DNA from: Bulleidia extructa W1219
GTDB taxonomy: Bacteria; Bacillota_I; Bacilli_A; Erysipelotrichales; Erysipelotrichaceae
NCBI RefSeq assembly: GCF_000177375.1
Contig: NZ_ADFR01000002.1
Span: forward strand, 124,001 to 188,000
Length of the DNA stretch: 64,000 bases
Direction of reading: 5' to 3'
Of the stretch, positions 1 through 64,000 are shown one piece after another. The translations under genes were made by a program, and so were the position numbers. Under the pieces are notes generated by a model that had not been told where the DNA came from, did no database searches, and was given only the letters and a program-made list of their open reading frames with translations. The number at the start of each line of letters is the position of its first letter. Positions within the stretch are counted from its first letter, which is position 1.

Positions 1-448
1 CATCATCCAATCCCAAATATACTTTTTTACCTTTGGTAAAAATTGTACCGACAACGGTATCTTTTGCCCTCTCTTTAATAGCAATGACTTTTGCAAAAGG
101 TAAAATCTTCAGAGCTTGAATCAAAACAAGATCTCCATTCATGGCCGTAGCCAAATCAGGAGCTTCAATTCGATATGAATCCTTGTCCTCTATATCCACA
201 AAACCAACGCCCATTCGATTAACAGACAACCGTCCTTCTATCACTTTTGCTTGACTTTGTGTTAAAAATTCATTACGAGCATTGCGGAAAATAAAATATT
301 CTTGTTCCATTTTCTCTAAAACATGATTCAACCGAATAAAATCCGCTGAAGAGGTCATCCCAAAAGATTCCAAGAGATGAGAAATCGTATGTTTATACCT
401 TGGTTCTGTTTGTAAATAACGTAAGATTCTTTTTTCTAATTCTTCCAT
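1..448 (-). CDS. rnr: Ribonuclease R, N-terminal part (runs off the window)
   Basis: The reading frame starts at the ATG at 448 and stays open to the left edge, giving 149 residues with no stop. It begins MEELEKRILRYLQTEPRYKH and continues with a winged-helix-like segment and a cold-shock-like segment (RMGVGFVDIEDKDSYRIEAPDLATAMNGD), the usual N-terminus of RNase R, a 3'-5' exoribonuclease that degrades structured RNA. The catalytic RNB and S1 domains lie outside the window. A GGAG ribosome site sits 7 bases before the ATG. The position directly after secG is the standard Firmicutes order secG-rnr-smpB, so smpB is expected next, beyond the edge. Confidence 0.9.
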   Translation of the reverse strand, partial: MEELEKRILRYLQTEPRYKHTISHLLESFGMTSSADFIRLNHVLEKMEQEYFIFRNARNEFLTQSQAKVIEGRLSVNRMGVGFVDIEDKDSYRIEAPDLATAMNGDLVLIQALKILPFAKVIAIKERAKDTVVGTIFTKGKKVYLGLDD

Positions 449-463
449 AAAACAACTCCATCA

Positions 464-490
464 TACAAAAAACCGGTAGGATTACCGGCT
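464..490 (-). terminator. Hairpin terminator or attenuator between secG and rnr
   Basis: On the minus strand a 6-bp stem (CCGGTA/TACCGG at 473-478 and 483-488, 4-base loop) is followed by a run of T. It lies right after the secG stop and 16 bases before the rnr start. The short stem suggests partial termination, lowering rnr expression relative to secG. Confidence 0.65.
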
Positions 491-491
491 T

Positions 492-725
492 TTATTTAAC
501 AACACGAATTGCAACAACTAGGATAAAGAAGATAACACCGAGAACCAACGTCATATTAGAAATCACTTTCTCAGATCCTCTTTCCTTTTGATTCGCAAAT
601 AAGTTCAGTCCACCGTTTCCTGTAAACGCTCCAGAAATACCATCAGACTTACCACCTTGTAACAACGTTAAGACGATGATCAAAGCGGACACAATCATTA
701 AAATTGGATTTAATACATTTGCCAT
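492..725 (-). CDS. secG: Preprotein translocase subunit SecG
   Basis: 77 residues, the usual size for SecG. There are two membrane segments, near residues 4-23 (PILMIVSALIIVLTLLQGG) and 55-75 (MTLVLGVIFFILVVAIRVV), joined by a Gly/Ser/Asn-rich loop with the typical SGAFTGNGG-like sequence. SecG sits beside SecY and SecE in the membrane and helps protein export. A GGTGG ribosome site precedes the ATG, and a near-consensus promoter lies just upstream at 750-778. Its place before rnr is conserved in Firmicutes. Confidence 0.93.
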   Translation of the reverse strand: MANVLNPILMIVSALIIVLTLLQGGKSDGISGAFTGNGGLNLFANQKERGSEKVISNMTLVLGVIFFILVVAIRVVK

Positions 726-749
726 TTATACCACCTTTTTATCATAAGC

Positions 750-778
750 ATTATAGCATCTACTTTCTATTTCAACAA
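750..778 (-). promoter_or_regulatory. Sigma-A-type promoter for secG-rnr
   Basis: On the minus strand: -35 TTGTTG (773-778), a 17-base spacer, and -10 TATAAT (750-755) preceded by TGC, so an extended -10. It lies between the lipoprotein gene stop (781) and the secG start (725), letting secG-rnr be transcribed apart from the glycolytic genes. Confidence 0.8.
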
Positions 779-780
779 CT

Positions 781-1416
781 CTAGCCCGCTTTACAACCGG
801 ACTTATCACTATTACAACCACCCACTTGATTTTTTTCTTGAGCTCGCTTATTTTGTTTCACCAATTGAGCTAAACGTTCTTTCAGAGAAGCTCTCTTTTC
901 CGATGTCCAATAATCTTTGGTTTCCATACCACTCACTTCACTGGTTTCATTATCAAAACCAACAATTTTACCCTGCTCCACAAATAAGACCAAAGGCACA
1001 TAAATCACTTGTTTGCCATCGTTATCGTACTTCACAATTTTCTTACCTGTTGTGTTATTTTTTTCCAAAATAGTCGCTACTTGGTCATAGAAAGTGCGAT
1101 CAGATTTCTTTTGTTCATAAATATTAAAGTACTTCGTTTTTAAAGAAGCCATTTTTAAAACTTCATTTAAATCGGGATAATAGGCTTGACACCATTTACA
1201 TTCCGGAAATCCTAGTGTTAAAACACCAGTTCCATGCTTTAAAAAGTTCAAAACATCTTCTTTTTTCATCTGTTCAAACTGATGATCTTTCGGTAAACCC
1301 GTATAAGAAGTCGCTAAATTTACTTCTTCTTTTTTTTCTGTTGATTTAGTCACCGGTTTTCCACAACCCATCAATAAAACACCGATCAAAGAAAAACATA
1401 GCCATTTTTTACACAT
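781..1416 (-). CDS. Thioredoxin-fold lipoprotein (bacteriocin-transport-accessory-like)
   Basis: 211 residues. The N-terminus MCKKWLCFSLIGVLLMGCGKP is a lipoprotein signal with lipobox LMGC, so lipidation at Cys18 is predicted. The body has a thioredoxin-like fold with a CKWC redox motif in GFPECKWCQAYYPDL, resembling the PedC/BrcD bacteriocin-accessory branch. The C-terminal tail carries two further cysteines (GGCNSDKSGCKAG), which is unusual. It probably acts as an extracytoplasmic thiol oxidase or reductase; no bacteriocin genes are nearby, so the substrate is unknown. The ribosome site is AAGGGG, 9 bases before the ATG. It lies downstream of eno and has its own promoter. Confidence 0.78.
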   Translation of the reverse strand: MCKKWLCFSLIGVLLMGCGKPVTKSTEKKEEVNLATSYTGLPKDHQFEQMKKEDVLNFLKHGTGVLTLGFPECKWCQAYYPDLNEVLKMASLKTKYFNIYEQKKSDRTFYDQVATILEKNNTTGKKIVKYDNDGKQVIYVPLVLFVEQGKIVGFDNETSEVSGMETKDYWTSEKRASLKERLAQLVKQNKRAQEKNQVGGCNSDKSGCKAG

Positions 1417-1444
1417 AGCACTTAGCCCCTTCTAATTTGGTTCG

Positions 1445-1453
1445 AATATACCA
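1445..1453 (-). promoter_or_regulatory. Extended -10 promoter for the thioredoxin-like lipoprotein
   Basis: Minus strand TGGTATATT (TG, one base, then TATATT), about 30 bases before the lipoprotein ATG. No convincing -35 was seen at 16-18 bases, which is tolerated for extended -10 promoters. Confidence 0.5.
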
Positions 1454-1476
1454 CACTTTCCTTTTTAAGTCTAACT

Positions 1477-1507
1477 AAAAAGAAGATCTCCTAAAAGAAA
1501 CCTTCTT
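1477..1507 (-). terminator. Probable terminator after eno
   Basis: On the minus strand AAGAAG (near 1502-1507) can pair with CTTCTT (near 1480-1485), followed by TTTTT. It lies just after the eno stop at 1519. The stem is AT-rich with a loop of about 16 bases, so it is only moderately convincing. Confidence 0.5.
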
Positions 1508-1518
1508 ACTGAATCTCC

Positions 1519-2880
<1,362 letters not shown>

Positions 2881-2894
2881 CTATTCCTAATGTA

Positions 2895-3647
2895 TTACTT
2901 TGTTGCCATGATCAATTCTTTAAAAGAGTCTTCCTTAAGAGAAGCACCGCCAATTAAAGCACCATCAATATCTTCACAAGCCATGTATTCCTTGATGTTG
3001 GTTGGTTTCACCGATCCACCATACTGAATACGAACTGCTTGAGCCGTTGGTTCATCGTACAAACCACACACCGTTTCACGAACCAATTGACAACAAGCTT
3101 CAGCTGTATTTGAATCAGCTGATTTGCCGGTTCCGATTGCCCAAATTGGCTCATAAGCAATAACCATTCTAGAAACTTCTTCTGCCGTTAAGCCAGACAA
3201 AGAACCAGACAATTGAGACTTGATTACTTCTTGAGTCTTCCCGGTATCATATTCCGCTTCCGTTTCACCAATACATAGAATTGGTGTAATTCCATCTTGG
3301 AATAAGCGCTTTGCTTTAGCAGCACAAGCTTCATTGGTTTCATTAAAGTATGTTCTTCTTTCTGAATGACCGATAATGCAATAGGTCACACCCACCGCTT
3401 TCAACATCGGAACAGATACCTCGCCCGTATAAGCACCATTGTCTTTTTCATGACAATTTTCAGCCGCAATCAACAGATGCTTAGCATGACGAACAGCCAC
3501 ATCCAAATCAATAAACGGTGCACCAATACCATAATCTGCTTTTTCATCTCCGGTCAAAACAGCTTCAATTTCTTTCACAAAAGCTTCCGTTTCAACCGGC
3601 GTCTTATTCATTTTCCAATTTCCAACAATAATCGGTTTTCTATTCAT
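2895..3647 (-). CDS. tpiA: Triosephosphate isomerase
   Basis: 250 residues from the chosen ATG at 3647, which gives the family N-terminus MNRKPIIVGNWKMNK; a longer open frame to 3719 lies wholly inside pgk. It interconverts dihydroxyacetone phosphate and glyceraldehyde 3-phosphate. Signatures are the catalytic Lys in GNWKMNK, the catalytic His in CIIGHSERR, the catalytic Glu in VIAYEPIWAIGTGKSA with its flexible loop, and the phosphate-binding IQYGGSVKP and DGALIGGASL. Only one base separates it from the pgk stop, and no strong ribosome site is visible, so translation is probably coupled to pgk. Confidence 0.96.
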   Translation of the reverse strand: MNRKPIIVGNWKMNKTPVETEAFVKEIEAVLTGDEKADYGIGAPFIDLDVAVRHAKHLLIAAENCHEKDNGAYTGEVSVPMLKAVGVTYCIIGHSERRTYFNETNEACAAKAKRLFQDGITPILCIGETEAEYDTGKTQEVIKSQLSGSLSGLTAEEVSRMVIAYEPIWAIGTGKSADSNTAEACCQLVRETVCGLYDEPTAQAVRIQYGGSVKPTNIKEYMACEDIDGALIGGASLKEDSFKELIMATK

Positions 3648-3648
3648 T

Positions 3649-4827
3649 TTATTTTTCAGGAATAATCGCAATTCCCGGCAACTCCTTTCCTTCCATGTAT
3701 TCAAGAGAAGCTCCACCACCGGTAGAAATGTGGCTAAACTTTTCAGCGTAACCTAAATTTTTCGCAGCAGAAGCAGAGTCACCACCACCAATAATCGTTG
3801 TGGCGTTTTCCAAACCGGCTAATTCTTCACAAATGGCGATTGTTCCTTTAGCGAAACGTTCATCTTCAAACACACCCATAGGACCATTCCAGAACACAGT
3901 TTTAGCCCCTTCTAATTCCTTTTTAAACAGTTCCACTGTCTTAGGTCCAATATCTAAACCCATGAAATCACTAGGGATATGACCGGCTTCCACCGTTTTG
4001 ATTTCCGTTGGATTTGAGAAATCATTCGCAATGACCGTATCTACCGGTAAGAACAACTTCCCCTCTCCCTTTGCCATAAATTCCTTGGCTAAATCCATTT
4101 TATCTTCTTCTAATAAAGAAGTACCGATTTCACCACCTTTGGCTTTAGCGAATGTATAGGACATACCGCCACCAATCAGAACCTTATCTGCAATCTTCAA
4201 TAAATTTTCAATGACACCTATTTTATCCGATACTTTAGCACCACCTAAAATAGCCACGAACGGACGTTGAGGATCATTCACCGCCTTACCCAATACACTC
4301 ACTTCTTTTTCCACTAAGAAACCCAATGCACTAGGTAAATGACTGGCAATACCCACTGTCGAAGCATGAGCTCTATGCACCGAACCAAATGCATCTTCCA
4401 CAAACAAATCGCCTAAAGAAGCCCAATAAGCTCCCAGTTCTTCATCATTCTTGGATTCACCCTTTTCATAACGGGTATTTTGCATTAAGACAATTGAACC
4501 ATTTGCTTGATTCTTTACTGCCTCTTCCAATTCAGTACCGCGAGTCGCATTCACAAATGTGACAGGAGCACTTTGAAGCTTTGCCAGACAATCCGCTACG
4601 ATAGACATATCATTCTTAGCTTTGTCTTCTTCTGTCTTCACTTTACCAAGGTGGCTGAGTAGTAATACCTTTGCTCCCTGCTCTGTTAAATAATTGATGG
4701 TAGGTAATGCTGCACGCACACGATTATCATCCGTAATAACTCCATCCTTATGAGGTACATTAAAATCCACACGCACAATGACGTGCTTGCCTGTTACCTC
4801 TAAATCTTTAACCGTAACCTTCGCCAT
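3649..4827 (-). CDS. pgk: Phosphoglycerate kinase
   Basis: 392 residues, the normal length. It makes ATP from 1,3-bisphosphoglycerate. Signatures include [71 protein letters not shown] and the C-terminal [15 protein letters not shown] and [10 protein letters not shown] nucleotide and hinge motifs. The ribosome site is AAAGGAGG. It is first in its transcription unit and has an extended -10 promoter upstream. Many relatives have gapA directly upstream; here it is absent and replaced by an accessory patch. Confidence 0.97.
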
Positions 4828-4850
4828 GGTTATCCTCCTTTTACTTGTTT

Positions 4851-4859
4851 ATTATATCA
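4851..4859 (-). promoter_or_regulatory. Extended -10 promoter for pgk-tpiA-eno
   Basis: Minus strand TGATATAAT, a perfect TATAAT with the TG extension, 24 bases before the pgk ATG. No good -35 was seen at the standard distance. Confidence 0.65.
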
Positions 4860-4938
4860 CTAAGTTTTCAGGGCTTTCTATCCTTTTCATAGACTTTCTA
4901 AATGAAGGAGCCATTTTCCTTTTCTATCTCAACAATTT

Positions 4939-4977
4939 AAAAGGACAACCGATCGAAATAAGAAGAATCAGTTGTCC
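4939..4977 (-). terminator. Terminator of the frameshifted mini-lipoprotein gene
   Basis: On the minus strand an 11-bp stem (4967-4977 with 4943-4953, one G-U wobble) and a 13-base loop are followed by TTTT. It lies 27 bases after the small gene's stop and before the pgk promoter, so it also insulates pgk. Confidence 0.8.
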
Positions 4978-5003
4978 ATGGTGCCCCTAATTATCGCATT
5001 ATT

Positions 5004-5157
5004 TTATTTATTTTCTTCCTCTAATATATCAATAATCACTGTGTAATAATGTTTAATCACCTTGAAATGTGACTTCAGTTGTTCTATTTTTTCTCTATTT
5101 TTTGGAGCATCCGGTAAGTAACAACATCAATACAATACAGATCTTTTCTTTTCTCAT
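5004..5157 (-). pseudogene. Small lipoprotein gene with a one-base frameshift at an A6 run
   Basis: From the ATG at 5157, with an AGGAGA site 7 bases upstream, the frame reads MRKEKICIVLMLLLTGCSKK and stops. The start is a clear lipoprotein signal with lipobox LTGC. The stop follows a run of six A (5098-5103 on this strand). With five A the frame continues as NREKIEQLKSHFKVIKHYYT and on through VIIDILEEENK to a stop at 5004, giving about 50 residues. A good terminator follows. It may be a true pseudogene, a sequencing error, or a gene read through by slippage on the A run. Function is unknown. Confidence 0.6.
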
Positions 5158-5312
5158 ATGTTTCTCTCCTATCTACATACCATCTAAACAACATCCTATT
5201 TTATAGTCTTATTTTATTATGCTTTTTTTGGTATGATTATTATGTTGTGAATATACAACTAAATTGGAATTTAAATAATAAATGAGAAACGATAAGTGAA
5301 AAAGGAGAGATT

Positions 5313-5840
5313 ATGGAAGCAGATTTTTTACAAGATAAACCAGAACTGATTTTGGCATATCCCCATAAGTCTAAATTTAATAGGATAGGCTATTTGTTTA
5401 TAATATCTTCGTTTTTTATTGTTATATCGATACTGAATCATCTTAAAAGATATAGAACTGATTTTTCAGACAAAATGATTATTGTAATAGTGCTGATTTA
5501 CTTTCCGATCCTCGTTTGTTTTATGGGATATTATCTCTTCATAAATGGAGTGAAATTAGAAATTTATGAAAACAATGTTATTAAATATTATACTTATGGA
5601 AGAAGAGGATATAGTGTCTTACATTTTAAATTTAAACTCGAAGATATAGAACAAATAAAAATTCAAAAACGTCCGTTTAATTGTTTAAAACTGACCATAA
5701 AAATCAGGAATCCTATTTTTTATGGTTTGCATGAGAAGAAACTAAATAAGCTAATGAATGTAAATATCATCACAGATAGAAAAAATTGGAAATTTTTATG
5801 TGACAGATGGGATAATTCCAAAGAAAACAAAGAAGAATAA
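5313..5840 (+). CDS. Hypothetical membrane protein, two membrane segments
   Basis: 175 residues. Two hydrophobic helices lie near residues 24-43 (GYLFIISSFFIVISILNHL) and 56-82 (MIIVIVLIYFPILVCFMGYYLFI). A basic beta-rich C-terminal half follows (LEIYENNVIKYYTYGRRGY and FKFKLEDIEQIKIQKRPF), which looks like a membrane-linked PH-like domain, though I cannot confirm this. The ribosome site is AAGGAGAG. It is one of few plus-strand genes here and its base composition is lower in GC than its neighbours, consistent with acquired DNA. A repair-protein fragment follows in the same frame directly after its stop. Confidence 0.6.
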   Translation: MEADFLQDKPELILAYPHKSKFNRIGYLFIISSFFIVISILNHLKRYRTDFSDKMIIVIVLIYFPILVCFMGYYLFINGVKLEIYENNVIKYYTYGRRGYSVLHFKFKLEDIEQIKIQKRPFNCLKLTIKIRNPIFYGLHEKKLNKLMNVNIITDRKNWKFLCDRWDNSKENKEE

Positions 5841-5852
5841 TTAATTAGACAA

Positions 5853-5993
5853 ATGGCTGTATTAAACGAAGATAAGAGTAAATGTGTTAGGAAATCAGTA
5901 GGAAATGCTTTAAGGGATATTAGTAAAAAATTTTCAGAGTTAATTAAATCTGAACTCAAAAACCGGAAGTTAGAAAACAAAGAAATAAATTAA
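5853..5993 (+). pseudogene. C-terminal fragment of an AlkD-like DNA alkylation repair protein
   Basis: 46 residues from an ATG at 5853. The core, KSKCVRKSVGNALRDISKKF, followed by SELIKSEL matches the recurring HEAT-repeat helix pair of AlkD-family DNA glycosylases (typically FVRKSVGNALRDISKK). A full protein has more than 200 residues, so this is a short C-terminal relic. It is in frame with, and 12 bases after, the stop of the hypothetical membrane protein, so a junction or deletion probably joined unrelated genes. The family call rests on recognising this motif. Confidence 0.55.
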
Positions 5994-6052
5994 GTGTATA
6001 AATTAGAATTTATTTTATGTTAGCTATTTTAAATCCTTTTACTCTTAATTAT

Positions 6053-6084
6053 AAAAAAGTGGTTTCTTTTAGAACCACTTTTTT
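6053..6084. terminator. Bidirectional terminator between convergent units
   Basis: Stem GTGGTT/AACCAC (6059-6064 and 6073-6078) with an 8-base loop, flanked by six A on the left and six T on the right. It can end both the plus-strand relic and the minus-strand ung transcript. Confidence 0.85.
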
Positions 6085-6736
6085 ACCATTGAATCGGATC
6101 ATAACCCCATTTTTGTAATTGCTCATTGACCTTTCGAAAAACACCAGATCCAAAGAAACCTCGATATGCTGATAAAGGAGACGGGTGAACCGACTTCAAC
6201 ACCAAATGCTTTTGCGGATCAATCCACTTTTCTTTAGCTTGGGCTTGTCTACCCCAAAGTACAAAAACCACATGGTCTTTTTCCGCATTGATTTTCTGTA
6301 AAACCGTATCTGTGAACATTTCCCAACCTTGACCTTGATGACTCAATGGTCGTCCCTCTCGAACCGTTAAAATCGTATTTAGAAGAAAAACCCCCTGTTT
6401 AGACCAATCTTGCAAATTTCCCTTGTTCCTTTGATAACCATATTCACTTTCAATTTCTTGGAAAATATTTTTTAAACTGGCTGGTAATTCCCTTCCTTCC
6501 TTCACGGAAAAGGCTAACCCGTGCGCCATCCCTCTGGTTGGATAAGGATCTTGTCCTAAAATCACTACTTTAATATCTTCAAACGGACATAAATCAAACG
6601 CACAAAAGATTTCATTTATCGGTGGAAAGACCACTTGACGACTATATTCCCTCGCCACAAATTCATGTAAGTGCTGATACTCGGGATTTCCCAATTCTCT
6701 AGCCACATACCCATTCCAAGCTTTTGTCTTAGCCAT
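6083..6736 (-). CDS. ung: Uracil-DNA glycosylase
   Basis: 217 residues from the ATG at 6736; a TTG start four codons upstream is less likely. It removes uracil from DNA to start base excision repair. The water-activating motif GQDPYP places the catalytic Asp at residue 63, and HPSPLSAYRGF places the catalytic His at 184. The FLLNTILTVREG and VFVLWGRQAQ blocks are also typical of family 1. The ATG overlaps the stop of the DUF885 gene by 8 bases, implying translational coupling, and the stop abuts a strong terminator. Confidence 0.95.
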   Translation of the reverse strand: MAKTKAWNGYVARELGNPEYQHLHEFVAREYSRQVVFPPINEIFCAFDLCPFEDIKVVILGQDPYPTRGMAHGLAFSVKEGRELPASLKNIFQEIESEYGYQRNKGNLQDWSKQGVFLLNTILTVREGRPLSHQGQGWEMFTDTVLQKINAEKDHVVFVLWGRQAQAKEKWIDPQKHLVLKSVHPSPLSAYRGFFGSGVFRKVNEQLQKWGYDPIQW

Positions 6737-8525
6737 GTTGAACCACAATTTTTTGGAAACTCATTGCCAAATTCATCACCAAAACCTTAAAAGAAAATTC
6801 CGTCTGCACTCCTTTTTTCTTTAAGAAGGCATCTACATCTTTTTGTACCATCCAAAAAGGACGATCCCCATTGGTTAAGAAAACTTCATTTAACTCTTTA
6901 AGTACCTTTGAACCAAGCTTTTCAACAACCTGATACTTCATTGTTAGAAATTGAGTCAAACCAACGCCATATGGTATATAAATAGCCGGATCCTTGATCA
7001 CAGCTTCATACAATTCTTTTGCTGCATTGCCATCCAGTCCTTTGCTGTTGACATAATTGATCACATCCTCTCGCTTCCAACCAAGTCCATTCACACCAAT
7101 ATCAATAGCAGCCGGTAGCATGTAATTAATATTAGTTAAAGTACGATTATATTCCACTGCCTTTTTCTTTAAACCGGAAAACTGCCACATAACATCTTCC
7201 ACATACATAGCCCATCCTTCACTATATCCAATATGACCCACTACCGAGCGAATCGGGTGTGGTTTCGTGTTTAAAAACCATGTCATTTGGTATAAATGAC
7301 CAGGGTACCCCTCGTGAGCTAACGTGGAATACATTTCATTGGTATCTTTAACAGCCGAACGGTTAATCCGGATGACATTATTTCGAATATCATCAATTGT
7401 CGGATTCAAATAATAAGCGACCACTCCATCATTGGCAACAGACGGATCTAAATAACTAACTGTATATTGCACCTTAGCAGGGCTAGGGAACAACTTCTTC
7501 AAATTTTTCTTATGCTCTTCCAAAATTTGAACCGGATCTTTCCGAGGAATTCTTTCCCCCAATTCTTTTTCTTTGGACGTCATAGATACAGTCATTAAGG
7601 CTCGAATCTCTTTATCCAAAGCTTTATCGACTAAATCAAAGATTTCTTTCGGTGTTCCCTTTGTGTTGGATTTGGCTTGCAATAGATTTTTATAATAATC
7701 CAAGCCCCCTTTCATATCGTAAAGCGACCTCCCTTTGCGACTGCCTCGAAAAGACTCCAGTTCTTTCTTGGCTTTTTCATAAGAAGGGATAAAGTGTTTC
7801 AAAACAAGATCCCGATTTTTCTTTTTGTATTCTTCTTTTTTGGTATCGGAAATTCCCTTAACAGCATCTATTTTCTGATTAAACGTTTTAATCAAAGCAC
7901 TATTTTCCTTTTTTCTAATAAATTTATCAATTTGTGCTTCCGTTTCATCTAAAGCCTTATCACTCATAAAGAAGCCTCGATTGGCTTGATCTTTCGTTAC
8001 CTTTAAAGCTCCATCAATATAAGATGGAACCGACGTTAAAACCTTCAGATAATTTTGAATGTCCGTTTCATTTTCAATCTTAAATTCTGTGAAATTCGTA
8101 GTTAAATTTGTGATCAACCCTGATTGAGGCAAGAAATAAAATTGAAAATTATAAAAATTTTGTTGACTATCTCTTTCCAAATGATCCTTCAAAATATCAT
8201 AATCCACTTTTTCTCGTGCACTTAATTTATCTCGATCGAATTGTTTCAATTCATTCAAAGTTTTCCTATTTTCAGCAAGTCCTTTTTCATATTCCTCTTT
8301 GCTAGGCGCTTTTCCTAAAGAAATTTCTTTGGCTTTGATGCCATATTTTGACGGATTTTTCAAAGAGAAATGAAGATTCATGAAATCATCTTCCATGCTG
8401 TTTTTGAACTGTTGCATCGCCCACTCACTAAAACTAGGTTCTGCCTTTATCGGTGTCAAAAGAGCTAAAGCCATCCAAATTGAACAAATAGATAAAGTTA
8501 GTTTACGCCATATCAATCGCATCAT
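6729..8525 (-). CDS. DUF885 family exported protein (putative metallohydrolase)
   Basis: 598 residues. The N-terminus MMRLIWRKLTLSICSIWMAL continues hydrophobically to a likely signal cleavage near PIKA/EP, so it is probably secreted or anchored. The body matches the DUF885 family: a long helical region, then AHEGYPGHLYQ, which has the HEGYPGH zinc-site signature, and GYSEGWAMYVED downstream. These features suggest a zinc-dependent peptidase-like enzyme whose substrate is unknown. The start overlaps the phosphohexomutase stop in an ATGA arrangement, and its own stop overlaps ung, so the three genes are co-transcribed. Confidence 0.85.
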   Translation of the reverse strand: MMRLIWRKLTLSICSIWMALALLTPIKAEPSFSEWAMQQFKNSMEDDFMNLHFSLKNPSKYGIKAKEISLGKAPSKEEYEKGLAENRKTLNELKQFDRDKLSAREKVDYDILKDHLERDSQQNFYNFQFYFLPQSGLITNLTTNFTEFKIENETDIQNYLKVLTSVPSYIDGALKVTKDQANRGFFMSDKALDETEAQIDKFIRKKENSALIKTFNQKIDAVKGISDTKKEEYKKKNRDLVLKHFIPSYEKAKKELESFRGSRKGRSLYDMKGGLDYYKNLLQAKSNTKGTPKEIFDLVDKALDKEIRALMTVSMTSKEKELGERIPRKDPVQILEEHKKNLKKLFPSPAKVQYTVSYLDPSVANDGVVAYYLNPTIDDIRNNVIRINRSAVKDTNEMYSTLAHEGYPGHLYQMTWFLNTKPHPIRSVVGHIGYSEGWAMYVEDVMWQFSGLKKKAVEYNRTLTNINYMLPAAIDIGVNGLGWKREDVINYVNSKGLDGNAAKELYEAVIKDPAIYIPYGVGLTQFLTMKYQVVEKLGSKVLKELNEVFLTNGDRPFWMVQKDVDAFLKKKGVQTEFSFKVLVMNLAMSFQKIVVQHG

Positions 8526-10204
8526 TTACCCCCTAAACGAAGTTGTTGTTGTAGGTCTTCTAAGAAGAGAGAAGCTTTTTGTTGTGCCGCTTCTTGATTC
8601 TTACCAACAACCGTTAAATAAATCTTTAATTTTGGTTCTGTACCGGAAGGACGAACCATTACTTGAGTTCCTGACTCAAAATGATAAGAAAGTACATTTG
8701 CTTTTGGTAAGCCCGTTTCTTCCTCATAGTCCACGACTTCCATCACCTTTTGCCCATCTACCGCTGTCATCGGATCCTTACGAAGACGGTTCATAATTGC
8801 GGCCATTTCCTCCATCGCTTTAAAACCGGTGAATTCATAGCTCATCACTTTAGCATAATAGTAGCCGTGTTTTTGATAAATCTCTTGCAGGGCTTGCACA
8901 ATAGAGGAACCAACAGAACGATAATAAGCGGCCATTTCACAAATTAACATACTCGCTACCACCGCATCTTTATCCCGAACATAAGTTCCTGATAAATAAC
9001 CATAACTTTCTTCAAATCCAAATAAGAAACGAGATTCCTCTCCCTTTTCTTCCAATTGATGAATCTGATCGCCAATCCACTTAAAGCCTGTTAAAGTATG
9101 GCGTAATTCCACCCCATATTCTCGCGCCACTTCATCTGCTAAAGGGGTAGATACAATGGATCGAACCGCTATCGGATTGGAAACCAAAGTTCCTAATTCT
9201 TTCTTACTCTTAGCTAAGTAATCTAAAAGAAGCACCCCCATTTCATTACCACTAATTAAGTGATATTCTCCATTATCTAATCGTGCCGCAATTCCCACAC
9301 GATCGGCATCCGGATCCGTCGCCAAGACAAGATCAGCTCGTTTCTGTTTCGCTAAAGCAATCCCCAATTCCATGGTTTCTTTCTTTTCCGGGTTTGGGTA
9401 AGTACAGGTGGAAAAATAACCATTTGGATACGCTTGTTCCTTGACTAAGTAAATGTCTTGAATACCTACTCTTTTTAAAATTTCACAAACAGGTACTAAC
9501 CCCGTTCCATTCAAAGGACTATACACCAACCGTAATCCTGATTTTCGAACCACATCCTGACGAACCTGTTGTGAAAGAACGGCTTGATAAAACGCTTCTA
9601 AGCAATCATCTTCTACAAACTCCACTAAGCCGGATTGAATCGCCTTAGCAAAAGACATTCTCTTGACCCCTGTAAAAATATCGGTCTTTTGAATCTCGTC
9701 ATAGACCGTCGTGGCTCCTTCATCGGTTAATTGGCAACCATCCTCACCATATACTTTATAACCGTTATACGTTGATGGATTATGGGAAGCCGTCAACATA
9801 ATACCAACTCCACAATGATAATAACGAGTCGCAAACGATAAAGCAGGAACAGGCATTGCTGCACTATATAAGTAGACATGGATTCCATTAGCCGCCAAAA
9901 CACAAGCCGCATCCTTAGCAAAATCCCACCCTTTTAATCGTGTATCATAACTGATGGCTACTCTTGGTTTTTGAATTTGATTGACATAATGAGCTAATCC
10001 TTGTGTGGTTTGACGAACCACAAAACGATTCATTCGGTTTGTTCCAACCCCCAAAACACCTCTTAAGCCAGCCGTTCCAAAACTCAAAGATTTTCCAAAA
10101 TGATCTTCAATGATTTCTTCTTTCCCTTGCATGGAACGTAATTCTTCCATTAAATCTAATTCTTCTAAATCTTGTTGACACCAACGTTTGTATTCTGAAT
10201 TCAT
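8522..10204 (-). CDS. Phosphoglucomutase/phosphomannomutase family protein
   Basis: 560 residues, the size of the large PgcA-type bacterial enzymes. It interconverts hexose 1- and 6-phosphates. The phosphoserine loop TASHNPSTYNGYKVYG lies near residue 140, the metal loop is DPDADRVG, the sugar loop is GFEESYGY, and the phosphate-binding site is VRPSGTEPKLKIYL. Whether glucose, mannose or deoxyribose phosphate is preferred cannot be told from sequence. The ribosome site is AAGGAGG. It lies downstream of ptsH, separated by a terminator, and is coupled to the DUF885 gene. Confidence 0.92.
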   Translation of the reverse strand: MNSEYKRWCQQDLEELDLMEELRSMQGKEEIIEDHFGKSLSFGTAGLRGVLGVGTNRMNRFVVRQTTQGLAHYVNQIQKPRVAISYDTRLKGWDFAKDAACVLAANGIHVYLYSAAMPVPALSFATRYYHCGVGIMLTASHNPSTYNGYKVYGEDGCQLTDEGATTVYDEIQKTDIFTGVKRMSFAKAIQSGLVEFVEDDCLEAFYQAVLSQQVRQDVVRKSGLRLVYSPLNGTGLVPVCEILKRVGIQDIYLVKEQAYPNGYFSTCTYPNPEKKETMELGIALAKQKRADLVLATDPDADRVGIAARLDNGEYHLISGNEMGVLLLDYLAKSKKELGTLVSNPIAVRSIVSTPLADEVAREYGVELRHTLTGFKWIGDQIHQLEEKGEESRFLFGFEESYGYLSGTYVRDKDAVVASMLICEMAAYYRSVGSSIVQALQEIYQKHGYYYAKVMSYEFTGFKAMEEMAAIMNRLRKDPMTAVDGQKVMEVVDYEEETGLPKANVLSYHFESGTQVMVRPSGTEPKLKIYLTVVGKNQEAAQQKASLFLEDLQQQLRLGGK

Positions 10205-10221
10205 GTCATACCTCCTTATCT

Positions 10222-10247
10222 AAAAAAGAGGAGCCGAAGCCCCTTTT
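10222..10247 (-). terminator. Terminator after ptsH
   Basis: Minus strand GGGGC-TTCG-GCTCC stem-loop with a stable UUCG tetraloop (about 10230-10243), followed by TCTTTTTT. It lies between the ptsH stop and the phosphohexomutase ribosome site, so the mutase depends on read-through or an unseen promoter. Confidence 0.8.
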
Positions 10248-10257
10248 CCCATTTTCA

Positions 10258-10524
10258 TTAAGCAATCACTTTTTGTGCGCGTAATACGTCTTCGATTGTC
10301 TTAGCAGCTAATTCTTCATCGTCACCTTCACAAGAAACCGTGATTTCAGATTGTGTCGGAATTCCTAAAGACATCACACCCATGATAGACTTCATGTTCA
10401 CCGTACGACCCTTATACGAAACCTTCACTTCACTCTTAAATTTACTTGCAGCATTAACAGCTACCGTAGCAGGACGTGCATGCAACCCAACCGGGTCAAT
10501 GACCGTAACTGTAATTTCCTTCAT
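10258..10524 (-). CDS. ptsH: Phosphocarrier protein HPr
   Basis: 88 residues from the ATG at 10524, chosen for its AGGAGG site; eight extra codons upstream are not needed. HPr carries phosphate from enzyme I to sugar-specific EIIA proteins. His15 lies in GLHARP and the regulatory Ser46 in KSIMGVMSLG, so both PTS transfer and HPr-kinase control are possible. ptsI is not adjacent, so this is a stand-alone ptsH with its own strong promoter and terminator. A Crh role is excluded by the intact His15. Confidence 0.95.
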   Translation of the reverse strand: MKEITVTVIDPVGLHARPATVAVNAASKFKSEVKVSYKGRTVNMKSIMGVMSLGIPTQSEITVSCEGDDEELAAKTIEDVLRAQKVIA

Positions 10525-10560
10525 ATAAAATCCTCCTATAGTCCTCACTAGTACACTGTC

Positions 10561-10589
10561 ATTCTACACTTATTTATTTTTCGTTGCAA
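10561..10589 (-). promoter_or_regulatory. Sigma-A-type promoter for ptsH
   Basis: Minus strand -35 TTGCAA (10584-10589), 17-base spacer, -10 TAGAAT (10561-10566). The leader to the ATG is about 30 bases. Confidence 0.8.
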
Positions 10590-10769
10590 TCGAAAGTTAA
10601 GCGATTTCATTTCTAAATAGGGACATGTAGTGATTGAATTTTCTATTCTCCAGGCTACCACAAATCTTCATACTGATGAATCCATTTGAATATAACAAAA
10701 CCATTCTGTTTTTCAATATATCTGTTTAGAAAACCAGGACAATATCCTTAAATTCGTTCAAAAGATATT

Positions 10770-11246
10770 TTATTTGTGATAAGGTTCATGATTTAAAATT
10801 CGAAAACTGCGATAAATTTGTTCTAAAAGAAGAATACGGACCAATTGATGAGGGAATGTCGACAAAGATAAACACCAACGATCATTTGCTCTAGTCATGA
10901 TTTCTTTACTCAAGCCTAAACTGCCTCCTACCACAAAACAAATTTGACTTTTTCCTTGAGTATAAAGATGATCTAATTGATTGGCTAATTCTTCGCTTGT
11001 CCTTTGTGTACCGGCCAAATCCAATAGAATCACATATTCCTGACTCTTAATGTTTTTCAGAAGACGATTACCTTCTTTTTTCTTGACTTCTTCATTTTGA
11101 GCCTCAGAATTTGATTCCGGTGCTTTTTCATCGTTTACTTCCACCACTTCCACTTTTTCATAAATAGATAAACGCTTTAAGTATTCCTGAATTCCTGAAC
11201 GCATCCAAGACTCTTTTACCTTTCCAACCACGATTAAACGGATCAT
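10770..11246 (-). CDS. rlmH: 23S rRNA pseudouridine-1915 methyltransferase RlmH
   Basis: 158 residues, the usual length. RlmH is a SPOUT methyltransferase acting on the pseudouridine at 1915 in helix 69 of 23S rRNA. The signature C-terminus is present: ICFVVGGSLGLSKEIMTRAN, LSLSTFPHQLVRILLLEQIYRSF and the terminal HEPYHK. The start is set by GAGGAG seven bases upstream. The ATG overlaps the stop of a 31-codon frame (TAATG). As in other Firmicutes, it lies near walJ. Confidence 0.95.
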   Translation of the reverse strand: MIRLIVVGKVKESWMRSGIQEYLKRLSIYEKVEVVEVNDEKAPESNSEAQNEEVKKKEGNRLLKNIKSQEYVILLDLAGTQRTSEELANQLDHLYTQGKSQICFVVGGSLGLSKEIMTRANDRWCLSLSTFPHQLVRILLLEQIYRSFRILNHEPYHK

Positions 11247-11341
11247 TAGAAACTCCTCGGAATAGATCTTTCTTTTTCATCTTGCCAAATTTTTACATGA
11301 ATACTATCTTCTTTTTTCTTATGAATACACAACACCTTCAT
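11246..11341 (-). CDS. Small ORF coupled to rlmH (31 residues)
   Basis: An ATG at 11341 with GGAGG 6 bases upstream opens a 31-codon frame, MKVLCIHKKKEDSIHVKIWQ then DEKERSIPRSF, whose TAA overlaps the rlmH ATG by one base. The protein is basic and has no membrane segment or signal. A strong ribosome site and stop-start overlap suggest it is translated and couples expression to rlmH. It could also be a remnant of a longer gene lost between walJ and rlmH, where htrA-like genes often lie. No family recognised. Confidence 0.5.
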   Translation of the reverse strand: MKVLCIHKKKEDSIHVKIWQDEKERSIPRSF

Positions 11342-11433
11342 AAATTCCTCCACAGGCCTAATCTTTTAACCATCCAGCATGGTGATCACATACCATTATT
11401 CTGATACCACTATGATTTGAAAACAGTTACCAG

Positions 11434-12234
11434 CTAAGAATGAGATTCCATATCCACAACAGACCAATCATTACCAAAGTCCATTTCTCCAGCCTTTTCC
11501 CCTTTTTTTAAAGCGCAAAATTGTTTTGCTACTGCTACTTTGATCGAACCGTTTAATCTCATTTTCTTTAAAGCCTGAACCGTACAATTTAAAGCTAATT
11601 TCGGTGTATTAGCCTCTTGAGATAAATGTGCTAACCAAATATACTTAGTATTTTCCGTCACGATTTTTTCTAAAATAGCCGCACAATCTTCGTTATTTAA
11701 ATGACCTTCATCGTCCAAGATTCTTCGTTTTAAATAAAGGGGGCGATTGGTATTCATCAACATCTCCACATCATGATTGCTTTCAATAATCACATAATCC
11801 ATTCCCCTTAAATAAGAAATGTATTTTTCATTTAAATAACCTGTATCTGTCATATATAACAAACGTTCCACACCATTATCAAAGACATATCCAACGGTTT
11901 TTCCAGCATCATGTGACAAGCCAATCGGCATGATCTGAAGTGTTTCAATCGTAAACGCTTTATCTGCCTCGATTAGGAAAACATCGACTCCTTCTAATTC
12001 CACAGGAGAATAGATAGGATAGTCTTTAAAAGCAGTTACGGCTGCAATGTGATCACCATGATTATGAGTAATTAAAACCGCATCTAACTCTCTTTCATCT
12101 ACCCCAAAATCGTGAAGACCCGCTAAAATCCTTTTTTTAGAAGAGCCACAGTCCACTAAAATATGAGTGGTACCATCTTCCAGATAAAAGCTGTTTCCTT
12201 TCGAGCCTGAACAAATCAATGTATATTTCATCAT
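11434..12234 (-). CDS. walJ: WalJ/YycJ-type metallo-beta-lactamase-fold hydrolase
   Basis: 266 residues from the ATG at 12234, which overlaps the TGA of the upstream gene (ATGA). The N-terminus MMKYTLICSGSKGNSFYLED is typical of the YycJ family. The metal motif is THNHGDH, with further ligands in LSHDAG and YMTDTGYL, and a C-terminal LAHLSQE. In other Firmicutes it is linked to the WalRK cell-wall regulon and to coordinating replication with division; the biochemical substrate is uncertain. No walR or walK is present upstream here. Confidence 0.88.
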   Translation of the reverse strand: MMKYTLICSGSKGNSFYLEDGTTHILVDCGSSKKRILAGLHDFGVDERELDAVLITHNHGDHIAAVTAFKDYPIYSPVELEGVDVFLIEADKAFTIETLQIMPIGLSHDAGKTVGYVFDNGVERLLYMTDTGYLNEKYISYLRGMDYVIIESNHDVEMLMNTNRPLYLKRRILDDEGHLNNEDCAAILEKIVTENTKYIWLAHLSQEANTPKLALNCTVQALKKMRLNGSIKVAVAKQFCALKKGEKAGEMDFGNDWSVVDMESHS

Positions 12235-13721
12235 TTCAAATACCCCGTACAATCCATCAACCCGTTACAAGCATTCATCAATTTACCTGTTTTCTTTTGA
12301 CGAATAGAAAAACCCACATGTGGGTGACTTGCCTTTCCACTCATTCCGATCCAGCCAATCACATTTCCTTTTTTCACAATTGAGCCTAATTCACCCTTCG
12401 CTTTTTCTTTCAGATGACTATATACAGTTTCATAACCATTATGATGATCAATGATGATATAGTTCCCTAACGTATCATTCTTCCCTATTTCCGCAATAGT
12501 TCCATCATCACTAGCATAAACCTGAGCCCACCGTTGATAGGCATTGATAAAATCCAATCCTTCATGCCCGGCATAACAAGCCCACTTGCAACTGATTTTA
12601 GGATTTTTAACAGGAGCTATATAGCTACCCGTTCCAATAGCCAGTTCATTTTTATTACCAACTGCAATCAAAGCATTTTTAGCTTCTTCTATGACCCTAT
12701 GACTCTTTTTTTTACCACTGACTAAGATACCATTCACCCATTTTTCTTCGTATAAGACATTCTGAAAACCATTCTTCCCTGCTTGAAGTTGTTTCCATTC
12801 TCCCTTTTTCAATTGATTATCTTGAACATATTCAGTCCGAAAAGGAATTTCTTCTTTCTTTAAAACTTCTTTATAAACCACCACCTCCAAAGGTGAGCGA
12901 AAATATTGTACATTCCATACTTGTCCCTCGGAAATAGCTTTTACATTAGCATTTAGACGCTTCAACTGTTCAACACTCAAACCACCATTTAACGTGCCAA
13001 TACCATCCAACTGATCCCCCTCTTTCGCCACATACGTGTTCCTCTTCTCTAAATCACCATATTCTAAGAAACGAAGAACTTCTTCTTCACTACTTTTGAT
13101 TTCTTTTGGCAAAGCATAGGCAGTTTCTATTTTAGTGTTTTCCGGAAAAGAAACAGAACGAATTTTTGTGCCATAATCTTTAAATTGACTGGTTGGCTTT
13201 TTTAAAGAAGCTAAGTTATCTTCACTTACAAAATAATGTAAAAAACGTTGATAGGCTTTTTGATATAGATCTTCCGAAGCCACGTAGATCCTTGTATATT
13301 CCTTCCCTTCCTTCAAAAAGCGAACAGCTTTAGTTTTCAAGGTATAAGCTTCATTTTTTTCTAAATACGCAAATATTTTTTCATCTTGATTCTCTATCTT
13401 CTCAAAGCCTTTTTGTTTCAAAAGATAAAACCCATTTCCTAAAGAGCAATGGCTATTCGGGTATTTTTTCTTATAATTATTTTCATAGATTTTTTTAAGA
13501 TGTTGTTCATAGGCTTCTTGAGAAGAAATAAAACCAATAAATTGATCACGATAGTATAAAGCCAAATGATTTTTTGGAAATAAGAAAAGGGACTCCACTT
13601 TCTGATTAAACATACCCACGAGTCTTTCTCTTGATAAATGCAAGGAATCAGGGGATTGACTACAGAATGTGATGCCAATAGCCAACCATAAAGCTACCAA
13701 CAAATGAGCCCATTTTTTCAT
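12231..13721 (-). CDS. Exported M23 peptidase with LysM-like and G5 domains
   Basis: 496 residues. The N-terminal signal peptide is MKKWAHLLVALWLAIGITFC. An unassigned region to about 225 is followed by a LysM-like segment (YVAKEGDQLDGIGTLNGGLS), a G5 domain (PLEVVVYKEVLKKEEIPFRT to about residue 355), and a C-terminal LytM/M23 domain. Zinc ligands fit His386 and Asp390 (GHEGLDF) and His468 (HPHVGF), with His436 in the active site. It is therefore probably an active peptidoglycan endopeptidase. It lies between dnaB and walJ, where walRKHI sit in many relatives, and starts one base from the dnaB stop. Confidence 0.85.
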   Translation of the reverse strand: MKKWAHLLVALWLAIGITFCSQSPDSLHLSRERLVGMFNQKVESLFLFPKNHLALYYRDQFIGFISSQEAYEQHLKKIYENNYKKKYPNSHCSLGNGFYLLKQKGFEKIENQDEKIFAYLEKNEAYTLKTKAVRFLKEGKEYTRIYVASEDLYQKAYQRFLHYFVSEDNLASLKKPTSQFKDYGTKIRSVSFPENTKIETAYALPKEIKSSEEEVLRFLEYGDLEKRNTYVAKEGDQLDGIGTLNGGLSVEQLKRLNANVKAISEGQVWNVQYFRSPLEVVVYKEVLKKEEIPFRTEYVQDNQLKKGEWKQLQAGKNGFQNVLYEEKWVNGILVSGKKKSHRVIEEAKNALIAVGNKNELAIGTGSYIAPVKNPKISCKWACYAGHEGLDFINAYQRWAQVYASDDGTIAEIGKNDTLGNYIIIDHHNGYETVYSHLKEKAKGELGSIVKKGNVIGWIGMSGKASHPHVGFSIRQKKTGKLMNACNGLMDCTGYLK

Positions 13722-15085
13722 TAGTGACTACCTCTCCAATCCACCGAACTAACCGCATTGGTGTTACCTGTAAAGGCTAATTTAACCGTCCCTGTTTCAC
13801 CATTACGATGCTTTGCAATGATCACTTCCAGTTCATCCGCTTTTCCATCTTCTTCCGGCCTTTTTTCCGCTCCTTCACCTGCTCGATCATAGTAAGCTTG
13901 GCGATATAACATCATAACAATATCCGCATCCTGTTCAATTGCCCCTGACTCACGCAAATCTGCCAGCATAGGTCGCTTATTTTCACGCTTTTCCACTTCA
14001 CGAGATAATTGAGATAAAGCCATCACCGGAACTTCCAACTCTCTGGCAAGACCTTTTAAAGCTCGTGAAATTTCCGAAACTTCTTGTTGACGATTTTCAC
14101 CTTGTCTACGATCTGTCGATAACAGCTGAATATAGTCTACCACTACCAGACTAAGACCATGTTGTTTTTTAATTTCACGACACTTTTGATACATATCCCG
14201 TACTTTTCGATTAGGAGCATCATCAATAAAAATCTTGTTTTTCATCTTAAAGTCATTCATGACTTCATACAATAAATTCCATTCATCATTATTTAAATTT
14301 CTAGGAGATTTTAATTTATTAGATTGAATACCTGATTCAGCACTTAAAATACGTCTTCCCAAGTCCACATTTCCCATTTCCAAAGAAAACATCACCACAG
14401 CACCATCGTTATGATTCGCCACATTCTTTAAAACATTTAATGCAAACGCTGTTTTCCCCATCGCCGGACGAGCAGCCACAACAATCAAATCCCCTTTTTG
14501 TAAACCATGGGTAATGCGATCTAAATCCGCATAGGCTGTTTTATAACCTGTCACATCGGTTTTTAATTCTGCATTCCGTTTCAATTCATTTTTTAACTCA
14601 TCCATAGTTTGAATCATATCTTTAAAGCCACCGGCTTCCCTTGAACGGGCAATGCGCAAAATATATTCTTCCGCCTCTGAAAGATATTCCCCCAAATCAG
14701 AGACACCTTCATAGCCCTTTTCCGCAATAGCTTCACTGGCTTGAATCATTTCTCTTTGGATTCGTTTTTCCTTTAAGGTAGGAACAAATTGTTCAGGCTT
14801 ATTATATGAAATGGCGGATTCTTGCAGTTCTAATAAATAATGAAAGCCGCCCACTAAATCTAATAATTTCTCATCTTCCAAGGCTGATTGAACCGAAGGG
14901 ATCTCACTTGGAATTCCTTTTTCTCTTAGTTTCTTTAAAATACGAAACACATACTGATGTCTTTCTTCAAAAAAATCTTGTTCCTCTAAACTATCTAATA
15001 CTTGATGATTCCCTTCCGGATATAACAAAATAGTTCCTAAAAAGCTTTTTTCAATATCAGGAACGGTTGGTAATTTTCTAGCCAT
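13721..15085 (-). CDS. dnaB: Replicative DNA helicase DnaB
   Basis: 454 residues, the family length. The N-terminal primase-binding domain (PDIEKSFLGTILL to about 120) is followed by a RecA-like ATPase. The Walker A is AARPAMGKTAFAL, Walker B lies in LVVVDYIQLL, and LSQLSREVEKR, LADLRESGAIEQDAD and the C-terminal AKHRNGETG are typical. It is the hexameric fork helicase (called DnaC in Bacillus subtilis). The ATG shares one base with the rplI stop (TGATG), so translation is coupled. No intein is present. Confidence 0.97.
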   Translation of the reverse strand: MARKLPTVPDIEKSFLGTILLYPEGNHQVLDSLEEQDFFEERHQYVFRILKKLREKGIPSEIPSVQSALEDEKLLDLVGGFHYLLELQESAISYNKPEQFVPTLKEKRIQREMIQASEAIAEKGYEGVSDLGEYLSEAEEYILRIARSREAGGFKDMIQTMDELKNELKRNAELKTDVTGYKTAYADLDRITHGLQKGDLIVVAARPAMGKTAFALNVLKNVANHNDGAVVMFSLEMGNVDLGRRILSAESGIQSNKLKSPRNLNNDEWNLLYEVMNDFKMKNKIFIDDAPNRKVRDMYQKCREIKKQHGLSLVVVDYIQLLSTDRRQGENRQQEVSEISRALKGLARELEVPVMALSQLSREVEKRENKRPMLADLRESGAIEQDADIVMMLYRQAYYDRAGEGAEKRPEEDGKADELEVIIAKHRNGETGTVKLAFTGNTNAVSSVDWRGSH

Positions 15086-15531
15086 CAGTTCGTTCCTAAC
15101 ACTTTCACGGAAATTGTACCAATCACACCCTTAAAGATTTCCAGACGAACTTTCGTTGTGCCTAAGCTTTGAATGGGGTGTGTATCTAAAATAACATGTT
15201 TATCAAAGTGATATCCCAGCCTTCTTAACTCCGTCATGATTTGCTTGGTAGAGACAGAGCCAAACATGCGACCGCTTTCTCCTGATTTCACATGAAAGGT
15301 TAAGACCAATTGATCCAATTCTTTAGCGGTTTCCTCCGCCTTAGCTTTACTGAGTTCATATTCCTTTTTCGCTTCTTCTTTTTGTTCGGAAAGAATTTCA
15401 CGAGAGATTTTCGTTTCCATAACCGCTAAACCACGAGCTACTAAAAAATTACGTCCATACCCATCAGAGACCTCTACTACTTCTCCTTTTTTGCCCACTT
15501 TTTTAACGTCCTGTTTCAAGATCACTCTCAT
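15085..15531 (-). CDS. rplI: 50S ribosomal protein L9
   Basis: 148 residues, standard. The N-terminal rRNA-binding domain MRVILKQDVKKVGKKGEVVE and the DGYGRNFLVARGLAV loop are followed by the long connecting helix (residues 45-75) and the C-terminal domain with SGRMFGSVST. It overlaps the 3' end of gdpP by 29 bases and touches dnaB, forming the conserved gdpP-rplI-dnaB unit. Confidence 0.97.
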   Translation of the reverse strand: MRVILKQDVKKVGKKGEVVEVSDGYGRNFLVARGLAVMETKISREILSEQKEEAKKEYELSKAKAEETAKELDQLVLTFHVKSGESGRMFGSVSTKQIMTELRRLGYHFDKHVILDTHPIQSLGTTKVRLEIFKGVIGTISVKVLGTN

Positions 15532-17482
15532 TTCTATTTCCTCCTTCTTGTTGAATTTGTTGAATCAATTGTGTTTTTAAGTCCTCAATGCTTAAATCAT
15601 TCCTTTGAACAGCCGCAGCACTCAAATGACCGCCGCCACCCAGTTTTTCCATGATTCTTTGCACATTGACATTTCCATTACTTCGAGCACTAATACAACT
15701 TAATCCTTGTTCATCATTGGCAATCACAAAAGCCGCTTCGCTGCCTTGAACGCTTAATATTTGGTCTGCAATCTGTGACATCATAGAACGAGAAATACGC
15801 TTCTGACTCACCAAAGCAATGACAATTCCCCCCTCATACCGCTCAGCATTCGACATCACTTGATTTTTTAGTTGAAACTCTTCATAAGTTTCTTTCAAAT
15901 ACCCATACGCCACCTGTGGATCTCCTCCATAGCTTCGAATGATGCTGGCCGCATCGTATGTACGAGATCCCGTTCTCACACGCCATTGTCGCGTATCAAT
16001 AATCATACCGGCCATCATAAAGGACGCATCCAAAGGACTAATATCTGCCTTAGGAGCCACATACGGGATCATTTCCGAAACCAATTCATTCGCACTGGAG
16101 GCCGCTGCTTCAATATACATCAAAATTGGTTTAACCCCCATTTCACTACTACGGCGATGATGATCGATGATGACCACTTTCTTGGCCTGTTCTTCTACCT
16201 TAGAACCATTGGATTGTTGCACATTATGGTGATCCACCATAATCACCAAGGTTTCTTCGCGAAGTTCATTTAAAGCTTCATTTTCCGAAATAAAATGAAT
16301 ACCCTCTTCTTCAAATTCAGAAAGGTGTTGTTCTAAAGCAGCTGATACCTTTTCTTCCAAACCGCCTGTTTTTGCAATAATAGACGTATCTTTTCCTAAA
16401 GACATGGTCATCTTCGCTACCGCTAAAGCCGATCCAATACAATCAAAATCCGCATCTTTATGCCCTGCTACAATCACATTAGAACTATTCAGAATCAAAT
16501 CTCGAAGAGCATGTGAAATCACCCGAACACGAACACGAGATCGTTTCTCTGTCGCCTCAGAAGAGCCGCCGAAGAATTGCACTTCTTCCCCTTTGGTTTG
16601 AATGGCCACCTGATCTCCCCCACGAGTTTGAGCTAAATCCAATAACTTCGTCACCATTTCATCCAACTCTAAGAAATTACTGGTGCCTTTCGCAAAAGCC
16701 ATGGATAGCGTAATGGACACATCAACCGCATTCGCTGCCTTTCGAATGGTTCTGAGAATAGAAAACTTATCTTCTACCAATTCTTCATAAATTTTTTCAT
16801 TTAAGACCATTAAATATCGATTATTGCTCAAACGACGTAAAAACATCTTATGTTCTTGGGCATACACGTTCAATGGTGTACGGATACTAGCATTAATGAA
16901 AGCTATATCCCCCTCATCTGCATATAAGGTACTTTCTTCGTAGTTATCAAAATGAGCGATAGCAATTACAATTTTTTCTTGTTTTAATTGATCCTTTAAT
17001 TGGTTTAGATCCGTGACATCTTTAAAAAAGATAATGGGTTCCTCTTCTTGTCTGGTTAACTCATAAACTCTTCCATCTAAACTGACATAGCTAATATCTG
17101 CTGCCCCACTCAATAAATCATTGGCTTCCGGAATCCAACTCAGCAGTTTATAACCGATACGATCAATCCCTAAATCTTTGAATAAATCGGACATTTGAAT
17201 GACGACATAGTTTTCATCATAAACGACCATCCCTAATTTTGCTAAGCGATATCCATCCATCGCCGATTTTCCTAAAACACGTTCAATCGTTGTTGTCTCT
17301 TCTAAAGCACTTTTTTCCAAATAATCAAAACACCACACTAAAAGAACCACCTCAACAACAATCACCAATATCATCGGCCAAATCGTCATTTTAAAGACAG
17401 TTCCTAAGGCAATCGTTACAATCAGTTCAAACCCTATGACAATCGCTGCCATTCGTTGTATTTGTGATAACTTTTCTTTCAT
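15503..17482 (-). CDS. gdpP: Cyclic-di-AMP phosphodiesterase GdpP
   Basis: 659 residues. Two N-terminal membrane helices (about 11-51) are followed by a PAS-like segment, a degenerate GGDEF region (about 170-300, no GGDEF motif), and DHH/DHHA1 domains. Catalytic motifs are AGHKDADFDCIGSA, VDHH (IMVDHHNVQQ) and IDHHRRSS, and the DHHA1 glycine-rich end is GGGGHLSAAA. The enzyme degrades cyclic di-AMP, which controls potassium and wall homeostasis. It begins six bases after the yybS stop (GAGGATAAGAATT serves as ribosome site and overlap) and overlaps rplI. Confidence 0.94.
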   Translation of the reverse strand: MKEKLSQIQRMAAIVIGFELIVTIALGTVFKMTIWPMILVIVVEVVLLVWCFDYLEKSALEETTTIERVLGKSAMDGYRLAKLGMVVYDENYVVIQMSDLFKDLGIDRIGYKLLSWIPEANDLLSGAADISYVSLDGRVYELTRQEEEPIIFFKDVTDLNQLKDQLKQEKIVIAIAHFDNYEESTLYADEGDIAFINASIRTPLNVYAQEHKMFLRRLSNNRYLMVLNEKIYEELVEDKFSILRTIRKAANAVDVSITLSMAFAKGTSNFLELDEMVTKLLDLAQTRGGDQVAIQTKGEEVQFFGGSSEATEKRSRVRVRVISHALRDLILNSSNVIVAGHKDADFDCIGSALAVAKMTMSLGKDTSIIAKTGGLEEKVSAALEQHLSEFEEEGIHFISENEALNELREETLVIMVDHHNVQQSNGSKVEEQAKKVVIIDHHRRSSEMGVKPILMYIEAAASSANELVSEMIPYVAPKADISPLDASFMMAGMIIDTRQWRVRTGSRTYDAASIIRSYGGDPQVAYGYLKETYEEFQLKNQVMSNAERYEGGIVIALVSQKRISRSMMSQIADQILSVQGSEAAFVIANDEQGLSCISARSNGNVNVQRIMEKLGGGGHLSAAAVQRNDLSIEDLKTQLIQQIQQEGGNRNESDLETGR

Positions 17483-17487
17483 AATTC

Positions 17488-18366
17488 TTATCCTCTAATT
17501 TTTGGATAGAAGATGGAAATCATCCCTATCAATAAAACTACATAGTACAAAATAAGCGATACAATCAATACTAATAAAGCAGACACCATTTTAGGAAAAC
17601 CAAGGTGCATCAACCACGCAATCAAACATAAACAACCCCAAAACATTAAATAAACCAGACCAACTAAGCCAATGGTTAACCCCAACATCTGCAAAATTTC
17701 TTGTGACAGCGGACGACGCATTAAATAGATAAAAAGAATGACAGCAGCGGTTGATAAATAACCATACAAAGACCTAGGCTTTTGGTTACCAAAACGTTCT
17801 AAAACAGGACTTTGAATCTTTAAGCGATCCAATAGAACTTGAGATAACAAGCACGTACTTAATGCTTGTAACATTCCTAATAAGATAGAACTCAAATACA
17901 CTAAATTCTTCAAAACAGATGGTTGATACATTTTCACGATATTTGGAAATAAATCCGTCATTTCTTTGACTTGAGAATCCAAATTGACACCAAATACCTT
18001 TAAAGAAATTGTAAAATCAATTAATTGCACAAGCACCCCAAAAATCACCATTTTCCAAAGAATTTGTTTGAAATTCTGACCATGATTCGCTAAATAACCA
18101 TAGAAAAAACCGATGATTTCTTGGGCTGATACCAAAAATAGAGATAACGGGTTAACTAATACAATATTCAGAAAAAAGGCAGCAACTAAAACCATCAAGC
18201 CTATCTTTCCTCCATGTTTCCTTGTATAAACAGCCATTGGTAATGGCATCACAAACGCAAACACAGACGATAAACTGCCCGCTAATTGACGATCCACTAG
18301 GAGAAACACTCCCATCATCGCTAAAATCATGGCTCCTTCTGTTATTTGTAAGGTTGTTTTTTTCAT
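17488..18366 (-). CDS. YybS-type DUF2232 membrane protein
   Basis: 292 residues from the ATG at 18366, chosen because MKKTTLQITEGAMILAMMGV matches the YybS family start; a second ATG lies three codons upstream and the frame is open to 18459. About eight membrane helices are visible, for example GVFLLVDRQLAGSLSSVFAF and IGLMVLVAAFFLNIVLVNPL. The fold resembles ECF S-components, and the position before gdpP-rplI-dnaB is conserved. No Shine-Dalgarno sequence is visible before either ATG. An extended -10 element ends 7 bases before 18366, so the mRNA may be leaderless. Confidence 0.8.
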   Translation of the reverse strand: MKKTTLQITEGAMILAMMGVFLLVDRQLAGSLSSVFAFVMPLPMAVYTRKHGGKIGLMVLVAAFFLNIVLVNPLSLFLVSAQEIIGFFYGYLANHGQNFKQILWKMVIFGVLVQLIDFTISLKVFGVNLDSQVKEMTDLFPNIVKMYQPSVLKNLVYLSSILLGMLQALSTCLLSQVLLDRLKIQSPVLERFGNQKPRSLYGYLSTAAVILFIYLMRRPLSQEILQMLGLTIGLVGLVYLMFWGCLCLIAWLMHLGFPKMVSALLVLIVSLILYYVVLLIGMISIFYPKIRG

Positions 18367-18373
18367 TGAATTC

Positions 18374-18382
18374 ATTGTAACA
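18374..18382 (-). promoter_or_regulatory. Extended -10 element abutting the yybS start
   Basis: Minus strand TGTTACAAT (TG, one base, then TACAAT). Transcription would start about 18367, at the chosen ATG. No good -35 at 16-18 bases; a TTGACT lies too far upstream at 18412-18417. Confidence 0.4.
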
Positions 18383-18529
18383 CAATGTCGAAAACAAGGA
18401 AAAATAGGAAAGTCAAAATATACTTCTCCATAGTGAAAATAATGGTTGATTTCCACCAAAATATCCCTTATTTCTTACACTTATTGATTATTCTTTGATG
18501 ATATCTCCATGAGATCTGTTTCATATGGT

Positions 18530-18784
18530 TCATAACTCTTTCATATCAGGAAACTCTTTTTGTAAATCTTTAACTAATAATTTTACAAAGGTATCTTTCC
18601 ATGAATGTGATTTCTGATGTTTACGATATATTCTTCCAAAAGGCTACTACAAATCTAATAGCTCATCACTGACCTTTATGACTGTTTTTAGTTGACTACT
18701 TCTTATTTTCTCTTTTAACTCTGATCATCGATTTTGATGATCTACATGTCCCTTTTCATCTTTGCGTAGTCGATTTTCTATCAT
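18530..18784 (-). pseudogene. Decayed DUF1016/YhcG N-terminal domain gene
   Basis: One frame on the minus strand reads MIENRLRKDEKGHVDHQNR, stop, SELKEKIRSSQLKTVIKVSD, ELLDL, two stops, then PFGRIYRKHQKSHSWKDTFV and KLLVKDLQKEFPDMKEL, stop. The blocks SSQLKTVIKVSDELLDL, W-K-D and LVKDLQKEFPDMK match the N-terminal domain of DUF1016 (YhcG) nucleases, usually LSKDLQ.EFPDMKGFS. Three internal stops and loss of the nuclease domain show it is dead. The rest of the 385-base gap between yybS and the CapA gene (18460-18844) shows nothing else I recognise. Confidence 0.6.
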
Positions 18785-18844
18785 GATACAAGTTTCTAAG
18801 TCATAACCATCTATTTAGAGACCACTCAAAAGAATCCTTTAAAG

Positions 18845-19993
18845 CTAGAGCTGCTCAATTAAATAATTTTTAATATCTTCTAAATAACTTTTTTTCCATT
18901 GCCCATTTTCCGCTTCTTTTGCTAAGGGATATATAATCCGAAAATCCAAGCCTTCGCCCTCCACACGACCACTCCTTTTTTCTGCTAAAAAGTTTTCTTC
19001 CCATTGTTTCTCACTTGCCTGCCTAAATTCTTCCGGCTTTTGATAGATCAATTGACGTTTATAAGCAGACACCATCATTTTAGCTGCCAATGGTTTTAAT
19101 AATTCATACTGATCAGAAGGAACATGTTGGAAAATCACCGGCAATGGGCAAGCTTCAATGTGCTCTACATCTCGATTAATTTTAATCCCCATGGCATCCC
19201 AGACAAATTCCGTTTCTGTGAACTTAATTTTCACCAATTCTCCTATATCCGTATGAAATTGACTGCGTTGATAATCCGTATCAAAAATAAAATTTCCAAG
19301 GGAATAAAAAATAATCTTATCTTTTACGATTTCATAATTCATCGGTACATGCGGATGATGGGCGACGATCACATCAGCTCCCATTTCTAAATAACGCAAA
19401 TATCGATCTCGAGTATACGGAGAAGGTAATGAAGTAAACTCTTCTCCTCCATGAACCACCAACACACACCATTGACAATTTTTCTTGATGGTTTCAATAC
19501 TTTCTTGAATCAATTCCATTTCATTCCAGAGATAACAACCGGCTTGATTCTTACTTGCCGGTTTACACCCTCTACGATAGCCCACGCTAAAGATACCAAT
19601 ACCGCCGGCTTCCTCTAAGTAAACGGGTCTTCTAGCTTGCTCCAAATTCATGCCAGCTCCTATGGTTTGAACTTGATGCTCGCGTGCCAAATTCAAAGTA
19701 TTTTCAACTCCTTTTTCACCCGCATCCATCATATGATTATTACAAAGATTCCAAATATCCGCCTTCATTTGTTCAAGTACTTGAATGGCTAAAGGATTCA
19801 TCGTATGTTTCAATTCTTGATGATTTTCTTGTTGTTCAATCAAGGCCCCTTCCACATTCACAATCACATGATCTCCCTCATGCAAAAAATCCATTACCTC
19901 TTGAGCAATTAAATGTGGATCTTCCCATTTATGATCCATGTATTTATCAAAACCAATATCCCCGGTGAATACCAATGTACTACTCGTCTTCAT
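18845..19993 (-). CDS. CapA-family (PGA_cap) metallophosphatase-like protein
   Basis: 382 residues from the ATG at 19993, five bases after GAGG; 31 more codons are open upstream but lack a better site. The CapA fold is shown by TLVFTGDIGFDKYM, NVEGALIE, NLCNNHMMDAGEKGVENTL, VHGGEEF and IVAHHPHVPMNYEIVKDKII followed by FYSLGNFIFD. Family members bind metal and some act in poly-glutamate capsule synthesis, but no capB or capC is nearby and no signal peptide is seen. A cytoplasmic phosphoesterase-like role is possible. It diverges from the PLP-lyase gene. Confidence 0.82.
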   Translation of the reverse strand: MKTSSTLVFTGDIGFDKYMDHKWEDPHLIAQEVMDFLHEGDHVIVNVEGALIEQQENHQELKHTMNPLAIQVLEQMKADIWNLCNNHMMDAGEKGVENTLNLAREHQVQTIGAGMNLEQARRPVYLEEAGGIGIFSVGYRRGCKPASKNQAGCYLWNEMELIQESIETIKKNCQWCVLVVHGGEEFTSLPSPYTRDRYLRYLEMGADVIVAHHPHVPMNYEIVKDKIIFYSLGNFIFDTDYQRSQFHTDIGELVKIKFTETEFVWDAMGIKINRDVEHIEACPLPVIFQHVPSDQYELLKPLAAKMMVSAYKRQLIYQKPEEFRQASEKQWEENFLAEKRSGRVEGEGLDFRIIYPLAKEAENGQWKKSYLEDIKNYLIEQL

Positions 19994-20051
19994 CATGACC
20001 TCTTCAATTCTTTCTATCATCATAGCACGTATTCTATTTCTCTTAATGGAG

Positions 20052-20057
20052 TATAAT
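20052..20057 (+). promoter_or_regulatory. -10 element for the PLP-lyase gene
   Basis: A perfect TATAAT lies 31 bases before the ATG at 20088. The -35 is poor. On the opposite strand, TGCTATGAT near 20018-20026 could serve the divergent CapA gene. Confidence 0.45.
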
Positions 20058-20087
20058 GATAAACGTGTCAAAAGGAGACTACTCATA

Positions 20088-21374
20088 ATGATTCAAAACC
20101 AAGTCAAACCTGAGCTATTAACACTTGCTCAACAGTCCGAACTGGATTTAAAAGAAATTTACGAGCAGATTGATGAAGTTTGCCTTTATAATTCTGACCG
20201 TATTCTTTCCGCTTTCATTGAAAACAATGTTTCTTATTCCGATTTTGCGGATATCAATGGTTATGGTAACTACGATGAAGGTCGGCATAAATTAGAACAC
20301 ATTTTCGCCACTGTTCTAGGTTGTGAAGATGCCCTTGTTCGCCCTCAAATCATGTCAGGAACCAACGCCTTATATCTAACCTTCTCCGCTCTTTTAAAAT
20401 ATGGAGATACGATGATTTCCTTAACCGGTACCCCTTATGACTCCCTACAAGAAACGATTGGTCTAAGCGGTCATTCCAGTCAATCTTTAAAAGCTAATGG
20501 TGTCCTTTACGAACAAATCGACTTAATTAACAGTGAATTTGATGAAGAAAAAATCATTAAACGCTTACAGAAAAAAGATGTCCGGTTAGTAGAAATTCAA
20601 CGTTCCAGAGGCTATGCTTCTCGTAATTCTCTTTGTTTAAATAAAATAGCCCAGTTGATTCAAAAGATTCGTAACATCAATCAAGAAGTCATCATCATGG
20701 TCGATAATTGTTATGGAGAACTGGTAGAGAAACAAGAACCGGGGCATATCGGAGCCGATGTCGTCGTTGGTTCTTTAATGAAAAACTTAGGTGGTGGCAT
20801 TGCCTCGACTGGAGGTTATATAGCTGGTAAAAAAGAGCTTATTCAAAGCATTTCAGATCGTTTGACCGCTCCCGGTATAGGAAAAGAACTGGGGGCTAAC
20901 TTTAATACACATAACACTTTCTTTAAAGGCATTTTTATGGCTCCCAATGCAGTCCGTAGTGCTTTGAAAACCCAAGTGTTTACAGCTTATATGCTCGAAA
21001 AACTGCATTATAAAAATGTTTCACCTAAGTATAATGATGTCAGAACCGATATCATTCAAACCGTTGAATTAGAAACAGAAGAAAACTTGATTAATTTCAC
21101 GCAAGGAATCCAAGAAACGTCCCCCATTGACTCTTATGTAAAGGTTTTGCCGGCACCTATGCCCGGTTATCCCTTTGATGAAGTGATGGCTTGTGGATCT
21201 TTTACACAGGGAAGTACCATCGAATTAAGTGCAGATGCTCCTGTCATTCCACCTTATGTGCTTTATCTTCAAGGTGGTTTATCTTTAGAATATGGTAAAT
21301 TATCCATTTTATTAGCTTTATCAAAATTACATGAATCATCCTCTAAAAATCATGAAAAAAGCACTACTTTATAA
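20088..21374 (+). CDS. PLP-dependent lyase, aluminium-resistance/YnbB family
   Basis: 428 residues from the ATG at 20088, with AAAGGAGA upstream. It is a fold-type I PLP enzyme of the methionine gamma-lyase-like family often named aluminium resistance protein. Conserved blocks are GYGNYDEGRHKLEHIFATVL, the PLP-binding MSGTNALYLTFSALLKYGD, IMVDNCYGELVE and the lysine motif GSLMKNLGGGIASTGGYIAG with Lys232 as likely Schiff-base residue. The C-terminal ACGSFTQGSTIELSADAP is also typical. The reaction has not been defined for this branch and the metal-resistance name is weakly supported. A terminator overlaps its stop. Confidence 0.88.
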   Translation: MIQNQVKPELLTLAQQSELDLKEIYEQIDEVCLYNSDRILSAFIENNVSYSDFADINGYGNYDEGRHKLEHIFATVLGCEDALVRPQIMSGTNALYLTFSALLKYGDTMISLTGTPYDSLQETIGLSGHSSQSLKANGVLYEQIDLINSEFDEEKIIKRLQKKDVRLVEIQRSRGYASRNSLCLNKIAQLIQKIRNINQEVIIMVDNCYGELVEKQEPGHIGADVVVGSLMKNLGGGIASTGGYIAGKKELIQSISDRLTAPGIGKELGANFNTHNTFFKGIFMAPNAVRSALKTQVFTAYMLEKLHYKNVSPKYNDVRTDIIQTVELETEENLINFTQGIQETSPIDSYVKVLPAPMPGYPFDEVMACGSFTQGSTIELSADAPVIPPYVLYLQGGLSLEYGKLSILLALSKLHESSSKNHEKSTTL

Positions 21375-21390
21375 AAGATAGTGTTTTTTA
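21354..21390. terminator. Bidirectional terminator between the PLP-lyase and MATE genes
   Basis: A CACTA/TAGTG stem flanked by AAAAAA(G) on the left and TTTTTTATA on the right, with the lyase stop inside the loop. It can serve both convergent genes. Confidence 0.65.
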
Positions 21391-21402
21391 TATCTGCTTT
21401 TT

Positions 21403-22743
21403 TTACCAGAGAGATTTTTCTCTTTGTTCAGTATCCAATAATTTTTTTTGATAAGATTTTCGTACCAAGCAATAACTAATCAAAACTGTTCCTAATTCCG
21501 CCGATAAAAACGATAACCAAACGCCATCTACACCAATCAATTTTGGCAAAATCAACGCAAATAAACAAATTAATGCCGTCCCTCTTAACATGGAAATCAC
21601 AAAAGATTCTTTTGCTAAACCAATAGCACTATAATAACCGGCTTGAACCACATTAATCACCGCTAAAAAGAATCCTATAAAATACAACCGTGTTCCTCTT
21701 TGTGCTAATTGAGCTAAAGCCAAAGACCCTTCTTCATTAAACACCGCCACCAATTCTTCCGTAAACATAAACGTAATCCCCACTAAAACAGCGGTTAATG
21801 AAAGCCCAAACAATAATGAATATTGATAAACTTTTTGGCTTTCTTCTTTTTTCCCTGATCCAAAATAATGAGAAGCTAATGGCTGTAACCCTTGTGCAAT
21901 TCCATTATAGATAGCGATAATCACCAAGGCACAATTGGCCACAATCCCATACGCCGCTACTGTAATATTTCCCCCAAGACCTAATAATACAAAATTAAAC
22001 ACCATGGTTGTCATTCCCGAAGCCATTTCACCAATAAAAACCACCAACCCCAAAGACATGGAACGAAATAATTTTGAAATTGATGGTCGACGCCATATCC
22101 AATATAAATGATTTTCTTTTCGCCAAAAATGAAGTGAACAGATACTCATGGAAACCATTGGTGCAATAGCGGTCGCAAGTGCAGCCCCCAGCATTCCTAG
22201 CCTCATTGGAAACATCAACCACCAGTCCATCACAATATTAAACAAACCTGAAAATAATGTAGCGACCATTGCCAGTTTCGGATTATGATCATTCCTGATA
22301 AAAGCCACAAAACAACTATTAACCATCGTAAACGGAGATAAAATCATCGCTGTCCGCATATATGGTATACCAACCTGTAATAAAACAGCATCTGCACCTA
22401 AAAATCGCAAAATTGGTTCTGTAAAAAAACCAAATATCAAAGCAAACAACAAACTAAGGCACAGATTCCACATAATCGCATTAGAAAAATAAAAATCAAT
22501 ATCTTTTGACCCTCTTGCCTTTTGCAAAGAATAGCGAGTAGCTGACCCAATACCAATCATCCCACCAACTCCATAAGTGATGGAATATAAAGGTAAAACC
22601 AAGTTTAAAGCCGCAATACCATTCGATCCTTCCGCTTTCGCAATGAAAAAAGTATCGGCTAAAATATAAAGCGATGTACCCATCACCGCCAACATGCTCG
22701 GTAATAAATAATGTGCCAATTCTCCCACTATTTTTTTCTTCAT
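21403..22743 (-). CDS. MATE family multidrug/cation antiporter
   Basis: 446 residues with about 12 membrane helices in two halves. The N-terminal GELAHYLLPSMLAVMGTSLY and ILADTFFIAKAEGSNGIAAL match MATE proteins, with the conserved Asp in the first helix (LADTFF), and the second half includes AAYGIVANCALVIIAIYNGI and AQGLQPLASHYFG. It should export organic cations using Na+ or H+. No ribosome site precedes the ATG, which lies 32 bases after the MFS gene stop, so translation may be weak. The substrate is unknown. Confidence 0.9.
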   Translation of the reverse strand: MKKKIVGELAHYLLPSMLAVMGTSLYILADTFFIAKAEGSNGIAALNLVLPLYSITYGVGGMIGIGSATRYSLQKARGSKDIDFYFSNAIMWNLCLSLLFALIFGFFTEPILRFLGADAVLLQVGIPYMRTAMILSPFTMVNSCFVAFIRNDHNPKLAMVATLFSGLFNIVMDWWLMFPMRLGMLGAALATAIAPMVSMSICSLHFWRKENHLYWIWRRPSISKLFRSMSLGLVVFIGEMASGMTTMVFNFVLLGLGGNITVAAYGIVANCALVIIAIYNGIAQGLQPLASHYFGSGKKEESQKVYQYSLLFGLSLTAVLVGITFMFTEELVAVFNEEGSLALAQLAQRGTRLYFIGFFLAVINVVQAGYYSAIGLAKESFVISMLRGTALICLFALILPKLIGVDGVWLSFLSAELGTVLISYCLVRKSYQKKLLDTEQREKSLW

Positions 22744-22775
22744 ATCATTATCTTAGCAAAAAAAATTCTAAGCTA

Positions 22776-23969
22776 CTATTCTTGTGGAATCTTGATTTTT
22801 TGAACCATGACACAAACCAATGTAGCACCCGATGCACATGTTATCCAACAAAACATCAAAAAGAAAGAAACTCCAAAATGATCTAAAAAATAACCACCTG
22901 TGATATTACTGATAACTCCTGCTATCAACATCATCATGGTAAATAAAGCTTGACCTTTAACCGCCTCCTTTTCACTCATAATTTCTATCGTGTAATTCAC
23001 CATGGCCGGATAGAAAATCGCATAGCCAATCATCTGCAAAGATTGCGATACATATAACATCCAAACACCCTTTGCAAAACAAAAAATGCTAAATTTCAAT
23101 ACAAAACCCATCATTGAAAACACCAACATTTTCTTAGAACCAAATTGTTTTTGAAGACGACTATAGAAAATCATGGAAGGCACTTCTACGATAGCCATTA
23201 AGGCAAACAAAAAGCCCATATCCGTCTCTGTTCCACCGATCGGTTGAATCATTTGAAATAAGAATGCTCCTAAAGCATTCACATGATAAAAAACCAACAT
23301 CACTCCGAGGTTTAATAATAAAAAAGTTCTATTATTTCGTACAAAGGTGCTTAAAGAAATTTCTTCCATTTCTTCTTTGTAAAAAGAGAGATTCGGTTCT
23401 TTTTTCATAAGTTGATGACACATAAAATTAGAAGCCATCAATAAAATTAAACAAATCAAAGAAGCCATTAAAATGGATTGATTCCCATAAATCATCACTA
23501 TTGAACCTAACAATCCCGTAACCAATGCAAACCCAACCGAACCGGCCGATCGACATAAACCAAAATTAATAGCATACCCTTTTTTCAAAAAACGTTGATT
23601 TAAAGCATTGATAAATGGTTGAAATACCCCATGCGCGGCTAAAGCTAACACAAACAAACTAAATACCCAAAAGGTATGTCCCTTTGCCCAAAACAAAGCC
23701 AATAACGCAACCAACAGAAAAAGACCGATACCGGTAATAATATCGGTTAATTTCACTTTTTCGGATCGATCTGCCCAATTGGCCAAACCCGGTTGAATAA
23801 AAACAGCCAACAAATTCGCGATACTGACACATAATCCAATTTCAGAATTAGAAAACCCTTGTGCCAATAAATACACCGACACAAAGGAGCCGATTCCTGC
23901 ATAAATCATGGAATAACTTCCCTGGATTCCGGCGTAAACAGCTGTTATTTTTTGTTTCATGTTATTCAT
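22776..23969 (-). CDS. MFS transporter (MFS_1-like, LacY/nucleoside-symporter type)
   Basis: 397 residues from the ATG at 23969, which overlaps the TAA of the CofE-like gene by 8 bases; the ATG at 23960 is an alternative. About 12 membrane helices are seen, with the loop 2-3 signature GLANWADRSEKVKLTD. The start KQKITAVYAGIQGSYSMIYA and the overall pattern fit the MFS_1-like family. Coupling to the CofE-like gene hints that it moves a substrate or product of that enzyme, but this is inference. Confidence 0.85.
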   Translation of the reverse strand: MNNMKQKITAVYAGIQGSYSMIYAGIGSFVSVYLLAQGFSNSEIGLCVSIANLLAVFIQPGLANWADRSEKVKLTDIITGIGLFLLVALLALFWAKGHTFWVFSLFVLALAAHGVFQPFINALNQRFLKKGYAINFGLCRSAGSVGFALVTGLLGSIVMIYGNQSILMASLICLILLMASNFMCHQLMKKEPNLSFYKEEMEEISLSTFVRNNRTFLLLNLGVMLVFYHVNALGAFLFQMIQPIGGTETDMGFLFALMAIVEVPSMIFYSRLQKQFGSKKMLVFSMMGFVLKFSIFCFAKGVWMLYVSQSLQMIGYAIFYPAMVNYTIEIMSEKEAVKGQALFTMMMLIAGVISNITGGYFLDHFGVSFFLMFCWITCASGATLVCVMVQKIKIPQE

Positions 23970-25152
23970 TGGTGTAATTATCGAAATAGCCTTGAATATG
24001 AACAATTGGGGTTCCTTTATCACCCGATCCAGAAGTTAAATCGCACAAAGAACCGATCAAATCCGTCAACCTCCTCGGTGTAGTTCCCTCTGTTTCCATC
24101 TTGCCGACTAAATTTGTGTCTTTTTCTTTAATACGATCTGAAATAGCATTTTTCAACGCTTCTCCAGTTAGTCCCTTGAAATCATTATCCGCTAAATACT
24201 TCAGTTTTAATTCATTTGGTGTTCCATCTAACCCTTCTGTAAAAGCTGGCGAAACTACCGGGTCGGCTAATTCCCAAATCTGACCCACCGGATCTTTAAA
24301 TGCGCCATCTCCATAGACCATTACTTCCACATGCTTCCCTGTCTTTTCTAAGAAATTCTTTTGAATTTTCTGAACTAAATCTTGGCATTCATTCGGAAAT
24401 AATTTCACACTACTTTCTGTACTTTTATTTGAACCCAATAGACCATATTTTGCATTAAAACCACTGCCATTCACCGAAGTAGTTAAAATATCGGATAATG
24501 AACAAACCGTTGCTTTGGCTTCTTCCAAAATTCTTTTCGTTCTTCTACGAGTATGAATATCACAATTGATCACTTTATCCGTATACTTCAAGATTTCTTT
24601 AGCCTGATTTGCAAACACAAATTCCACCTCTGCCCCCGCTGATTGAACCACTTCTTTATAATAATCCACATAATCAATACCGGTAAATGGATGCTTATTT
24701 TCGCCAAATAAGGCTCGATATTCCTCTAAGCTCAAAACCGTTTGATAAGGGTCAATATGATGCTCATCTAATTGCTCTTCTGTTAATAACTGATTTCCCA
24801 CTTCATCTCTTGGGAAAGATAACATCAATATGATTTTTTTTGCGGCCAGGGAAATACCTTTTAAACAAGTCGAAAAACGATTTCTAGATAAAATAGGGAA
24901 AATAACTCCTATGGTTTCAGTCCCTAATTTATTCCGAACATCCTGACCAATCGCTTCAATATCGGCATAATTTCCTTGGCTTCTGGCTACAATTGACTCT
25001 GTGATTGCAACCACATCTCGATCACGAATATCAAATTTTTCACTTTCCGCCGCTTCTAAAACAGAATCCACCACAATCTTGACTAAATCATCCCCTTGAC
25101 GAATGATAGGACAACGAATCCCCCTTGAAACAGTTCCAACTTTTCTTTCCAT
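23962..25152 (-). CDS. CofE-like (F420-0:gamma-glutamyl ligase family) protein
   Basis: 396 residues from the ATG at 25152, preceded by AGGAGAAAAAGGT; earlier codons lie inside the LysR gene. The protein matches the F420_ligase (CofE) domain, with RGIRCPIIRQGDDLVKIVVD and DRDVVAITESIVARSQGNYA at the start and VMVYGDGAFKDPVGQIWELA, VVSPAF and TPRRLTDLIGSLCDLTSGSG downstream. CofE adds gamma-linked glutamates to F420-0. No other F420 biosynthesis gene is in the window and this group is not known for F420, so it probably ligates an amino acid to another acceptor. It overlaps MFS and lies beside LysR. Confidence 0.75.
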   Translation of the reverse strand: MERKVGTVSRGIRCPIIRQGDDLVKIVVDSVLEAAESEKFDIRDRDVVAITESIVARSQGNYADIEAIGQDVRNKLGTETIGVIFPILSRNRFSTCLKGISLAAKKIILMLSFPRDEVGNQLLTEEQLDEHHIDPYQTVLSLEEYRALFGENKHPFTGIDYVDYYKEVVQSAGAEVEFVFANQAKEILKYTDKVINCDIHTRRRTKRILEEAKATVCSLSDILTTSVNGSGFNAKYGLLGSNKSTESSVKLFPNECQDLVQKIQKNFLEKTGKHVEVMVYGDGAFKDPVGQIWELADPVVSPAFTEGLDGTPNELKLKYLADNDFKGLTGEALKNAISDRIKEKDTNLVGKMETEGTTPRRLTDLIGSLCDLTSGSGDKGTPIVHIQGYFDNYTNE

Positions 25153-25183
25153 ACCTTTTTCTCCTATGACACTCTTAGTGTAC

Positions 25184-26032
25184 CTATATCTCTGTACGCT
25201 GCCAATAGGATAAAAATAAATTTGTTTCAAATCCTACATTTTTGGTATTCCACGTCAATAAAATTTCAGTCTCTAAATCTTTTTCTTCCAGTGGTAATAC
25301 TTGTAAGTCTTTCTCTATTAGTTTTAAAGAAGCCGGCACGATGGCTATTCCATTTCCTAACTTAGCTAACTCAACTGCATCTCTTCCATCATCACACAAG
25401 TAAGCAATCCGGCAATTCAGATGGCGATGATCAAATGCTGATATAATTAATTTTTGATAACGACGATACACAATCAAAGGATATTGACTGACTTGGTCTA
25501 ATGCCACTTTTTTGAATTGGTAAGATTTTCGACAAAAAACAATCACCATATTTTCTTTCCGAATCAAATGGCTTTTCAAATTACCTAAAAACACAGGACT
25601 TCTCAATAGAGCTACATCAATCATCCCTTCTTTCAAAAGATGATTCAATCGATAACTATTTTCATCCCATAATTCATAATGAATGTGTGGATAATCCATT
25701 TGAAATCCTTTTAATACAGGCATTAAAACCGGTATCGTCGTCGGTGTTACTCCAATTCTTAAAATAGGATGATGTCCGGCTGATCTCACTTCCAATTTCA
25801 GGGCTTCTAATCTTCTTAATAAATCACCGGATTCTTGGTATAAAAGTTGACCGGCCTCCGTTAAATGGATCTCTTTTCTTCCTCTTTCAAATAATGATAA
25901 ACCCAATTCATCCTCCAATTTTTTCATTTGAAAGGATAACGGAGGTTGGGAAAGGCTCAATTTTCTAGCTGCTGCTGAAATAGTCCCACTTTCAACGACA
26001 GCTCGAAAGTATTCTAATTGTTTAATTTCCAT
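25184..26032 (-). CDS. LysR-family transcription regulator
   Basis: 282 residues. The N-terminal winged helix MEIKQLEYFRAVVESGTISA AARKLSLSQPP LSFQMKKLEDELGLSLFERG is canonical, and residues 90-280 form the periplasmic-binding-like effector domain (RIGVTPTTIPVLMPVLKGFQ). It is divergent from the ABC exporter genes across 89 bases and directly upstream of the CofE-like gene, so it could regulate either. The AGGA before the start is a weak ribosome site. The effector is unknown. Confidence 0.9.
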   Translation of the reverse strand: MEIKQLEYFRAVVESGTISAAARKLSLSQPPLSFQMKKLEDELGLSLFERGRKEIHLTEAGQLLYQESGDLLRRLEALKLEVRSAGHHPILRIGVTPTTIPVLMPVLKGFQMDYPHIHYELWDENSYRLNHLLKEGMIDVALLRSPVFLGNLKSHLIRKENMVIVFCRKSYQFKKVALDQVSQYPLIVYRRYQKLIISAFDHRHLNCRIAYLCDDGRDAVELAKLGNGIAIVPASLKLIEKDLQVLPLEEKDLETEILLTWNTKNVGFETNLFLSYWQRTEI

Positions 26033-26067
26033 ATTTTTTTCCTATACTTTTCTAATAAAAACAATAT

Positions 26068-26096
26068 TTTACATGATAGTATCTTCAGTATATCCT
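26068..26096 (+). promoter_or_regulatory. Promoter for the ABC exporter operon
   Basis: Plus strand -35 TTTACA (26068-26073), 17-base spacer, -10 TATCCT (26091-26096), 26 bases before the first exporter ATG. It lies in the LysR intergenic region, where a LysR-type regulator would bind. Confidence 0.6.
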
Positions 26097-26121
26097 AAAG
26101 ACGAAAAGAAGAGAATATTTT

Positions 26122-27831
26122 ATGAAACGACTATTTATGTATATGAAAGATGATCGTAAAGAAATCATCTTGGCTCCTTTATTTAAACTGTTAGAAGCTC
26201 TCATCGATTTGTTTATTCCTATTATTGTGGCAGATATCATCAATCAAGGAATTCAAAAAGTCAATTTTCCTTATCTATATTCCCGCTTTTTCTTGATGTT
26301 TATACTAGCAACCATCGGATTCTGCTTTTCTGTTTTAGCTCAATACTTTGCGGCAAAAGCTTCCTCTGGTACTTGCTGTCAGATTCGCCAATCCCTTTTT
26401 AATCATATCCAGGATTTATCATATAAAAATTTAGATCAAGTTGGAAAAAGTACGTTAATGACTCGTTTAACTTCGGATATCAACACCATTCAAAATGGTC
26501 TTAATTTAGCTTTACGCTTAGTATTACGAAGTCCTTTTGTGGTTTTCGGTTCCATGATCATGGCTTTTACCATCAACGTACAAGCCGCTCTCATTTTTGT
26601 GGTAGCGATTCCACTTTTATTCTTTGTCATTGTTACGATTATGTTGATTAGTATTCCTCTTTTAAAAAAAGTACAAGCCCAATTAGATGAAGTCATGACC
26701 GCTACTCGAGAAAATCTAGCCGGTGTTCGTGTGATCCGTGCCTTTTGTCAAGAAGAAATTTTTAATGCCTCTTTCCAGAAAAAAAATAATCAATTTACCA
26801 AATTATCCGAAAAAGTCGGTCGTATTTCAGCTCTTTTAAACCCAATGACTTATGTCCTGATCAATTTGGCAACTATTTTCCTAATTTATACCGGATTTCT
26901 TCAAATTCAATCTGGCATGATGAAACAAGGAGACTTAGTTGCTTTATATCATTATACTGCTCTAATGATCATTGAATTGATTAAACTTGCCTCTTTAATC
27001 ATTACCATTAACCGCGCTTTAGCTTGTAGCGATCGGGTTGCAGATATTTTAGATATAAAATCTGATCTATCCTACTCCTCTGCTATTATCAAAACAAATG
27101 TCCAAGGAAAAGTCGAATTTCAAAATGTTAGCTTTTATTATGACAAACAGGGGGAGCCTTCTTTAAACCACATTAGCTTTATTGCTAATCCTCAAGAAAC
27201 CGTCGGTATCATTGGTGGAACCGGATCGGGTAAATCCACCTTAGTTCAACTCATTCCTCGCTTTTACGATGTTCATCAAGGAGCGATTTTTGTGGATGAC
27301 CATTCGGTAAAAGACTATCCTCAAACACAATTGATTCAAAAGATAAGTATTGTTCCTCAAAAAGCTGTTTTATTTAAAGGAACAATTCGTGAAAATCTAT
27401 TATATGGCAATGAAAATGCCAACGATGAGGATTTATGGAAGGCTTTATGCCTTGCTCAAGCTGAAGAAGTGGTTAAGCAAAAAGAAGGACAATTGAGCTT
27501 TCTCTTAGAGCAAGGAGGAAGAAATCTTTCCGGCGGTCAAAAACAACGTTTAACTATCGCAAGAGCCCTTGTTCGAAAACCGGAAATTTTAATTTTAGAC
27601 GATTCTGCCAGTGCTTTAGATTTTGCGACCGATGCTGCTTTACGAAAATCATTACAATCAATCCAAAATACAACTATTTTTCTAGTGAGTCAAAGAGTCA
27701 CTTCAGTTCAACAGTGCGATACCATTCTAGTCCTAGACAATGGTCAACTTGTAGGCAAAGGCAAACATGAAGAGTTGATGAAAACCTGCCCTGTTTATCA
27801 AGAAATTTATAAATCGCAAATAGCTCAATAG
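26122..27831 (+). CDS. Heterodimeric ABC exporter subunit with degenerate catalytic site
   Basis: 569 residues: six membrane helices to about 310, then a nucleotide-binding domain. Walker A GGTGSGKSTL lies near residue 365, signature LSGGQKQR near 468, Walker B ILILDDSASALD near 491. The usual catalytic Glu after Walker B is Asp and the switch His is Gln (VSQRVTS), while the signature is canonical. That is the degenerate-half pattern of heterodimeric multidrug exporters such as BmrCD and TM287/288. Its partner follows 17 bases downstream. Drugs, lipids or peptides are possible substrates. Confidence 0.9.
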   Translation: MKRLFMYMKDDRKEIILAPLFKLLEALIDLFIPIIVADIINQGIQKVNFPYLYSRFFLMFILATIGFCFSVLAQYFAAKASSGTCCQIRQSLFNHIQDLSYKNLDQVGKSTLMTRLTSDINTIQNGLNLALRLVLRSPFVVFGSMIMAFTINVQAALIFVVAIPLLFFVIVTIMLISIPLLKKVQAQLDEVMTATRENLAGVRVIRAFCQEEIFNASFQKKNNQFTKLSEKVGRISALLNPMTYVLINLATIFLIYTGFLQIQSGMMKQGDLVALYHYTALMIIELIKLASLIITINRALACSDRVADILDIKSDLSYSSAIIKTNVQGKVEFQNVSFYYDKQGEPSLNHISFIANPQETVGIIGGTGSGKSTLVQLIPRFYDVHQGAIFVDDHSVKDYPQTQLIQKISIVPQKAVLFKGTIRENLLYGNENANDEDLWKALCLAQAEEVVKQKEGQLSFLLEQGGRNLSGGQKQRLTIARALVRKPEILILDDSASALDFATDAALRKSLQSIQNTTIFLVSQRVTSVQQCDTILVLDNGQLVGKGKHEELMKTCPVYQEIYKSQIAQ

Positions 27832-27848
27832 GAAGAAAGGAAGTTCAT

Positions 27849-29597
27849 ATGAGAAAAATTCAAGAAAATGATTCTTTTATTCTAAGAAAACTTTTTCACT
27901 ATCTAAGACAATATCGGGTTTTTCTAGTTCTCAGTATCCTATTTGCCATCATTTCTTCCATTTTTATGTTGTATGTACCGATTCTATTTGGTCAAGCTAT
28001 TGATGACACCATCCATCTCAATCAATTTCAATTTTCCATCATTCTTCGAACTCTGATTTTCATTAGTATTTTTGTATTGATGGGTGGTTTATCAACTTGG
28101 CTCATGAATCTTATTAACAATAAACTTACTTACTGTATTATTCGCGATTTACGATCTGACTCTATGAATAAAATCCAACATTTACCTCTTCAATACCTAG
28201 ATACTCATTCAATTGGAGATATAGAAAGTCGTATCATTGCAGATTGTGATCAAATAGGAGATAGTTTACTGCTCGGATTTTCACAATTATTTCAAGGCGT
28301 TATCACTATTATTGTTACATTGACTTTCATGTTTTCTAAATCTTGGTTGATCACTCTTTTAGTCATTCTTTTAACACCGATTAGTTTCTTTGTAGCGAAA
28401 TTCATTGCCTCCCGATCGTTCTATCTTTTCAAAGACTTATCTGTCCTTCGAGGAGAACAGACATCTCTCATTGAAGAAATGATTGGCGAAGAAAAAATAG
28501 TGCAAGCCTTGGGTTATCAAGATAAAGCTAAAATTCGCTTTCAAATCATCAATCAAAACTTACAAAAGATATCGGAAAAAGCCATTTTTTTCTCGTCCTT
28601 AACTAATCCATCCACTAGGTTTGTAAATGGAATCATCTATGCACTGGTGGCCTTAATAGGTAGTTTCTCTATTTTAAAAGGACATCTTAGTGTAGGAGGG
28701 TTGTCAGTTTTGTTAGGTTATGCCAATCAATACATGAAACCTTTTAATGACATCAGCTCTGTAGTGACTGAGTTCCAAAATGCCCTAGCTTGTACTGCAA
28801 GAATCTTTGAAATTATTGAACAACCGTCTGAAAGTCCTGATCCAATTGGTACTTTAGGTAAAGCGAAAGGTCATATAAAAGTCAAAGATGTTTGTTTCAA
28901 CTATGTTTCTTATCAACCTTTAATTGAACGATTTAATGTTGAAGCAAAACCAGGTATGCGGATTGCAATTGTTGGTCCAACGGGTTGTGGAAAAACAACC
29001 TTCATTAACTTATTAATGCGATTCTATGATATTCAAGATGGCTCGATTCAAATTGACGGGAAAGATATCCGATCTATTTCACGACATGAACTTCGAAAAA
29101 ATTTTGGTATGGTTTTACAGGACACATGGATTCAAAAAGGAACGATTCGTGACAACATCATCATCGGAAAACCGAATGCCAGTGAAAAAGAAATCCTTCA
29201 AGCCGCAAAAAATGCTCATAGTTATGATTTTATTAAACGTTTACCAAAAGGGTTTGAAACAGAAATTGAGGACTCCAGTATGTCTCAAGGAGAGAAACAG
29301 TTATTATGTATTACCCGGGTAATGTTGCAATCTCCTCCTATGTTGATATTAGACGAAGCTACTTCTTCAATCGACACCAGAACGGAAATTCAAATTCAAC
29401 AAGCTTTTGACCGTTTAATGAAAGGAAGAACTTCTTTTATTGTTGCTCATCGCCTTTCCACCATTCGTTATGCAGATTTAATTTTAGTCATGAAAGAAGG
29501 ACATATTATCGAACAAGGAAATCATGAAACTTTATTAGCTAAGCATGGTTTTTATCATTATTTATATCACAGTCAATTTGAACGAACTTGCAAATGA
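27849..29597 (+). CDS. Heterodimeric ABC exporter subunit with canonical catalytic site
   Basis: 582 residues with six membrane helices and a C-terminal ATPase. Walker A GPTGCGKTTF lies near residue 375, Walker B MLILDEATSSID near 499 with its catalytic Glu, and the switch is VAHRLST with His. The signature is altered to MSQGEKQL. This complements the upstream subunit, so together they form one active and one degenerate ATP site. The ribosome site is AAAGGAAG. The likely role is efflux; substrate unknown. Confidence 0.92.
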   Translation: MRKIQENDSFILRKLFHYLRQYRVFLVLSILFAIISSIFMLYVPILFGQAIDDTIHLNQFQFSIILRTLIFISIFVLMGGLSTWLMNLINNKLTYCIIRDLRSDSMNKIQHLPLQYLDTHSIGDIESRIIADCDQIGDSLLLGFSQLFQGVITIIVTLTFMFSKSWLITLLVILLTPISFFVAKFIASRSFYLFKDLSVLRGEQTSLIEEMIGEEKIVQALGYQDKAKIRFQIINQNLQKISEKAIFFSSLTNPSTRFVNGIIYALVALIGSFSILKGHLSVGGLSVLLGYANQYMKPFNDISSVVTEFQNALACTARIFEIIEQPSESPDPIGTLGKAKGHIKVKDVCFNYVSYQPLIERFNVEAKPGMRIAIVGPTGCGKTTFINLLMRFYDIQDGSIQIDGKDIRSISRHELRKNFGMVLQDTWIQKGTIRDNIIIGKPNASEKEILQAAKNAHSYDFIKRLPKGFETEIEDSSMSQGEKQLLCITRVMLQSPPMLILDEATSSIDTRTEIQIQQAFDRLMKGRTSFIVAHRLSTIRYADLILVMKEGHIIEQGNHETLLAKHGFYHYLYHSQFERTCK

Positions 29598-29632
29598 ATA
29601 ATCTATCTTAGCACCATTTATTATTTCCACTT

Positions 29633-29661
29633 TGACTTACTAATCTATCATTTATAATATA
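29633..29661 (+). promoter_or_regulatory. Promoter for nanE
   Basis: Plus strand TTGACT (29633-29638), 17-base spacer, TAATAT (29656-29661); an overlapping TATAAT at 29654-29659 gives a 15-base spacer. The leader to the ATG is only about 15 bases, containing AAGGAGG. Confidence 0.65.
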
Positions 29662-29682
29662 TAAAAAAGGAGGAATTCATTT

Positions 29683-30375
29683 ATGACAAATCAAGAGATA
29701 CTAAAAGCAATAAAAGGACAATTAATTGTTTCTTGCCAAGCATTACCAGAAGAACCCCTCCACTCTTCCTTTATTATGGGAAGAATGGCATTAGCAGCTT
29801 TCCAAGGAGGAGCTAAAGGGATTCGTGCAAATACAGTAGAAGATATTCAAGAAATCAAAAAAATAGTCAATTTGCCTATCATCGGTATTATTAAAAAAGT
29901 ATACGTAGATGAACCGAATGTCTATATTACACCAACCATAAAAGAAGTAGATGCCTTAGTGCAAGAAGGGGTTGATATTATCGCCTTAGATGCAACTCAA
30001 AGATGTCACCCGGGGAAAAAATCAATTGATGATTTATTCCGAGAAGTGCGCCAAAAATATCCAAATCAATTATTCATGGCAGATACTTCAAATCTGGAGG
30101 AAGGACTTCATGCTGCTGAAATTGGCTTTGATTTAGTTGGAACAACCTTAGCCGGTTATACCGACTACACTAAAGGAGTTTCCTTACCACCTTATCGGTT
30201 CTTGAAAGACTTAGTGAAACAATGTCCTGTGCCTATTATTGCTGAAGGGAATATTTCTACTCCGGAACATTGCCGTCACGCTATGGATATTGGTGTTCAT
30301 GCAGTTGTTGTAGGAAGTGCTATTACCCGTCCATTAGAAATCACTAAAAAATTTATGAAAGCCTTAACAGAATAA
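29683..30375 (+). CDS. nanE: N-acylglucosamine-6-phosphate 2-epimerase (NanE)
   Basis: 230 residues, the usual size. It converts ManNAc-6-phosphate to GlcNAc-6-phosphate in sialic acid or ManNAc use. The TIM-barrel markers are [20 protein letters not shown], the catalytic lysine region [25 protein letters not shown] and the phosphate site [16 protein letters not shown]. No nanA, nanK or sialic acid transporter is adjacent, so it stands alone with its own promoter and terminator, on the opposite strand to the ribosomal operon. Confidence 0.92.
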
Positions 30376-30410
30376 TCAAGCTATTGGTATGAACTATATC
30401 GAAATTCCTT

Positions 30411-30437
30411 AAGAAAGACGACTTTGTCTTTCTTTTT
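30411..30437 (+). terminator. Terminator after nanE
   Basis: Stem AGAAAGAC/GTCTTTCT (30412-30419 and 30426-30433), 6-base loop, followed by TTTT on the plus strand. Confidence 0.8.
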
Positions 30438-30446
30438 AAATTCCAC

Positions 30447-30476
30447 AAAAAAAGAGAATGAATTCATCCTCTTTTT
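30447..30476 (-). terminator. Terminator of the ribosomal protein operon
   Basis: Stem AAAAAGAG/CTCTTTTT (30449-30456 and 30469-30476) around an inner ATGAATTCAT palindrome, with a T run on the minus strand. It lies 4 bases after the rplQ stop and ends the S10-spc-alpha operon. Confidence 0.85.
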
Positions 30477-30480
30477 ATCC

Positions 30481-30843
30481 TTAAACCAATTCAATGAATG
30501 CCATTGGAGCAGCATCTCCACGACGTACACCTGTTTTAATAACACGAGTGTAACCACCATGACGTTCTGCATACTTAGGAGCTACTTCATCAAATAACTT
30601 TTGTAAAACTGTTTGTTGAGCCTCTTCGTCAGCTACTACATTACGAATATAAGAGGCAGCTTGACGACGAGCAGCCAAATTTCCTTTCTTACCTAAAGTG
30701 ATTAAATGGTCAACGACCGAACGCATGTCCTTAGCTTTAGCCTCTGTTGTTTCTACACGACCGTATAAAATAACAGAAGTAGCTAAATTCCTTAACATCG
30801 CTTTACGGTGATCCGCATTGCGACCAAATTTACGATTCCACAT
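30481..30843 (-). CDS. rplQ: 50S ribosomal protein L17
   Basis: 120 residues, typical. Starts [20 protein letters not shown] with the [20 protein letters not shown] block and ends [11 protein letters not shown]17 sits near the peptide exit tunnel. It is the last gene of the operon and a terminator follows directly; ecfA1, its usual next neighbour in Firmicutes, is 31 kb away in this window. Confidence 0.97.
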
Positions 30844-30855
30844 AATATTCCTCCA

Positions 30856-31815
30856 TTAGTCAAAGGTCTTAAAGCCAAAGCCCATTTCAATAAGCTTGTC
30901 TTTAACTTCCTTAAGTGATTTCTTACCAAGATTACGCACACGCATCATTTCATCCTCTGTCTTTTGAGTCAATTCATCAACCGTTTGAATGCCTGCACGT
31001 TTTAAACAGTTATAAGAACGAACTGATAAATCCAAATCTTCAATCATCATTTGATGACCCTTATTTGGTTTTTCTGCTGTGCTTTGCTTAATAACGCTAT
31101 CGGATATCATAACCTCATCGTTAATTCCAGCAACAATCTCTAAATGATCCACCAAGATCTTAGCTGCCAATGATAAAGCCTTTTGTGGATTAATGGAACC
31201 ATCGGTTGTTACTTCCATGGTCAATTCATCATATTTCACGTTCTCTCCAACACGGGTTGGTTCTACATGATAAGCCACCTTGGTAACAGGAGTATATATG
31301 GAATCTGTATAGACGGTTCCAATTCCTTGAGAAACTCCCGATCTTAATTGTTTATTAATATCAGCACTAACGTATCCACGTCCGTTTTGTACTTTGATTT
31401 CCATTTCTAATGATGCTCCTACTTCAAGATTAGCAATCACTAGATCTTTGTTTACTATTTCAACTTGTGCAGGAACAATTAAGTCCGCAGCCTTAACAGT
31501 ACCTGGACCCTTAGCAGAAATTTGTAAAGTATATTCTTCATCATCTTCAATCTTCATTACTAATTGTTTTAGATTCAAGATAATCATGGATACATCTTCA
31601 CGCACCCCCGGAATAGAGGTAAATTCATGATAGACTTGATCCACTTTGATGGAGAAAACTGCGGCTCCAGGCAAAGAGGAAAGTAGAACACGGCGAAGCG
31701 CATTCCCGATTGTGGTACCAAATCCTCTCTCTAAAGGAGTTAGGATAAATCTACCGTAATTTTCAGATTCAACGTATTCTTGAACTTCGAAATCAGCGCG
31801 TTCAAATTTTTGCAT
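30856..31815 (-). CDS. rpoA: RNA polymerase subunit alpha
   Basis: 319 residues. The N-terminal assembly domain (to about 230) carries FTPLERGFGTTIGNALRRVL and the dimer interface; a linker containing STAEKPNKG leads to the C-terminal DNA-binding domain (LDLSVRSYNCLKRAGIQTVD and RNLGKKSLKEVKDKL). It nucleates polymerase assembly and contacts UP elements and activators. Its place between rpsK and rplQ is conserved. Confidence 0.98.
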   Translation of the reverse strand: MQKFERADFEVQEYVESENYGRFILTPLERGFGTTIGNALRRVLLSSLPGAAVFSIKVDQVYHEFTSIPGVREDVSMIILNLKQLVMKIEDDEEYTLQISAKGPGTVKAADLIVPAQVEIVNKDLVIANLEVGASLEMEIKVQNGRGYVSADINKQLRSGVSQGIGTVYTDSIYTPVTKVAYHVEPTRVGENVKYDELTMEVTTDGSINPQKALSLAAKILVDHLEIVAGINDEVMISDSVIKQSTAEKPNKGHQMMIEDLDLSVRSYNCLKRAGIQTVDELTQKTEDEMMRVRNLGKKSLKEVKDKLIEMGFGFKTFD

Positions 31816-31838
31816 GTTTCAATCCTCCTTATCTTTCA

Positions 31839-32243
31839 TTAACCACGAGGTCTCTTCGGTGGACGACAACCGTTATGAGGAATAGGTGTTACATCATTGA
31901 TCACCGTGATATTCAATCCAGCTGTTTGTAATGAACGAACAGCGGCTTCACGACCAGCACCAGGTCCCTTAACGTTTACTTCAACACTTTTCATACCTTG
32001 TTGAACAGCGGCCTTACCAGCAGCTTCAGCGGTTAATTGAGCTACATAAGGAGTTGACTTACGAGAACCCTTATATCCCAATGCCCCAGCAGAGCTCCAA
32101 GCAACCACATTACCCGCTTCATCCGAGATGGTTACGATAGTGTTATTAAATGTGGAATGAATATGGGCGATTCCTTTAGCGACGTTACGGCGTGTTTTCT
32201 TCTTACGAGTTACAGCGCCTTTTTTCTTTGTATTAGCTGCCAT
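31839..32243 (-). CDS. rpsK: 30S ribosomal protein S11
   Basis: 134 residues. A basic N-terminus ([20 protein letters not shown]) is followed by the [20 protein letters not shown] block and the C-terminal [18 protein letters not shown]11 is part of the platform near the Shine-Dalgarno duplex. Standard place between rpsM and rpoA. Confidence 0.98.
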
Positions 32244-32255
32244 ATTATCCTCCTA

Positions 32256-32621
32256 TTACTTCTTCTTATTGGCCACTGTACGACGTGGTCCTTTTCTTGT
32301 ACGAGCGTTAGTTTTTGTTCTTTGACCACGAACAGGCAACCCTCTTCTATGACGTGTTCCGCGATAAGATCCAATTTCCATTAAACGTTTAATGTCTAAT
32401 GCTGTATCACGACGTAAGTCACCTTCCGTCTTAACGGAATCAACTTTGGAACGAATGGCTGTTTCCTGTTCATCGGTTAATTCAGATGTTCTTGTTGATG
32501 GATCAATTCCACATTCTTCTAAAATCTTTTTAGCAGTTGTAGGACCAATACCATAAATATAAGTCAATGAAATTCCAATCACTTTATGACGTGGAATATC
32601 AACACCGGCAATACGTGGCAT
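32256..32621 (-). CDS. rpsM: 30S ribosomal protein S13
   Basis: 121 residues. Starts [20 protein letters not shown] with the helix-two-turn-helix [17 protein letters not shown] and a basic tail [21 protein letters not shown]13 sits in the head and contacts the 50S subunit and P-site tRNA. Good GGAGG site. Confidence 0.98.
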
Positions 32622-32639
32622 ATTTATTTCCTCCCTTTA

Positions 32640-32753
32640 TTAACCCTGTCTTTGTTTGTGCTTAGGGTTTTGACAGATTACCATAACAACACCCTTGCGT
32701 TTGATAACTCTGCACTTATCACAAATCGGTTTTACTGATGGTCTAACTTTCAT
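32640..32753 (-). CDS. rpmJ: 50S ribosomal protein L36
   Basis: 37 residues, too short for most ORF scans. It reads [20 protein letters not shown] then [17 protein letters not shown]. The zinc ribbon is intact (Cys11, Cys14, Cys27, His32), so it is the zinc-binding type rather than the zinc-free paralogue. It has its normal place between infA and rpsM with an AGGAGG site. Confidence 0.96.
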
Positions 32754-32786
32754 GTTTTGTGCCTCCTAGACATTTTCTATATTGTA

Positions 32787-33005
32787 TTACTTATGACGAT
32801 AAGTAATACGCCCACGTGTTAAATCATATGGTGAAATTTCAACGGTAACCCGATCGCCTGGTAAAATGCGAATGTAATTCATACGGATTTTACCAGCAAC
32901 GTGGGCTCGGATTTCGTGACCATTTTGAAGTTTCACCAGGAAGTTCGCATTCGGAAGAATATCTTCGATTACGCCTTCAATTTCAATTACGTCTTGTTTA
33001 CTCAT
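32787..33005 (-). CDS. infA: Translation initiation factor IF-1
   Basis: 72 residues, standard. The OB-fold sequence begins [20 protein letters not shown], continues [20 protein letters not shown] and ends [15 protein letters not shown]. It binds the ribosomal A site during initiation. It follows adk directly; map (methionine aminopeptidase), usually between them in Firmicutes, is absent. Confidence 0.98.
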
Positions 33006-33015
33006 TTACTTTCCC

Positions 33016-33666
33016 TTATTTAACTGAATCAAGAATACTTTGGATATCGGCGAACACTTTATCTGGTTTTTGACCAGCATTCACATGTTTCGCAATCCCT
33101 TGTTTTTCATAATACTGAATCACAGGCTCCGTTTGCTTTCTATATTCATTCATACGTACTTGGAGTTGTTCTAATGTATCGTCTTTTCTCTGTGTCAATT
33201 CACTACTACACACATCACAAACACCCTCTACTTTAGATGGATGATTCTTAATATGATAAATAGAACCACAATTCTTACAAATACGTCTACCTGTAATTCT
33301 TTCTTCCAGCACAGCAATATCAACATCTAAAACCAAAGCTACATCCACCGAGCGATTAATCTTACTCGTGATTTTTGTTAAAGCTTCAGCTTGGCCTAGG
33401 CTACGAGGAAAGCCATCCAATAGATAACCATTTGCACAGTCATCTTGTTGAAGACGATCCTCCACCATATCGTTGACCAAGGAATCCGGTACTAATTTAC
33501 CAGCTTCCATATATTCTTTTGCTTTTGTGCCAAGAGGAGTGTTATTCTTGATATTCTCGCGGAACATATCTCCTGTTGAGATATGGGGAACACTGTACTT
33601 CGTCTTAATTTCTTTAGACATTGTGCCTTTACCAGCACCGGCTGGACCCATGATGAGAATATTCAT
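33016..33666 (-). CDS. adk: Adenylate kinase, zinc lid type
   Basis: 216 residues. The P-loop is GPAGAGKGT (residues 7-15), the AMP site includes HISTGDMFRENI, and GYLLDGFPRSLGQAEAL is typical. The lid holds four cysteines, Cys130, Cys133, Cys150 and Cys153, so it binds zinc as in many Gram-positives. It balances ATP, ADP and AMP. It lies between secY and infA. Confidence 0.98.
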   Translation of the reverse strand: MNILIMGPAGAGKGTMSKEIKTKYSVPHISTGDMFRENIKNNTPLGTKAKEYMEAGKLVPDSLVNDMVEDRLQQDDCANGYLLDGFPRSLGQAEALTKITSKINRSVDVALVLDVDIAVLEERITGRRICKNCGSIYHIKNHPSKVEGVCDVCSSELTQRKDDTLEQLQVRMNEYRKQTEPVIQYYEKQGIAKHVNAGQKPDKVFADIQSILDSVK

Positions 33667-33675
33667 ACTTTCCTC

Positions 33676-34962
33676 CTATTTTTTAAAGAATCCCTTGTAT
33701 TGTTTCTGAGTCAATTGACCCTTCAACTGATTCATTGTTTCTAAAGCAACACCGACAACAATGATAATCCCCGTACCACTAACGGCTGTTGCTTGCGATA
33801 AATTCGTAAACTTGGTTAGTAGATAAGGAAGGACAGCAATAATAGTTAATCCAATCGCTCCTAAAACTGTAATACGATGTAAAACTTTTGAAACATACAC
33901 TTTCGTTTCATTTCCAGGACGAATACCCGGAATATACGCTCCTGATTTACCTAAGTTATCTGCCATTTGATCCGGATCCACTTGTAAATCAGTATAGAAG
34001 AATGTAAATAAGATGGTTAATACAGCATATAGCCCAAGACCGGTCCAACTTGTCAAACTCAACCACTGACTTAACTTATTGTATAAGCTAGTGTTGAAAA
34101 AGCTGATGATAATCTGCGGTGCCAGCATGATACTTTGCGCAAAGATTACCGGAATGACCGAAGCCGAATTAATCTTAAGAGGAAGGAAAGTAACATCCGC
34201 TCCCCCTCTTGTGGTCGAGCTATTTGTATATTGAACAGGAATCTTACGAATGGCTGTTTCCATAATAATAACGAAAATAACAATCGCAAGGAATAATAAG
34301 ACATATAAACCAAACTGCAGAATTCCGTTAAACACTTCTCCTCGTGATGATCCGCCTGTTAAAATAGCGTAGACTTGACCAAAAGAAGCCGGAAAATTCG
34401 ACACAATACCAGCAAAGATAATCATGGATAACCCATTGCCAATCCCTTTCATGGAGATACGGTCACCCACCCAAATAAGGAACATGGTACCGGCCGACAT
34501 AACGGTAGCTGTGTATAAGTATCCTGAAAGATTTGCGTTTTGTAAAATCTTATATTGAACATCAAATCCATATACAAGTGAGAAAGATTGAACAAAGGCT
34601 AATACAACGCCTAAATACCGTGTTGTCTTTTCAATCTTCACACGCCCTGTTTGTCCAGATTTACTCATTTCTGTTAAGGATGGAATCACATCCATTGATA
34701 ATAACTGAATGATAATACTCGCTGTGATATAAGGAGTAACCCCCATTGCAAAAATAGAAAGTCTTTCCAAAGCACCACCACCAAGCAAATTCATCATTCC
34801 AAGTAATGAGTTGCCTGCAATCTGCTTAGCGAACTGGGCGGTGTTCACACCCGGAACCGGAATAGCAGATCCAAAACGGTAAATCAGCAGCATGGCTAAA
34901 GTAAAGAAAATCTTATTTCTTGTCTCTTTATTTTTAAACAAGCTGGCAAAGGTACCTAACAT
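33676..34962 (-). CDS. secY: Preprotein translocase subunit SecY
   Basis: 428 residues with ten membrane helices. The plug and start region FRIGSAIPVPGVNTAQF-like sequence reads YRFGSAIPVPGVNTAQF, and the cytoplasmic loops NPEQMADNL-type region reads DPDQMADNLGKSGAYIPGIR. It forms the Sec protein-conducting channel with SecE and the SecG encoded at 492-725. It starts one base after the rplO stop codon. Confidence 0.98.
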   Translation of the reverse strand: MLGTFASLFKNKETRNKIFFTLAMLLIYRFGSAIPVPGVNTAQFAKQIAGNSLLGMMNLLGGGALERLSIFAMGVTPYITASIIIQLLSMDVIPSLTEMSKSGQTGRVKIEKTTRYLGVVLAFVQSFSLVYGFDVQYKILQNANLSGYLYTATVMSAGTMFLIWVGDRISMKGIGNGLSMIIFAGIVSNFPASFGQVYAILTGGSSRGEVFNGILQFGLYVLLFLAIVIFVIIMETAIRKIPVQYTNSSTTRGGADVTFLPLKINSASVIPVIFAQSIMLAPQIIISFFNTSLYNKLSQWLSLTSWTGLGLYAVLTILFTFFYTDLQVDPDQMADNLGKSGAYIPGIRPGNETKVYVSKVLHRITVLGAIGLTIIAVLPYLLTKFTNLSQATAVSGTGIIIVVGVALETMNQLKGQLTQKQYKGFFKK

Positions 34963-34963
34963 G

Positions 34964-35404
34964 TTAGAGCACCTCTACACTTCCGCCTGCCGCCTCAATT
35001 GCCTTTTTAGCTGATTCAGAAAATTTATTAGCTTTGACGGTTAATTTCTTTTCTAAAACACCATTGCCTAGAATCTTAACACCGTCAAATGTCTTTTTAA
35101 CAAGACCACAAGCCTTTAACGCTTCTACATCAACTGTTACGTCTTCTTCAAAAACATTTAATGCTTCTACATTCACCACAGCATATTCTTTATGATTGAA
35201 ATTTGTAAAGCCACGTTTAGGCATTCTCTTGAAGAAAGGAGTTTGACCACCTTCGAACCCAATGGCTACACCGCCACCGGAACGGGAATTTTGTCCTTTC
35301 TGTCCGCGACCAGAAGTCTTTCCATTACCAGAACCTTGGCCACGACCTACACGATTGGAACTAAAACGGGCTCCTTCGTTATACTTTAGGTTTTCTAATT
35401 TCAT
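34964..35404 (-). CDS. rplO: 50S ribosomal protein L15
   Basis: 146 residues. The Gly/Arg-rich N-terminus ([20 protein letters not shown]) and [20 protein letters not shown] block are typical. It follows rpsE after only 11 bases, leaving no room for rpmD (L30), which normally sits between them. Confidence 0.97.
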
Positions 35405-35415
35405 CTTGAACCTCC

Positions 35416-35937
35416 TTAGCGAACTTCAGCGACTTTTTTATCGCGTAATTTAGCCACTTCGTTAACTGTTCTTAATCCTTTTAATGCTTCTAGCGTTGCA
35501 TAAACGACATTTACACTTGTTCTAGAACCAATGACTTTGGATAATACATCAGAAACACCAGCTAATTCAAGAATCGAGCGAACCGCACCACCAGCAATGA
35601 CACCAGTACCTGGAGCAGCTGGCGCTAAGAATACGGTTGAGGATAAATGTTTACCTTTCACCTGATGAGGCACTGTGCGGAAGTTGTCTACCAAATTCAC
35701 ACGGAAAACATTCTTTTGAGCAGCTTCTGTCGCTTTACGAATCGCATCCGGAACTTCGGCCGCCTTACCCATACCAAATCCAACACGACCCTTCTTATCA
35801 CCGACAACGACAAGAGCAGCGAAACGCATACGTCGTCCACCCTTGACTGTTTTACTAACTCGATTAATGGAGACAACAACATCTTCGAACTCTTTTGGTT
35901 CGCGTTTCTTAAAAGTTTTCTTATTTTCGTTTGCCAT
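35416..35937 (-). CDS. rpsE: 30S ribosomal protein S5
   Basis: 173 residues. The double-stranded RNA-binding domain ([40 protein letters not shown]) is followed by the C-terminal domain with [21 protein letters not shown]5 lies at the mRNA entry and helps decoding accuracy. It is followed by rplO rather than rpmD. Confidence 0.98.
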
Positions 35938-35951
35938 TTGTTTTCTCCTTA

Positions 35952-36308
35952 CTAGAACTTCAAGCCAGCTTCTCTAGCTGCATCCGCTAAAGCTTGCACA
36001 CGGCCGTGGTATACATATCCGCCTCTATCGAAACGAACACTTTCAATCTTAGCTGCTAAGCATTTCTTAGCGATATCTTCGCCAACTTTCTTAGCCGCTT
36101 CTACATTTCCGCCTTTTTCTAACTTAAGTTCAAGGGAACTAGAAGCACATAACGTCTTACCCGCAACATCATCAATGACCTGCGCATAAATTTGTGCATT
36201 TGAACGGTACACATTCAATCTAGGGCATTCAGGAGTACCGTTGACGATCTTACGTACACGTTTATGACGACGAATACGAACTTGATTCTTATCGATTAAT
36301 TTCAACAT
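35952..36308 (-). CDS. rplR: 50S ribosomal protein L18
   Basis: 118 residues. [35 protein letters not shown] and the C-terminal [26 protein letters not shown] are conserved. L18 binds 5S rRNA with L5. Standard order rplF-rplR-rpsE. Confidence 0.98.
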
Positions 36309-36324
36309 ATCTTATCTCCCTTCC

Positions 36325-36867
36325 CTATTTCTTAGCCGTCTTTCCTTCTTTACGACGAACATTTTCATCAACATAGCGAATACCTTTTCCACCATATGGT
36401 TCAGGTTTCTTAGTTGCACGAACAACAGCAGCGAATTGACCAACAATTTGTTTATCAATCCCACTCACATTAATGGTATTAGCGTCAGGCACTTCCACCT
36501 TAACATCACTAGGAACCGTGAACTTAACCGGATGAGAGAAACCAACATTCAACGTTAGTTCAGAGCCAGCTAAAGCAGCACGATAACCAATACCGACAAT
36601 CTTTAAAGTCTTAGTAAAACCAGTATTGACACCTTCGACCATTGCAGCAATCAAAGCACGTGTCGTGCCATGCAATTGCTTTGTGTGTTTTTCTTCATTT
36701 GGGCGCTTAACTGTAAGTACATTAGCGTCCACAGAAATTTCCATTAATGGAGAAAAAGTCTTCACTAATGTTCCCTTAGGACCCTTTACAGTCACCTCAT
36801 TACCACTGGCAATGCTAACTTCTACGCCAGCAGGAATGGTAATCGCCTTATTACCGATACGTGACAT
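36325..36867 (-). CDS. rplF: 50S ribosomal protein L6
   Basis: 180 residues. Two homologous domains; starts [20 protein letters not shown], with the C-terminal signature [21 protein letters not shown]6 lies near the factor-binding site. Standard place between rpsH and rplR. Confidence 0.98.
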
Positions 36868-36882
36868 TTCTTTATCCTTTCC

Positions 36883-37281
36883 TTACCACACATAAGCGAC
36901 AACTTCGCCGCCAATGTGATTTTTACGAGCTTCGCGATCGCACATCATACCCTTAGAGGTAGAAATAATAGCAACACCTAAGCCATTTAACACCTTAGGA
37001 ATGTTATCACCCTTTGCATAAACACGAAGACCCGGTTTTGAAATACGCTTAATTCCCGAGATCACCTTCAAATCACCCTGATATTTCAAAGTGACTGTAA
37101 TCTTCTTTTCTGTACCTTCACCAGATACAACATAATTTTCAATGTAACCTTCAGATTTTAATAATTTTGCAATTTCTACTTTCACCTTAGAAGCAGGAAC
37201 AACATCCACACTCTCTTTGCGAGCTTGAACACCGTTTCTAATACGTGTAAGCATATCAGCAATAGGATCTGTCATATTCAT
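36883..37281 (-). CDS. rpsH: 30S ribosomal protein S8
   Basis: 132 residues. Starts MNMTDPIADMLTRIRNGVQA, continues with KRISKPGLRVYAKGDNIPKV and STSKGMMCDREARKNHIGGE. S8 binds the central domain of 16S rRNA; in Escherichia coli it represses the spc operon. Confidence 0.98.
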   Translation of the reverse strand: MNMTDPIADMLTRIRNGVQARKESVDVVPASKVKVEIAKLLKSEGYIENYVVSGEGTEKKITVTLKYQGDLKVISGIKRISKPGLRVYAKGDNIPKVLNGLGVAIISTSKGMMCDREARKNHIGGEVVAYVW

Positions 37282-37296
37282 AATGTTGTTTCCTCC

Positions 37297-37482
37297 TTAC
37301 CAACTTGCCTTCTTGACACCAGGAATTTGACCTTTATAAGCTAATTCCCGGAAACAAATACGGCAAACTTTATATTTCTTCAAAACTGAATGTGGACGTC
37401 CACAAATTTCACAACGAGTATACTCACGTGTGGAGAATTTTGCAGGACGAGATTGTTTAACTCTTAAACTTGTCTTAGCCAT
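37297..37482 (-). CDS. rpsZ: 30S ribosomal protein S14, zinc type (Z)
   Basis: 61 residues, the short zinc-ribbon form. Cys24, Cys27, Cys40 and Cys43 lie in [20 protein letters not shown]. This form is normal for Firmicutes under zinc-replete conditions. It sits between rplE and rpsH. Confidence 0.98.
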
Positions 37483-37496
37483 GATATTCTCCTTTC

Positions 37497-38036
37497 TTAC
37501 TTAGCAAATGGCATACCCATGCCCTTTAATAATGCTGTGGCTTCAGCATTTGTCTTAGCCGTTGTCACGATAACAACATCCAAGCCACGAACTTTATTCA
37601 CCTTATCAAATTCGATTTCAGGGAAAATTAATTGTTCCTTAACTCCTAAGGTATAGTTCCCGCGGCCATCAAAAGCAGTAGCACTAACACCACGGAAATC
37701 ACGAACACGCGGAAGAGAAAGATTGATCAACTTATCCAAAAATTCATACATCCTTTCGCCACGCAATGTTACCTTGCAACCAATGGACATGCCCTCACGA
37801 AGCTTAAAGTTCGCAATAGATTTCTTAGCCTTTGTTACCACCGGCTTTTGACCAGAGATAGCGGTTAATTCTTCAACAGCTTCATCCAATAACTTAGGAT
37901 TCGCAATCGCATCACCAACACCCATATTAAGAACAACCTTAACAATTTTTGGTGCTTCCATTGCAGAACTGTATTTGAATTCTTTCATCAAAGAAGGCTT
38001 AACGACTTCATTATATTTAACATGTAATTCGTTCAT
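37497..38036 (-). CDS. rplE: 50S ribosomal protein L5
   Basis: 179 residues. [58 protein letters not shown] and [14 protein letters not shown] are conserved. It binds 5S rRNA and contacts P-site tRNA. Its ATG shares one base with the rplX stop (TAATG). Confidence 0.98.
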
Positions 38037-38359
38037 TATTTCTTAGCCTCCTTCACTTCTTTCCCTGTTTTTTTCAAAACACGAACCTTTTTACCTTTTG
38101 CATTCACCGAATATCCCACACGAGAAGCTACTTTTTCTTTCTTGTCATATAACATAACGTTTGAAACATGAATAGGAGCTTCTCTTTCGATCACGCCACC
38201 TTCCGGATTAGCTTGTGTTGGCTTCAAAGACTTCTTAATCATATTCACGCCTTCCACAATCACTCGGTTGGTGCTTGGGCTAACCGCCTTAACCTCAGCG
38301 ATGGTTCCCTTGTAGTGGCCACTGATGACCTTGACTGTATCACCTGTCTTAATTTTCAT
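38036..38359 (-). CDS. rplX: 50S ribosomal protein L24
   Basis: 107 residues from the ATG at 38359 ([20 protein letters not shown]), set by AAGGAGG; 16 more codons upstream run back into the rplN end and are rejected. The KOW motif is [16 protein letters not shown]24 starts 50S assembly by binding domain I of 23S rRNA. Confidence 0.97.
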
Positions 38360-38369
38360 ATTGGCCTCC

Positions 38370-38738
38370 TTATAACACTTCCGGTGCAAGGGAAACGATC
38401 TTCGCATACCCTTTATCTCTTAACTCTTTGGCAACCGGTCCAAAGATACGTGTTCCAACTGGCGTACTATCTTCCTTGATAATTACAGCCGCATTTTCGT
38501 CAAACTTAATATAGCTACCATTGTCACGACGAAGACCATACACTGTACGAGCAATAACCGCCTTTACAACTTGACCTTCTTTAACAGTCCCATGTGGAGT
38601 AGCATGTTTGACCGAACAAACAACAACATCCCCGATAGTAGCACTCTTACGCTTAGATCCGCCTAAACAACGAATAACCAATAATTCCTTGGCACCAGTG
38701 TTATCAGCGACTTTCAATCTTGTTTCATTTTGAATCAT
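38370..38738 (-). CDS. rplN: 50S ribosomal protein L14
   Basis: 122 residues from the ATG at 38738 ([20 protein letters not shown]), set by AGGAGG and exactly the family length; the longer frame overlaps rpsQ. It lies at the subunit interface. [20 protein letters not shown] and the C-terminal [18 protein letters not shown] are typical. Confidence 0.98.
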
Positions 38739-38754
38739 ACTGTCCTCCTGTGCC

Positions 38755-39015
38755 TTATAAGATAATCGCTTTTTCAACAACCTTAACAAGGCGGAAATGC
38801 TTATCTTTACTTAATGGTCTAGTTTCCATGATTTCAACAACATCACCAATCTTAGCAACGTTTTCTTCATCATGAGCTTTATATTTTTGCGAATACTTAA
38901 CACGACGGCCATATAAAGGATGGCTTCTAGTTGTGCTGATTTCAACAACAATGGTCTTGTCCATCTTATCTGAAACAACCGTTCCACGTAGGACTTTACG
39001 AGAATTTCTTTCCAT
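38755..39015 (-). CDS. rpsQ: 30S ribosomal protein S17
   Basis: 86 residues. [20 protein letters not shown] and [20 protein letters not shown] are conserved, with [21 protein letters not shown] primary 16S binder. Standard place between rpmC and rplN. Confidence 0.98.
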
Positions 39016-39029
39016 TTCCAGCTCCTCCT

Positions 39030-39230
39030 TTACTTAGTTTCAGAACTTTCACGTTCTGTCAATACAGTGTAAATACGTGCAATCGTCTTCTTAATGTCCT
39101 TGATGCGAGCAGGATTTTCTAAACTTCCTGTCGCTTGAGCAAATCGAAGAGTATATAGTTCTTCTTTCAAACTAATCACTTCTTTTTGAAGTTCTTCGCT
39201 ACTTAAATCTCTAATTTCTTTAACGTTCAT
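39030..39230 (-). CDS. rpmC: 50S ribosomal protein L29
   Basis: 66 residues forming a two-helix protein: [40 protein letters not shown] and [20 protein letters not shown]. It sits beside the exit tunnel near the SRP and trigger-factor sites. Its ATG shares a base with the rplP stop. Confidence 0.97.
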
Positions 39231-39649
39231 TATTTAGCCTCCTCGCCTTTTTTCACAAAGCGGGTTTTAACGCCTAACTTATTAGCAGCTAAACGTAAAG
39301 CTTCGCGGGCAATACTTTCACTAACTCCTGCGATTTCAAACATAACGCGTCCTTTTTGAACAACCGCCACCCAGTGATCAGGAGCCCCTTTACCAGAACC
39401 CATACGGACTTCTAAAGGTTTCTTTGTCTTAGCTAAGTGTGGGAAAATCTTAATCCACACTTGACCTTGACGATTCATATGACGTGTCATTGCAATACGA
39501 GCCGCTTCAATTTGAGCAGAGGAAACATACGCTCCATCATCCGCCACTAAGCCATATTCACCAAAAACAATCTCACGACCTGCTTTGGAAATACCCTCGT
39601 AGCTTAAACGATGAGGTCTTCTATACTTTGTACGCTTTGGCATTAACAT
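39230..39649 (-). CDS. rplP: 50S ribosomal protein L16
   Basis: 139 residues. [40 protein letters not shown] and [20 protein letters not shown] are conserved. The ATG at 39649 is favoured by its 12-base distance to GGAGG; the next ATG (MPKRT) is two codons in and is the usual family start, so either may be used. L16 helps place A-site tRNA. Confidence 0.97.
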
Positions 39650-39651
39650 AG

Positions 39652-40449
39652 TTATTCTTGACCTCCTTTGTTTTCTTCAGCAACAGCTTCTACTTTTTCT
39701 TGGCGAGAAGCATGGTTGTTAGAACGACGATCATTTCTTCCACCACGACGATTGTTACGACGGTCATTACCACGTCCCTTAGGAGCTTCAGGTTCCTTAA
39801 CCAGTTGTCCAGGAAGAACTTCTCCTCGGCAAATCCAAACCTTAACACCCAACTTTCCATAAGTGGTTGTCGCTTCTTGAGCCGAATAGTCAATATCACT
39901 ACGTAATGTATGTAAAGGCACAACACCACGAGAATACCCTTCTTGACGAGCAATTTCAGCCCCACCTAAACGACCCTTAGCTAATGTTTTAATTCCCTTG
40001 GCACCGGATCTCATGGTTTGTTGAATCGCTTTCTTTTGTGCAATTCGGAACGATTGACGAGCCTCTAATTGTTCCGCAATACGACGAGCTACTAAGCGAG
40101 CGTCTAAATCAGGGTTAGCTACTGCGATCACATCAATCTTGACATTCTTGCCACCTGTCAGTTTGCCCAACTTTTTGCGAAGAACAACCATCTTATCTTG
40201 ATCACCATCTTTGCCTAATAGCGCTCCAGGACGAGCACAACGAATGATCACCTTAGCATCTTTCTTACCAGTTCTTTCAATTTCGATGCGAGAAATGTAT
40301 GCATCTTTAAATTCTTTTTCTAAAAATCCACGAATGCGATTGTCTTCATTTAGAAGATCACCGAAATCTGACTTGTCGGCATACCATCTGGATTCCCAAT
40401 CACGAATAACGCCAACGCGTAATCCAATTGGACTAACTTTTTGACCCAT
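39652..40449 (-). CDS. rpsC: 30S ribosomal protein S3 with basic/acidic tail
   Basis: 265 residues, about 40 more than usual. [20 protein letters not shown], the KH domain ([20 protein letters not shown]) and the C-terminal domain ([20 protein letters not shown]) are normal. The extra tail from about residue 222 is rich in Arg and Asn ([20 protein letters not shown]) and ends acidic. Similar low-complexity tails occur in some Firmicutes. The canonical GXXG loop, usually GKKG-like, reads GKDG here. Confidence 0.96.
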
Positions 40450-40464
40450 TTTCGATCTTCCTCC

Positions 40465-40800
40465 TTACTTCACATCGCTAACCACAACTGTAATATGGCT
40501 AGTTCTCTTTAAAATTTGAGCGGCGTTTCCTTTTGCTCTAGGCATGAAACGTTTCATAACAACCCCTTCATTTGCATAGCATTCCTTAACATATAATGCC
40601 TCAGCATTTAATTGGTGATTATGAGTAGCATTAGCCGCTGCACTCTTAACAACTTTCGCTACGGCAGTAGCTGCGTGATTTGGCATAAATTGTAAAATTG
40701 CCAAAGCTTCTTCAACACTCTTACCACGCACCAAATCCAAAACCAATCTCACTTTACGAGGCGTATAGCGGACTGTTTTCGCTGTTGATTTAACATCCAT
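40465..40800 (-). CDS. rplV: 50S ribosomal protein L22
   Basis: 111 residues. [40 protein letters not shown] and the tunnel loop [20 protein letters not shown] are conserved. The loop lines the exit tunnel where macrolide-resistance changes occur; it looks wild type. Confidence 0.98.
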
Positions 40801-40814
40801 CTTTACTTTCCTCC

Positions 40815-41084
40815 TTACGCCTTCTTGTCATCCCCATGGCCACCAAACTTACGGGTTGGAACGAATTCACCCAATTTATGGCCAACCATATCTTCTGTCA
40901 CATAGACAGGCACATGCTCTTTACCATTGTGAACCGCAAATGTATGCTCAACAAAGTTAGGGAAGATTGTTGAACGACGAGACCATGTCTTAATAACTTC
41001 TTTTTTGCCGGCCGCATTCAATGCTTCAACCTTTTTCATCAAATGTTCATCACAGAATGGGCCTTTTTTCAAACTTCTTGACAT
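40815..41084 (-). CDS. rpsS: 30S ribosomal protein S19
   Basis: 89 residues. [40 protein letters not shown] and [17 protein letters not shown] are conserved. It lies in the head beside S13. Standard place between rplB and rplV. Confidence 0.98.
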
Positions 41085-41102
41085 CTAATTTCTCCTTTCA
41101 AC

Positions 41103-41936
41103 TTACTTTCCATTACGTCTTCTAACAATGTACTTACTACTATGTGCCTTAGGATTCCGTGTTTTAAGACCCATAGCCTTCTTACCCCAAGGTGTCATAG
41201 GTGCCTTGCGACCAACAGGAGCCCTACCTTCACCACCACCATGTGGGTGATCCACCGGGTTCATAGCCGAACCACGTACAGTAGGACGAATACCCATCCA
41301 ACGAGAACGACCCGCTTTACCTAAATTGACTAAACTGTAGTCCCCATTGCCGACAACCCCAACAGTCGCGCGACAATTGCCGTGAACTTTCCTTACTTCC
41401 CCAGAAGCCAAACGAATCGTAACAAACTTACCTTCAGAACCCAAAATTTGAGCAGAAGTACCAGCCGAGCGCGCTAGTTGACCACCTTTTCCGGCTGTCA
41501 GTTCCACGTTATGAACAAATGTACCATCCGGGATATTTTGCAATTCCATTGCATTACCAACTTTAATATCGACCGCAACACCGGAAACTACCGTGTCACC
41601 ATCATGTAAATCCGCCGGTGCCAAGATGTATCTCTTTTCACCATCCGCATAATGTAACAAAGCAATGTTTGCATTACGATTTGGATCGTATTCAATGCCA
41701 GCAACCTTAGCAGGAACATTATCTTTATTACGCTTGAAATCAATAATACGGTACTTTTGTTTCACTCCGCCACCTTGATGACGAGTGGTAATACGACCTG
41801 TATTATTACGCCCACCTTTTTTGTTCAGTGGCGCCAATAAGCTCTTCTCAGGGCTTTTCTTAGTAATACGATCATTACTAAGGGTCGACATATTACGACG
41901 ACCGGCACTGGTTGGCTTGTATTTAATAATTGCCAT
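41103..41936 (-). CDS. rplB: 50S ribosomal protein L2
   Basis: 277 residues. [20 protein letters not shown] and the peptidyl-transferase-side loop [20 protein letters not shown] (with the essential His) are intact. The 59-base gap to rplW is the longest inside this operon and holds a small hairpin (CGGAG/CTCCG at 41963-41967 and 41979-41983). Confidence 0.98.
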
Positions 41937-41995
41937 TTTCTTTTTTCCTTTCGCACTTTGTCCGGAGATAGCGATTTCCTCCGATAATGAATCAA

Positions 41996-42286
41996 TTATT
42001 CAGCAGAACCGAATAACTCAATAGAACTTCCTTTTGGCAATTGAACAATCGCCTTCTTTAAAGCGGAAGTCTTCCCTTCGTAGCGTCCAACTCTTCTTGT
42101 TTTAGAATGAACGTTCACAACATTAACCTTTTCAGGCTTAATTCCATAAATTTCTTGGATTGCTTGTGCAACCAAAATCTTGTTTGCGTTTTTCTTTACG
42201 ATAAATGTGATTTTATTTTCTTCATTTGTTAAACGCATTGTCTTTTCTGTAACAACAGGTCTTACGATGATATCACGTGCAGTCAT
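41996..42286 (-). CDS. rplW: 50S ribosomal protein L23
   Basis: 96 residues. [40 protein letters not shown] and [16 protein letters not shown] are conserved. It forms the docking site for trigger factor and SRP at the tunnel exit. Its ATG shares one base with the rplD stop. Confidence 0.97.
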
Positions 42287-42915
42287 TACGCAAATACCTC
42301 CCCGGCTTTTTCAGCAGCCTTTTCTGTGAAGACAACCTTATTTGCATTTACAAGATCATACACATTTAAGTCGAAAACAGTCGTTACTAACGCATTTGGT
42401 AAGTTCCTCATAGAAATATACGCATTAACAAAATCTTCCGAAGCGTCTACCACAAATAACGTCTTACGATCGAATCCGAACGCCTTTAATAAAGCAACTG
42501 CTTTCTTTGTCTTCATTTCCTCAAAGTTCAAGTTTTCAATCAATACAAAATTAGATTCCAGAACTTTTTCCGATAAAGCAGAACGTAAAGCCAAACGACG
42601 AACCTTACGATTTGTCTTTACACCATACTTACGAGGGTGTGGTCCAAAAGCAACAGCACCATGCCTCCATTGTATTGCTCTTGTAGAACCTTGACGAGCG
42701 CGACCTGTTCCTTTTTGGCGGAAAGGTTTCTTACCTGTTCCCGAAACAAACGATCTTGTCAAAGTCGAATGTGTTCCTTGTCTTAATCCAGCTTGGTAAG
42801 CAAGAACAGCGTCAAACATAACTTGTTGGTTCGGTTCAATACTGAACACAGCATCAGAAATTTCTACCGTCTTAACAGACTTAGCTTCCTGATTGAATAC
42901 CTCCATTTTAGCCAT
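42286..42915 (-). CDS. rplD: 50S ribosomal protein L4
   Basis: 209 residues. The tunnel extension RSFVSGTGKKPFRQKGTGRA-RQGSTRAIQWRHGAVAFGPH is intact, followed by the globular domain. In several bacteria L4 also represses its own S10 operon; the structured leader before rpsJ would be the place for this here, though no direct evidence exists. Confidence 0.97.
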   Translation of the reverse strand: MAKMEVFNQEAKSVKTVEISDAVFSIEPNQQVMFDAVLAYQAGLRQGTHSTLTRSFVSGTGKKPFRQKGTGRARQGSTRAIQWRHGAVAFGPHPRKYGVKTNRKVRRLALRSALSEKVLESNFVLIENLNFEEMKTKKAVALLKAFGFDRKTLFVVDASEDFVNAYISMRNLPNALVTTVFDLNVYDLVNANKVVFTEKAAEKAGEVFA

Positions 42916-42926
42916 TCGTTATTCCT

Positions 42927-43685
42927 CTACTTTCCTTCTTCAGTCGCAACTGCTTCTGAAGCAATTTCCTCATCAATTGTTTCCGCTACTTTTTCAAGTT
43001 CTTCTTCAACTGATGTGCCGGCATAAGAAATAATTTCTACTGGAGTTACCTCTTTAACCGGCTTAACTGTTGTCTTAATAACAACAAGCCCTTTTCTAGG
43101 TCCAGGAATATTTCCTTTCACTAGAATATAACCTTCTTCAGCATCCACTTTGATCACTTGAAGATTTTGGTTCGTTGTAGTGTATCCGCCTTCTTGACCA
43201 GGCATAGCTGTTCCTTTATTCACAACTCCGTTATTACGACCGTTTGTGGCCAAGGAACCGATGTGACGGTGATGGCCGGAACCATGAGACATTGGACCAC
43301 GAGCCGCATTGTTACGAACAATTGTGCCGCTGTATCCTTTACCCTTGCTTGTTCCTTGTACATCGACAACGTCACCAGCTTTGAATAGATCCGCCTTAAC
43401 CTCAGCGCCAACTTCAAAATTCATCATTTCATCAGCTCTGATTTCCTTGATGTACTTTTTAGGAGCGGTATTAGCTTTTTTAGCATGACCAATAGCAGGC
43501 TTGTTGGAACGTTGTTCCTTAACATCTTCATACCCTAATTGAACAGCTTCATAACCATCCGTTTCCTTTGTTTTCTTTTGTAGTACGACATTTGGTTTAA
43601 CATCAATCACTGTGACAGGAATTAAAGTTCCGTCGATCGTGAAGACTTGAGTCATACCAAGTTTACGTCCTAGAATACCTTTCAT
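42927..43685 (-). CDS. rplC: 50S ribosomal protein L3 with acidic C-terminal tail
   Basis: 252 residues, about 40 longer than usual. KGILGRKLGMTQVFTIDGTL, the KGKGYSGTIVRNNAARGPMS loop and MPGQEGGYTTTNQNLQVIKV are conserved. The extra tail from about residue 210 is acidic (TSVEEELEKVAETIDEEIAS and on to EEGK). L3 starts 50S assembly and its loop reaches the peptidyl-transferase centre. Confidence 0.96.
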   Translation of the reverse strand: MKGILGRKLGMTQVFTIDGTLIPVTVIDVKPNVVLQKKTKETDGYEAVQLGYEDVKEQRSNKPAIGHAKKANTAPKKYIKEIRADEMMNFEVGAEVKADLFKAGDVVDVQGTSKGKGYSGTIVRNNAARGPMSHGSGHHRHIGSLATNGRNNGVVNKGTAMPGQEGGYTTTNQNLQVIKVDAEEGYILVKGNIPGPRKGLVVIKTTVKPVKEVTPVEIISYAGTSVEEELEKVAETIDEEIASEAVATEEGK

Positions 43686-43702
43686 GTTTTTTCCTGTCCT
43701 TT

Positions 43703-44014
43703 CTATAACTTAATTTCAATATCAACGCCTGACGGTAAGTCCAAACGACTTAAGGCATCAATCGTTTCAGCACTCGGACCAATAATTTCAATCAATCTCT
43801 TATGAGTGCGAATTTCGAATTGCTCACGAGCATCCTTATATTTATGGACAGCTCTTAAAACCGTGATGATTTCTCGTTCGGTAGGCAGCGGAACAGGTCC
43901 GACGATCTTTTTAGCACCGTGGCTATCAACCGTCTTTACAATCTTTTCACTTGCAGCGTCAAGACTTCTGTTCTCGTAAGCCTTCAAACGAATTCTTACT
44001 GAGTTCTTTGCCAT
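43703..44014 (-). CDS. rpsJ: 30S ribosomal protein S10
   Basis: 103 residues from the ATG at 44014 ([20 protein letters not shown]), set by AAGGAGG. The upstream extension in the open frame is leader [23 protein letters not shown] and [15 protein letters not shown] are conserved. It is the first gene of the S10 operon. S10 (NusE) also acts in antitermination. Confidence 0.98.
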
Positions 44015-44135
44015 GAATTTTTCCTCCTTATATTCACTCCACTTCCGTGGATCGCTCCGCAGGAATTCCCCGGTTATCACGCCTTGTGACAACGCCTATA
44101 GGCGTGCCGGCAACCTCCCACATCTATGCGAGTGC
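44015..44135 (-). promoter_or_regulatory. Structured 5' leader of the S10 operon
   Basis: About 121 bases between the predicted transcription start and rpsJ. Two helices are mutually exclusive: the segment at 44101-44106 can pair either with 44092-44096 (a tight 4-base-loop hairpin) or with 44078-44083 (a larger hairpin, extended by CCGG/CCGG at 44070-44073 and 44107-44110). This looks like a ribosomal-protein autoregulation leader, for example bound by L4, but that is inference. Confidence 0.5.
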
Positions 44136-44141
44136 CCTAGT

Positions 44142-44169
44142 AGTTTATCATAAAAACAGGAGATTGCAA
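44142..44169 (-). promoter_or_regulatory. Promoter of the S10-spc-alpha operon
   Basis: Minus strand -35 TTGCAA (44164-44169), 16-base spacer, -10 TAAACT (44142-44147). The -35 lies inside the right arm of the terminator hairpin of the upstream ankyrin gene. Confidence 0.65.
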
Positions 44170-44187
44170 GCTATTTTCGCAATCTCC
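44152..44187 (-). terminator. Terminator of the ankyrin/SUKH gene cluster
   Basis: Perfect 9-bp stem GGAGATTGC/GCAATCTCC (44179-44187 with 44159-44167), 11-base loop, then TGTTTTT on the minus strand. It overlaps the S10 promoter. Confidence 0.8.
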
Positions 44188-44288
44188 TCCAATATTTTTT
44201 TACTTGATACATCCTGTCCTTTTCAGAAAATTTTCATTTTGAAATATGACCGCTTACCCTATAAACCATTCACACTCTATTTCGCCAG

Positions 44289-45362
44289 TTACAGTTCTCC
44301 CTCAATTATTTTCTGCATGTATAAGGATAAATTATTTATAAATTCTTCAAAACTACACATGTCTTTTATCTCTTCATGCTCTATGTCATAGAAAGCCACC
44401 TTCTTTGTTTTAGGATTCCAGACGATGCAGATATGGTCATAATCCCCCATCAATTTAGATAGACGCAAAAATTTTTGTCTACCTTTTTTAATGGGAACGG
44501 TATCCATTAAAGAGAAAAACTCCATCCATTTAAAATCACAGCCTTTAAGCTCAAAATATAATTCATTACTTTGCAAGAATTCAATGACTGCCTTAGGTAA
44601 TTTAAACGGCTTAAGTTCATCCAATTTATTCTGTAAGCTATGGTATCTTTCCGGTTCCAAACCCTTAAAATACTCAGCCATGGCTGTATCACCTTTTTCA
44701 AGGGCAATACTGTATGGGCGCATCCCATCTTTTTCGGTGATTGTCACATTTGCTCCATTTTCTACAAGATATTTACACATTTTCAAATCACCATATCTTG
44801 CTGCTATGCATAGAGGAGTCGGCTTAAAAGGATATACCATATCAGCTGCATTATAATTTATATCAACACCATTCTTTATAAAGAAATCAAGTACCGCATA
44901 ATTTCTTTCTGAAACAGCTTTCCGAAATGCGTTCCCACCGTATTTCTCTACTGTATGACCTAACCCATGGATAACAGGCAAATTCTCATATCTTTTTCCA
45001 TACAATGCTTGTTCAAACGCTTCCGTCTTTACATGATTTACACTGTTCACTTTTGCGCCATGTTCCACAAGGTACCTGATAATAGCTTCATCACAATACT
45101 TTACAGCAAGTAAAAAGGATGGATTACCTTTCACATTCAGATTTACCCCCTTCCCTACAAGCCATTTTACAGAGTTAAAGCTTTCCATAATCAACGCAAT
45201 GTCTAAAGGAGACAAAGCAGTATACTTGCTTATTTTGATACTCTTTTCAATATCCCAGCCTTTTGAAAAATACTCATCTAGTGCTAATGTATTCCCATTT
45301 ATAATATCAATCACCATTTGTGGAACAGATTTAAATTCCCCTATATCTTTTAATTTGATCAT
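44289..45362 (-). CDS. Ankyrin-repeat protein with C-terminal SUKH-like domain
   Basis: 357 residues from the ATG at 45362, eight bases after AGGA; earlier ATGs at 45383, 45398 and 45410 overlap the previous gene and are possible. Residues about 40-250 are ankyrin repeats (SPLDIALIMESFNSVKWLVG, AVKYCDEAIIRYLVEHGAKV, PLCIAARYGDLKMCKYLVEN-GANV). The last 100 residues (FKLPKAVIEFLQSNELYFEL, then DHICIVWNPKTKKVAFYDIE and CSFEEFINNLSLYMQ) look like a divergent SMI1/KNR4 (SUKH) domain. SUKH proteins are mostly immunity proteins for polymorphic toxins. No toxin gene is adjacent. Low identity makes the SUKH call tentative. Confidence 0.7.
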   Translation of the reverse strand: MIKLKDIGEFKSVPQMVIDIINGNTLALDEYFSKGWDIEKSIKISKYTALSPLDIALIMESFNSVKWLVGKGVNLNVKGNPSFLLAVKYCDEAIIRYLVEHGAKVNSVNHVKTEAFEQALYGKRYENLPVIHGLGHTVEKYGGNAFRKAVSERNYAVLDFFIKNGVDINYNAADMVYPFKPTPLCIAARYGDLKMCKYLVENGANVTITEKDGMRPYSIALEKGDTAMAEYFKGLEPERYHSLQNKLDELKPFKLPKAVIEFLQSNELYFELKGCDFKWMEFFSLMDTVPIKKGRQKFLRLSKLMGDYDHICIVWNPKTKKVAFYDIEHEEIKDMCSFEEFINNLSLYMQKIIEGEL

Positions 45363-45387
45363 TTTAAATTTCCTATCTGTCATGGTC

Positions 45388-46452
45388 TCATCTATCATAA
45401 CTTGTTTCACCTAAAGGAATCGGATCCCGATTTAACAACACCCAGAGAACCGAAAGTTCACACAAACGCTCTGTTATTGTTTCTTCATCATCCCCATTTG
45501 TACGGATACTTGAAATTAGTTTTTTAGTTTCTTCCAGTTCTCTCTTAGAAAGAGGTGTGCCTGAAGCAAAATGATTTGGCAAAGCACGAAGCATATTTCG
45601 ATAGCTTTTATCCCAATTTACACCACCATTTCTGTATAGTTCATCCTGAACTCGTCCTGTTATACGAATCACTTCACCCTGTACTGTTTTCGCAGCTCCA
45701 CTTGAAGGAATCAACATATCCCAAAGCTCATCAAATTGTTCCTTCCAAGAACCCTCTTTTACAATAATCGGAGAAACTCCATCATGCCTTTTATGCTTTG
45801 GGACAGGCTTTACATCAAATAGTGCATAGAGTTTTTCAAGCCCCGCTTCAGTTTCAGCCAAATAATCTTTATTGAACTTCTCCCTATGAAATTCAAAATC
45901 ACTGCCGATTCGTTCGACTCTTTCCGCCATTCCAGAGGTTACTTCAGCACCTTCCTTGATTAACATTTCTGAAATTTCTGCCGCCTGCACGATATTAATG
46001 TTTCTACAAGTAGCAAGAGTACAAGCTAAAGGAGTTCTTCCCATATCATTTTTAACGTGAACATTCGCTCCTTTTTCCAGTAAAAAATGAACGGTATCCG
46101 GATGAAAGAACTCCGCTGCCGTATGTAGAGGTGTATTCCCATATTCATCCGGCTTTTCTATATCTCCGCCCAATTTGAAAAGTAATTTTACAGTCTCTCC
46201 ACCCATCGTCGCATGCTTATATAAAGGCGTACGCCCATAGTAATTGACAACATTTACATCTAACCCTTGTTCTACAAGCCAGACAACAATTTCATCAGGA
46301 ACCCCTCCGTAATGAAGGGCTGTGTTTAAGCTATATTTCCCGCTATGGGCTGAAAGCTCACATTTTTCATAAACAGCCTTCAGAGCTTCAATATCTCCTG
46401 ATGTAATCAATTCATCAAAGTTTTTAGGTAAAGTAACCCTTTTCTTTGCCAT
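45388..46452 (-). CDS. Ankyrin-repeat protein with conserved C-terminal domain of unknown function
   Basis: 354 residues. Ankyrin repeats fill about 10-190 (LNTALHYGGVPDEIVVWLVE, GRTPLYKHATMGGETVKLLF, GNTPLHTAAEFFHPDTVHFL, GRTPLACTLATCRNINIVQA). The rest holds the segment LWDMLIPSSGAAKTVQGEVI RITGRVQDELYRNGGVNWD, which I recognise as recurring in bacterial ankyrin proteins of immunity-like clusters, but it has no function assigned. The ribosome site AAGGAG is good. It overlaps or closely precedes the next ankyrin gene, so they share an mRNA. Confidence 0.75.
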   Translation of the reverse strand: MAKKRVTLPKNFDELITSGDIEALKAVYEKCELSAHSGKYSLNTALHYGGVPDEIVVWLVEQGLDVNVVNYYGRTPLYKHATMGGETVKLLFKLGGDIEKPDEYGNTPLHTAAEFFHPDTVHFLLEKGANVHVKNDMGRTPLACTLATCRNINIVQAAEISEMLIKEGAEVTSGMAERVERIGSDFEFHREKFNKDYLAETEAGLEKLYALFDVKPVPKHKRHDGVSPIIVKEGSWKEQFDELWDMLIPSSGAAKTVQGEVIRITGRVQDELYRNGGVNWDKSYRNMLRALPNHFASGTPLSKRELEETKKLISSIRTNGDDEETITERLCELSVLWVLLNRDPIPLGETSYDR

Positions 46453-46471
46453 TATATTTCTCCTTATTTAT

Positions 46472-46885
46472 TCACTGCCAAATCCATCTAAGCTCATTAA
46501 CATCTTTTAAAATCATGGTTTTTCCATCATAATCGTTTTTTAATTCAACTTCCTTTTCCTTAACAGATATATGATTGTACCAATGTTCCAAACTTACATA
46601 TTTTCCTGTATGGATATTGATAAGCACACTTGTGATAGGATCCCAAGTGCCCTTCTTTACCGTTTCCGCCAACAAATAATAAGCATCTAAAAATATTAGA
46701 TTTCTCCCATATAGCCAAAATGGAAGTTCAATATCTAACAACGGCAATTTGGCAGAAAAAATATCATCTCCATGTGGCGGTACTGTCTCATAATAAAATT
46801 CTATCTCACTTCCATAATACGCAACCGTTGCCCCCTCATATCCTATGCTTAACGGCATTCCTTCTTGGGCTATATGAAATTCCAT
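46472..46885 (-). CDS. Hypothetical protein in the immunity-like array
   Basis: 137 residues, acidic and cytoplasmic by sequence (no signal or membrane segment). It reads MEFHIAQEGMPLSIGYEGAT, then a beta-rich body with LINIHTGKYVSLEHWYNHIS and ends DVNELRWIWQ. An AAGGAG site lies 9 bases before the ATG. No family recognised. Size, composition and setting between SUKH and ankyrin genes suggest an immunity-type protein, which is inference from position. Confidence 0.6.
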   Translation of the reverse strand: MEFHIAQEGMPLSIGYEGATVAYYGSEIEFYYETVPPHGDDIFSAKLPLLDIELPFWLYGRNLIFLDAYYLLAETVKKGTWDPITSVLINIHTGKYVSLEHWYNHISVKEKEVELKNDYDGKTMILKDVNELRWIWQ

Positions 46886-46922
46886 TGTATTTATCTCCTT
46901 ACCGTTTACTATAACAAGATTT

Positions 46923-47195
46923 TCATCGCACTTCTATATCAGCCAACCCATCTGAACTGGTATCATTCAGAACATTAACTTTGCCTAGTAAATTAAGGAA
47001 GATTTCTTTTTCATCAATTGATTGATTCACCTCTATTTCTTGCCACTTCTTTCCGACACTTTGTTTCATCACTTCATCAAATTTCTTGGCAAATTCTTCT
47101 TTTGAATCAATATGTTGATCAAAAATCCAATTTATATGTCTCAAATAGTTCAAATCATTCTTAAGTATTCTGGTCTTTCTGCACCATTGACACAC
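46923..47195 (-). CDS. Short unknown ORF overlapping the SUKH gene end
   Basis: The open frame spans 90 codons from a GTG at 47195. Only the part after the SUKH stop (from about residue 15, NDLNYLRHINWIFDQHIDSK) is likely to be protein; it continues EEFAKKFDEVMKQSVGKKWQ to a stop at 46923. No good ribosome site precedes the GTG; an internal TTG start is possible. It may be a coupled small gene, or a continuation of the SUKH protein lost to a frameshift. No family recognised. Confidence 0.4.
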   Translation of the reverse strand: MCQWCRKTRILKNDLNYLRHINWIFDQHIDSKEEFAKKFDEVMKQSVGKKWQEIEVNQSIDEKEIFLNLLGKVNVLNDTSSDGLADIEVR

Positions 47196-47527
47196 TCACC
47201 ATAGTACTGACTTGCATATTGAACAAACTCATATACATTTGAAGCTATACGTTTCATTTCAAAAGAACCCAAAGCCCCCAAATCATTCATATAAATGGTG
47301 TCATCAGAATCTTTTTTTATAAAGAAAGCCAAATCGCCATCTTGCCCAATTAGGAAAAAATCCGGCGCAAATTCTTCTATCTGATAGGTAGAGTTTCTTT
47401 CCGCCAAATCTTCCTTTGAATATAAAATAATACCGGTATTTTTTACTAAAAACTCTCTTGCCTCTTCCATTTCCGACAAAAACTTTGTGTATAAATTTGA
47501 AAACGCAAAATCGATTTGATGATTCAT
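47150..47527 (-). CDS. SMI1/KNR4 (SUKH) family protein, probable immunity protein
   Basis: 125 residues from the ATG at 47527, six bases after AGGAG. LYSKEDLAERNSTYQIEEFA, PDFFLIGQDGDLAFFIKKDS and DDTIYMNDLGALGSFEMKRI match the SUKH fold: start of the strand-rich domain, the IGxDG turn and the LGAL block. Such proteins usually neutralise CDI, T6SS or T7SS nuclease toxins. It is first in the unit and is followed by an unknown ORF, an unknown protein and two ankyrin proteins. No toxin is nearby. Confidence 0.75.
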   Translation of the reverse strand: MNHQIDFAFSNLYTKFLSEMEEAREFLVKNTGIILYSKEDLAERNSTYQIEEFAPDFFLIGQDGDLAFFIKKDSDDTIYMNDLGALGSFEMKRIASNVYEFVQYASQYYGECVNGAERPEYLRMI

Positions 47528-47533
47528 ATCCAT

Positions 47534-47942
47534 CTCCTAATATATTTCATTTGCCTTAAAATTCTTCACTTAAATTTGAAATAAAATATTTAAAGCGACC
47601 TTTTCTAATGTAATTCTACTTATATTTTTTTCTTGTTTGAATACCGACAACCGATATAATAAAACCTTTATAACAAAACTTTAGCATTATTTTAGTTTTG
47701 AAATCACCTCTCTGTATCCAATATCAGATACATATTTTCATCATTAATCACACTACATTTCTAAGTTTTATACTGACTGTATAAACAACCTCTTTCTACA
47801 CGCTATCACATATAATCGATCCTGCACTACAATCATCTGATGATAAGCCAATATCCTATAACCGTTTTTTACCTTTTCTATTACCTCTACACTTTTTTCA
47901 ATTTCGGTCATTTTCCAACATTGGAAAACTTATTTAATTCCC
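47534..47942. other. Gap upstream of the immunity-like array, no gene seen
   Basis: About 409 AT-rich bases between the array's first gene and the HAD gene. No frame of interest is conserved. A small perfect inverted repeat, TTTTCCAA/TTGGAAAA (about 47914-47931), lies just after the HAD gene stop and may act in its 3' end. I see no clear promoter of consensus quality, though AT-rich -10-like boxes are frequent. Confidence 0.5.
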
Positions 47943-48620
47943 TTACTTTCCTTTCTCTCTTATCTCCCATAAATACTTTTCTAATTCTGTATAATCAGAA
48001 ACTTGAGCAATGTCCAAACTGGTGATCCCTCTTCTTTCATAACAAAACCAGATTGGAACCAATCCAGCCCTAATAGCACCCACAATATCTGTCGAAAAAG
48101 TATCCCCTACAAACACCACCTCTTCCGGCTTTAGTCCCATTTCCTTTACAGCTGCTAGATAGATTCTTGAATCCGGCTTAGCACAACCAAACGATTGTGA
48201 TACGAATAAAGGATAAAAATTATTTTCCATACCTAAGGCTTTTATTTTAGTCATTTGGCTTTCTGTAGGACCGTTAGTAATCAAACCAATTTGATAATTT
48301 TCCTTCAATCTTTCTAGCACTTCTTTGACTCCGGGCATTGAATGTTGATGTTCATGGAAATGTTGATACCACAGAACATACATATCTTCTATATTCAAAT
48401 TAGGATAATACTTGGCTTTTAACTTCTCTAATACAAAACGTTTATTAATGGTTCCATATTGATCCCATAACAAGCAACGTTGCAAAATTTCCTCTTTCCG
48501 AAGTAAGTTTTCTTTTAGGTTTGGATCAATTTGTTCCAAAAACCAATGATACATCTCAAAAGCCGCCTGATAACGATAGCTAATCGTCCCATCAAAGTCG
48601 AATAAGATTCCTTTAATCAT
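47943..48620 (-). CDS. HAD-superfamily hydrolase (phosphatase type)
   Basis: 225 residues from the ATG at 48620 with AGAGAG before it. Motif I is FDFDGTISY with the nucleophile Asp, motif II is LITNGPTESQ, and the C-terminal motif is GCAKPDSRIY with VFVGDTFSTDIVGA. The helical cap places it in the YjjG/phosphoglycolate-phosphatase-like group; nucleotides or small sugar phosphates are likely substrates. It diverges from the gatZ-like gene across 94 bases. Confidence 0.88.
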   Translation of the reverse strand: MIKGILFDFDGTISYRYQAAFEMYHWFLEQIDPNLKENLLRKEEILQRCLLWDQYGTINKRFVLEKLKAKYYPNLNIEDMYVLWYQHFHEHQHSMPGVKEVLERLKENYQIGLITNGPTESQMTKIKALGMENNFYPLFVSQSFGCAKPDSRIYLAAVKEMGLKPEEVVFVGDTFSTDIVGAIRAGLVPIWFCYERRGITSLDIAQVSDYTELEKYLWEIREKGK

Positions 48621-48681
48621 AAATTCTCTCTTTCTAATACCGAAAATCACAAATAGTCTAACACGAAAGGTAAATCAACCT

Positions 48682-48690
48682 TGCTATAAT
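48682..48690 (+). promoter_or_regulatory. Extended -10 promoter for the gatZ/kbaZ gene
   Basis: TGCTATAAT (TG, one base, perfect TATAAT) 24 bases before the ATG, which has AAAGGAG. No clear -35 at the standard spacing. Confidence 0.6.
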
Positions 48691-48714
48691 GAAATTATAA
48701 AAGGAGAAAATACA

Positions 48715-50022
48715 ATGAAAAAACACCCTTTAATTCATTTGATTGATTTACAAAAGGCTGGAAAAGCAGTTGGTATTTATTCCGCTTGTACCGCTAATCC
48801 CTTAGTAATCCGTGCCTGCTTACAAAAGGCTAAGGATACTCATTCTATTTTATTGGTTGAGGCAACAGCGAATCAAGTGGATCAATATGGAGGTTATACC
48901 GGTATGAAACCGGCTGACTTTATCCAGTTTGTTCAAAAACTTGCTAAAGAGGAGGATTTTGATACTAATCGCCTTATCTTTGGTGGCGACCATTTAGGCC
49001 CATTAACTTTTGCTCATTACGAAGCCGAAAAAGCCATGCAAGAGTCAGAGGAATTAATTCGACAGTATGTTTTAGCTGGTTTTACCAAGATCCATATTGA
49101 CACCAGTATGAAAGTGGCTAGTGACCCCGAAGATATTCGTTTAAGCGATGAAATCATTGCTAACCGTGGATCCCGTTTAGCTCGGATTGCAGAAGCGGCT
49201 TATCAAGAAAGATTGAAAGACTTTCCGGATTCCATTCACCCTGTTTATGTGGTCGGTTCGGAAGTTCCAATTCCAGGCGGATCCCAAGAAGCAGTGGATA
49301 CCGGTATCCAAGTCACAAAAGTAGCAGACTTCAAGAACACTGTAGACACTTTTAAAAAAGCGTTTCCACAAGAAAGTTGGCCTTATGTCATTGCGGTTGT
49401 TGTTCAACCTGGTGTAGAAGAAAAAGATGCGGGTTGCACAGACTATGACCGCTCTAAAGCAGTTGATCTAATGGCTAGTATCCAAAATTATTCCAATCTT
49501 GTCTTCGAAGGGCATAGCACCGACTATCAAACCAAATATCATTTACGGGAATTAGTAGAAGATGGTGTCGGCATTTTAAAAGTAGGGCCCGGTTTGACCT
49601 ATGCAGCCAGAGAAGCCCTATTTGCTTTAGCTTATGCTGAAAAAGAGGTTTATCGATCTCAGCCTGATCGACAAAGTCATTTTATGGAAATCTTAGAAGA
49701 AGAAATGTTAAAAGATCCAAAATACTTTGTAAAACACTATCACGGTACGAAAGAGGAAATTGCTTATAAACGCAAATTTAGTTTCTCTGATCGTTCTCGT
49801 TATTATTTACCACAAGAGCCGGTTCAAAAAGCCATTTCAATTTTATTGAATAATTTTAAAGAGGGGGTTCCTTATGGTGTATTGAGTCAATTCTTGCCAA
49901 GAGAATACACAGCCGTCCGTTGTGGGCAATTAAAAAACGATCCAATGGCCATCATTAAGGCTCATGTAGGTTATACCATTGATGAATATCTATACGCTTC
50001 TCATCAAGAAGAGTTAGGATAA
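48715..50022 (+). CDS. D-tagatose-1,6-bisphosphate aldolase subunit, GatZ/KbaZ family
   Basis: 435 residues, family length. The protein matches the non-catalytic GatZ/KbaZ subunit that stabilises the class II aldolase GatY/KbaY: GIYSACTANPLVIRACLQKA, EATANQVDQYGGYTGMKPAD, LIFGGDHLGPLTF, KIHIDTSMKVA and VFEGHSTDYQTKYHLRELVE. No gatY/kbaY or galactitol PTS genes are in the window, so it is an orphan here. Plus strand, with its own promoter and terminator. Which tagatose or other pathway it serves is unclear. Confidence 0.9.
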   Translation: MKKHPLIHLIDLQKAGKAVGIYSACTANPLVIRACLQKAKDTHSILLVEATANQVDQYGGYTGMKPADFIQFVQKLAKEEDFDTNRLIFGGDHLGPLTFAHYEAEKAMQESEELIRQYVLAGFTKIHIDTSMKVASDPEDIRLSDEIIANRGSRLARIAEAAYQERLKDFPDSIHPVYVVGSEVPIPGGSQEAVDTGIQVTKVADFKNTVDTFKKAFPQESWPYVIAVVVQPGVEEKDAGCTDYDRSKAVDLMASIQNYSNLVFEGHSTDYQTKYHLRELVEDGVGILKVGPGLTYAAREALFALAYAEKEVYRSQPDRQSHFMEILEEEMLKDPKYFVKHYHGTKEEIAYKRKFSFSDRSRYYLPQEPVQKAISILLNNFKEGVPYGVLSQFLPREYTAVRCGQLKNDPMAIIKAHVGYTIDEYLYASHQEELG

Positions 50023-50043
50023 ATCGTCCTCATCTATAAAAGT

Positions 50044-50075
50044 AAAAGGGGTTCACTTCAAAGAAACCCCTTTTT
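50044..50075. terminator. Bidirectional terminator
   Basis: Stem AAAAGGGGTT/AACCCCTTTT (50044-50053 and 50065-50074), 11-base loop, T run beyond. It ends the gatZ-like gene and the convergent minus-strand gene at 50074. Confidence 0.85.
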
Positions 50076-50784
50076 AACTTAATTCTGTCACTAATTTTTC
50101 TAATTCTAACCAATCCTTCTGATCCATCATTTCTTTGATTCGAGTAGCATAGGTTGTTTCTTTAAGCCGCTCATAACCACTTGTTAAACATTGAAAAGCC
50201 ACATCTTTTTCTTTACGATAATAATTCGCCAGTGCTGCTTTCAAGAAAAAAACTCCCGCTGTTAATCCATCTCGTTTACTCTTGGCTACCTTTTCCAAAT
50301 CTTTTGCATAGTGACCGCTTCGTTCAAAGATCAGTGACTTCGTCATTTTCAATTCATCCAACAATGGTTGATATTGGCTCTTCTGTTTAGAAGTTAGATA
50401 TTTAAAATTATCTTCTGCGATCTCTATATAATGATACGCTTCTTTTTGCTTGTGATGGCGCACACAATAAGAAAATTCCTTAACTGTCACAATCAGCCTT
50501 TCTACCGAACGCAATCGAAATCCATCAACAAGCGGTAAGATTTCTTGAATCTTTTGTTCATCATCTTCTAATAAAACAGCATCTAATCTCATCAATGTGC
50601 GTAATTTCTTCGTAAAGAAAAATTTACTGGATGGTGATTCTAACTCTTTGTAATATCCCTCAAAATCTCTGCTTTGGTACAACAAAATGGATAATAAAGC
50701 GGCTTGTCTCTGCGAGAAAAATAGATACGATAAATAAAAAATAATCGCTAAAATAATAAAAATAATTAATAATTTCCAATCCAT
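50074..50784 (-). CDS. Anchored protein with TPR-like helical domain
   Basis: 236 residues. A single N-terminal membrane helix (WKLLIIFIILAIIFYLSYLF) is followed by a helical cytoplasmic region with TPR-like pairs (EAYHYIEIAEDNFKYLT, AGVFFLKAALANYYRKEKDV). No conserved catalytic motif was recognised. The ribosome site is AAAGGA. It is divergent from a small membrane protein gene. Function unknown; a scaffold role would fit. Confidence 0.65.
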   Translation of the reverse strand: MDWKLLIIFIILAIIFYLSYLFFSQRQAALLSILLYQSRDFEGYYKELESPSSKFFFTKKLRTLMRLDAVLLEDDEQKIQEILPLVDGFRLRSVERLIVTVKEFSYCVRHHKQKEAYHYIEIAEDNFKYLTSKQKSQYQPLLDELKMTKSLIFERSGHYAKDLEKVAKSKRDGLTAGVFFLKAALANYYRKEKDVAFQCLTSGYERLKETTYATRIKEMMDQKDWLELEKLVTELS

Positions 50785-50871
50785 ACATGAATCCTTTCTA
50801 TTTCATTATATTGATTCGCCTCTTTTTTGTCATACCTTTTTGAAGTATCCTTATATAGAAGGAGTACTTTT

Positions 50872-51057
50872 ATGAACCAATTCGTCATTCCGGTTCTTTT
50901 ATTGATCCTATTATTAGTTTCCTTTTTATTTTCCAAATGGAAACAAAGGAAAAACATTCAAGATAAACAAAAAGAATATCATGTTGAACTCAGTGATGTG
51001 ATTCAAAAGGAGTATTTTGATGAATATGAAAAGGAAAAAAAGAGCCATGAAAATTGA
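50872..51057 (+). CDS. Small single-pass membrane protein
   Basis: 61 residues from the ATG at 50872, which has AGAAGGAG; upstream codons of the open frame lie in the divergent region. One membrane helix (IPVPVLLLILLLVSFLF-like, actual VIPVLLLILLLVSFLF) near residues 5-21 is followed by a charged tail (KWKQRKNIQDKQKEYHVELS to KKSHEN). No family recognised. A decayed IS3-type element begins directly after its stop. Confidence 0.6.
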   Translation: MNQFVIPVLLLILLLVSFLFSKWKQRKNIQDKQKEYHVELSDVIQKEYFDEYEKEKKSHEN

Positions 51058-51104
51058 AGTGAATCCCAAAAATTGGACAATAACTAAGGATATTCACTTT
51101 TATT

Positions 51105-51436
51105 ATGAAACTTACATTTGAAGACAAAGTTAAAATTTATAAGGAACGAAAACGTGGATTCACATTTTCGCAACTCCAACAAAGATGGAAAATCACTAAA
51201 ATAATATTCAATACCTCATTAGATTGACCGATAGACACGGAATTGATATCTTACATCATGTCTATCATGAATACTCTATTCCATTTAAGAAATAGGCTGT
51301 CCATAGAGTAGTGATGTACAATGAGTCAGTTTATAGTGTAGCGATAGATTTAGAATTATCTACCAATAGAGTTATATGTTCTTCAAAATCAGTGGATAAA
51401 GTGCTTAAAAAGATCAACTATCTTCTCCTTGGTTAA
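51105..51436 (+). mobile_element. Decayed IS3-family transposase OrfA remnant
   Basis: From the ATG at 51105 the frame reads MKLTFEDKVKIYKERKRGFT FSQLQQRWKIT, typical of the IS3/IS150 OrfA helix-turn-helix, then loses frame. The continuation NIQYLIRLTDRHGIDILHHV, then a stop, and AVHRVVMYNESVYSVAIDLE match the second half. A frameshift and a stop make it dead. Bases about 51060-51100 (AATCCCAAAAATTGGACA) resemble an IS3-type left end. No right end or OrfB was found. Confidence 0.7.
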
Positions 51437-51783
51437 AAATAATATCTAATTTTTAGCTTTTCTATCTATCTTCATAAAAAGCCAAGCACGTTTTCATGCT
51501 TAAGACTCATAGATTCTTACTTATATAAACATTAAAAACACCGATACATAATATCACCATATTCACAATAGATTCCCTCATGTGAAGAATCTTTTACGCT
51601 TAATTTCTTAGATATCCTATTGGAACAATGTATCTTCTATCCTCATGAACGATGGTGAAGGCATTTTCATTGTATCCATTTTCTTTAGCAACGTTTAAGG
51701 CTCAATGCTCCTCTTTAATCAATTTCTGCCCACCCTTGTATCAAGTATTGAATACGTATTTTTTCAAATTTCCAATCCTTTTT
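51437..51783. other. Degenerate region, no intact gene
   Basis: About 347 bases between the IS3 remnant and the ORF6N gene. One short minus-strand stretch (about 51610-51710) reads ALNVAKENGYNENAFTIVHE then DRRYIVPIGYLRN, the look of a decayed protein fragment, but I do not recognise it. No promoter or terminator of quality was seen. Confidence 0.4.
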
Positions 51784-52818
51784 TTATTTCTGTTTTAACT
51801 TTAAAATCTGATTTTTCAAGAGATTATTGATAAGGTCTGTATAAATCATTTGATCAACCACTTCTGTTATACTTGTGATTCTTTGCCCTGCATCTTTGGA
51901 AGATGCTCCACAATGATAGATTCTCTGATGTTCAGTATTCCAGTCGATAATAATGTACCTGTCATGAAACTCTCCACCGGATTTTTGGAATGTTATCTTT
52001 CTAAACGGATATTCTTGGCAAAAATCCTGATACTCAAGGATATGGAGCCCTTTGCCGATGTTATCGCTGAATATAATGACCTCTACTGATGAAGGGACAT
52101 CTTTTAATAAAACCAAAGTTTTCACTCCGATGTAGTTATCAACAATATAAATACTCTTTTTCGCTATGCTGTAAATGTCCTTATAAGCAAGATTTGCTTC
52201 GATCGGCTGTCCGTTCAAAAGCAAAAATCCATATTTAAGCTGTGGATTGCTAAGGTCAAGAATCAGGTCAGACAGTTCGGATTTATGCACCACATTATTT
52301 AAGGTATCCACCACCTCTGCCACCTGATCTTCCACATTCATTAAATCTCGTCTTAAATTCTGCATTTCCACGACATTATTCGCAATCTGAATCGAAAGCT
52401 GTAAAAACTCTCTTTTCCCAATCAAACCTTGATTTTCTACGATATAGTCTTTCATTTGCTTGAAAGTGCGTATTAAGGCTCTACTTTGCCTTACTGCAAG
52501 ATCACCTTTTAATACTGTCATCAGCATATAAATTCCCTGTTCAGTAAAGGCATAAGGAAGGTATCTTGTACCGCCCCAACTTGAGGTGAAAATTTTGCAC
52601 CTCAAGTTATCCATTTCTTCTTCGGTGATCCTAAGCATAAAATCTTCGCCTTCAAACTTCTCGATATTGTTCTTGACCTGCCGATTGAAATTTTTAGTTT
52701 CATACCCATAAATCTCTGCCAGCTCAAAATCAAGCATTACTTTCTGTCCCCTAATAATATAAATCTTTTTTACAAGGGATTCTTGATTTACAAGCATCCT
52801 CTCATCTTTTTTATCCAT
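51784..52818 (-). CDS. ORF6N-domain protein with phospholipase-D-like C-terminus
   Basis: 344 residues from the ATG at 52818 with GGGAG upstream; 29 earlier codons have no better site. Residues about 12-105 form an ORF6N domain (IYIIRGQKVMLDFELAEIYG, GGTRYLPYAFTEQGIYMLMT), common in phage and mobile-element regulators. Residues about 195-325 look like a phospholipase-D-type domain with a single HKD-like motif, H285-D-R-Y-x3-D292, then GASSKDAG; the motif Lys is Arg. It may bind or cut nucleic acid. Transposase relics flank it on both sides, so it is probably mobile DNA cargo. Confidence 0.75.
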   Translation of the reverse strand: MDKKDERMLVNQESLVKKIYIIRGQKVMLDFELAEIYGYETKNFNRQVKNNIEKFEGEDFMLRITEEEMDNLRCKIFTSSWGGTRYLPYAFTEQGIYMLMTVLKGDLAVRQSRALIRTFKQMKDYIVENQGLIGKREFLQLSIQIANNVVEMQNLRRDLMNVEDQVAEVVDTLNNVVHKSELSDLILDLSNPQLKYGFLLLNGQPIEANLAYKDIYSIAKKSIYIVDNYIGVKTLVLLKDVPSSVEVIIFSDNIGKGLHILEYQDFCQEYPFRKITFQKSGGEFHDRYIIIDWNTEHQRIYHCGASSKDAGQRITSITEVVDQMIYTDLINNLLKNQILKLKQK

Positions 52819-53231
52819 TTTTTCCACTCCCTTCCTCAAATCCCCAAATGATTTCAACCGTATTCTTGTCATAAACAAGGTATCCAGATTGTCATTGACC
52901 GTCACAACTCTTACCCTAAGAAAGGGAAAATCTTTTCAATGAAATTGCCATGTTTGGTATAGTTTCTTCCAAACCTTGATAGGTCTTTTACAACAAAACA
53001 ATTTACTTTCCCCCATTCGTACTTCTTCCATCAAGTTTTCAAATTCGGTTATTCAAAATTGATTTCTGAATATCCGTCATCCATATATTCACCTGTAAGC
53101 TCCATCTCCTCATTTTTATCAACGTTCACTTTAAATTAATTCTGGTATGAAGATATATATATAAGCAGAAATAAGTGGTAGAAACTTTGTATCGTCAAAT
53201 TAAGTGTTCTCACAAGAAAGCAGATTGTATC
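52819..53231. other. Gap upstream of the ORF6N gene, no gene seen
   Basis: About 413 bases between the ORF6N start and the IS30 remnant, AT-rich, with no long frame of interest. No consensus promoter was identified with confidence for the ORF6N gene. Confidence 0.4.
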
Positions 53232-53540
53232 ATGAAAAAATTTGAAAACTTAAACTTCGAACATCGCAAGATGATTAATTATCAACTCAATACCCATAAA
53301 GCCAAGGCTATTTTTATTATCAATCTCATTGGCTGAAATCGATGGATAAGTAAAGAGTTTTCTCGAAATATAATCAACTCTATTTGCAAGAAAACTCTTA
53401 GATTTCCTTATGTTTGTACTAGCTGTTCACTCAAAGCTTATTGTCCCAAAAGACAATATCGATATGAAGCTCGCTATGTACAATAAAAAGCCGACTATAA
53501 TCCAGTCTCAACCAGAAAAAGAATCAACTTTTTAATTTAG
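53232..53540 (+). mobile_element. Decayed IS30-family transposase N-terminal remnant
   Basis: From the ATG at 53232 one frame runs the whole length: MKKFENLNFEHRKMINYQLN, THKAKAIFIINLIG, TGA, NRWISKEFSRNIINSICKKT, LRFPYVCTSCSLKAYCPKRQ, YRYEARYVQ, TAA, KADYNPVSTRKRINF, TAG. LNFEHR, the ISKEF recognition helix and the FPYVCTSC..-YCPKRQYRYEA zinc-like block match IS30-type N-termini. Two internal stops and loss of the DDE domain make it dead. No inverted repeats were found. Confidence 0.65.
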
Positions 53541-53983
53541 CAATAATACTTTAATACTTGTATTTGCATTAGTTATTTTTGAAATAGTTCTATTTTCAAT
53601 GCTTTTCTTCTTATCACTCCAAACTGTTCAACATCTTTTGAACGAACAAAAACCACAGATTCTGTCAATATGAACTAGTCTTCTTCACCTCTTAAATCCA
53701 ATTCATACAAAATTTCATCCACAGAACAATCTCTGTATTTCTTCACATTTCATCTCACGATTCAAAGTATCATTTTTCGGCGTTTTAAAGAGATGATTTA
53801 TAGTTTTTATTATTGACCAAAAAAATAATGGGATTTCACTTTGTAAAAACATCTATCAAATACTTAAATACTCTATCTTTACATAGCGTAGCCGTACGCC
53901 AATGCTACTATTTTATTTCAAAAGCTTCTTACATTTTTATATGATCGTTAAAACACTACAAATAATAACCATTTGACTTCAAT
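53541..53983. other. Degenerate region with short relic frames
   Basis: About 443 bases. On the minus strand near 53686-53745 a frame reads VKKYRDCSVDEILYELDLRG EED to a stop, and a second piece reads FILTESVVFVRSKDVEQFGV IRRKALKIELFQK. They look like pieces of a decayed gene, but the family is not recognised. Confidence 0.4.
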
Positions 53984-54022
53984 TTAAAAACCCCTCATTC
54001 CGGTTTCGTCCGGAATAAGGGG
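53984..54022 (-). terminator. Strong terminator of the surface-protein gene
   Basis: A 13-bp stem (CCCCUUAUUCCGG with CCGGAAUGAGGGG in the RNA, one U-G wobble; 54010-54022 and 53991-54003) with a 6-base loop and TTTTT. Stop-to-hairpin distance is about 40 bases. Confidence 0.9.
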
Positions 54023-54061
54023 CATCTCAACACCTGATTTTCAGTGTGTCATTTATCCTGA

Positions 54062-56881
54062 TTAATCTTTTCTCTTTAACAGAACAACTAAAACGCCTAT
54101 CCCTGCTAAAGTAGCCACCAGTAATCCAACATACATCCAAAGATTAATCGAATCACCAGTCCTTGGATTTGTACCAGGTCTAATTGGCTTCTTAGGATTT
54201 TTCGGAGTAGAAGATTCTGAAGTATATTTCAAAGTAAGTGAAATTTCCTTACTTGTTGGAGCTATAAAATCAGCTCCTTCTGGAATTTGTTCTCCAAACC
54301 ACTTCAAATCAAAATGAAGCACATTATTAGTAGCTGTATTCGTCGCTTTTGCTTTAAAGTGTCCAAAGACAGTTCCCCTAATGGTGTAATTTGTATTAGG
54401 TTTAGCATTTTCATTAAACACCACACCCTTCACATTCACCTTTAAGTGATCATCAACTGCTTCAACAGCTTCTTTAATTTGTTGGAATGTTTGAATATTA
54501 CCAACCACTTTCATAGTGACTGTAATCTTCTTCCCATTGACTGTTACCTTTGTGATTTCAAACTTCCCACGAGAACCCATCAATTCAACTCGATAATCAT
54601 GAGCAAAACTAAGTTCATTAGGCAGGGTCATTGTTGCAGTAAAACTTGTTTCCAAATCAGAAATTTGAATATGGGTAGGCATACTTCCGGATCCATATTG
54701 TGCCTCAAGTTCTCTCATTCTCTTTTTAATAGAAGATACATCTAAAAGCCCTGTCATCGTCATCTTGTCCGATTTCTTAGCAACATAAACACGATCATGC
54801 TGGGTATTTCCATTCACTAATAAGTCGCCCGGCAATTTATCGGTAGCACTAATATTTCCAACATTGGAAGAATTGTGTTTCACGGTTGCTGTGATTTCCT
54901 TCGTCATAGGATTTGTGAAATCTTCACCACCAACTAACTGTTCACCTAACCACTTGTAGTTAAAATGAATGATATTGTTCGTTAATTTGTTCGTTGCTTT
55001 TGCACTAAACAAACCGGAAACTTGTCCTTTGATGGTATAATTCTTTCCTTTTTCAGCATTAGCTTCAAAAGTCACTCCATCCACATGAACCTTAAGCTGA
55101 TCAGCCACACCATCCACAGCTTTCTTAATATCTTGAAAGTTATTGACTGAGTTAGCTAAAACCATCTTAACCGTTAATTTTTTACCATTTACTGTTACTT
55201 CAGAAATCTTAAACTTAGTATTAGCACCCTCTAAAGTTACTTTATCTTTAATATTGCCAACAAATTTAAGACCATCAGGAAGCTCCATTGAAGCTGTAAA
55301 TTCATGCTTCATATTCGTTACGGAAATATTAGTTGGATTTGTTGGATATTGAGCCTCAAGTTGATGCATCGTGTTCTTGATTGGAGAAACATCCAAAAGA
55401 CCTGTCACTTTAAAGACATCATTCTTTTTAAATTCCATCACCTTTGTATGTTGTGTATCCCCATTCACTAACAAATCACCCGGTAATTTATCTGTTTTAG
55501 AAATCGTTTGTTCTGATGATGATTGATACTTAACAGAAAGAGCGATCTCATTCGGATTAGAAGCACTCTTGCCGGCCTCTGTTTGTTTACCATTCCAAGA
55601 TAAATTGAAGTTCACGACCTTACCTGAAATTGTATTCGTAGCCTTAGCTTTTAAACTACCTGTAATAGAACCTGTCACTTCATAATCTGTACCAGAGCGA
55701 GCCTGTTCATTAAATTTAACCGTCTTAAAAGTCACCTTTAATTCATCCGCTACTTTATGGATGGCATCTCTCAATTGAGTATATGAAGTCATGTTCTCTG
55801 CGTTCACCAACTTGAATTTAACGACAGCTGTTTTATGACCATTTTCAAGAGTAGTACTTTCAATAACAAAAGAACCATTTGCCCCACTTAACTCTGGATT
55901 CGTCGAAACAAAACTTAGTCCATCCGGCAAATTCAACTTTGCTGTAAATGAAGTGGTTAAGTTACTCAACTTAATTTTTTGAATGTCAGTACTATATTGT
56001 TGTTCAATCTTCTTCATTTGGTCTTTGATGGTTTTCGCATCAATCACACCTTCAAAATCCAAGTTATCATTCTTTCCCTTGGTAATCACTTGGTGACCTG
56101 TATTACCATCCAATTTCAAATCAGCCGGTAAATCTACTGTTTGTGAAACTGTATTTTCTTGTGCTTTAAAAACATTCGAATTCGCAAAACCCTTGGTTAA
56201 AGGTTTTGTTGAAGTATCCGAGTTAAAACTTTGTAGACCGATACCAACCTTTCCTAAATTACTACTAGGATAAAATGAAAAATTACCCTTTGCCGTAATA
56301 TTCTTATGATCAAAACTTTCCGCTTGACTTTTACTACTTGCTTTTACCGTATAAGGAATTTCAATATCCACGGTTCTATTAGCAGTTCCAGCCGCTTTAT
56401 CATTCCGATAAGCCTGTAAAATTCCACTCCAGTTTACCTCTTTTAATTTAAGTTTAAACTTAACGGTTTTACCTGAAATTTCCTTTGTGATTGTTGATTT
56501 AGGAATAATCTCCGATGTGCTGTTCGTTACCGGAGTTCCAATTTCAGCTCCATCCGGGAAAGAAACATGGTAGTCAATTGAAGCACTTGTACTAACCGTC
56601 TCCTTATCCCAAGGAAAATACCCTTTATTCGCAAATTCCGTCATGTTAGATTCAAAAGCAGACATCACATCCGCCATCGGAACCTTCGCCTTCCATACAC
56701 CTGCGTATGTCCCCTTATTGGAACCGGCAGCACCGCTAACCGTTCCACTTACGCTTGTGTATTTCGCAATCTCCAAGTCTTTAGCTGCATGTACAACATT
56801 TGTAGCGGGAATGATTGTTCCTAACGCCAAGACAAGTGCTGTAAATACTGAAGCAATTTTATGAGTTAATTTAGTTTTCAT
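54062..56881 (-). CDS. Cell-wall-anchored repeat surface protein with NPRTG-type sorting signal
   Basis: 939 residues. A signal peptide (MKTKLTHKIASVFTALVLAL, cleavage near HA/A32) leads to a unique region to about 245. Three repeats of about 216 residues follow (about 246-460, 461-677, 678-890), marked by LP(A/G)DL at 251, 466 and 683, by LEAQY/IEQQY, and by KATN at 413, 628 and 846. Pro/Lys linker, then NPRTGD (905-910), a membrane helix (912-935) and KRKD: a sortase signal with Asn-Pro in place of Leu-Pro. The repeats have no recognised family; adhesin or stalk role is inferred. A promoter-proximal palindrome lies upstream. Confidence 0.82.
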   Translation of the reverse strand: MKTKLTHKIASVFTALVLALGTIIPATNVVHAAKDLEIAKYTSVSGTVSGAAGSNKGTYAGVWKAKVPMADVMSAFESNMTEFANKGYFPWDKETVSTSASIDYHVSFPDGAEIGTPVTNSTSEIIPKSTITKEISGKTVKFKLKLKEVNWSGILQAYRNDKAAGTANRTVDIEIPYTVKASSKSQAESFDHKNITAKGNFSFYPSSNLGKVGIGLQSFNSDTSTKPLTKGFANSNVFKAQENTVSQTVDLPADLKLDGNTGHQVITKGKNDNLDFEGVIDAKTIKDQMKKIEQQYSTDIQKIKLSNLTTSFTAKLNLPDGLSFVSTNPELSGANGSFVIESTTLENGHKTAVVKFKLVNAENMTSYTQLRDAIHKVADELKVTFKTVKFNEQARSGTDYEVTGSITGSLKAKATNTISGKVVNFNLSWNGKQTEAGKSASNPNEIALSVKYQSSSEQTISKTDKLPGDLLVNGDTQHTKVMEFKKNDVFKVTGLLDVSPIKNTMHQLEAQYPTNPTNISVTNMKHEFTASMELPDGLKFVGNIKDKVTLEGANTKFKISEVTVNGKKLTVKMVLANSVNNFQDIKKAVDGVADQLKVHVDGVTFEANAEKGKNYTIKGQVSGLFSAKATNKLTNNIIHFNYKWLGEQLVGGEDFTNPMTKEITATVKHNSSNVGNISATDKLPGDLLVNGNTQHDRVYVAKKSDKMTMTGLLDVSSIKKRMRELEAQYGSGSMPTHIQISDLETSFTATMTLPNELSFAHDYRVELMGSRGKFEITKVTVNGKKITVTMKVVGNIQTFQQIKEAVEAVDDHLKVNVKGVVFNENAKPNTNYTIRGTVFGHFKAKATNTATNNVLHFDLKWFGEQIPEGADFIAPTSKEISLTLKYTSESSTPKNPKKPIRPGTNPRTGDSINLWMYVGLLVATLAGIGVLVVLLKRKD

Positions 56882-56931
56882 AAATTTCTTCTTTGCCCCT
56901 CCTTTTCGTGTATATATGATATCAAAAAAGT

Positions 56932-56943
56932 TTGATTAATCAA
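56932..56943. promoter_or_regulatory. 12-bp palindrome upstream of the surface-protein gene
   Basis: A perfect palindrome TTGATTAATCAA 51 bases before the start codon. Its TTGATT half can act as a -35, with -10-like TATCAT or ATATAC further down. It could be an operator. Only its position and symmetry support this. Confidence 0.4.
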
Positions 56944-57032
56944 CACATATGTTTTAAATATAATTTCTATTTAAATACTACCTTTTTTGAAAGAAGATAC
57001 TGATTAATCCACCATTTGGTATCCTCAAATAT

Positions 57033-57060
57033 AAAAAAGCCTGAGAATAAATCCCAGACT
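57033..57060 (-). terminator. Terminator after rpsI
   Basis: Minus strand stem GTCTGGGA/TCTCAGGC (57052-57059 with 57039-57046; two wobble pairs), 5-base loop, then TTTTTT. It follows the rpsI stop by 22 bases. Confidence 0.8.
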
Positions 57061-57081
57061 TTCTAGTCATAAGACGTATGA

Positions 57082-57489
57082 TTAACGCTTACTAAATTGA
57101 GGAGCACGACGAGCACCCTTTAAGCCATACTTCTTACGTTCTTTACCACGAGAATCACGAGTTAGGAAACCTGCCTTCTTAAGAGCTGGGCGATAATCCT
57201 CACTTGCTTCAAGCAAAGCACGAGCAATGCCATGACGCATTGCACCAGCTTGACCGGTATATCCACCACCATAAACATTGATCTTAATATCAAATTGTTC
57301 CTTTGTTTCCGTTAAAACTAATGGTGAATTAACAACCATTCTTAACGTAGCTAATGGAAGATATTCTTCTAGTCCTTTTCCATTAACGGTCATTACACCA
57401 GTACCAGGAGTCATAAAGACACGAGCTACGGATGTTTTACGACGACCTGTACCAACATAGGTAACACCTGTTTTCTTCTTAGTTGCCAT
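57082..57489 (-). CDS. rpsI: 30S ribosomal protein S9
   Basis: 135 residues. [20 protein letters not shown] at the start, [20 protein letters not shown] and the C-terminal [14 protein letters not shown], whose final Arg reaches the P-site tRNA anticodon loop. It follows rplM after 14 bases, the universal pair. Confidence 0.98.
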
Positions 57490-57503
57490 CTGTCTTTTCC
57501 TCC

Positions 57504-57938
57504 TTATTTAACTTCTAACACGACTGGTTTTTGAGCAGCGTGTGGATGTTTATTTCCAACATAAACAAACAAATGAGTACGCATAACATCACCAAGTTTT
57601 GTATGAGGCAACATACCCTTAATGGCTTTTTCAACCCATTCAACAGTATAGTTTTCACGCATTTCCCTAGTGCTTCTTGTACGTAAACCACCTGGGTATT
57701 GAGAATGACTGTAATAGAACTTTTTAAAGTCTTGATCGCCTGTGATTTGAATCTTGTCAGCATTCACAACGATAACATAGTCTCCACAATCCACATTAGG
57801 TGTGTAAGCAGGTTTGTTCTTACCTCTTAAAATAGTTGCAACCTGAGTTGCTAAACGTCCTAAAGTTTTGCCTTCACCATCGACGACATACCAAGTACGC
57901 TTAACCTCTGCCGGTTTTAACATAGTTGTTTGACGCAT
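57504..57938 (-). CDS. rplM: 50S ribosomal protein L13
   Basis: 144 residues from the ATG at 57938 ([20 protein letters not shown]), set by AAAGGAG; 18 more codons upstream belong to the leader. [37 protein letters not shown] and [20 protein letters not shown] are conserved. The 53-base leader holds GC-rich hairpin-forming sequence and could be an L13-type autoregulatory leader, which is inference. Confidence 0.97.
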
Positions 57939-57997
57939 AATAATTTCTCCTTTTTTGACTGAGTTTCCGGGGCTCACGCCATAAAGTGTCATACAAG

Positions 57998-58026
57998 ATG
58001 ATACTTCAAAATATCCCCTAAGTCAA
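57998..58026 (-). promoter_or_regulatory. Promoter of rplM-rpsI
   Basis: Minus strand -35 TTGACT (58021-58026), 17-base spacer, -10 TATCAT (57998-58003). Transcription would start about 57991. Confidence 0.8.
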
Positions 58027-58107
58027 TTTAATTTTACTTACTTTTATCCTAAAAATTTTTTCAAACGCCTTCAATTATTTCATACTTCCTCTAGTACAAT
58101 CATGACG

Positions 58108-58132
58108 AAAAAAGATTAGATTCTTTCTAATC
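58108..58132 (-). terminator. Terminator after truA
   Basis: Minus strand stem GATTAGA/TCTAATC (58126-58132 with 58114-58120), 5-base loop, then TTTTTT. It overlaps the truA stop codon and separates the ECF-truA unit from rplM. Confidence 0.75.
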
Positions 58133-59089
58133 CTTTTCTTTGATCCACAATCCTCTTTTCCTAGCTTTTTCTACAATTTCCAAAAAACTAGGATTCGTCG
58201 GAATCGATCCCTTCAACAAAAAACCCGAAGCATCCAAGTGATATTGATCACCATTTTCTTTTCTTTCGATCAAGATATACGAAACATTCTCATCCAATTG
58301 ATCATACCGACTAACGTCTCGCAATAGATAGTCTTCGTTATAGGCCAAAGCACGATAATATGAAACTTCTTTTAAACATAAACCCTGAGCAGGAGCTTTT
58401 TTTGTCGCATAGTGTCTGGAAGGATCATTCAACATTCTCTGAACTTCTTCTATGGTAAGTTTTCCTCTTCCCACTTCCAAGCAAGTTCCAACTAAGATAC
58501 GAACCATATGTCTTAAATAACCATTGCCACTAATTTCCAATTCTAAGTGATCCGATATCTTTCGTAATTCAGTTCGAAAAATAGTTCTCACTTGATTAGG
58601 GTATTCCGACAAAGAAGAAGTATTGAAAGACAAAAAAGAATGTGTTCCCTCAAATAATTTCCAACATTTTCTCATCTCTTTAAGATTCAAGTCTTCCCTT
58701 AGTTGAAAAGAATCATCTTTTTGAAAAACATCGTAATCCCCTAAATGAATCCGATATAAATAGGTTTTTTGTTCCACTAAAAAACGAGCATGAAATGTTT
58801 CATCCACTTCTTCCACTTGCTTAACATAAATATCTTTTGGTAAAAAAGAATGAAAAATACCTAACCACCGATAACTATCAATGTTCTTTTCACTTTGAAA
58901 TTGAAAACACTGGCCTAAGGCATTTACCTTGGCATCTGTTCTGCCCGAAGCAATAACAGTCGTTTTTTCTTGATTAATTTGGCTTAAAACGGCCTCAATC
59001 TTTTCTTGAATGGAGTTTCCTTTTTTTTGTGATTGCCAACCACAATAATTCGCCCCCACGTAAGCTACAATGGCTTTAAAATACCTCAT
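58127..59089 (-). CDS. truA: tRNA pseudouridine38-40 synthase TruA with extra C-terminal domain
   Basis: 320 residues; usual TruA has about 245-260. It modifies positions 38-40 of tRNA anticodon arms. The catalytic Asp52 lies in GRTDAKVNALGQ, where the common GRTDAGVHALGQ has Gly and His replaced by Lys and Asn. FHARF and GNGYLRHMVRILVGTCLEVG are normal. The usual end is at about APAQGLCLKEVSY (244); the last 75 residues are an added tail (YILIERKENGDQYHLDASGF and on), with a start like a cyclase-like strand-helix. The ATG overlaps the ecfT stop in an ATGA arrangement. Confidence 0.9.
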   Translation of the reverse strand: MRYFKAIVAYVGANYCGWQSQKKGNSIQEKIEAVLSQINQEKTTVIASGRTDAKVNALGQCFQFQSEKNIDSYRWLGIFHSFLPKDIYVKQVEEVDETFHARFLVEQKTYLYRIHLGDYDVFQKDDSFQLREDLNLKEMRKCWKLFEGTHSFLSFNTSSLSEYPNQVRTIFRTELRKISDHLELEISGNGYLRHMVRILVGTCLEVGRGKLTIEEVQRMLNDPSRHYATKKAPAQGLCLKEVSYYRALAYNEDYLLRDVSRYDQLDENVSYILIERKENGDQYHLDASGFLLKGSIPTNPSFLEIVEKARKRGLWIKEKD

Positions 59090-59886
59090 AAATAAATCGC
59101 CATTCCAATCAAAATCACTAGAAGAACATGGACAAAAATCAAAACCACGTAATCCACTTGGGTAAAATGAAGTTGCTTATATCTTGTTCGCATACGACCA
59201 GGCACAAATCCTCTAGCTTCCATGGCTTCTGCCAAATCCTCCGCCCTTTGAAACGCCGACACAAATAAAGGAACAATTAGCGCTAAAATAGCCATCATTT
59301 TTTCTTTCAGTTTTCCTTCTTTCAAATCTACTCCACGTGATTCCTGCGCTTTCATAATCCGTTGCGTTTCTTCGATTAAATCAGGAATAAAACGCAAGGC
59401 AATGGATATCAACATGGCAATCATATGGCTCGGCACATGAACCTTTTCAAATGGCTTTAATAAATCTTCAATACCAAGTGTCATGTCCAAAGGCTTAGTC
59501 GTCGCTGTCAAACAAGTGGTAATCATAATCATCAATAATAGCCGAACTGCAATATATAAAGTTTGAAAAACAGCCTGTGAGTGAATTTCCAAAGAGCCGA
59601 CCTTCAACCAAATATCCCCCGAATGAATCGAAAAAACATTGATAACGAATAAGAATACCAACATAAATAACATCGGTTTCATACTCTTCCAAATAAATTT
59701 AAACGATAACTTAGCTACCAAAATGGCTGAGCAGGTCACCATAAACATGACACCATATCCACGCCAACCTGCCGGAATGAAAATACACACCAGCAAAACC
59801 AACATAGCCATGATCTTAGCCCTTGGATCCATACGATGAATCGCTGAGTCTATTGGAATATAACGCCCTAATGTAAAACTAGACAT
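59086..59886 (-). CDS. ecfT: ECF transporter transmembrane protein EcfT
   Basis: 266 residues with about five to six membrane helices. The coupling motifs (PSHMIAMLISIALRFIPDLI then ESRGVDLKEGK, and AMEARGF) hold the two Ala-Arg-Gly boxes that contact the ATPases (ARG-type in AQESRG and EARG). It forms the shared energising module of group II ECF vitamin transporters; no S-component is in the window. Its start overlaps the ecfA2 stop and it ends in an ATGA with truA. Confidence 0.95.
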   Translation of the reverse strand: MSSFTLGRYIPIDSAIHRMDPRAKIMAMLVLLVCIFIPAGWRGYGVMFMVTCSAILVAKLSFKFIWKSMKPMLFMLVFLFVINVFSIHSGDIWLKVGSLEIHSQAVFQTLYIAVRLLLMIMITTCLTATTKPLDMTLGIEDLLKPFEKVHVPSHMIAMLISIALRFIPDLIEETQRIMKAQESRGVDLKEGKLKEKMMAILALIVPLFVSAFQRAEDLAEAMEARGFVPGRMRTRYKQLHFTQVDYVVLIFVHVLLVILIGMAIYL

Positions 59887-60736
59887 GATTCACCTGGCTT
59901 TCTATCCATGCAAACAGCTCTTCTTTTGTACGAAATAAATCCGGTAAAGGAAAACCTTTTTGTTTCATTGCCTGTTGAAAACGGATAAAAGAAGGAGCTA
60001 AAACATGTAGCTGTTTTAATAACTCAGGTTCATGAAAAAAATCCCAAGCTTTTCCCTGAAAAGCCAATTTACCTTCTTGCATAACAATAACGTTTTCACA
60101 ATATTTCAACACTTGATCCATATCGTGAGAAACCAAAATAACCGTTAAATCACGCTCTTTTTGAAGGCTTGAAAATAAAGTCATCATTTGTCTGGCTCCT
60201 TGTGGATCCAAACCGGCTGTCGGTTCATCCAACACTAGAATTTTTGGCTCCATAGCTAAAATACCGGCAATCGCCACTCTTCTTTTTTGTCCTCCCGAAA
60301 GTTCTAAAGGACTTCGTTCATATAATTCTTCCGGAATGCCCACCACCTTTAAAGCCATCTTTGCTTTTTCAACAGCCTCTTCTATTGAAACTCCAAAATT
60401 CTTTGGTCCAAAGGAGACATCCTTTAAAACAGTTTCTTCAAATAATTGATATTCCGGAAACTGAAAAACCAATCCCACTTCTTTTCGTAAAGATTTCAAA
60501 CCCTTATTCTTATCTTTTGCTACAATGGTACGATTCGCAATTTGAATTTGTCCCTCATCTGGCAATAATAAGGCATTTAAATGCTGTACCAACGTACTTT
60601 TTCCCGATCCGGTATGACCGATAATAGCGGTCATTTTATGTTCTGCAATACTTAAACTAATTTTCTTTAATGCCTCTGTTTCAAATTTAGAACCTTTGGA
60701 ATAAAAGTGACTCACTTCTTGGAATTGAATTGCCAT
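59879..60736 (-). CDS. ecfA2: ECF transporter ATPase EcfA2
   Basis: 285 residues. Walker A GHTGSGKSTLVQ, Q-loop GLVFQFPEYQLFEETV (the ECF-typical FPEYQLF), signature LSGGQKRRVAI, Walker B ILVLDEPTAGLD and switch SHDMDQV. Together with EcfA1 and EcfT it powers uptake of vitamins or metals through several S-components. Overlaps ecfA1 by 25 bases and ecfT by 8. Confidence 0.96.
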   Translation of the reverse strand: MAIQFQEVSHFYSKGSKFETEALKKISLSIAEHKMTAIIGHTGSGKSTLVQHLNALLLPDEGQIQIANRTIVAKDKNKGLKSLRKEVGLVFQFPEYQLFEETVLKDVSFGPKNFGVSIEEAVEKAKMALKVVGIPEELYERSPLELSGGQKRRVAIAGILAMEPKILVLDEPTAGLDPQGARQMMTLFSSLQKERDLTVILVSHDMDQVLKYCENVIVMQEGKLAFQGKAWDFFHEPELLKQLHVLAPSFIRFQQAMKQKGFPLPDLFRTKEELFAWIESQVNHV

Positions 60737-61542
60737 AACTCATCCACCATCCCTTCTATTCCTTTCGTTGGGTCCAATTGGATTCCTTTTTTCTTTAGTT
60801 CCTCTTCCACTTCAATCACAAAAGGAGCTTCCACTTGAAGTTGTTTTAACAAATCAGGTTGATGAAATAATCGAAGCGGATCGCCTGTATAAATCGGTTT
60901 GCCATCTACTAAAGCAATGACATTCGTACTCTGAAGCACTTCTTCCATATCATGGGTAATAGAAAGAATCGTCAACCCTTCCTTTTGATACAACTGCTTG
61001 ATCAATTGATTGATGCTATATTTCCCCATCGGATCCAACATAGATGTGGCTTCATCTAAAATCAACACCTCCGGAGACATAGCTAAAACTCCTGCAATAG
61101 CCACTCTTTGTTTCTGACCACCGGAAAGATGCATCGGTTCTTGATCTAAAAACGCAGACATCCCCACTCTTTGAGCATTGTCTTTAATGATAGCCTCCAT
61201 TTTCATCGGTTCCACTTGGTGATTTTCTAACCCAAATGCAATATCATCGCGTACCGTAGAACCAATGAATTGATTATCAGGATTTTGAAATACAATACCA
61301 ATTTGAGAACGAATTTCATCTAATCTTTCTTCGCTCATTTCTTTTCCTTGAATCCGAATAGATCCGGACTCTTTATCAAGCAAGCCGGCCAACAACTTAG
61401 CTAATGTACTTTTTCCACTACCATTATGACCAATAATAGTAGTATAAGAACCGGCTGAAATAGAAAAAGAGGCTCCTTGAATGACCGAGTGCCCTGGTTC
61501 ATATGAAAAATATAAATCTTTTACTTCGATTGTATTTGCCAT
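60712..61542 (-). CDS. ecfA1: ECF transporter ATPase EcfA1
   Basis: 276 residues. Walker A GHNGSGKSTLAK, Q-loop GIVFQNPDNQFIGSTV (ECF-typical FQNPDNQF), signature LSGGQKQRVAI, Walker B VLILDEATSMLD and switch THDMEEV. It begins the A1-A2-T module, and its start overlaps the 3' end of the HAD-like gene by 22 bases. In Firmicutes this module commonly follows rplQ; here it does not. Confidence 0.96.
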   Translation of the reverse strand: MANTIEVKDLYFSYEPGHSVIQGASFSISAGSYTTIIGHNGSGKSTLAKLLAGLLDKESGSIRIQGKEMSEERLDEIRSQIGIVFQNPDNQFIGSTVRDDIAFGLENHQVEPMKMEAIIKDNAQRVGMSAFLDQEPMHLSGGQKQRVAIAGVLAMSPEVLILDEATSMLDPMGKYSINQLIKQLYQKEGLTILSITHDMEEVLQSTNVIALVDGKPIYTGDPLRLFHQPDLLKQLQVEAPFVIEVEEELKKKGIQLDPTKGIEGMVDELWQFNSKK

Positions 61543-62210
61543 TCATTATCCCCTAATTCTTTAAAAATTTGTGGCAACGTTTCTACAAGAGATCTAGTTC
61601 GCTTATACTTGGTTTCATAATACTTTCGATTTCGATCTAAAAGAATAGAATTCAGTCCCACTTCGTTTTTGGCTACTTCTAATTCCCCTAAAATAGAACT
61701 AATATTCAATACTTCCTCTTTTTTAATACAAGCCACTTCTAAGGCCTTTTCAAACGTTTCTTGATACATCAAAGTCTTTCCCACAAAATCAGCACTAATC
61801 ACCTCTGCCACATGCAAATTATTCCTCTTCAAATTCACCCGCACATAATCAGCCGATTCATTACAAACAATATACACAGGTACGGGACATAATCGTAGAA
61901 ATTCCTTGAAATCATCACTTATTGGAGCATACATCCAAAAAGATTGATAAGCACGCACTACTTTTTGAGCATTTCCTTTAAATTTTATATCATCGGATTT
62001 ATATTTCAGAATATTTAAAACGACATTTTCCAATTTAGTATAAGGCTGATTGTGAAAATAACCCTCTATATTTTTTAAAAGCCAATCCCGAACCTCTTCA
62101 TGGGAATTTAATTTACTATGACAAACTATCTCATCGCTTGCAACTTGAAGATCCTCCCCTTTTGGTAAAATAACGGATAGAACATAGTTTATAAATACAG
62201 CTTTTATCAT
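61521..62210 (-). CDS. HAD-like protein lacking the catalytic residues
   Basis: 229 residues from the ATG at 62210, preceded by AGGAGG. The layout is a HAD hydrolase of the haloacid-dehalogenase type: a helical cap after residue 30, a motif-II-like strand (PVYIVCNESADYVRVNLKRN), and a later ISSILGELEVAKNEVGLNSI LLDR segment. Motif I should be FDxxGT but reads FINYVLS, so the nucleophile Asp is missing, and the GDS-xx-D motif is not seen (ISSILGELEVAKN instead). It is probably a pseudoenzyme. Its 3' end overlaps ecfA1, so it is co-transcribed with the ECF transporter. Function unknown. Confidence 0.65.
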   Translation of the reverse strand: MIKAVFINYVLSVILPKGEDLQVASDEIVCHSKLNSHEEVRDWLLKNIEGYFHNQPYTKLENVVLNILKYKSDDIKFKGNAQKVVRAYQSFWMYAPISDDFKEFLRLCPVPVYIVCNESADYVRVNLKRNNLHVAEVISADFVGKTLMYQETFEKALEVACIKKEEVLNISSILGELEVAKNEVGLNSILLDRNRKYYETKYKRTRSLVETLPQIFKELGDNEWQIQSK

Positions 62211-62242
62211 TTCCAATCCTCCTATGTATGACAAATGGGGCG

Positions 62243-62268
62243 ATAAAAAAGTTGGTACATACCAACTT
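62243..62268 (-). terminator. Terminator after the small anchored protein gene
   Basis: Stem AAGTTGGT/ACCAACTT (62249-62256 and 62261-62268), 4-base loop, then TTTT on the minus strand, 18 bases after the stop at 62287. Confidence 0.85.
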
Positions 62269-62286
62269 CCTTATCAGTATGAATCA

Positions 62287-62766
62287 TTAGGCTTTTTCAA
62301 CAAAAGTCTCGTGATAATTGCCACCCAAAGCAATCACTTGGTTCGCGACATTGAAGATATCACTGGCAATCGCTCCTTCTTCATACACGAACTTACGTTC
62401 CACACGATACGCTAAAGTTTCTTCCTCGGAAACAGTATAACCGGAACTCGCTAAAATATCCTTGAAGTCCTCTGCACTTTCTTGTGAATCATAGGCCACC
62501 TGATGTACAATTCGTACCTCTTCACCAGACATAAATCTTTCCGCATAGCTATTTTCATTAGCTAATGTTTCTTCCAAAAAGTTAGCCGGTAAGAATGGAT
62601 ACACTGTCTTTAATTCCAAAACCTCATCGCTTTCTTGCGGATTACCAACTTCAATTAGTTCTACTTCTTCCTCTTCCGCTTCACTCTTTTTGTCTAAAAC
62701 CTTTTTAGCCACTACCACAGCACCAACTGCTGCCGCTGCCACAATTCCCCAAAGTTTAATACTCAT
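62287..62766 (-). CDS. Small membrane-anchored protein of unknown function
   Basis: 159 residues. The N-terminal helix IKLWGIVAAAAVGAVVVAKK is followed by an acidic stretch (KKSEAEEEEVELIEVG) and a folded C-terminal domain ending with DIFNVANQVIALGGNYHETF. A site AGAGGG precedes the ATG, and an extended -10-like TGCTAAAAT lies near it. No family recognised. A single gene unit between gpmA and the ECF operon. Confidence 0.6.
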   Translation of the reverse strand: MSIKLWGIVAAAAVGAVVVAKKVLDKKSEAEEEEVELIEVGNPQESDEVLELKTVYPFLPANFLEETLANENSYAERFMSGEEVRIVHQVAYDSQESAEDFKDILASSGYTVSEEETLAYRVERKFVYEEGAIASDIFNVANQVIALGGNYHETFVEKA

Positions 62767-63002
62767 AATTTTGCCCTCTTTTTATTTATTTTAGCATATT
62801 ATTTATTTTTTACACCTGTGAGCCTTTTTTCTAACTTCTATATCTAATCATCATCCTATCTATCTATACAAAAAATGATAACACATCGACCGACAAGCCC
62901 TTTCCAAACAAATCAGCCTTATCTTAGTTGACTATAAATAAGAAGATCTTTTTTCATTCCAAACAATATCATTTTCTAACTAAAAAACATTTAGCCTTCT
63001 AT

Positions 63003-63026
63003 GAAAAAGCTTCCCCTTGGGAAGCC
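63003..63026 (-). terminator. Terminator after gpmA
   Basis: Minus strand stem GCTTCCC/GGGAAGC (63019-63025 with 63009-63015), 3-base loop, then TTTTT, 6 bases from the gpmA stop at 63032. The gap from here to the small protein (62767-63002) is AT-rich with no gene. Confidence 0.8.
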
Positions 63027-63031
63027 TTGAT

Positions 63032-63778
63032 TTATTTCTTAACAGAACCTTGGTTTGCAACAGCTGCCATCTTAGCTTCAATAGCCGCTTGATCTCCTAA
63101 GTATTCTTTCGAAACAAAATGACCATTATCATCAAACGTATATACAAGAGGCACACCGGTTGGAATATTAACACTGACAATTTCTTCATCACTTAGCCCT
63201 TCAAAATACTTCACTAAAGCCCGCAAACTATTTCCATGAGCCGCAATCAACACTCTCTTACCTTCTTTCATCTTAGGTAAGATTTCTTGTTCATAATAAG
63301 GAACAGCCCTTTCAATGGTTGTCTTTAGACTTTCTGATAATGGTAATTCATCCTTACTTTCATTACGATATGCGTCTTGATTCGCCGGATTACGATCATC
63401 ACTTGCTTCTAAAGCAGGTGGTTGCACATCAAATGAACGACGCCAAATTTTCACTTGATCTTCTCCATACTTCGCAGCCGTCTCTGATTTATTTAAACCT
63501 TGCAAAGCTCCATAATGACGTTCATTTAATTTCCACGTTTTCGTAACCGGTAACCATTCCCGATCCATTTCCGATAAAATATAATTCAAAGTATGAATGG
63601 CTCTTTTTAAATAAGAGGTATAACATAGATCAAAATCAAACCCCGCTTCTTTTAAAGCACGACCTCCAGCCTTAGCTTCTTCAACTCCTTTATCCGATAA
63701 TTCCACATCTGTCCAACCGGTAAATAAATTTAATTTGTTCCATTCGCTTTCACCATGACGAACTAATACTAATTTCAT
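63032..63778 (-). CDS. gpmA: 2,3-bisphosphoglycerate-dependent phosphoglycerate mutase
   Basis: 248 residues from the ATG at 63778, with GGAGG five bases upstream; an ATG four codons earlier is worse placed. The catalytic [24 protein letters not shown], the proton donor region [17 protein letters not shown] and [17 protein letters not shown] identify the dPGM family. It links 3- and 2-phosphoglycerate and completes the lower glycolysis set with pgk and eno of this window, but it is a separate unit. The alternative is an iPGM, excluded by the motifs. Confidence 0.96.
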
Positions 63779-63832
63779 AACATCCTCCATCTATTAACAC
63801 ATTTACTTTATCATTTTTTAAACAAAGAAAAA

Positions 63833-63848
63833 AGGTGCCGAAGCACCT
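63833..63848 (-). terminator. Terminator of the purine permease gene
   Basis: Perfect 6-bp stem AGGTGC/GCACCT (63833-63838 and 63843-63848) with loop TTCG in the RNA, then TTTTTT on the minus strand, 24 bases after the permease stop. Confidence 0.8.
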
Positions 63849-63872
63849 AATTCAATCTCTCAATCAAAACCA

Positions 63873-64000
63873 TTAAACCAAAAAATATTTCAAAATAAAG
63901 ACAACACTTAAGACATACATCAATGGCGATAATTCATTCTTCTTACCGGTGCATAAATGTAAAATTGTATATGTAATAAAACCGAAAGCAATACCATCAG
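63873..64000 (-). CDS. NCS2-type purine permease, C-terminal end (runs off the window)
   Basis: The last 41 codons read DGIAFGFITYTILHLCTGKK, NELSPLMYVLSVVFILKYFL V, then TAA at 63873-63875. IAFGFITYTILHLCTGK and the final helix fit the C-terminus of AzgA/PbuG-type adenine, guanine or hypoxanthine permeases. The rest of the gene lies beyond the right edge. Substrate cannot be told from this piece. Confidence 0.65.
   Translation of the reverse strand, partial: DGIAFGFITYTILHLCTGKKNELSPLMYVLSVVFILKYFLV

Follow-up and report, generated by a model that had tools for sequence, protein, structure and literature searches.

A surface protein of Bulleidia extructa with three repeats of predicted CnaA-like fold and an NPRTG sorting signal

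Introduction

Class B sortases of Staphylococcus aureus and Bacillus anthracis take NPQTN and NPKTG signals, respectively, and SrtB of B. anthracis requires an Asp residue after the motif for full activity (PMC11987632, excerpt). In Clostridioides difficile, a single sortase, SrtB, serves substrates that mostly carry (S/P)PxTG (PMC4155245, excerpt). NPKTG has been reported as a poorer substrate in this species.

Domains listed as CnaA-like include D2 of RrgB (2X9Z), SpaD (4HSS, residues 184-324), an AgI/II C2 domain and CLIPPER (PMC12617251, excerpt), and BcpA has one domain of this fold (PMC3132780, excerpt).

In this study we analyzed a gene located within a 64,000-nt stretch (hereafter, the window) of contig C15 (NZ_ADFR01000002.1) of Bulleidia extructa W1219. 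Literature searches found no paper on its product, and the available part of the main text of the B. extructa genome paper (PMC12786226) contains neither “sortase” nor “LPXTG”. We consider the product to be a cell-wall-anchored fibrillar adhesin, composed of a repeat stalk and an N-terminal head (probability of about 0.7). Proteins of this kind are familiar, but the repeats represent a rare, undescribed domain family.

Results and Discussion

General features of the gene and its product

The genetic organization of the locus is summarized in Table 1. The presence of a surface protein with three repeats and an NPRTG sorting signal, as originally predicted, was confirmed within a single ORF. Residues 6-33 of the precursor are hydrophobic and are followed by AAK (hydropathy and sequence), and residues 1-33 thus correspond to the N-terminal signal peptide expected of a sortase-anchored protein. 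The tripartite C-terminal sorting signal is also present: NPRTG, a hydrophobic stretch (residues 912-938) and KRKD at the very end, with a short Lys/Pro linker between R3 and NPRTGD. Profile TIGR01167 scored the precursor at 14.1 bits by hmmscan, which is below the cut-off (15.9), and at 19.2 bits, over the cut-off, in the genome search.

Since terminator-like hairpins are placed behind both the surface gene and rpsI, the former is probably its own transcription unit. It had also been described as encoding the only large exported protein of the window, which proved incorrect, as the product of 6729..8525 (598 aa) likewise opens with a signal-peptide-like stretch (identified by eye).

Table 1. 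Features of the surface protein locus (window coordinates).
Feature	Position	Strand	Remarks
Surface protein precursor gene	54062..56881	minus	939 aa, no internal stop
Signal peptide, residues 1-32	56786..56881	minus	sequence and hydropathy; cleavage after VHA placed by eye
N-terminal domain, residues ~33-247	56141..56785	minus	alignment, model, weak hhalign
Repeat R1, residues 251-463	55493..56131	minus	CnaA-like predicted fold
Repeat R2, residues 465-681	54839..55489	minus	modelled unit, CnaA-like predicted fold
Repeat R3, residues 682-898	54188..54838	minus	
NPRTG pentapeptide, residues 905-909	54155..54169	minus	followed by Asp
Hydrophobic stretch of the sorting signal and KRKD tail, residues 912-939	54065..54148	minus	hydropathy
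Terminator-like hairpin behind the surface gene, 14 pairs	53990..54023	minus	consensus match only
Terminator-like hairpin behind rpsI	57034..57064	minus	consensus match only
rpsI and rplM, upstream neighbours	57082..57992	minus	common to two relatives

Sorting signals and sortase

Analysis of the B. extructa genome revealed one PF04203 match and one TIGR03064 match, both within contig C16. The C16 sortase belongs to class B (TIGR03064, 175 bits versus a cut-off of 153.75); a second sortase gene may be absent from the sequence, as genome completeness is 97.9%. PF04203 alone undercounts sortases, as it detected one in each of two related genomes, G058 and G059, compared to five and three, respectively, by TIGR03064. 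Neither profile had a match on C15, so the reported lack of a sortase in the window extends to the whole contig. The NPRTG anchor itself, at first regarded as unusual, is less so, as the only sortase found belongs to the class with NP-type signals. A class B sortase scored over the cut-off in 85 of the 100 genomes searched (B. extructa included), and an NPxTG signal without a nearby sortase is therefore ordinary in this group.

In the B. extructa genome, we read five sorting tails: NPRTGD, NPKVGD, VPNTGD (twice) and LPKTAD. These are the tail encoded in the window and four from 17 fetched stretches, the remainder having been scanned with TIGR01167 and one motif pattern; no motif was seen at the end of the TIGR01167 matches at C15:104594 and C15:272801. 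The tails of five orthologues are MPDTGD, APKTGD, TPKTGD, KPKTGD and, in the MAG SUG162, TLKTSD, which is devoid of Pro. The residue preceding Pro is N, N, V, V or L in B. extructa and M, A, T or K in the four other orthologues, and Asp follows the pentapeptide in all ten tails. By analogy, a variable residue before Pro combined with a constant Asp would fit class B enzymes.

The sortase-anchored proteins of C. difficile are similar in that a single class B sortase is accompanied by several xPxTG tails, most of them followed by Asp, but the motif mostly begins with S or P, compared to N, V or L in B. extructa (PMC4155245, excerpt). The IsdC/SrtB pair of B. anthracis (NPKTG) shares the NP-[KR]-TG-D motif and the class of sortase; however, IsdC is a haem transporter protein, whereas the protein described here is large and repetitive, and its gene is not located beside that of the sortase (PMC11987632, excerpt).

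Judging from the sequence, the signal peptide would export the precursor and the hydrophobic C-terminal tail would halt it in the membrane. The motif and the sortase class suggest that the class B enzyme may then cleave between Thr and Gly of NPRTG and join the protein to peptidoglycan, i.e. that the precursor is probably anchored to the wall by a class B sortase. B. extructa may be a simple test case of a lone class B sortase serving several proteins that differ at the first residue of the motif.

One of the VPNTGD surface-protein genes, located on contig C8, is split into two overlapping frames of 107 and 587 codons (L077, 3940-4260 and 4212-5972), which look frameshifted or misassembled.

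Distribution of related proteins

Full-length relatives were identified in five other genomes: G115 (a close relative), G058, SUG162 (G059; locus L030), Eggerthia catenaformis (G060; locus L029) and a Shuttleworthella satelles record (L028). The last was drawn from a collection separate from that used in the order-wide search, in which a full-length relative was present in 5 of 315 genomes, B. extructa included; 31 of the 315 matched the profile, most only at the sorting-signal end. With the repeat profile, six genomes with matches were found among 392 of the phylum and six among 395 of the class, and the weak matches in G335 (20.9 bits) and G489 (18.9 bits) were treated as chance. In a contig scan of named genomes, no relatives were found with P0001 alone as the query and three were found with alignment A1. 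An unnamed, narrowly distributed surface-domain family can thus be added for Erysipelotrichales-type bacteria.

Proteins sharing only the repeat domain are encoded by one 611-codon frame of B. extructa (40 bits) and three genes of G314; a weak match (27.8 bits) was obtained in G105. List_Bact, Bact_surface_Ig-like, SHIRT or DUF5648 domains are found in these proteins as well. The related domains therefore occur beside known surface modules in other proteins, which supports the interpretation of the repeats as a stalk of an adhesin.

The distribution bears on whether the protein has a host ligand at all. It might instead be a structural component of the envelope (a spacer, a wall organizer or a mediator of contact between cells of the same species), as orthologues occur in several lineages, in three of six genomes near housekeeping genes, and the isopeptide residues are missing from the repeats (see below). 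We consider this unlikely, since the patchy occurrence (the 5 of 315 genomes given above) fits an accessory adhesin better.

Two further surface loci were observed in these searches. On contig C14 of B. extructa (L061, 4146-5939), a second protein contains a distantly related version of the repeat domain along with List_Bact and Bact_surface_Ig-like domains; it carries NPKVG as the sorting motif, Val replacing Thr. In G314 (L062, 4534-9799), three adjacent surface-protein genes pair the repeat domain with SHIRT and are followed by further genes for signal-peptide proteins.

Genetic neighbourhood

In the window, the rplM-rpsI genes directly precede the surface gene. They are found approximately 5.4 kb upstream of the orthologue in G115 (three intervening genes) and approximately 2 kb upstream in E. 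catenaformis, a member of another family (one intervening gene encoding 163 aa), which gives synteny in three of the six genomes. In G058 and SUG162, rpsI is located elsewhere and not beside the orthologue, and rplM-rpsI are absent from the 14.8-kb S. satelles locus. The search with tblastn revealed no plasmid or phage copy of the surface gene.

These observations do not favour a recent acquisition, the original suggestion being that the gene, next to mobile-element relics, may have been acquired. A gene with an ORF6N domain lies approximately 1.2 kb beyond it, the distribution of relatives is patchy, and the orthologues of S. satelles, G058 and SUG162 are not beside rpsI, all of which would fit mobile cargo. 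However, the rplM-rpsI neighbourhood common to G115 and to Eggerthia of another family, together with the lack of plasmid or phage matches, makes such an origin quite improbable.

The ORF6N-domain gene (window positions 51784-52905; PF10543, 114.7 bits) also gave a sub-threshold Phage_pRha match and appears as an isolated phage-type gene; short unassigned frames are present in the same region.

Kinship and turnover of the repeat units

The repeats are approximately 215 residues long. R2 and R3 share 51% identity (blastp 211 bits, E = 5e-74), and R1 is 39-40% identical to either of them (139 bits in both cases; E = 5e-46 with R2 and 3e-46 with R3). When R2 was shuffled 200 times and compared with R3, the best score was 27.7 bits, so the likeness of the repeats is far above chance. 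At the DNA level, the R2 and R3 copies are spaced by 651 nt.

The repeat sequence had no Pfam, NCBIfam or PDB match over the cut-off (query P0001), and hmmscan of P0001 with E values up to 1 placed none of the Pfam adhesin or pilin families, GramPos_pilinBB (PF16569) included, over its cut-off. The nearest Ig-type Pfam entry was He_PIG (15.9 bits versus the 24 required). The unit had originally been noted as unrecognizable, and the profile searches agree, as it fits no named sequence family.

A tree of 19 units (7 of its 16 internal branches open, several of the terminal ones long) placed R1 of the window, G115, S. satelles and G058 in one clade (98/98). R2 of the window pairs with R2 of G115 (100/99), and R3 of the window joins this pair (93/95, below the starred level); R1 and R2 of Eggerthia are sisters (98/98). 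In S. satelles (L028, 7342-8652), the adjacent R2 and R3, the last two units, are 97% identical and stem from a duplication that took place very recently within this orthologue. The groupings indicate that repeats were duplicated, or homogenized, more than once. The full-length proteins contain two or three repeats, and it appears from the tree that this number shifts via duplication of whole units within the gene, by which the length of the stalk would evolve.

Predicted fold of the repeat unit

An AlphaFold2 model of R2 (16 rows; pLDDT 89.8, pTM 0.84) contains two helices, at 35-46 and 118-127. Comparison with solved structures using VIA-align gave BcpA 268-410, which we take to be the CnaA-like domain of this protein, as the top match (Z 12.6, rmsd 3.0 over 140 residues), followed by EbpB (Z 11.9), EbpC, PrgB and RrgB (Z 11.7); cohesins are also among the matches (Z of about 10). 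The best two Foldseek matches were to a C. perfringens pilin (E = 5.9e-6 and 1.5e-5). Query TM-scores of the pilin and adhesin matches are low (0.26-0.43), so the likeness covers the core sandwich of approximately 140 residues and not all 217. Pore-forming-toxin chains also returned by Foldseek (E from 2e-4) were discarded, since rmsd values of approximately 10-25 reflect a general beta-sandwich likeness only.

From the model and the PDB comparison, the repeat is predicted to be a CnaA-like (DEv-IgG) Ig-like sandwich. This fold matches the CnaA-like domains of BcpA (268-410), RrgB D2, SpaD D2, EbpB, AgI/II C2 and CLIPPER (DUF11) across almost the entire unit (Z 9.9-12.6, rmsd 2.5-3.4 over 116-140 residues), and the setting is also the same, namely wall-anchored multi-domain proteins. 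Folding as a known adhesin domain, originally named as a result that would count against the first interpretation, is thus seen at the level of the predicted fold but not at that of sequence family. Fold similarity by itself reveals no function; in an adhesin, the three domains would form a stalk raising the N-terminal domain off the wall.

As pilin domains head the list of fold matches, the repeats could also be the shaft domains of a backbone pilin whose subunits are covalently joined in a pilus. As a rule, polymerization of a pilus requires a pilin-motif lysine together with a sortase dedicated to the task, usually one of class C. The sole sortase found is of class B and is encoded away from the gene, and no YPKN-like motif was seen by eye in the sequence, which makes a pilin very unlikely, even though some class B sortases polymerize pili (S. 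pyogenes; PMC11987632, excerpt).

Invariant residues of the repeat

Only T12, G155, G159, A165, W180 and Q184 are invariant in all 16 aligned units. Isopeptide residues commonly stiffen such stalks. The position of the CnaA Lys (column 6, estimated from the limits of the aligned structure ranges) is occupied by Leu or Ile in 14 of 14 units, and no Asn is conserved within the penultimate strand (columns 173-184). An isopeptide bond was rejected, as the Lys/Asp/Asn triad is not conserved. In contrast to CnaA-like domains, the repeat therefore lacks the first-strand Lys and the penultimate-strand Asn, as well as a sequence-family match; its two modelled helices were counted as a further difference.

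The invariant T12 and Q184 raised the question of a Thr-Gln ester bond. Ester-bond domains of the Cpe0147 type are likewise stalk-type units with an invariant Thr early and Gln late (PMC12679949, excerpt), and in the repeat Thr near the start and Gln near the end are each found in 16 of 16 units. However, at the spacing of the Cpe0147 partners (taken from the same excerpt of PMC12679949), His is present at Gln-8 in none of the 16 units and Asp at Gln-3 in one, and the Gln of the repeat is on the penultimate strand. This bond was also rejected, with the partner residues missing and, from topology reasoning alone, T12 and Q184 expected at opposite ends of the sandwich. That Thr12 and Gln184, the sole invariant polar side chains besides Trp, form some other covalent or interdomain lock replacing the lost Lys-Asn isopeptide bond is highly improbable; if true, either the cross-link chemistry or the rigid domain-domain joint would be new.

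The N-terminal domain

The original description of three repeats was accurate as far as it went, but it overlooked a divergent domain preceding R1. In the proposed adhesin, this N-terminal domain probably binds a ligand or a partner cell. Its identity to the window protein, compared with that of R1, is 56/59% in S. satelles (L028), 59/50% in G058, 40/31% in E. catenaformis (L029) and 32/33% in SUG162 (L030); it clearly exceeds R1 in conservation in just two of these four orthologues, giving weak support for a functional head. The adhesin reading is weakened by this limited difference and by the lack of conserved isopeptide residues. Adhesion and ligand binding nevertheless seem the plausible roles, and a surface protein with a sorting signal is probably contact machinery, in line with the host- or cell-contact role first proposed.

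A model of the N-terminal domain with R1 (five rows; pLDDT 84.5, pTM 0.56) was used in a structure search, in which most of the best matches align to R1 and those spanning both domains have an rmsd of approximately 15-27. In the N-terminal domain, strands and helices are predicted to follow each other in the same order as in the repeat units. Together with weak support from sequence comparisons (blastp against R1, E = 0.015; hhalign against the repeat, probability 27%, E = 7e-4), this suggests that the domain is likely a divergent fourth copy of the repeat unit.
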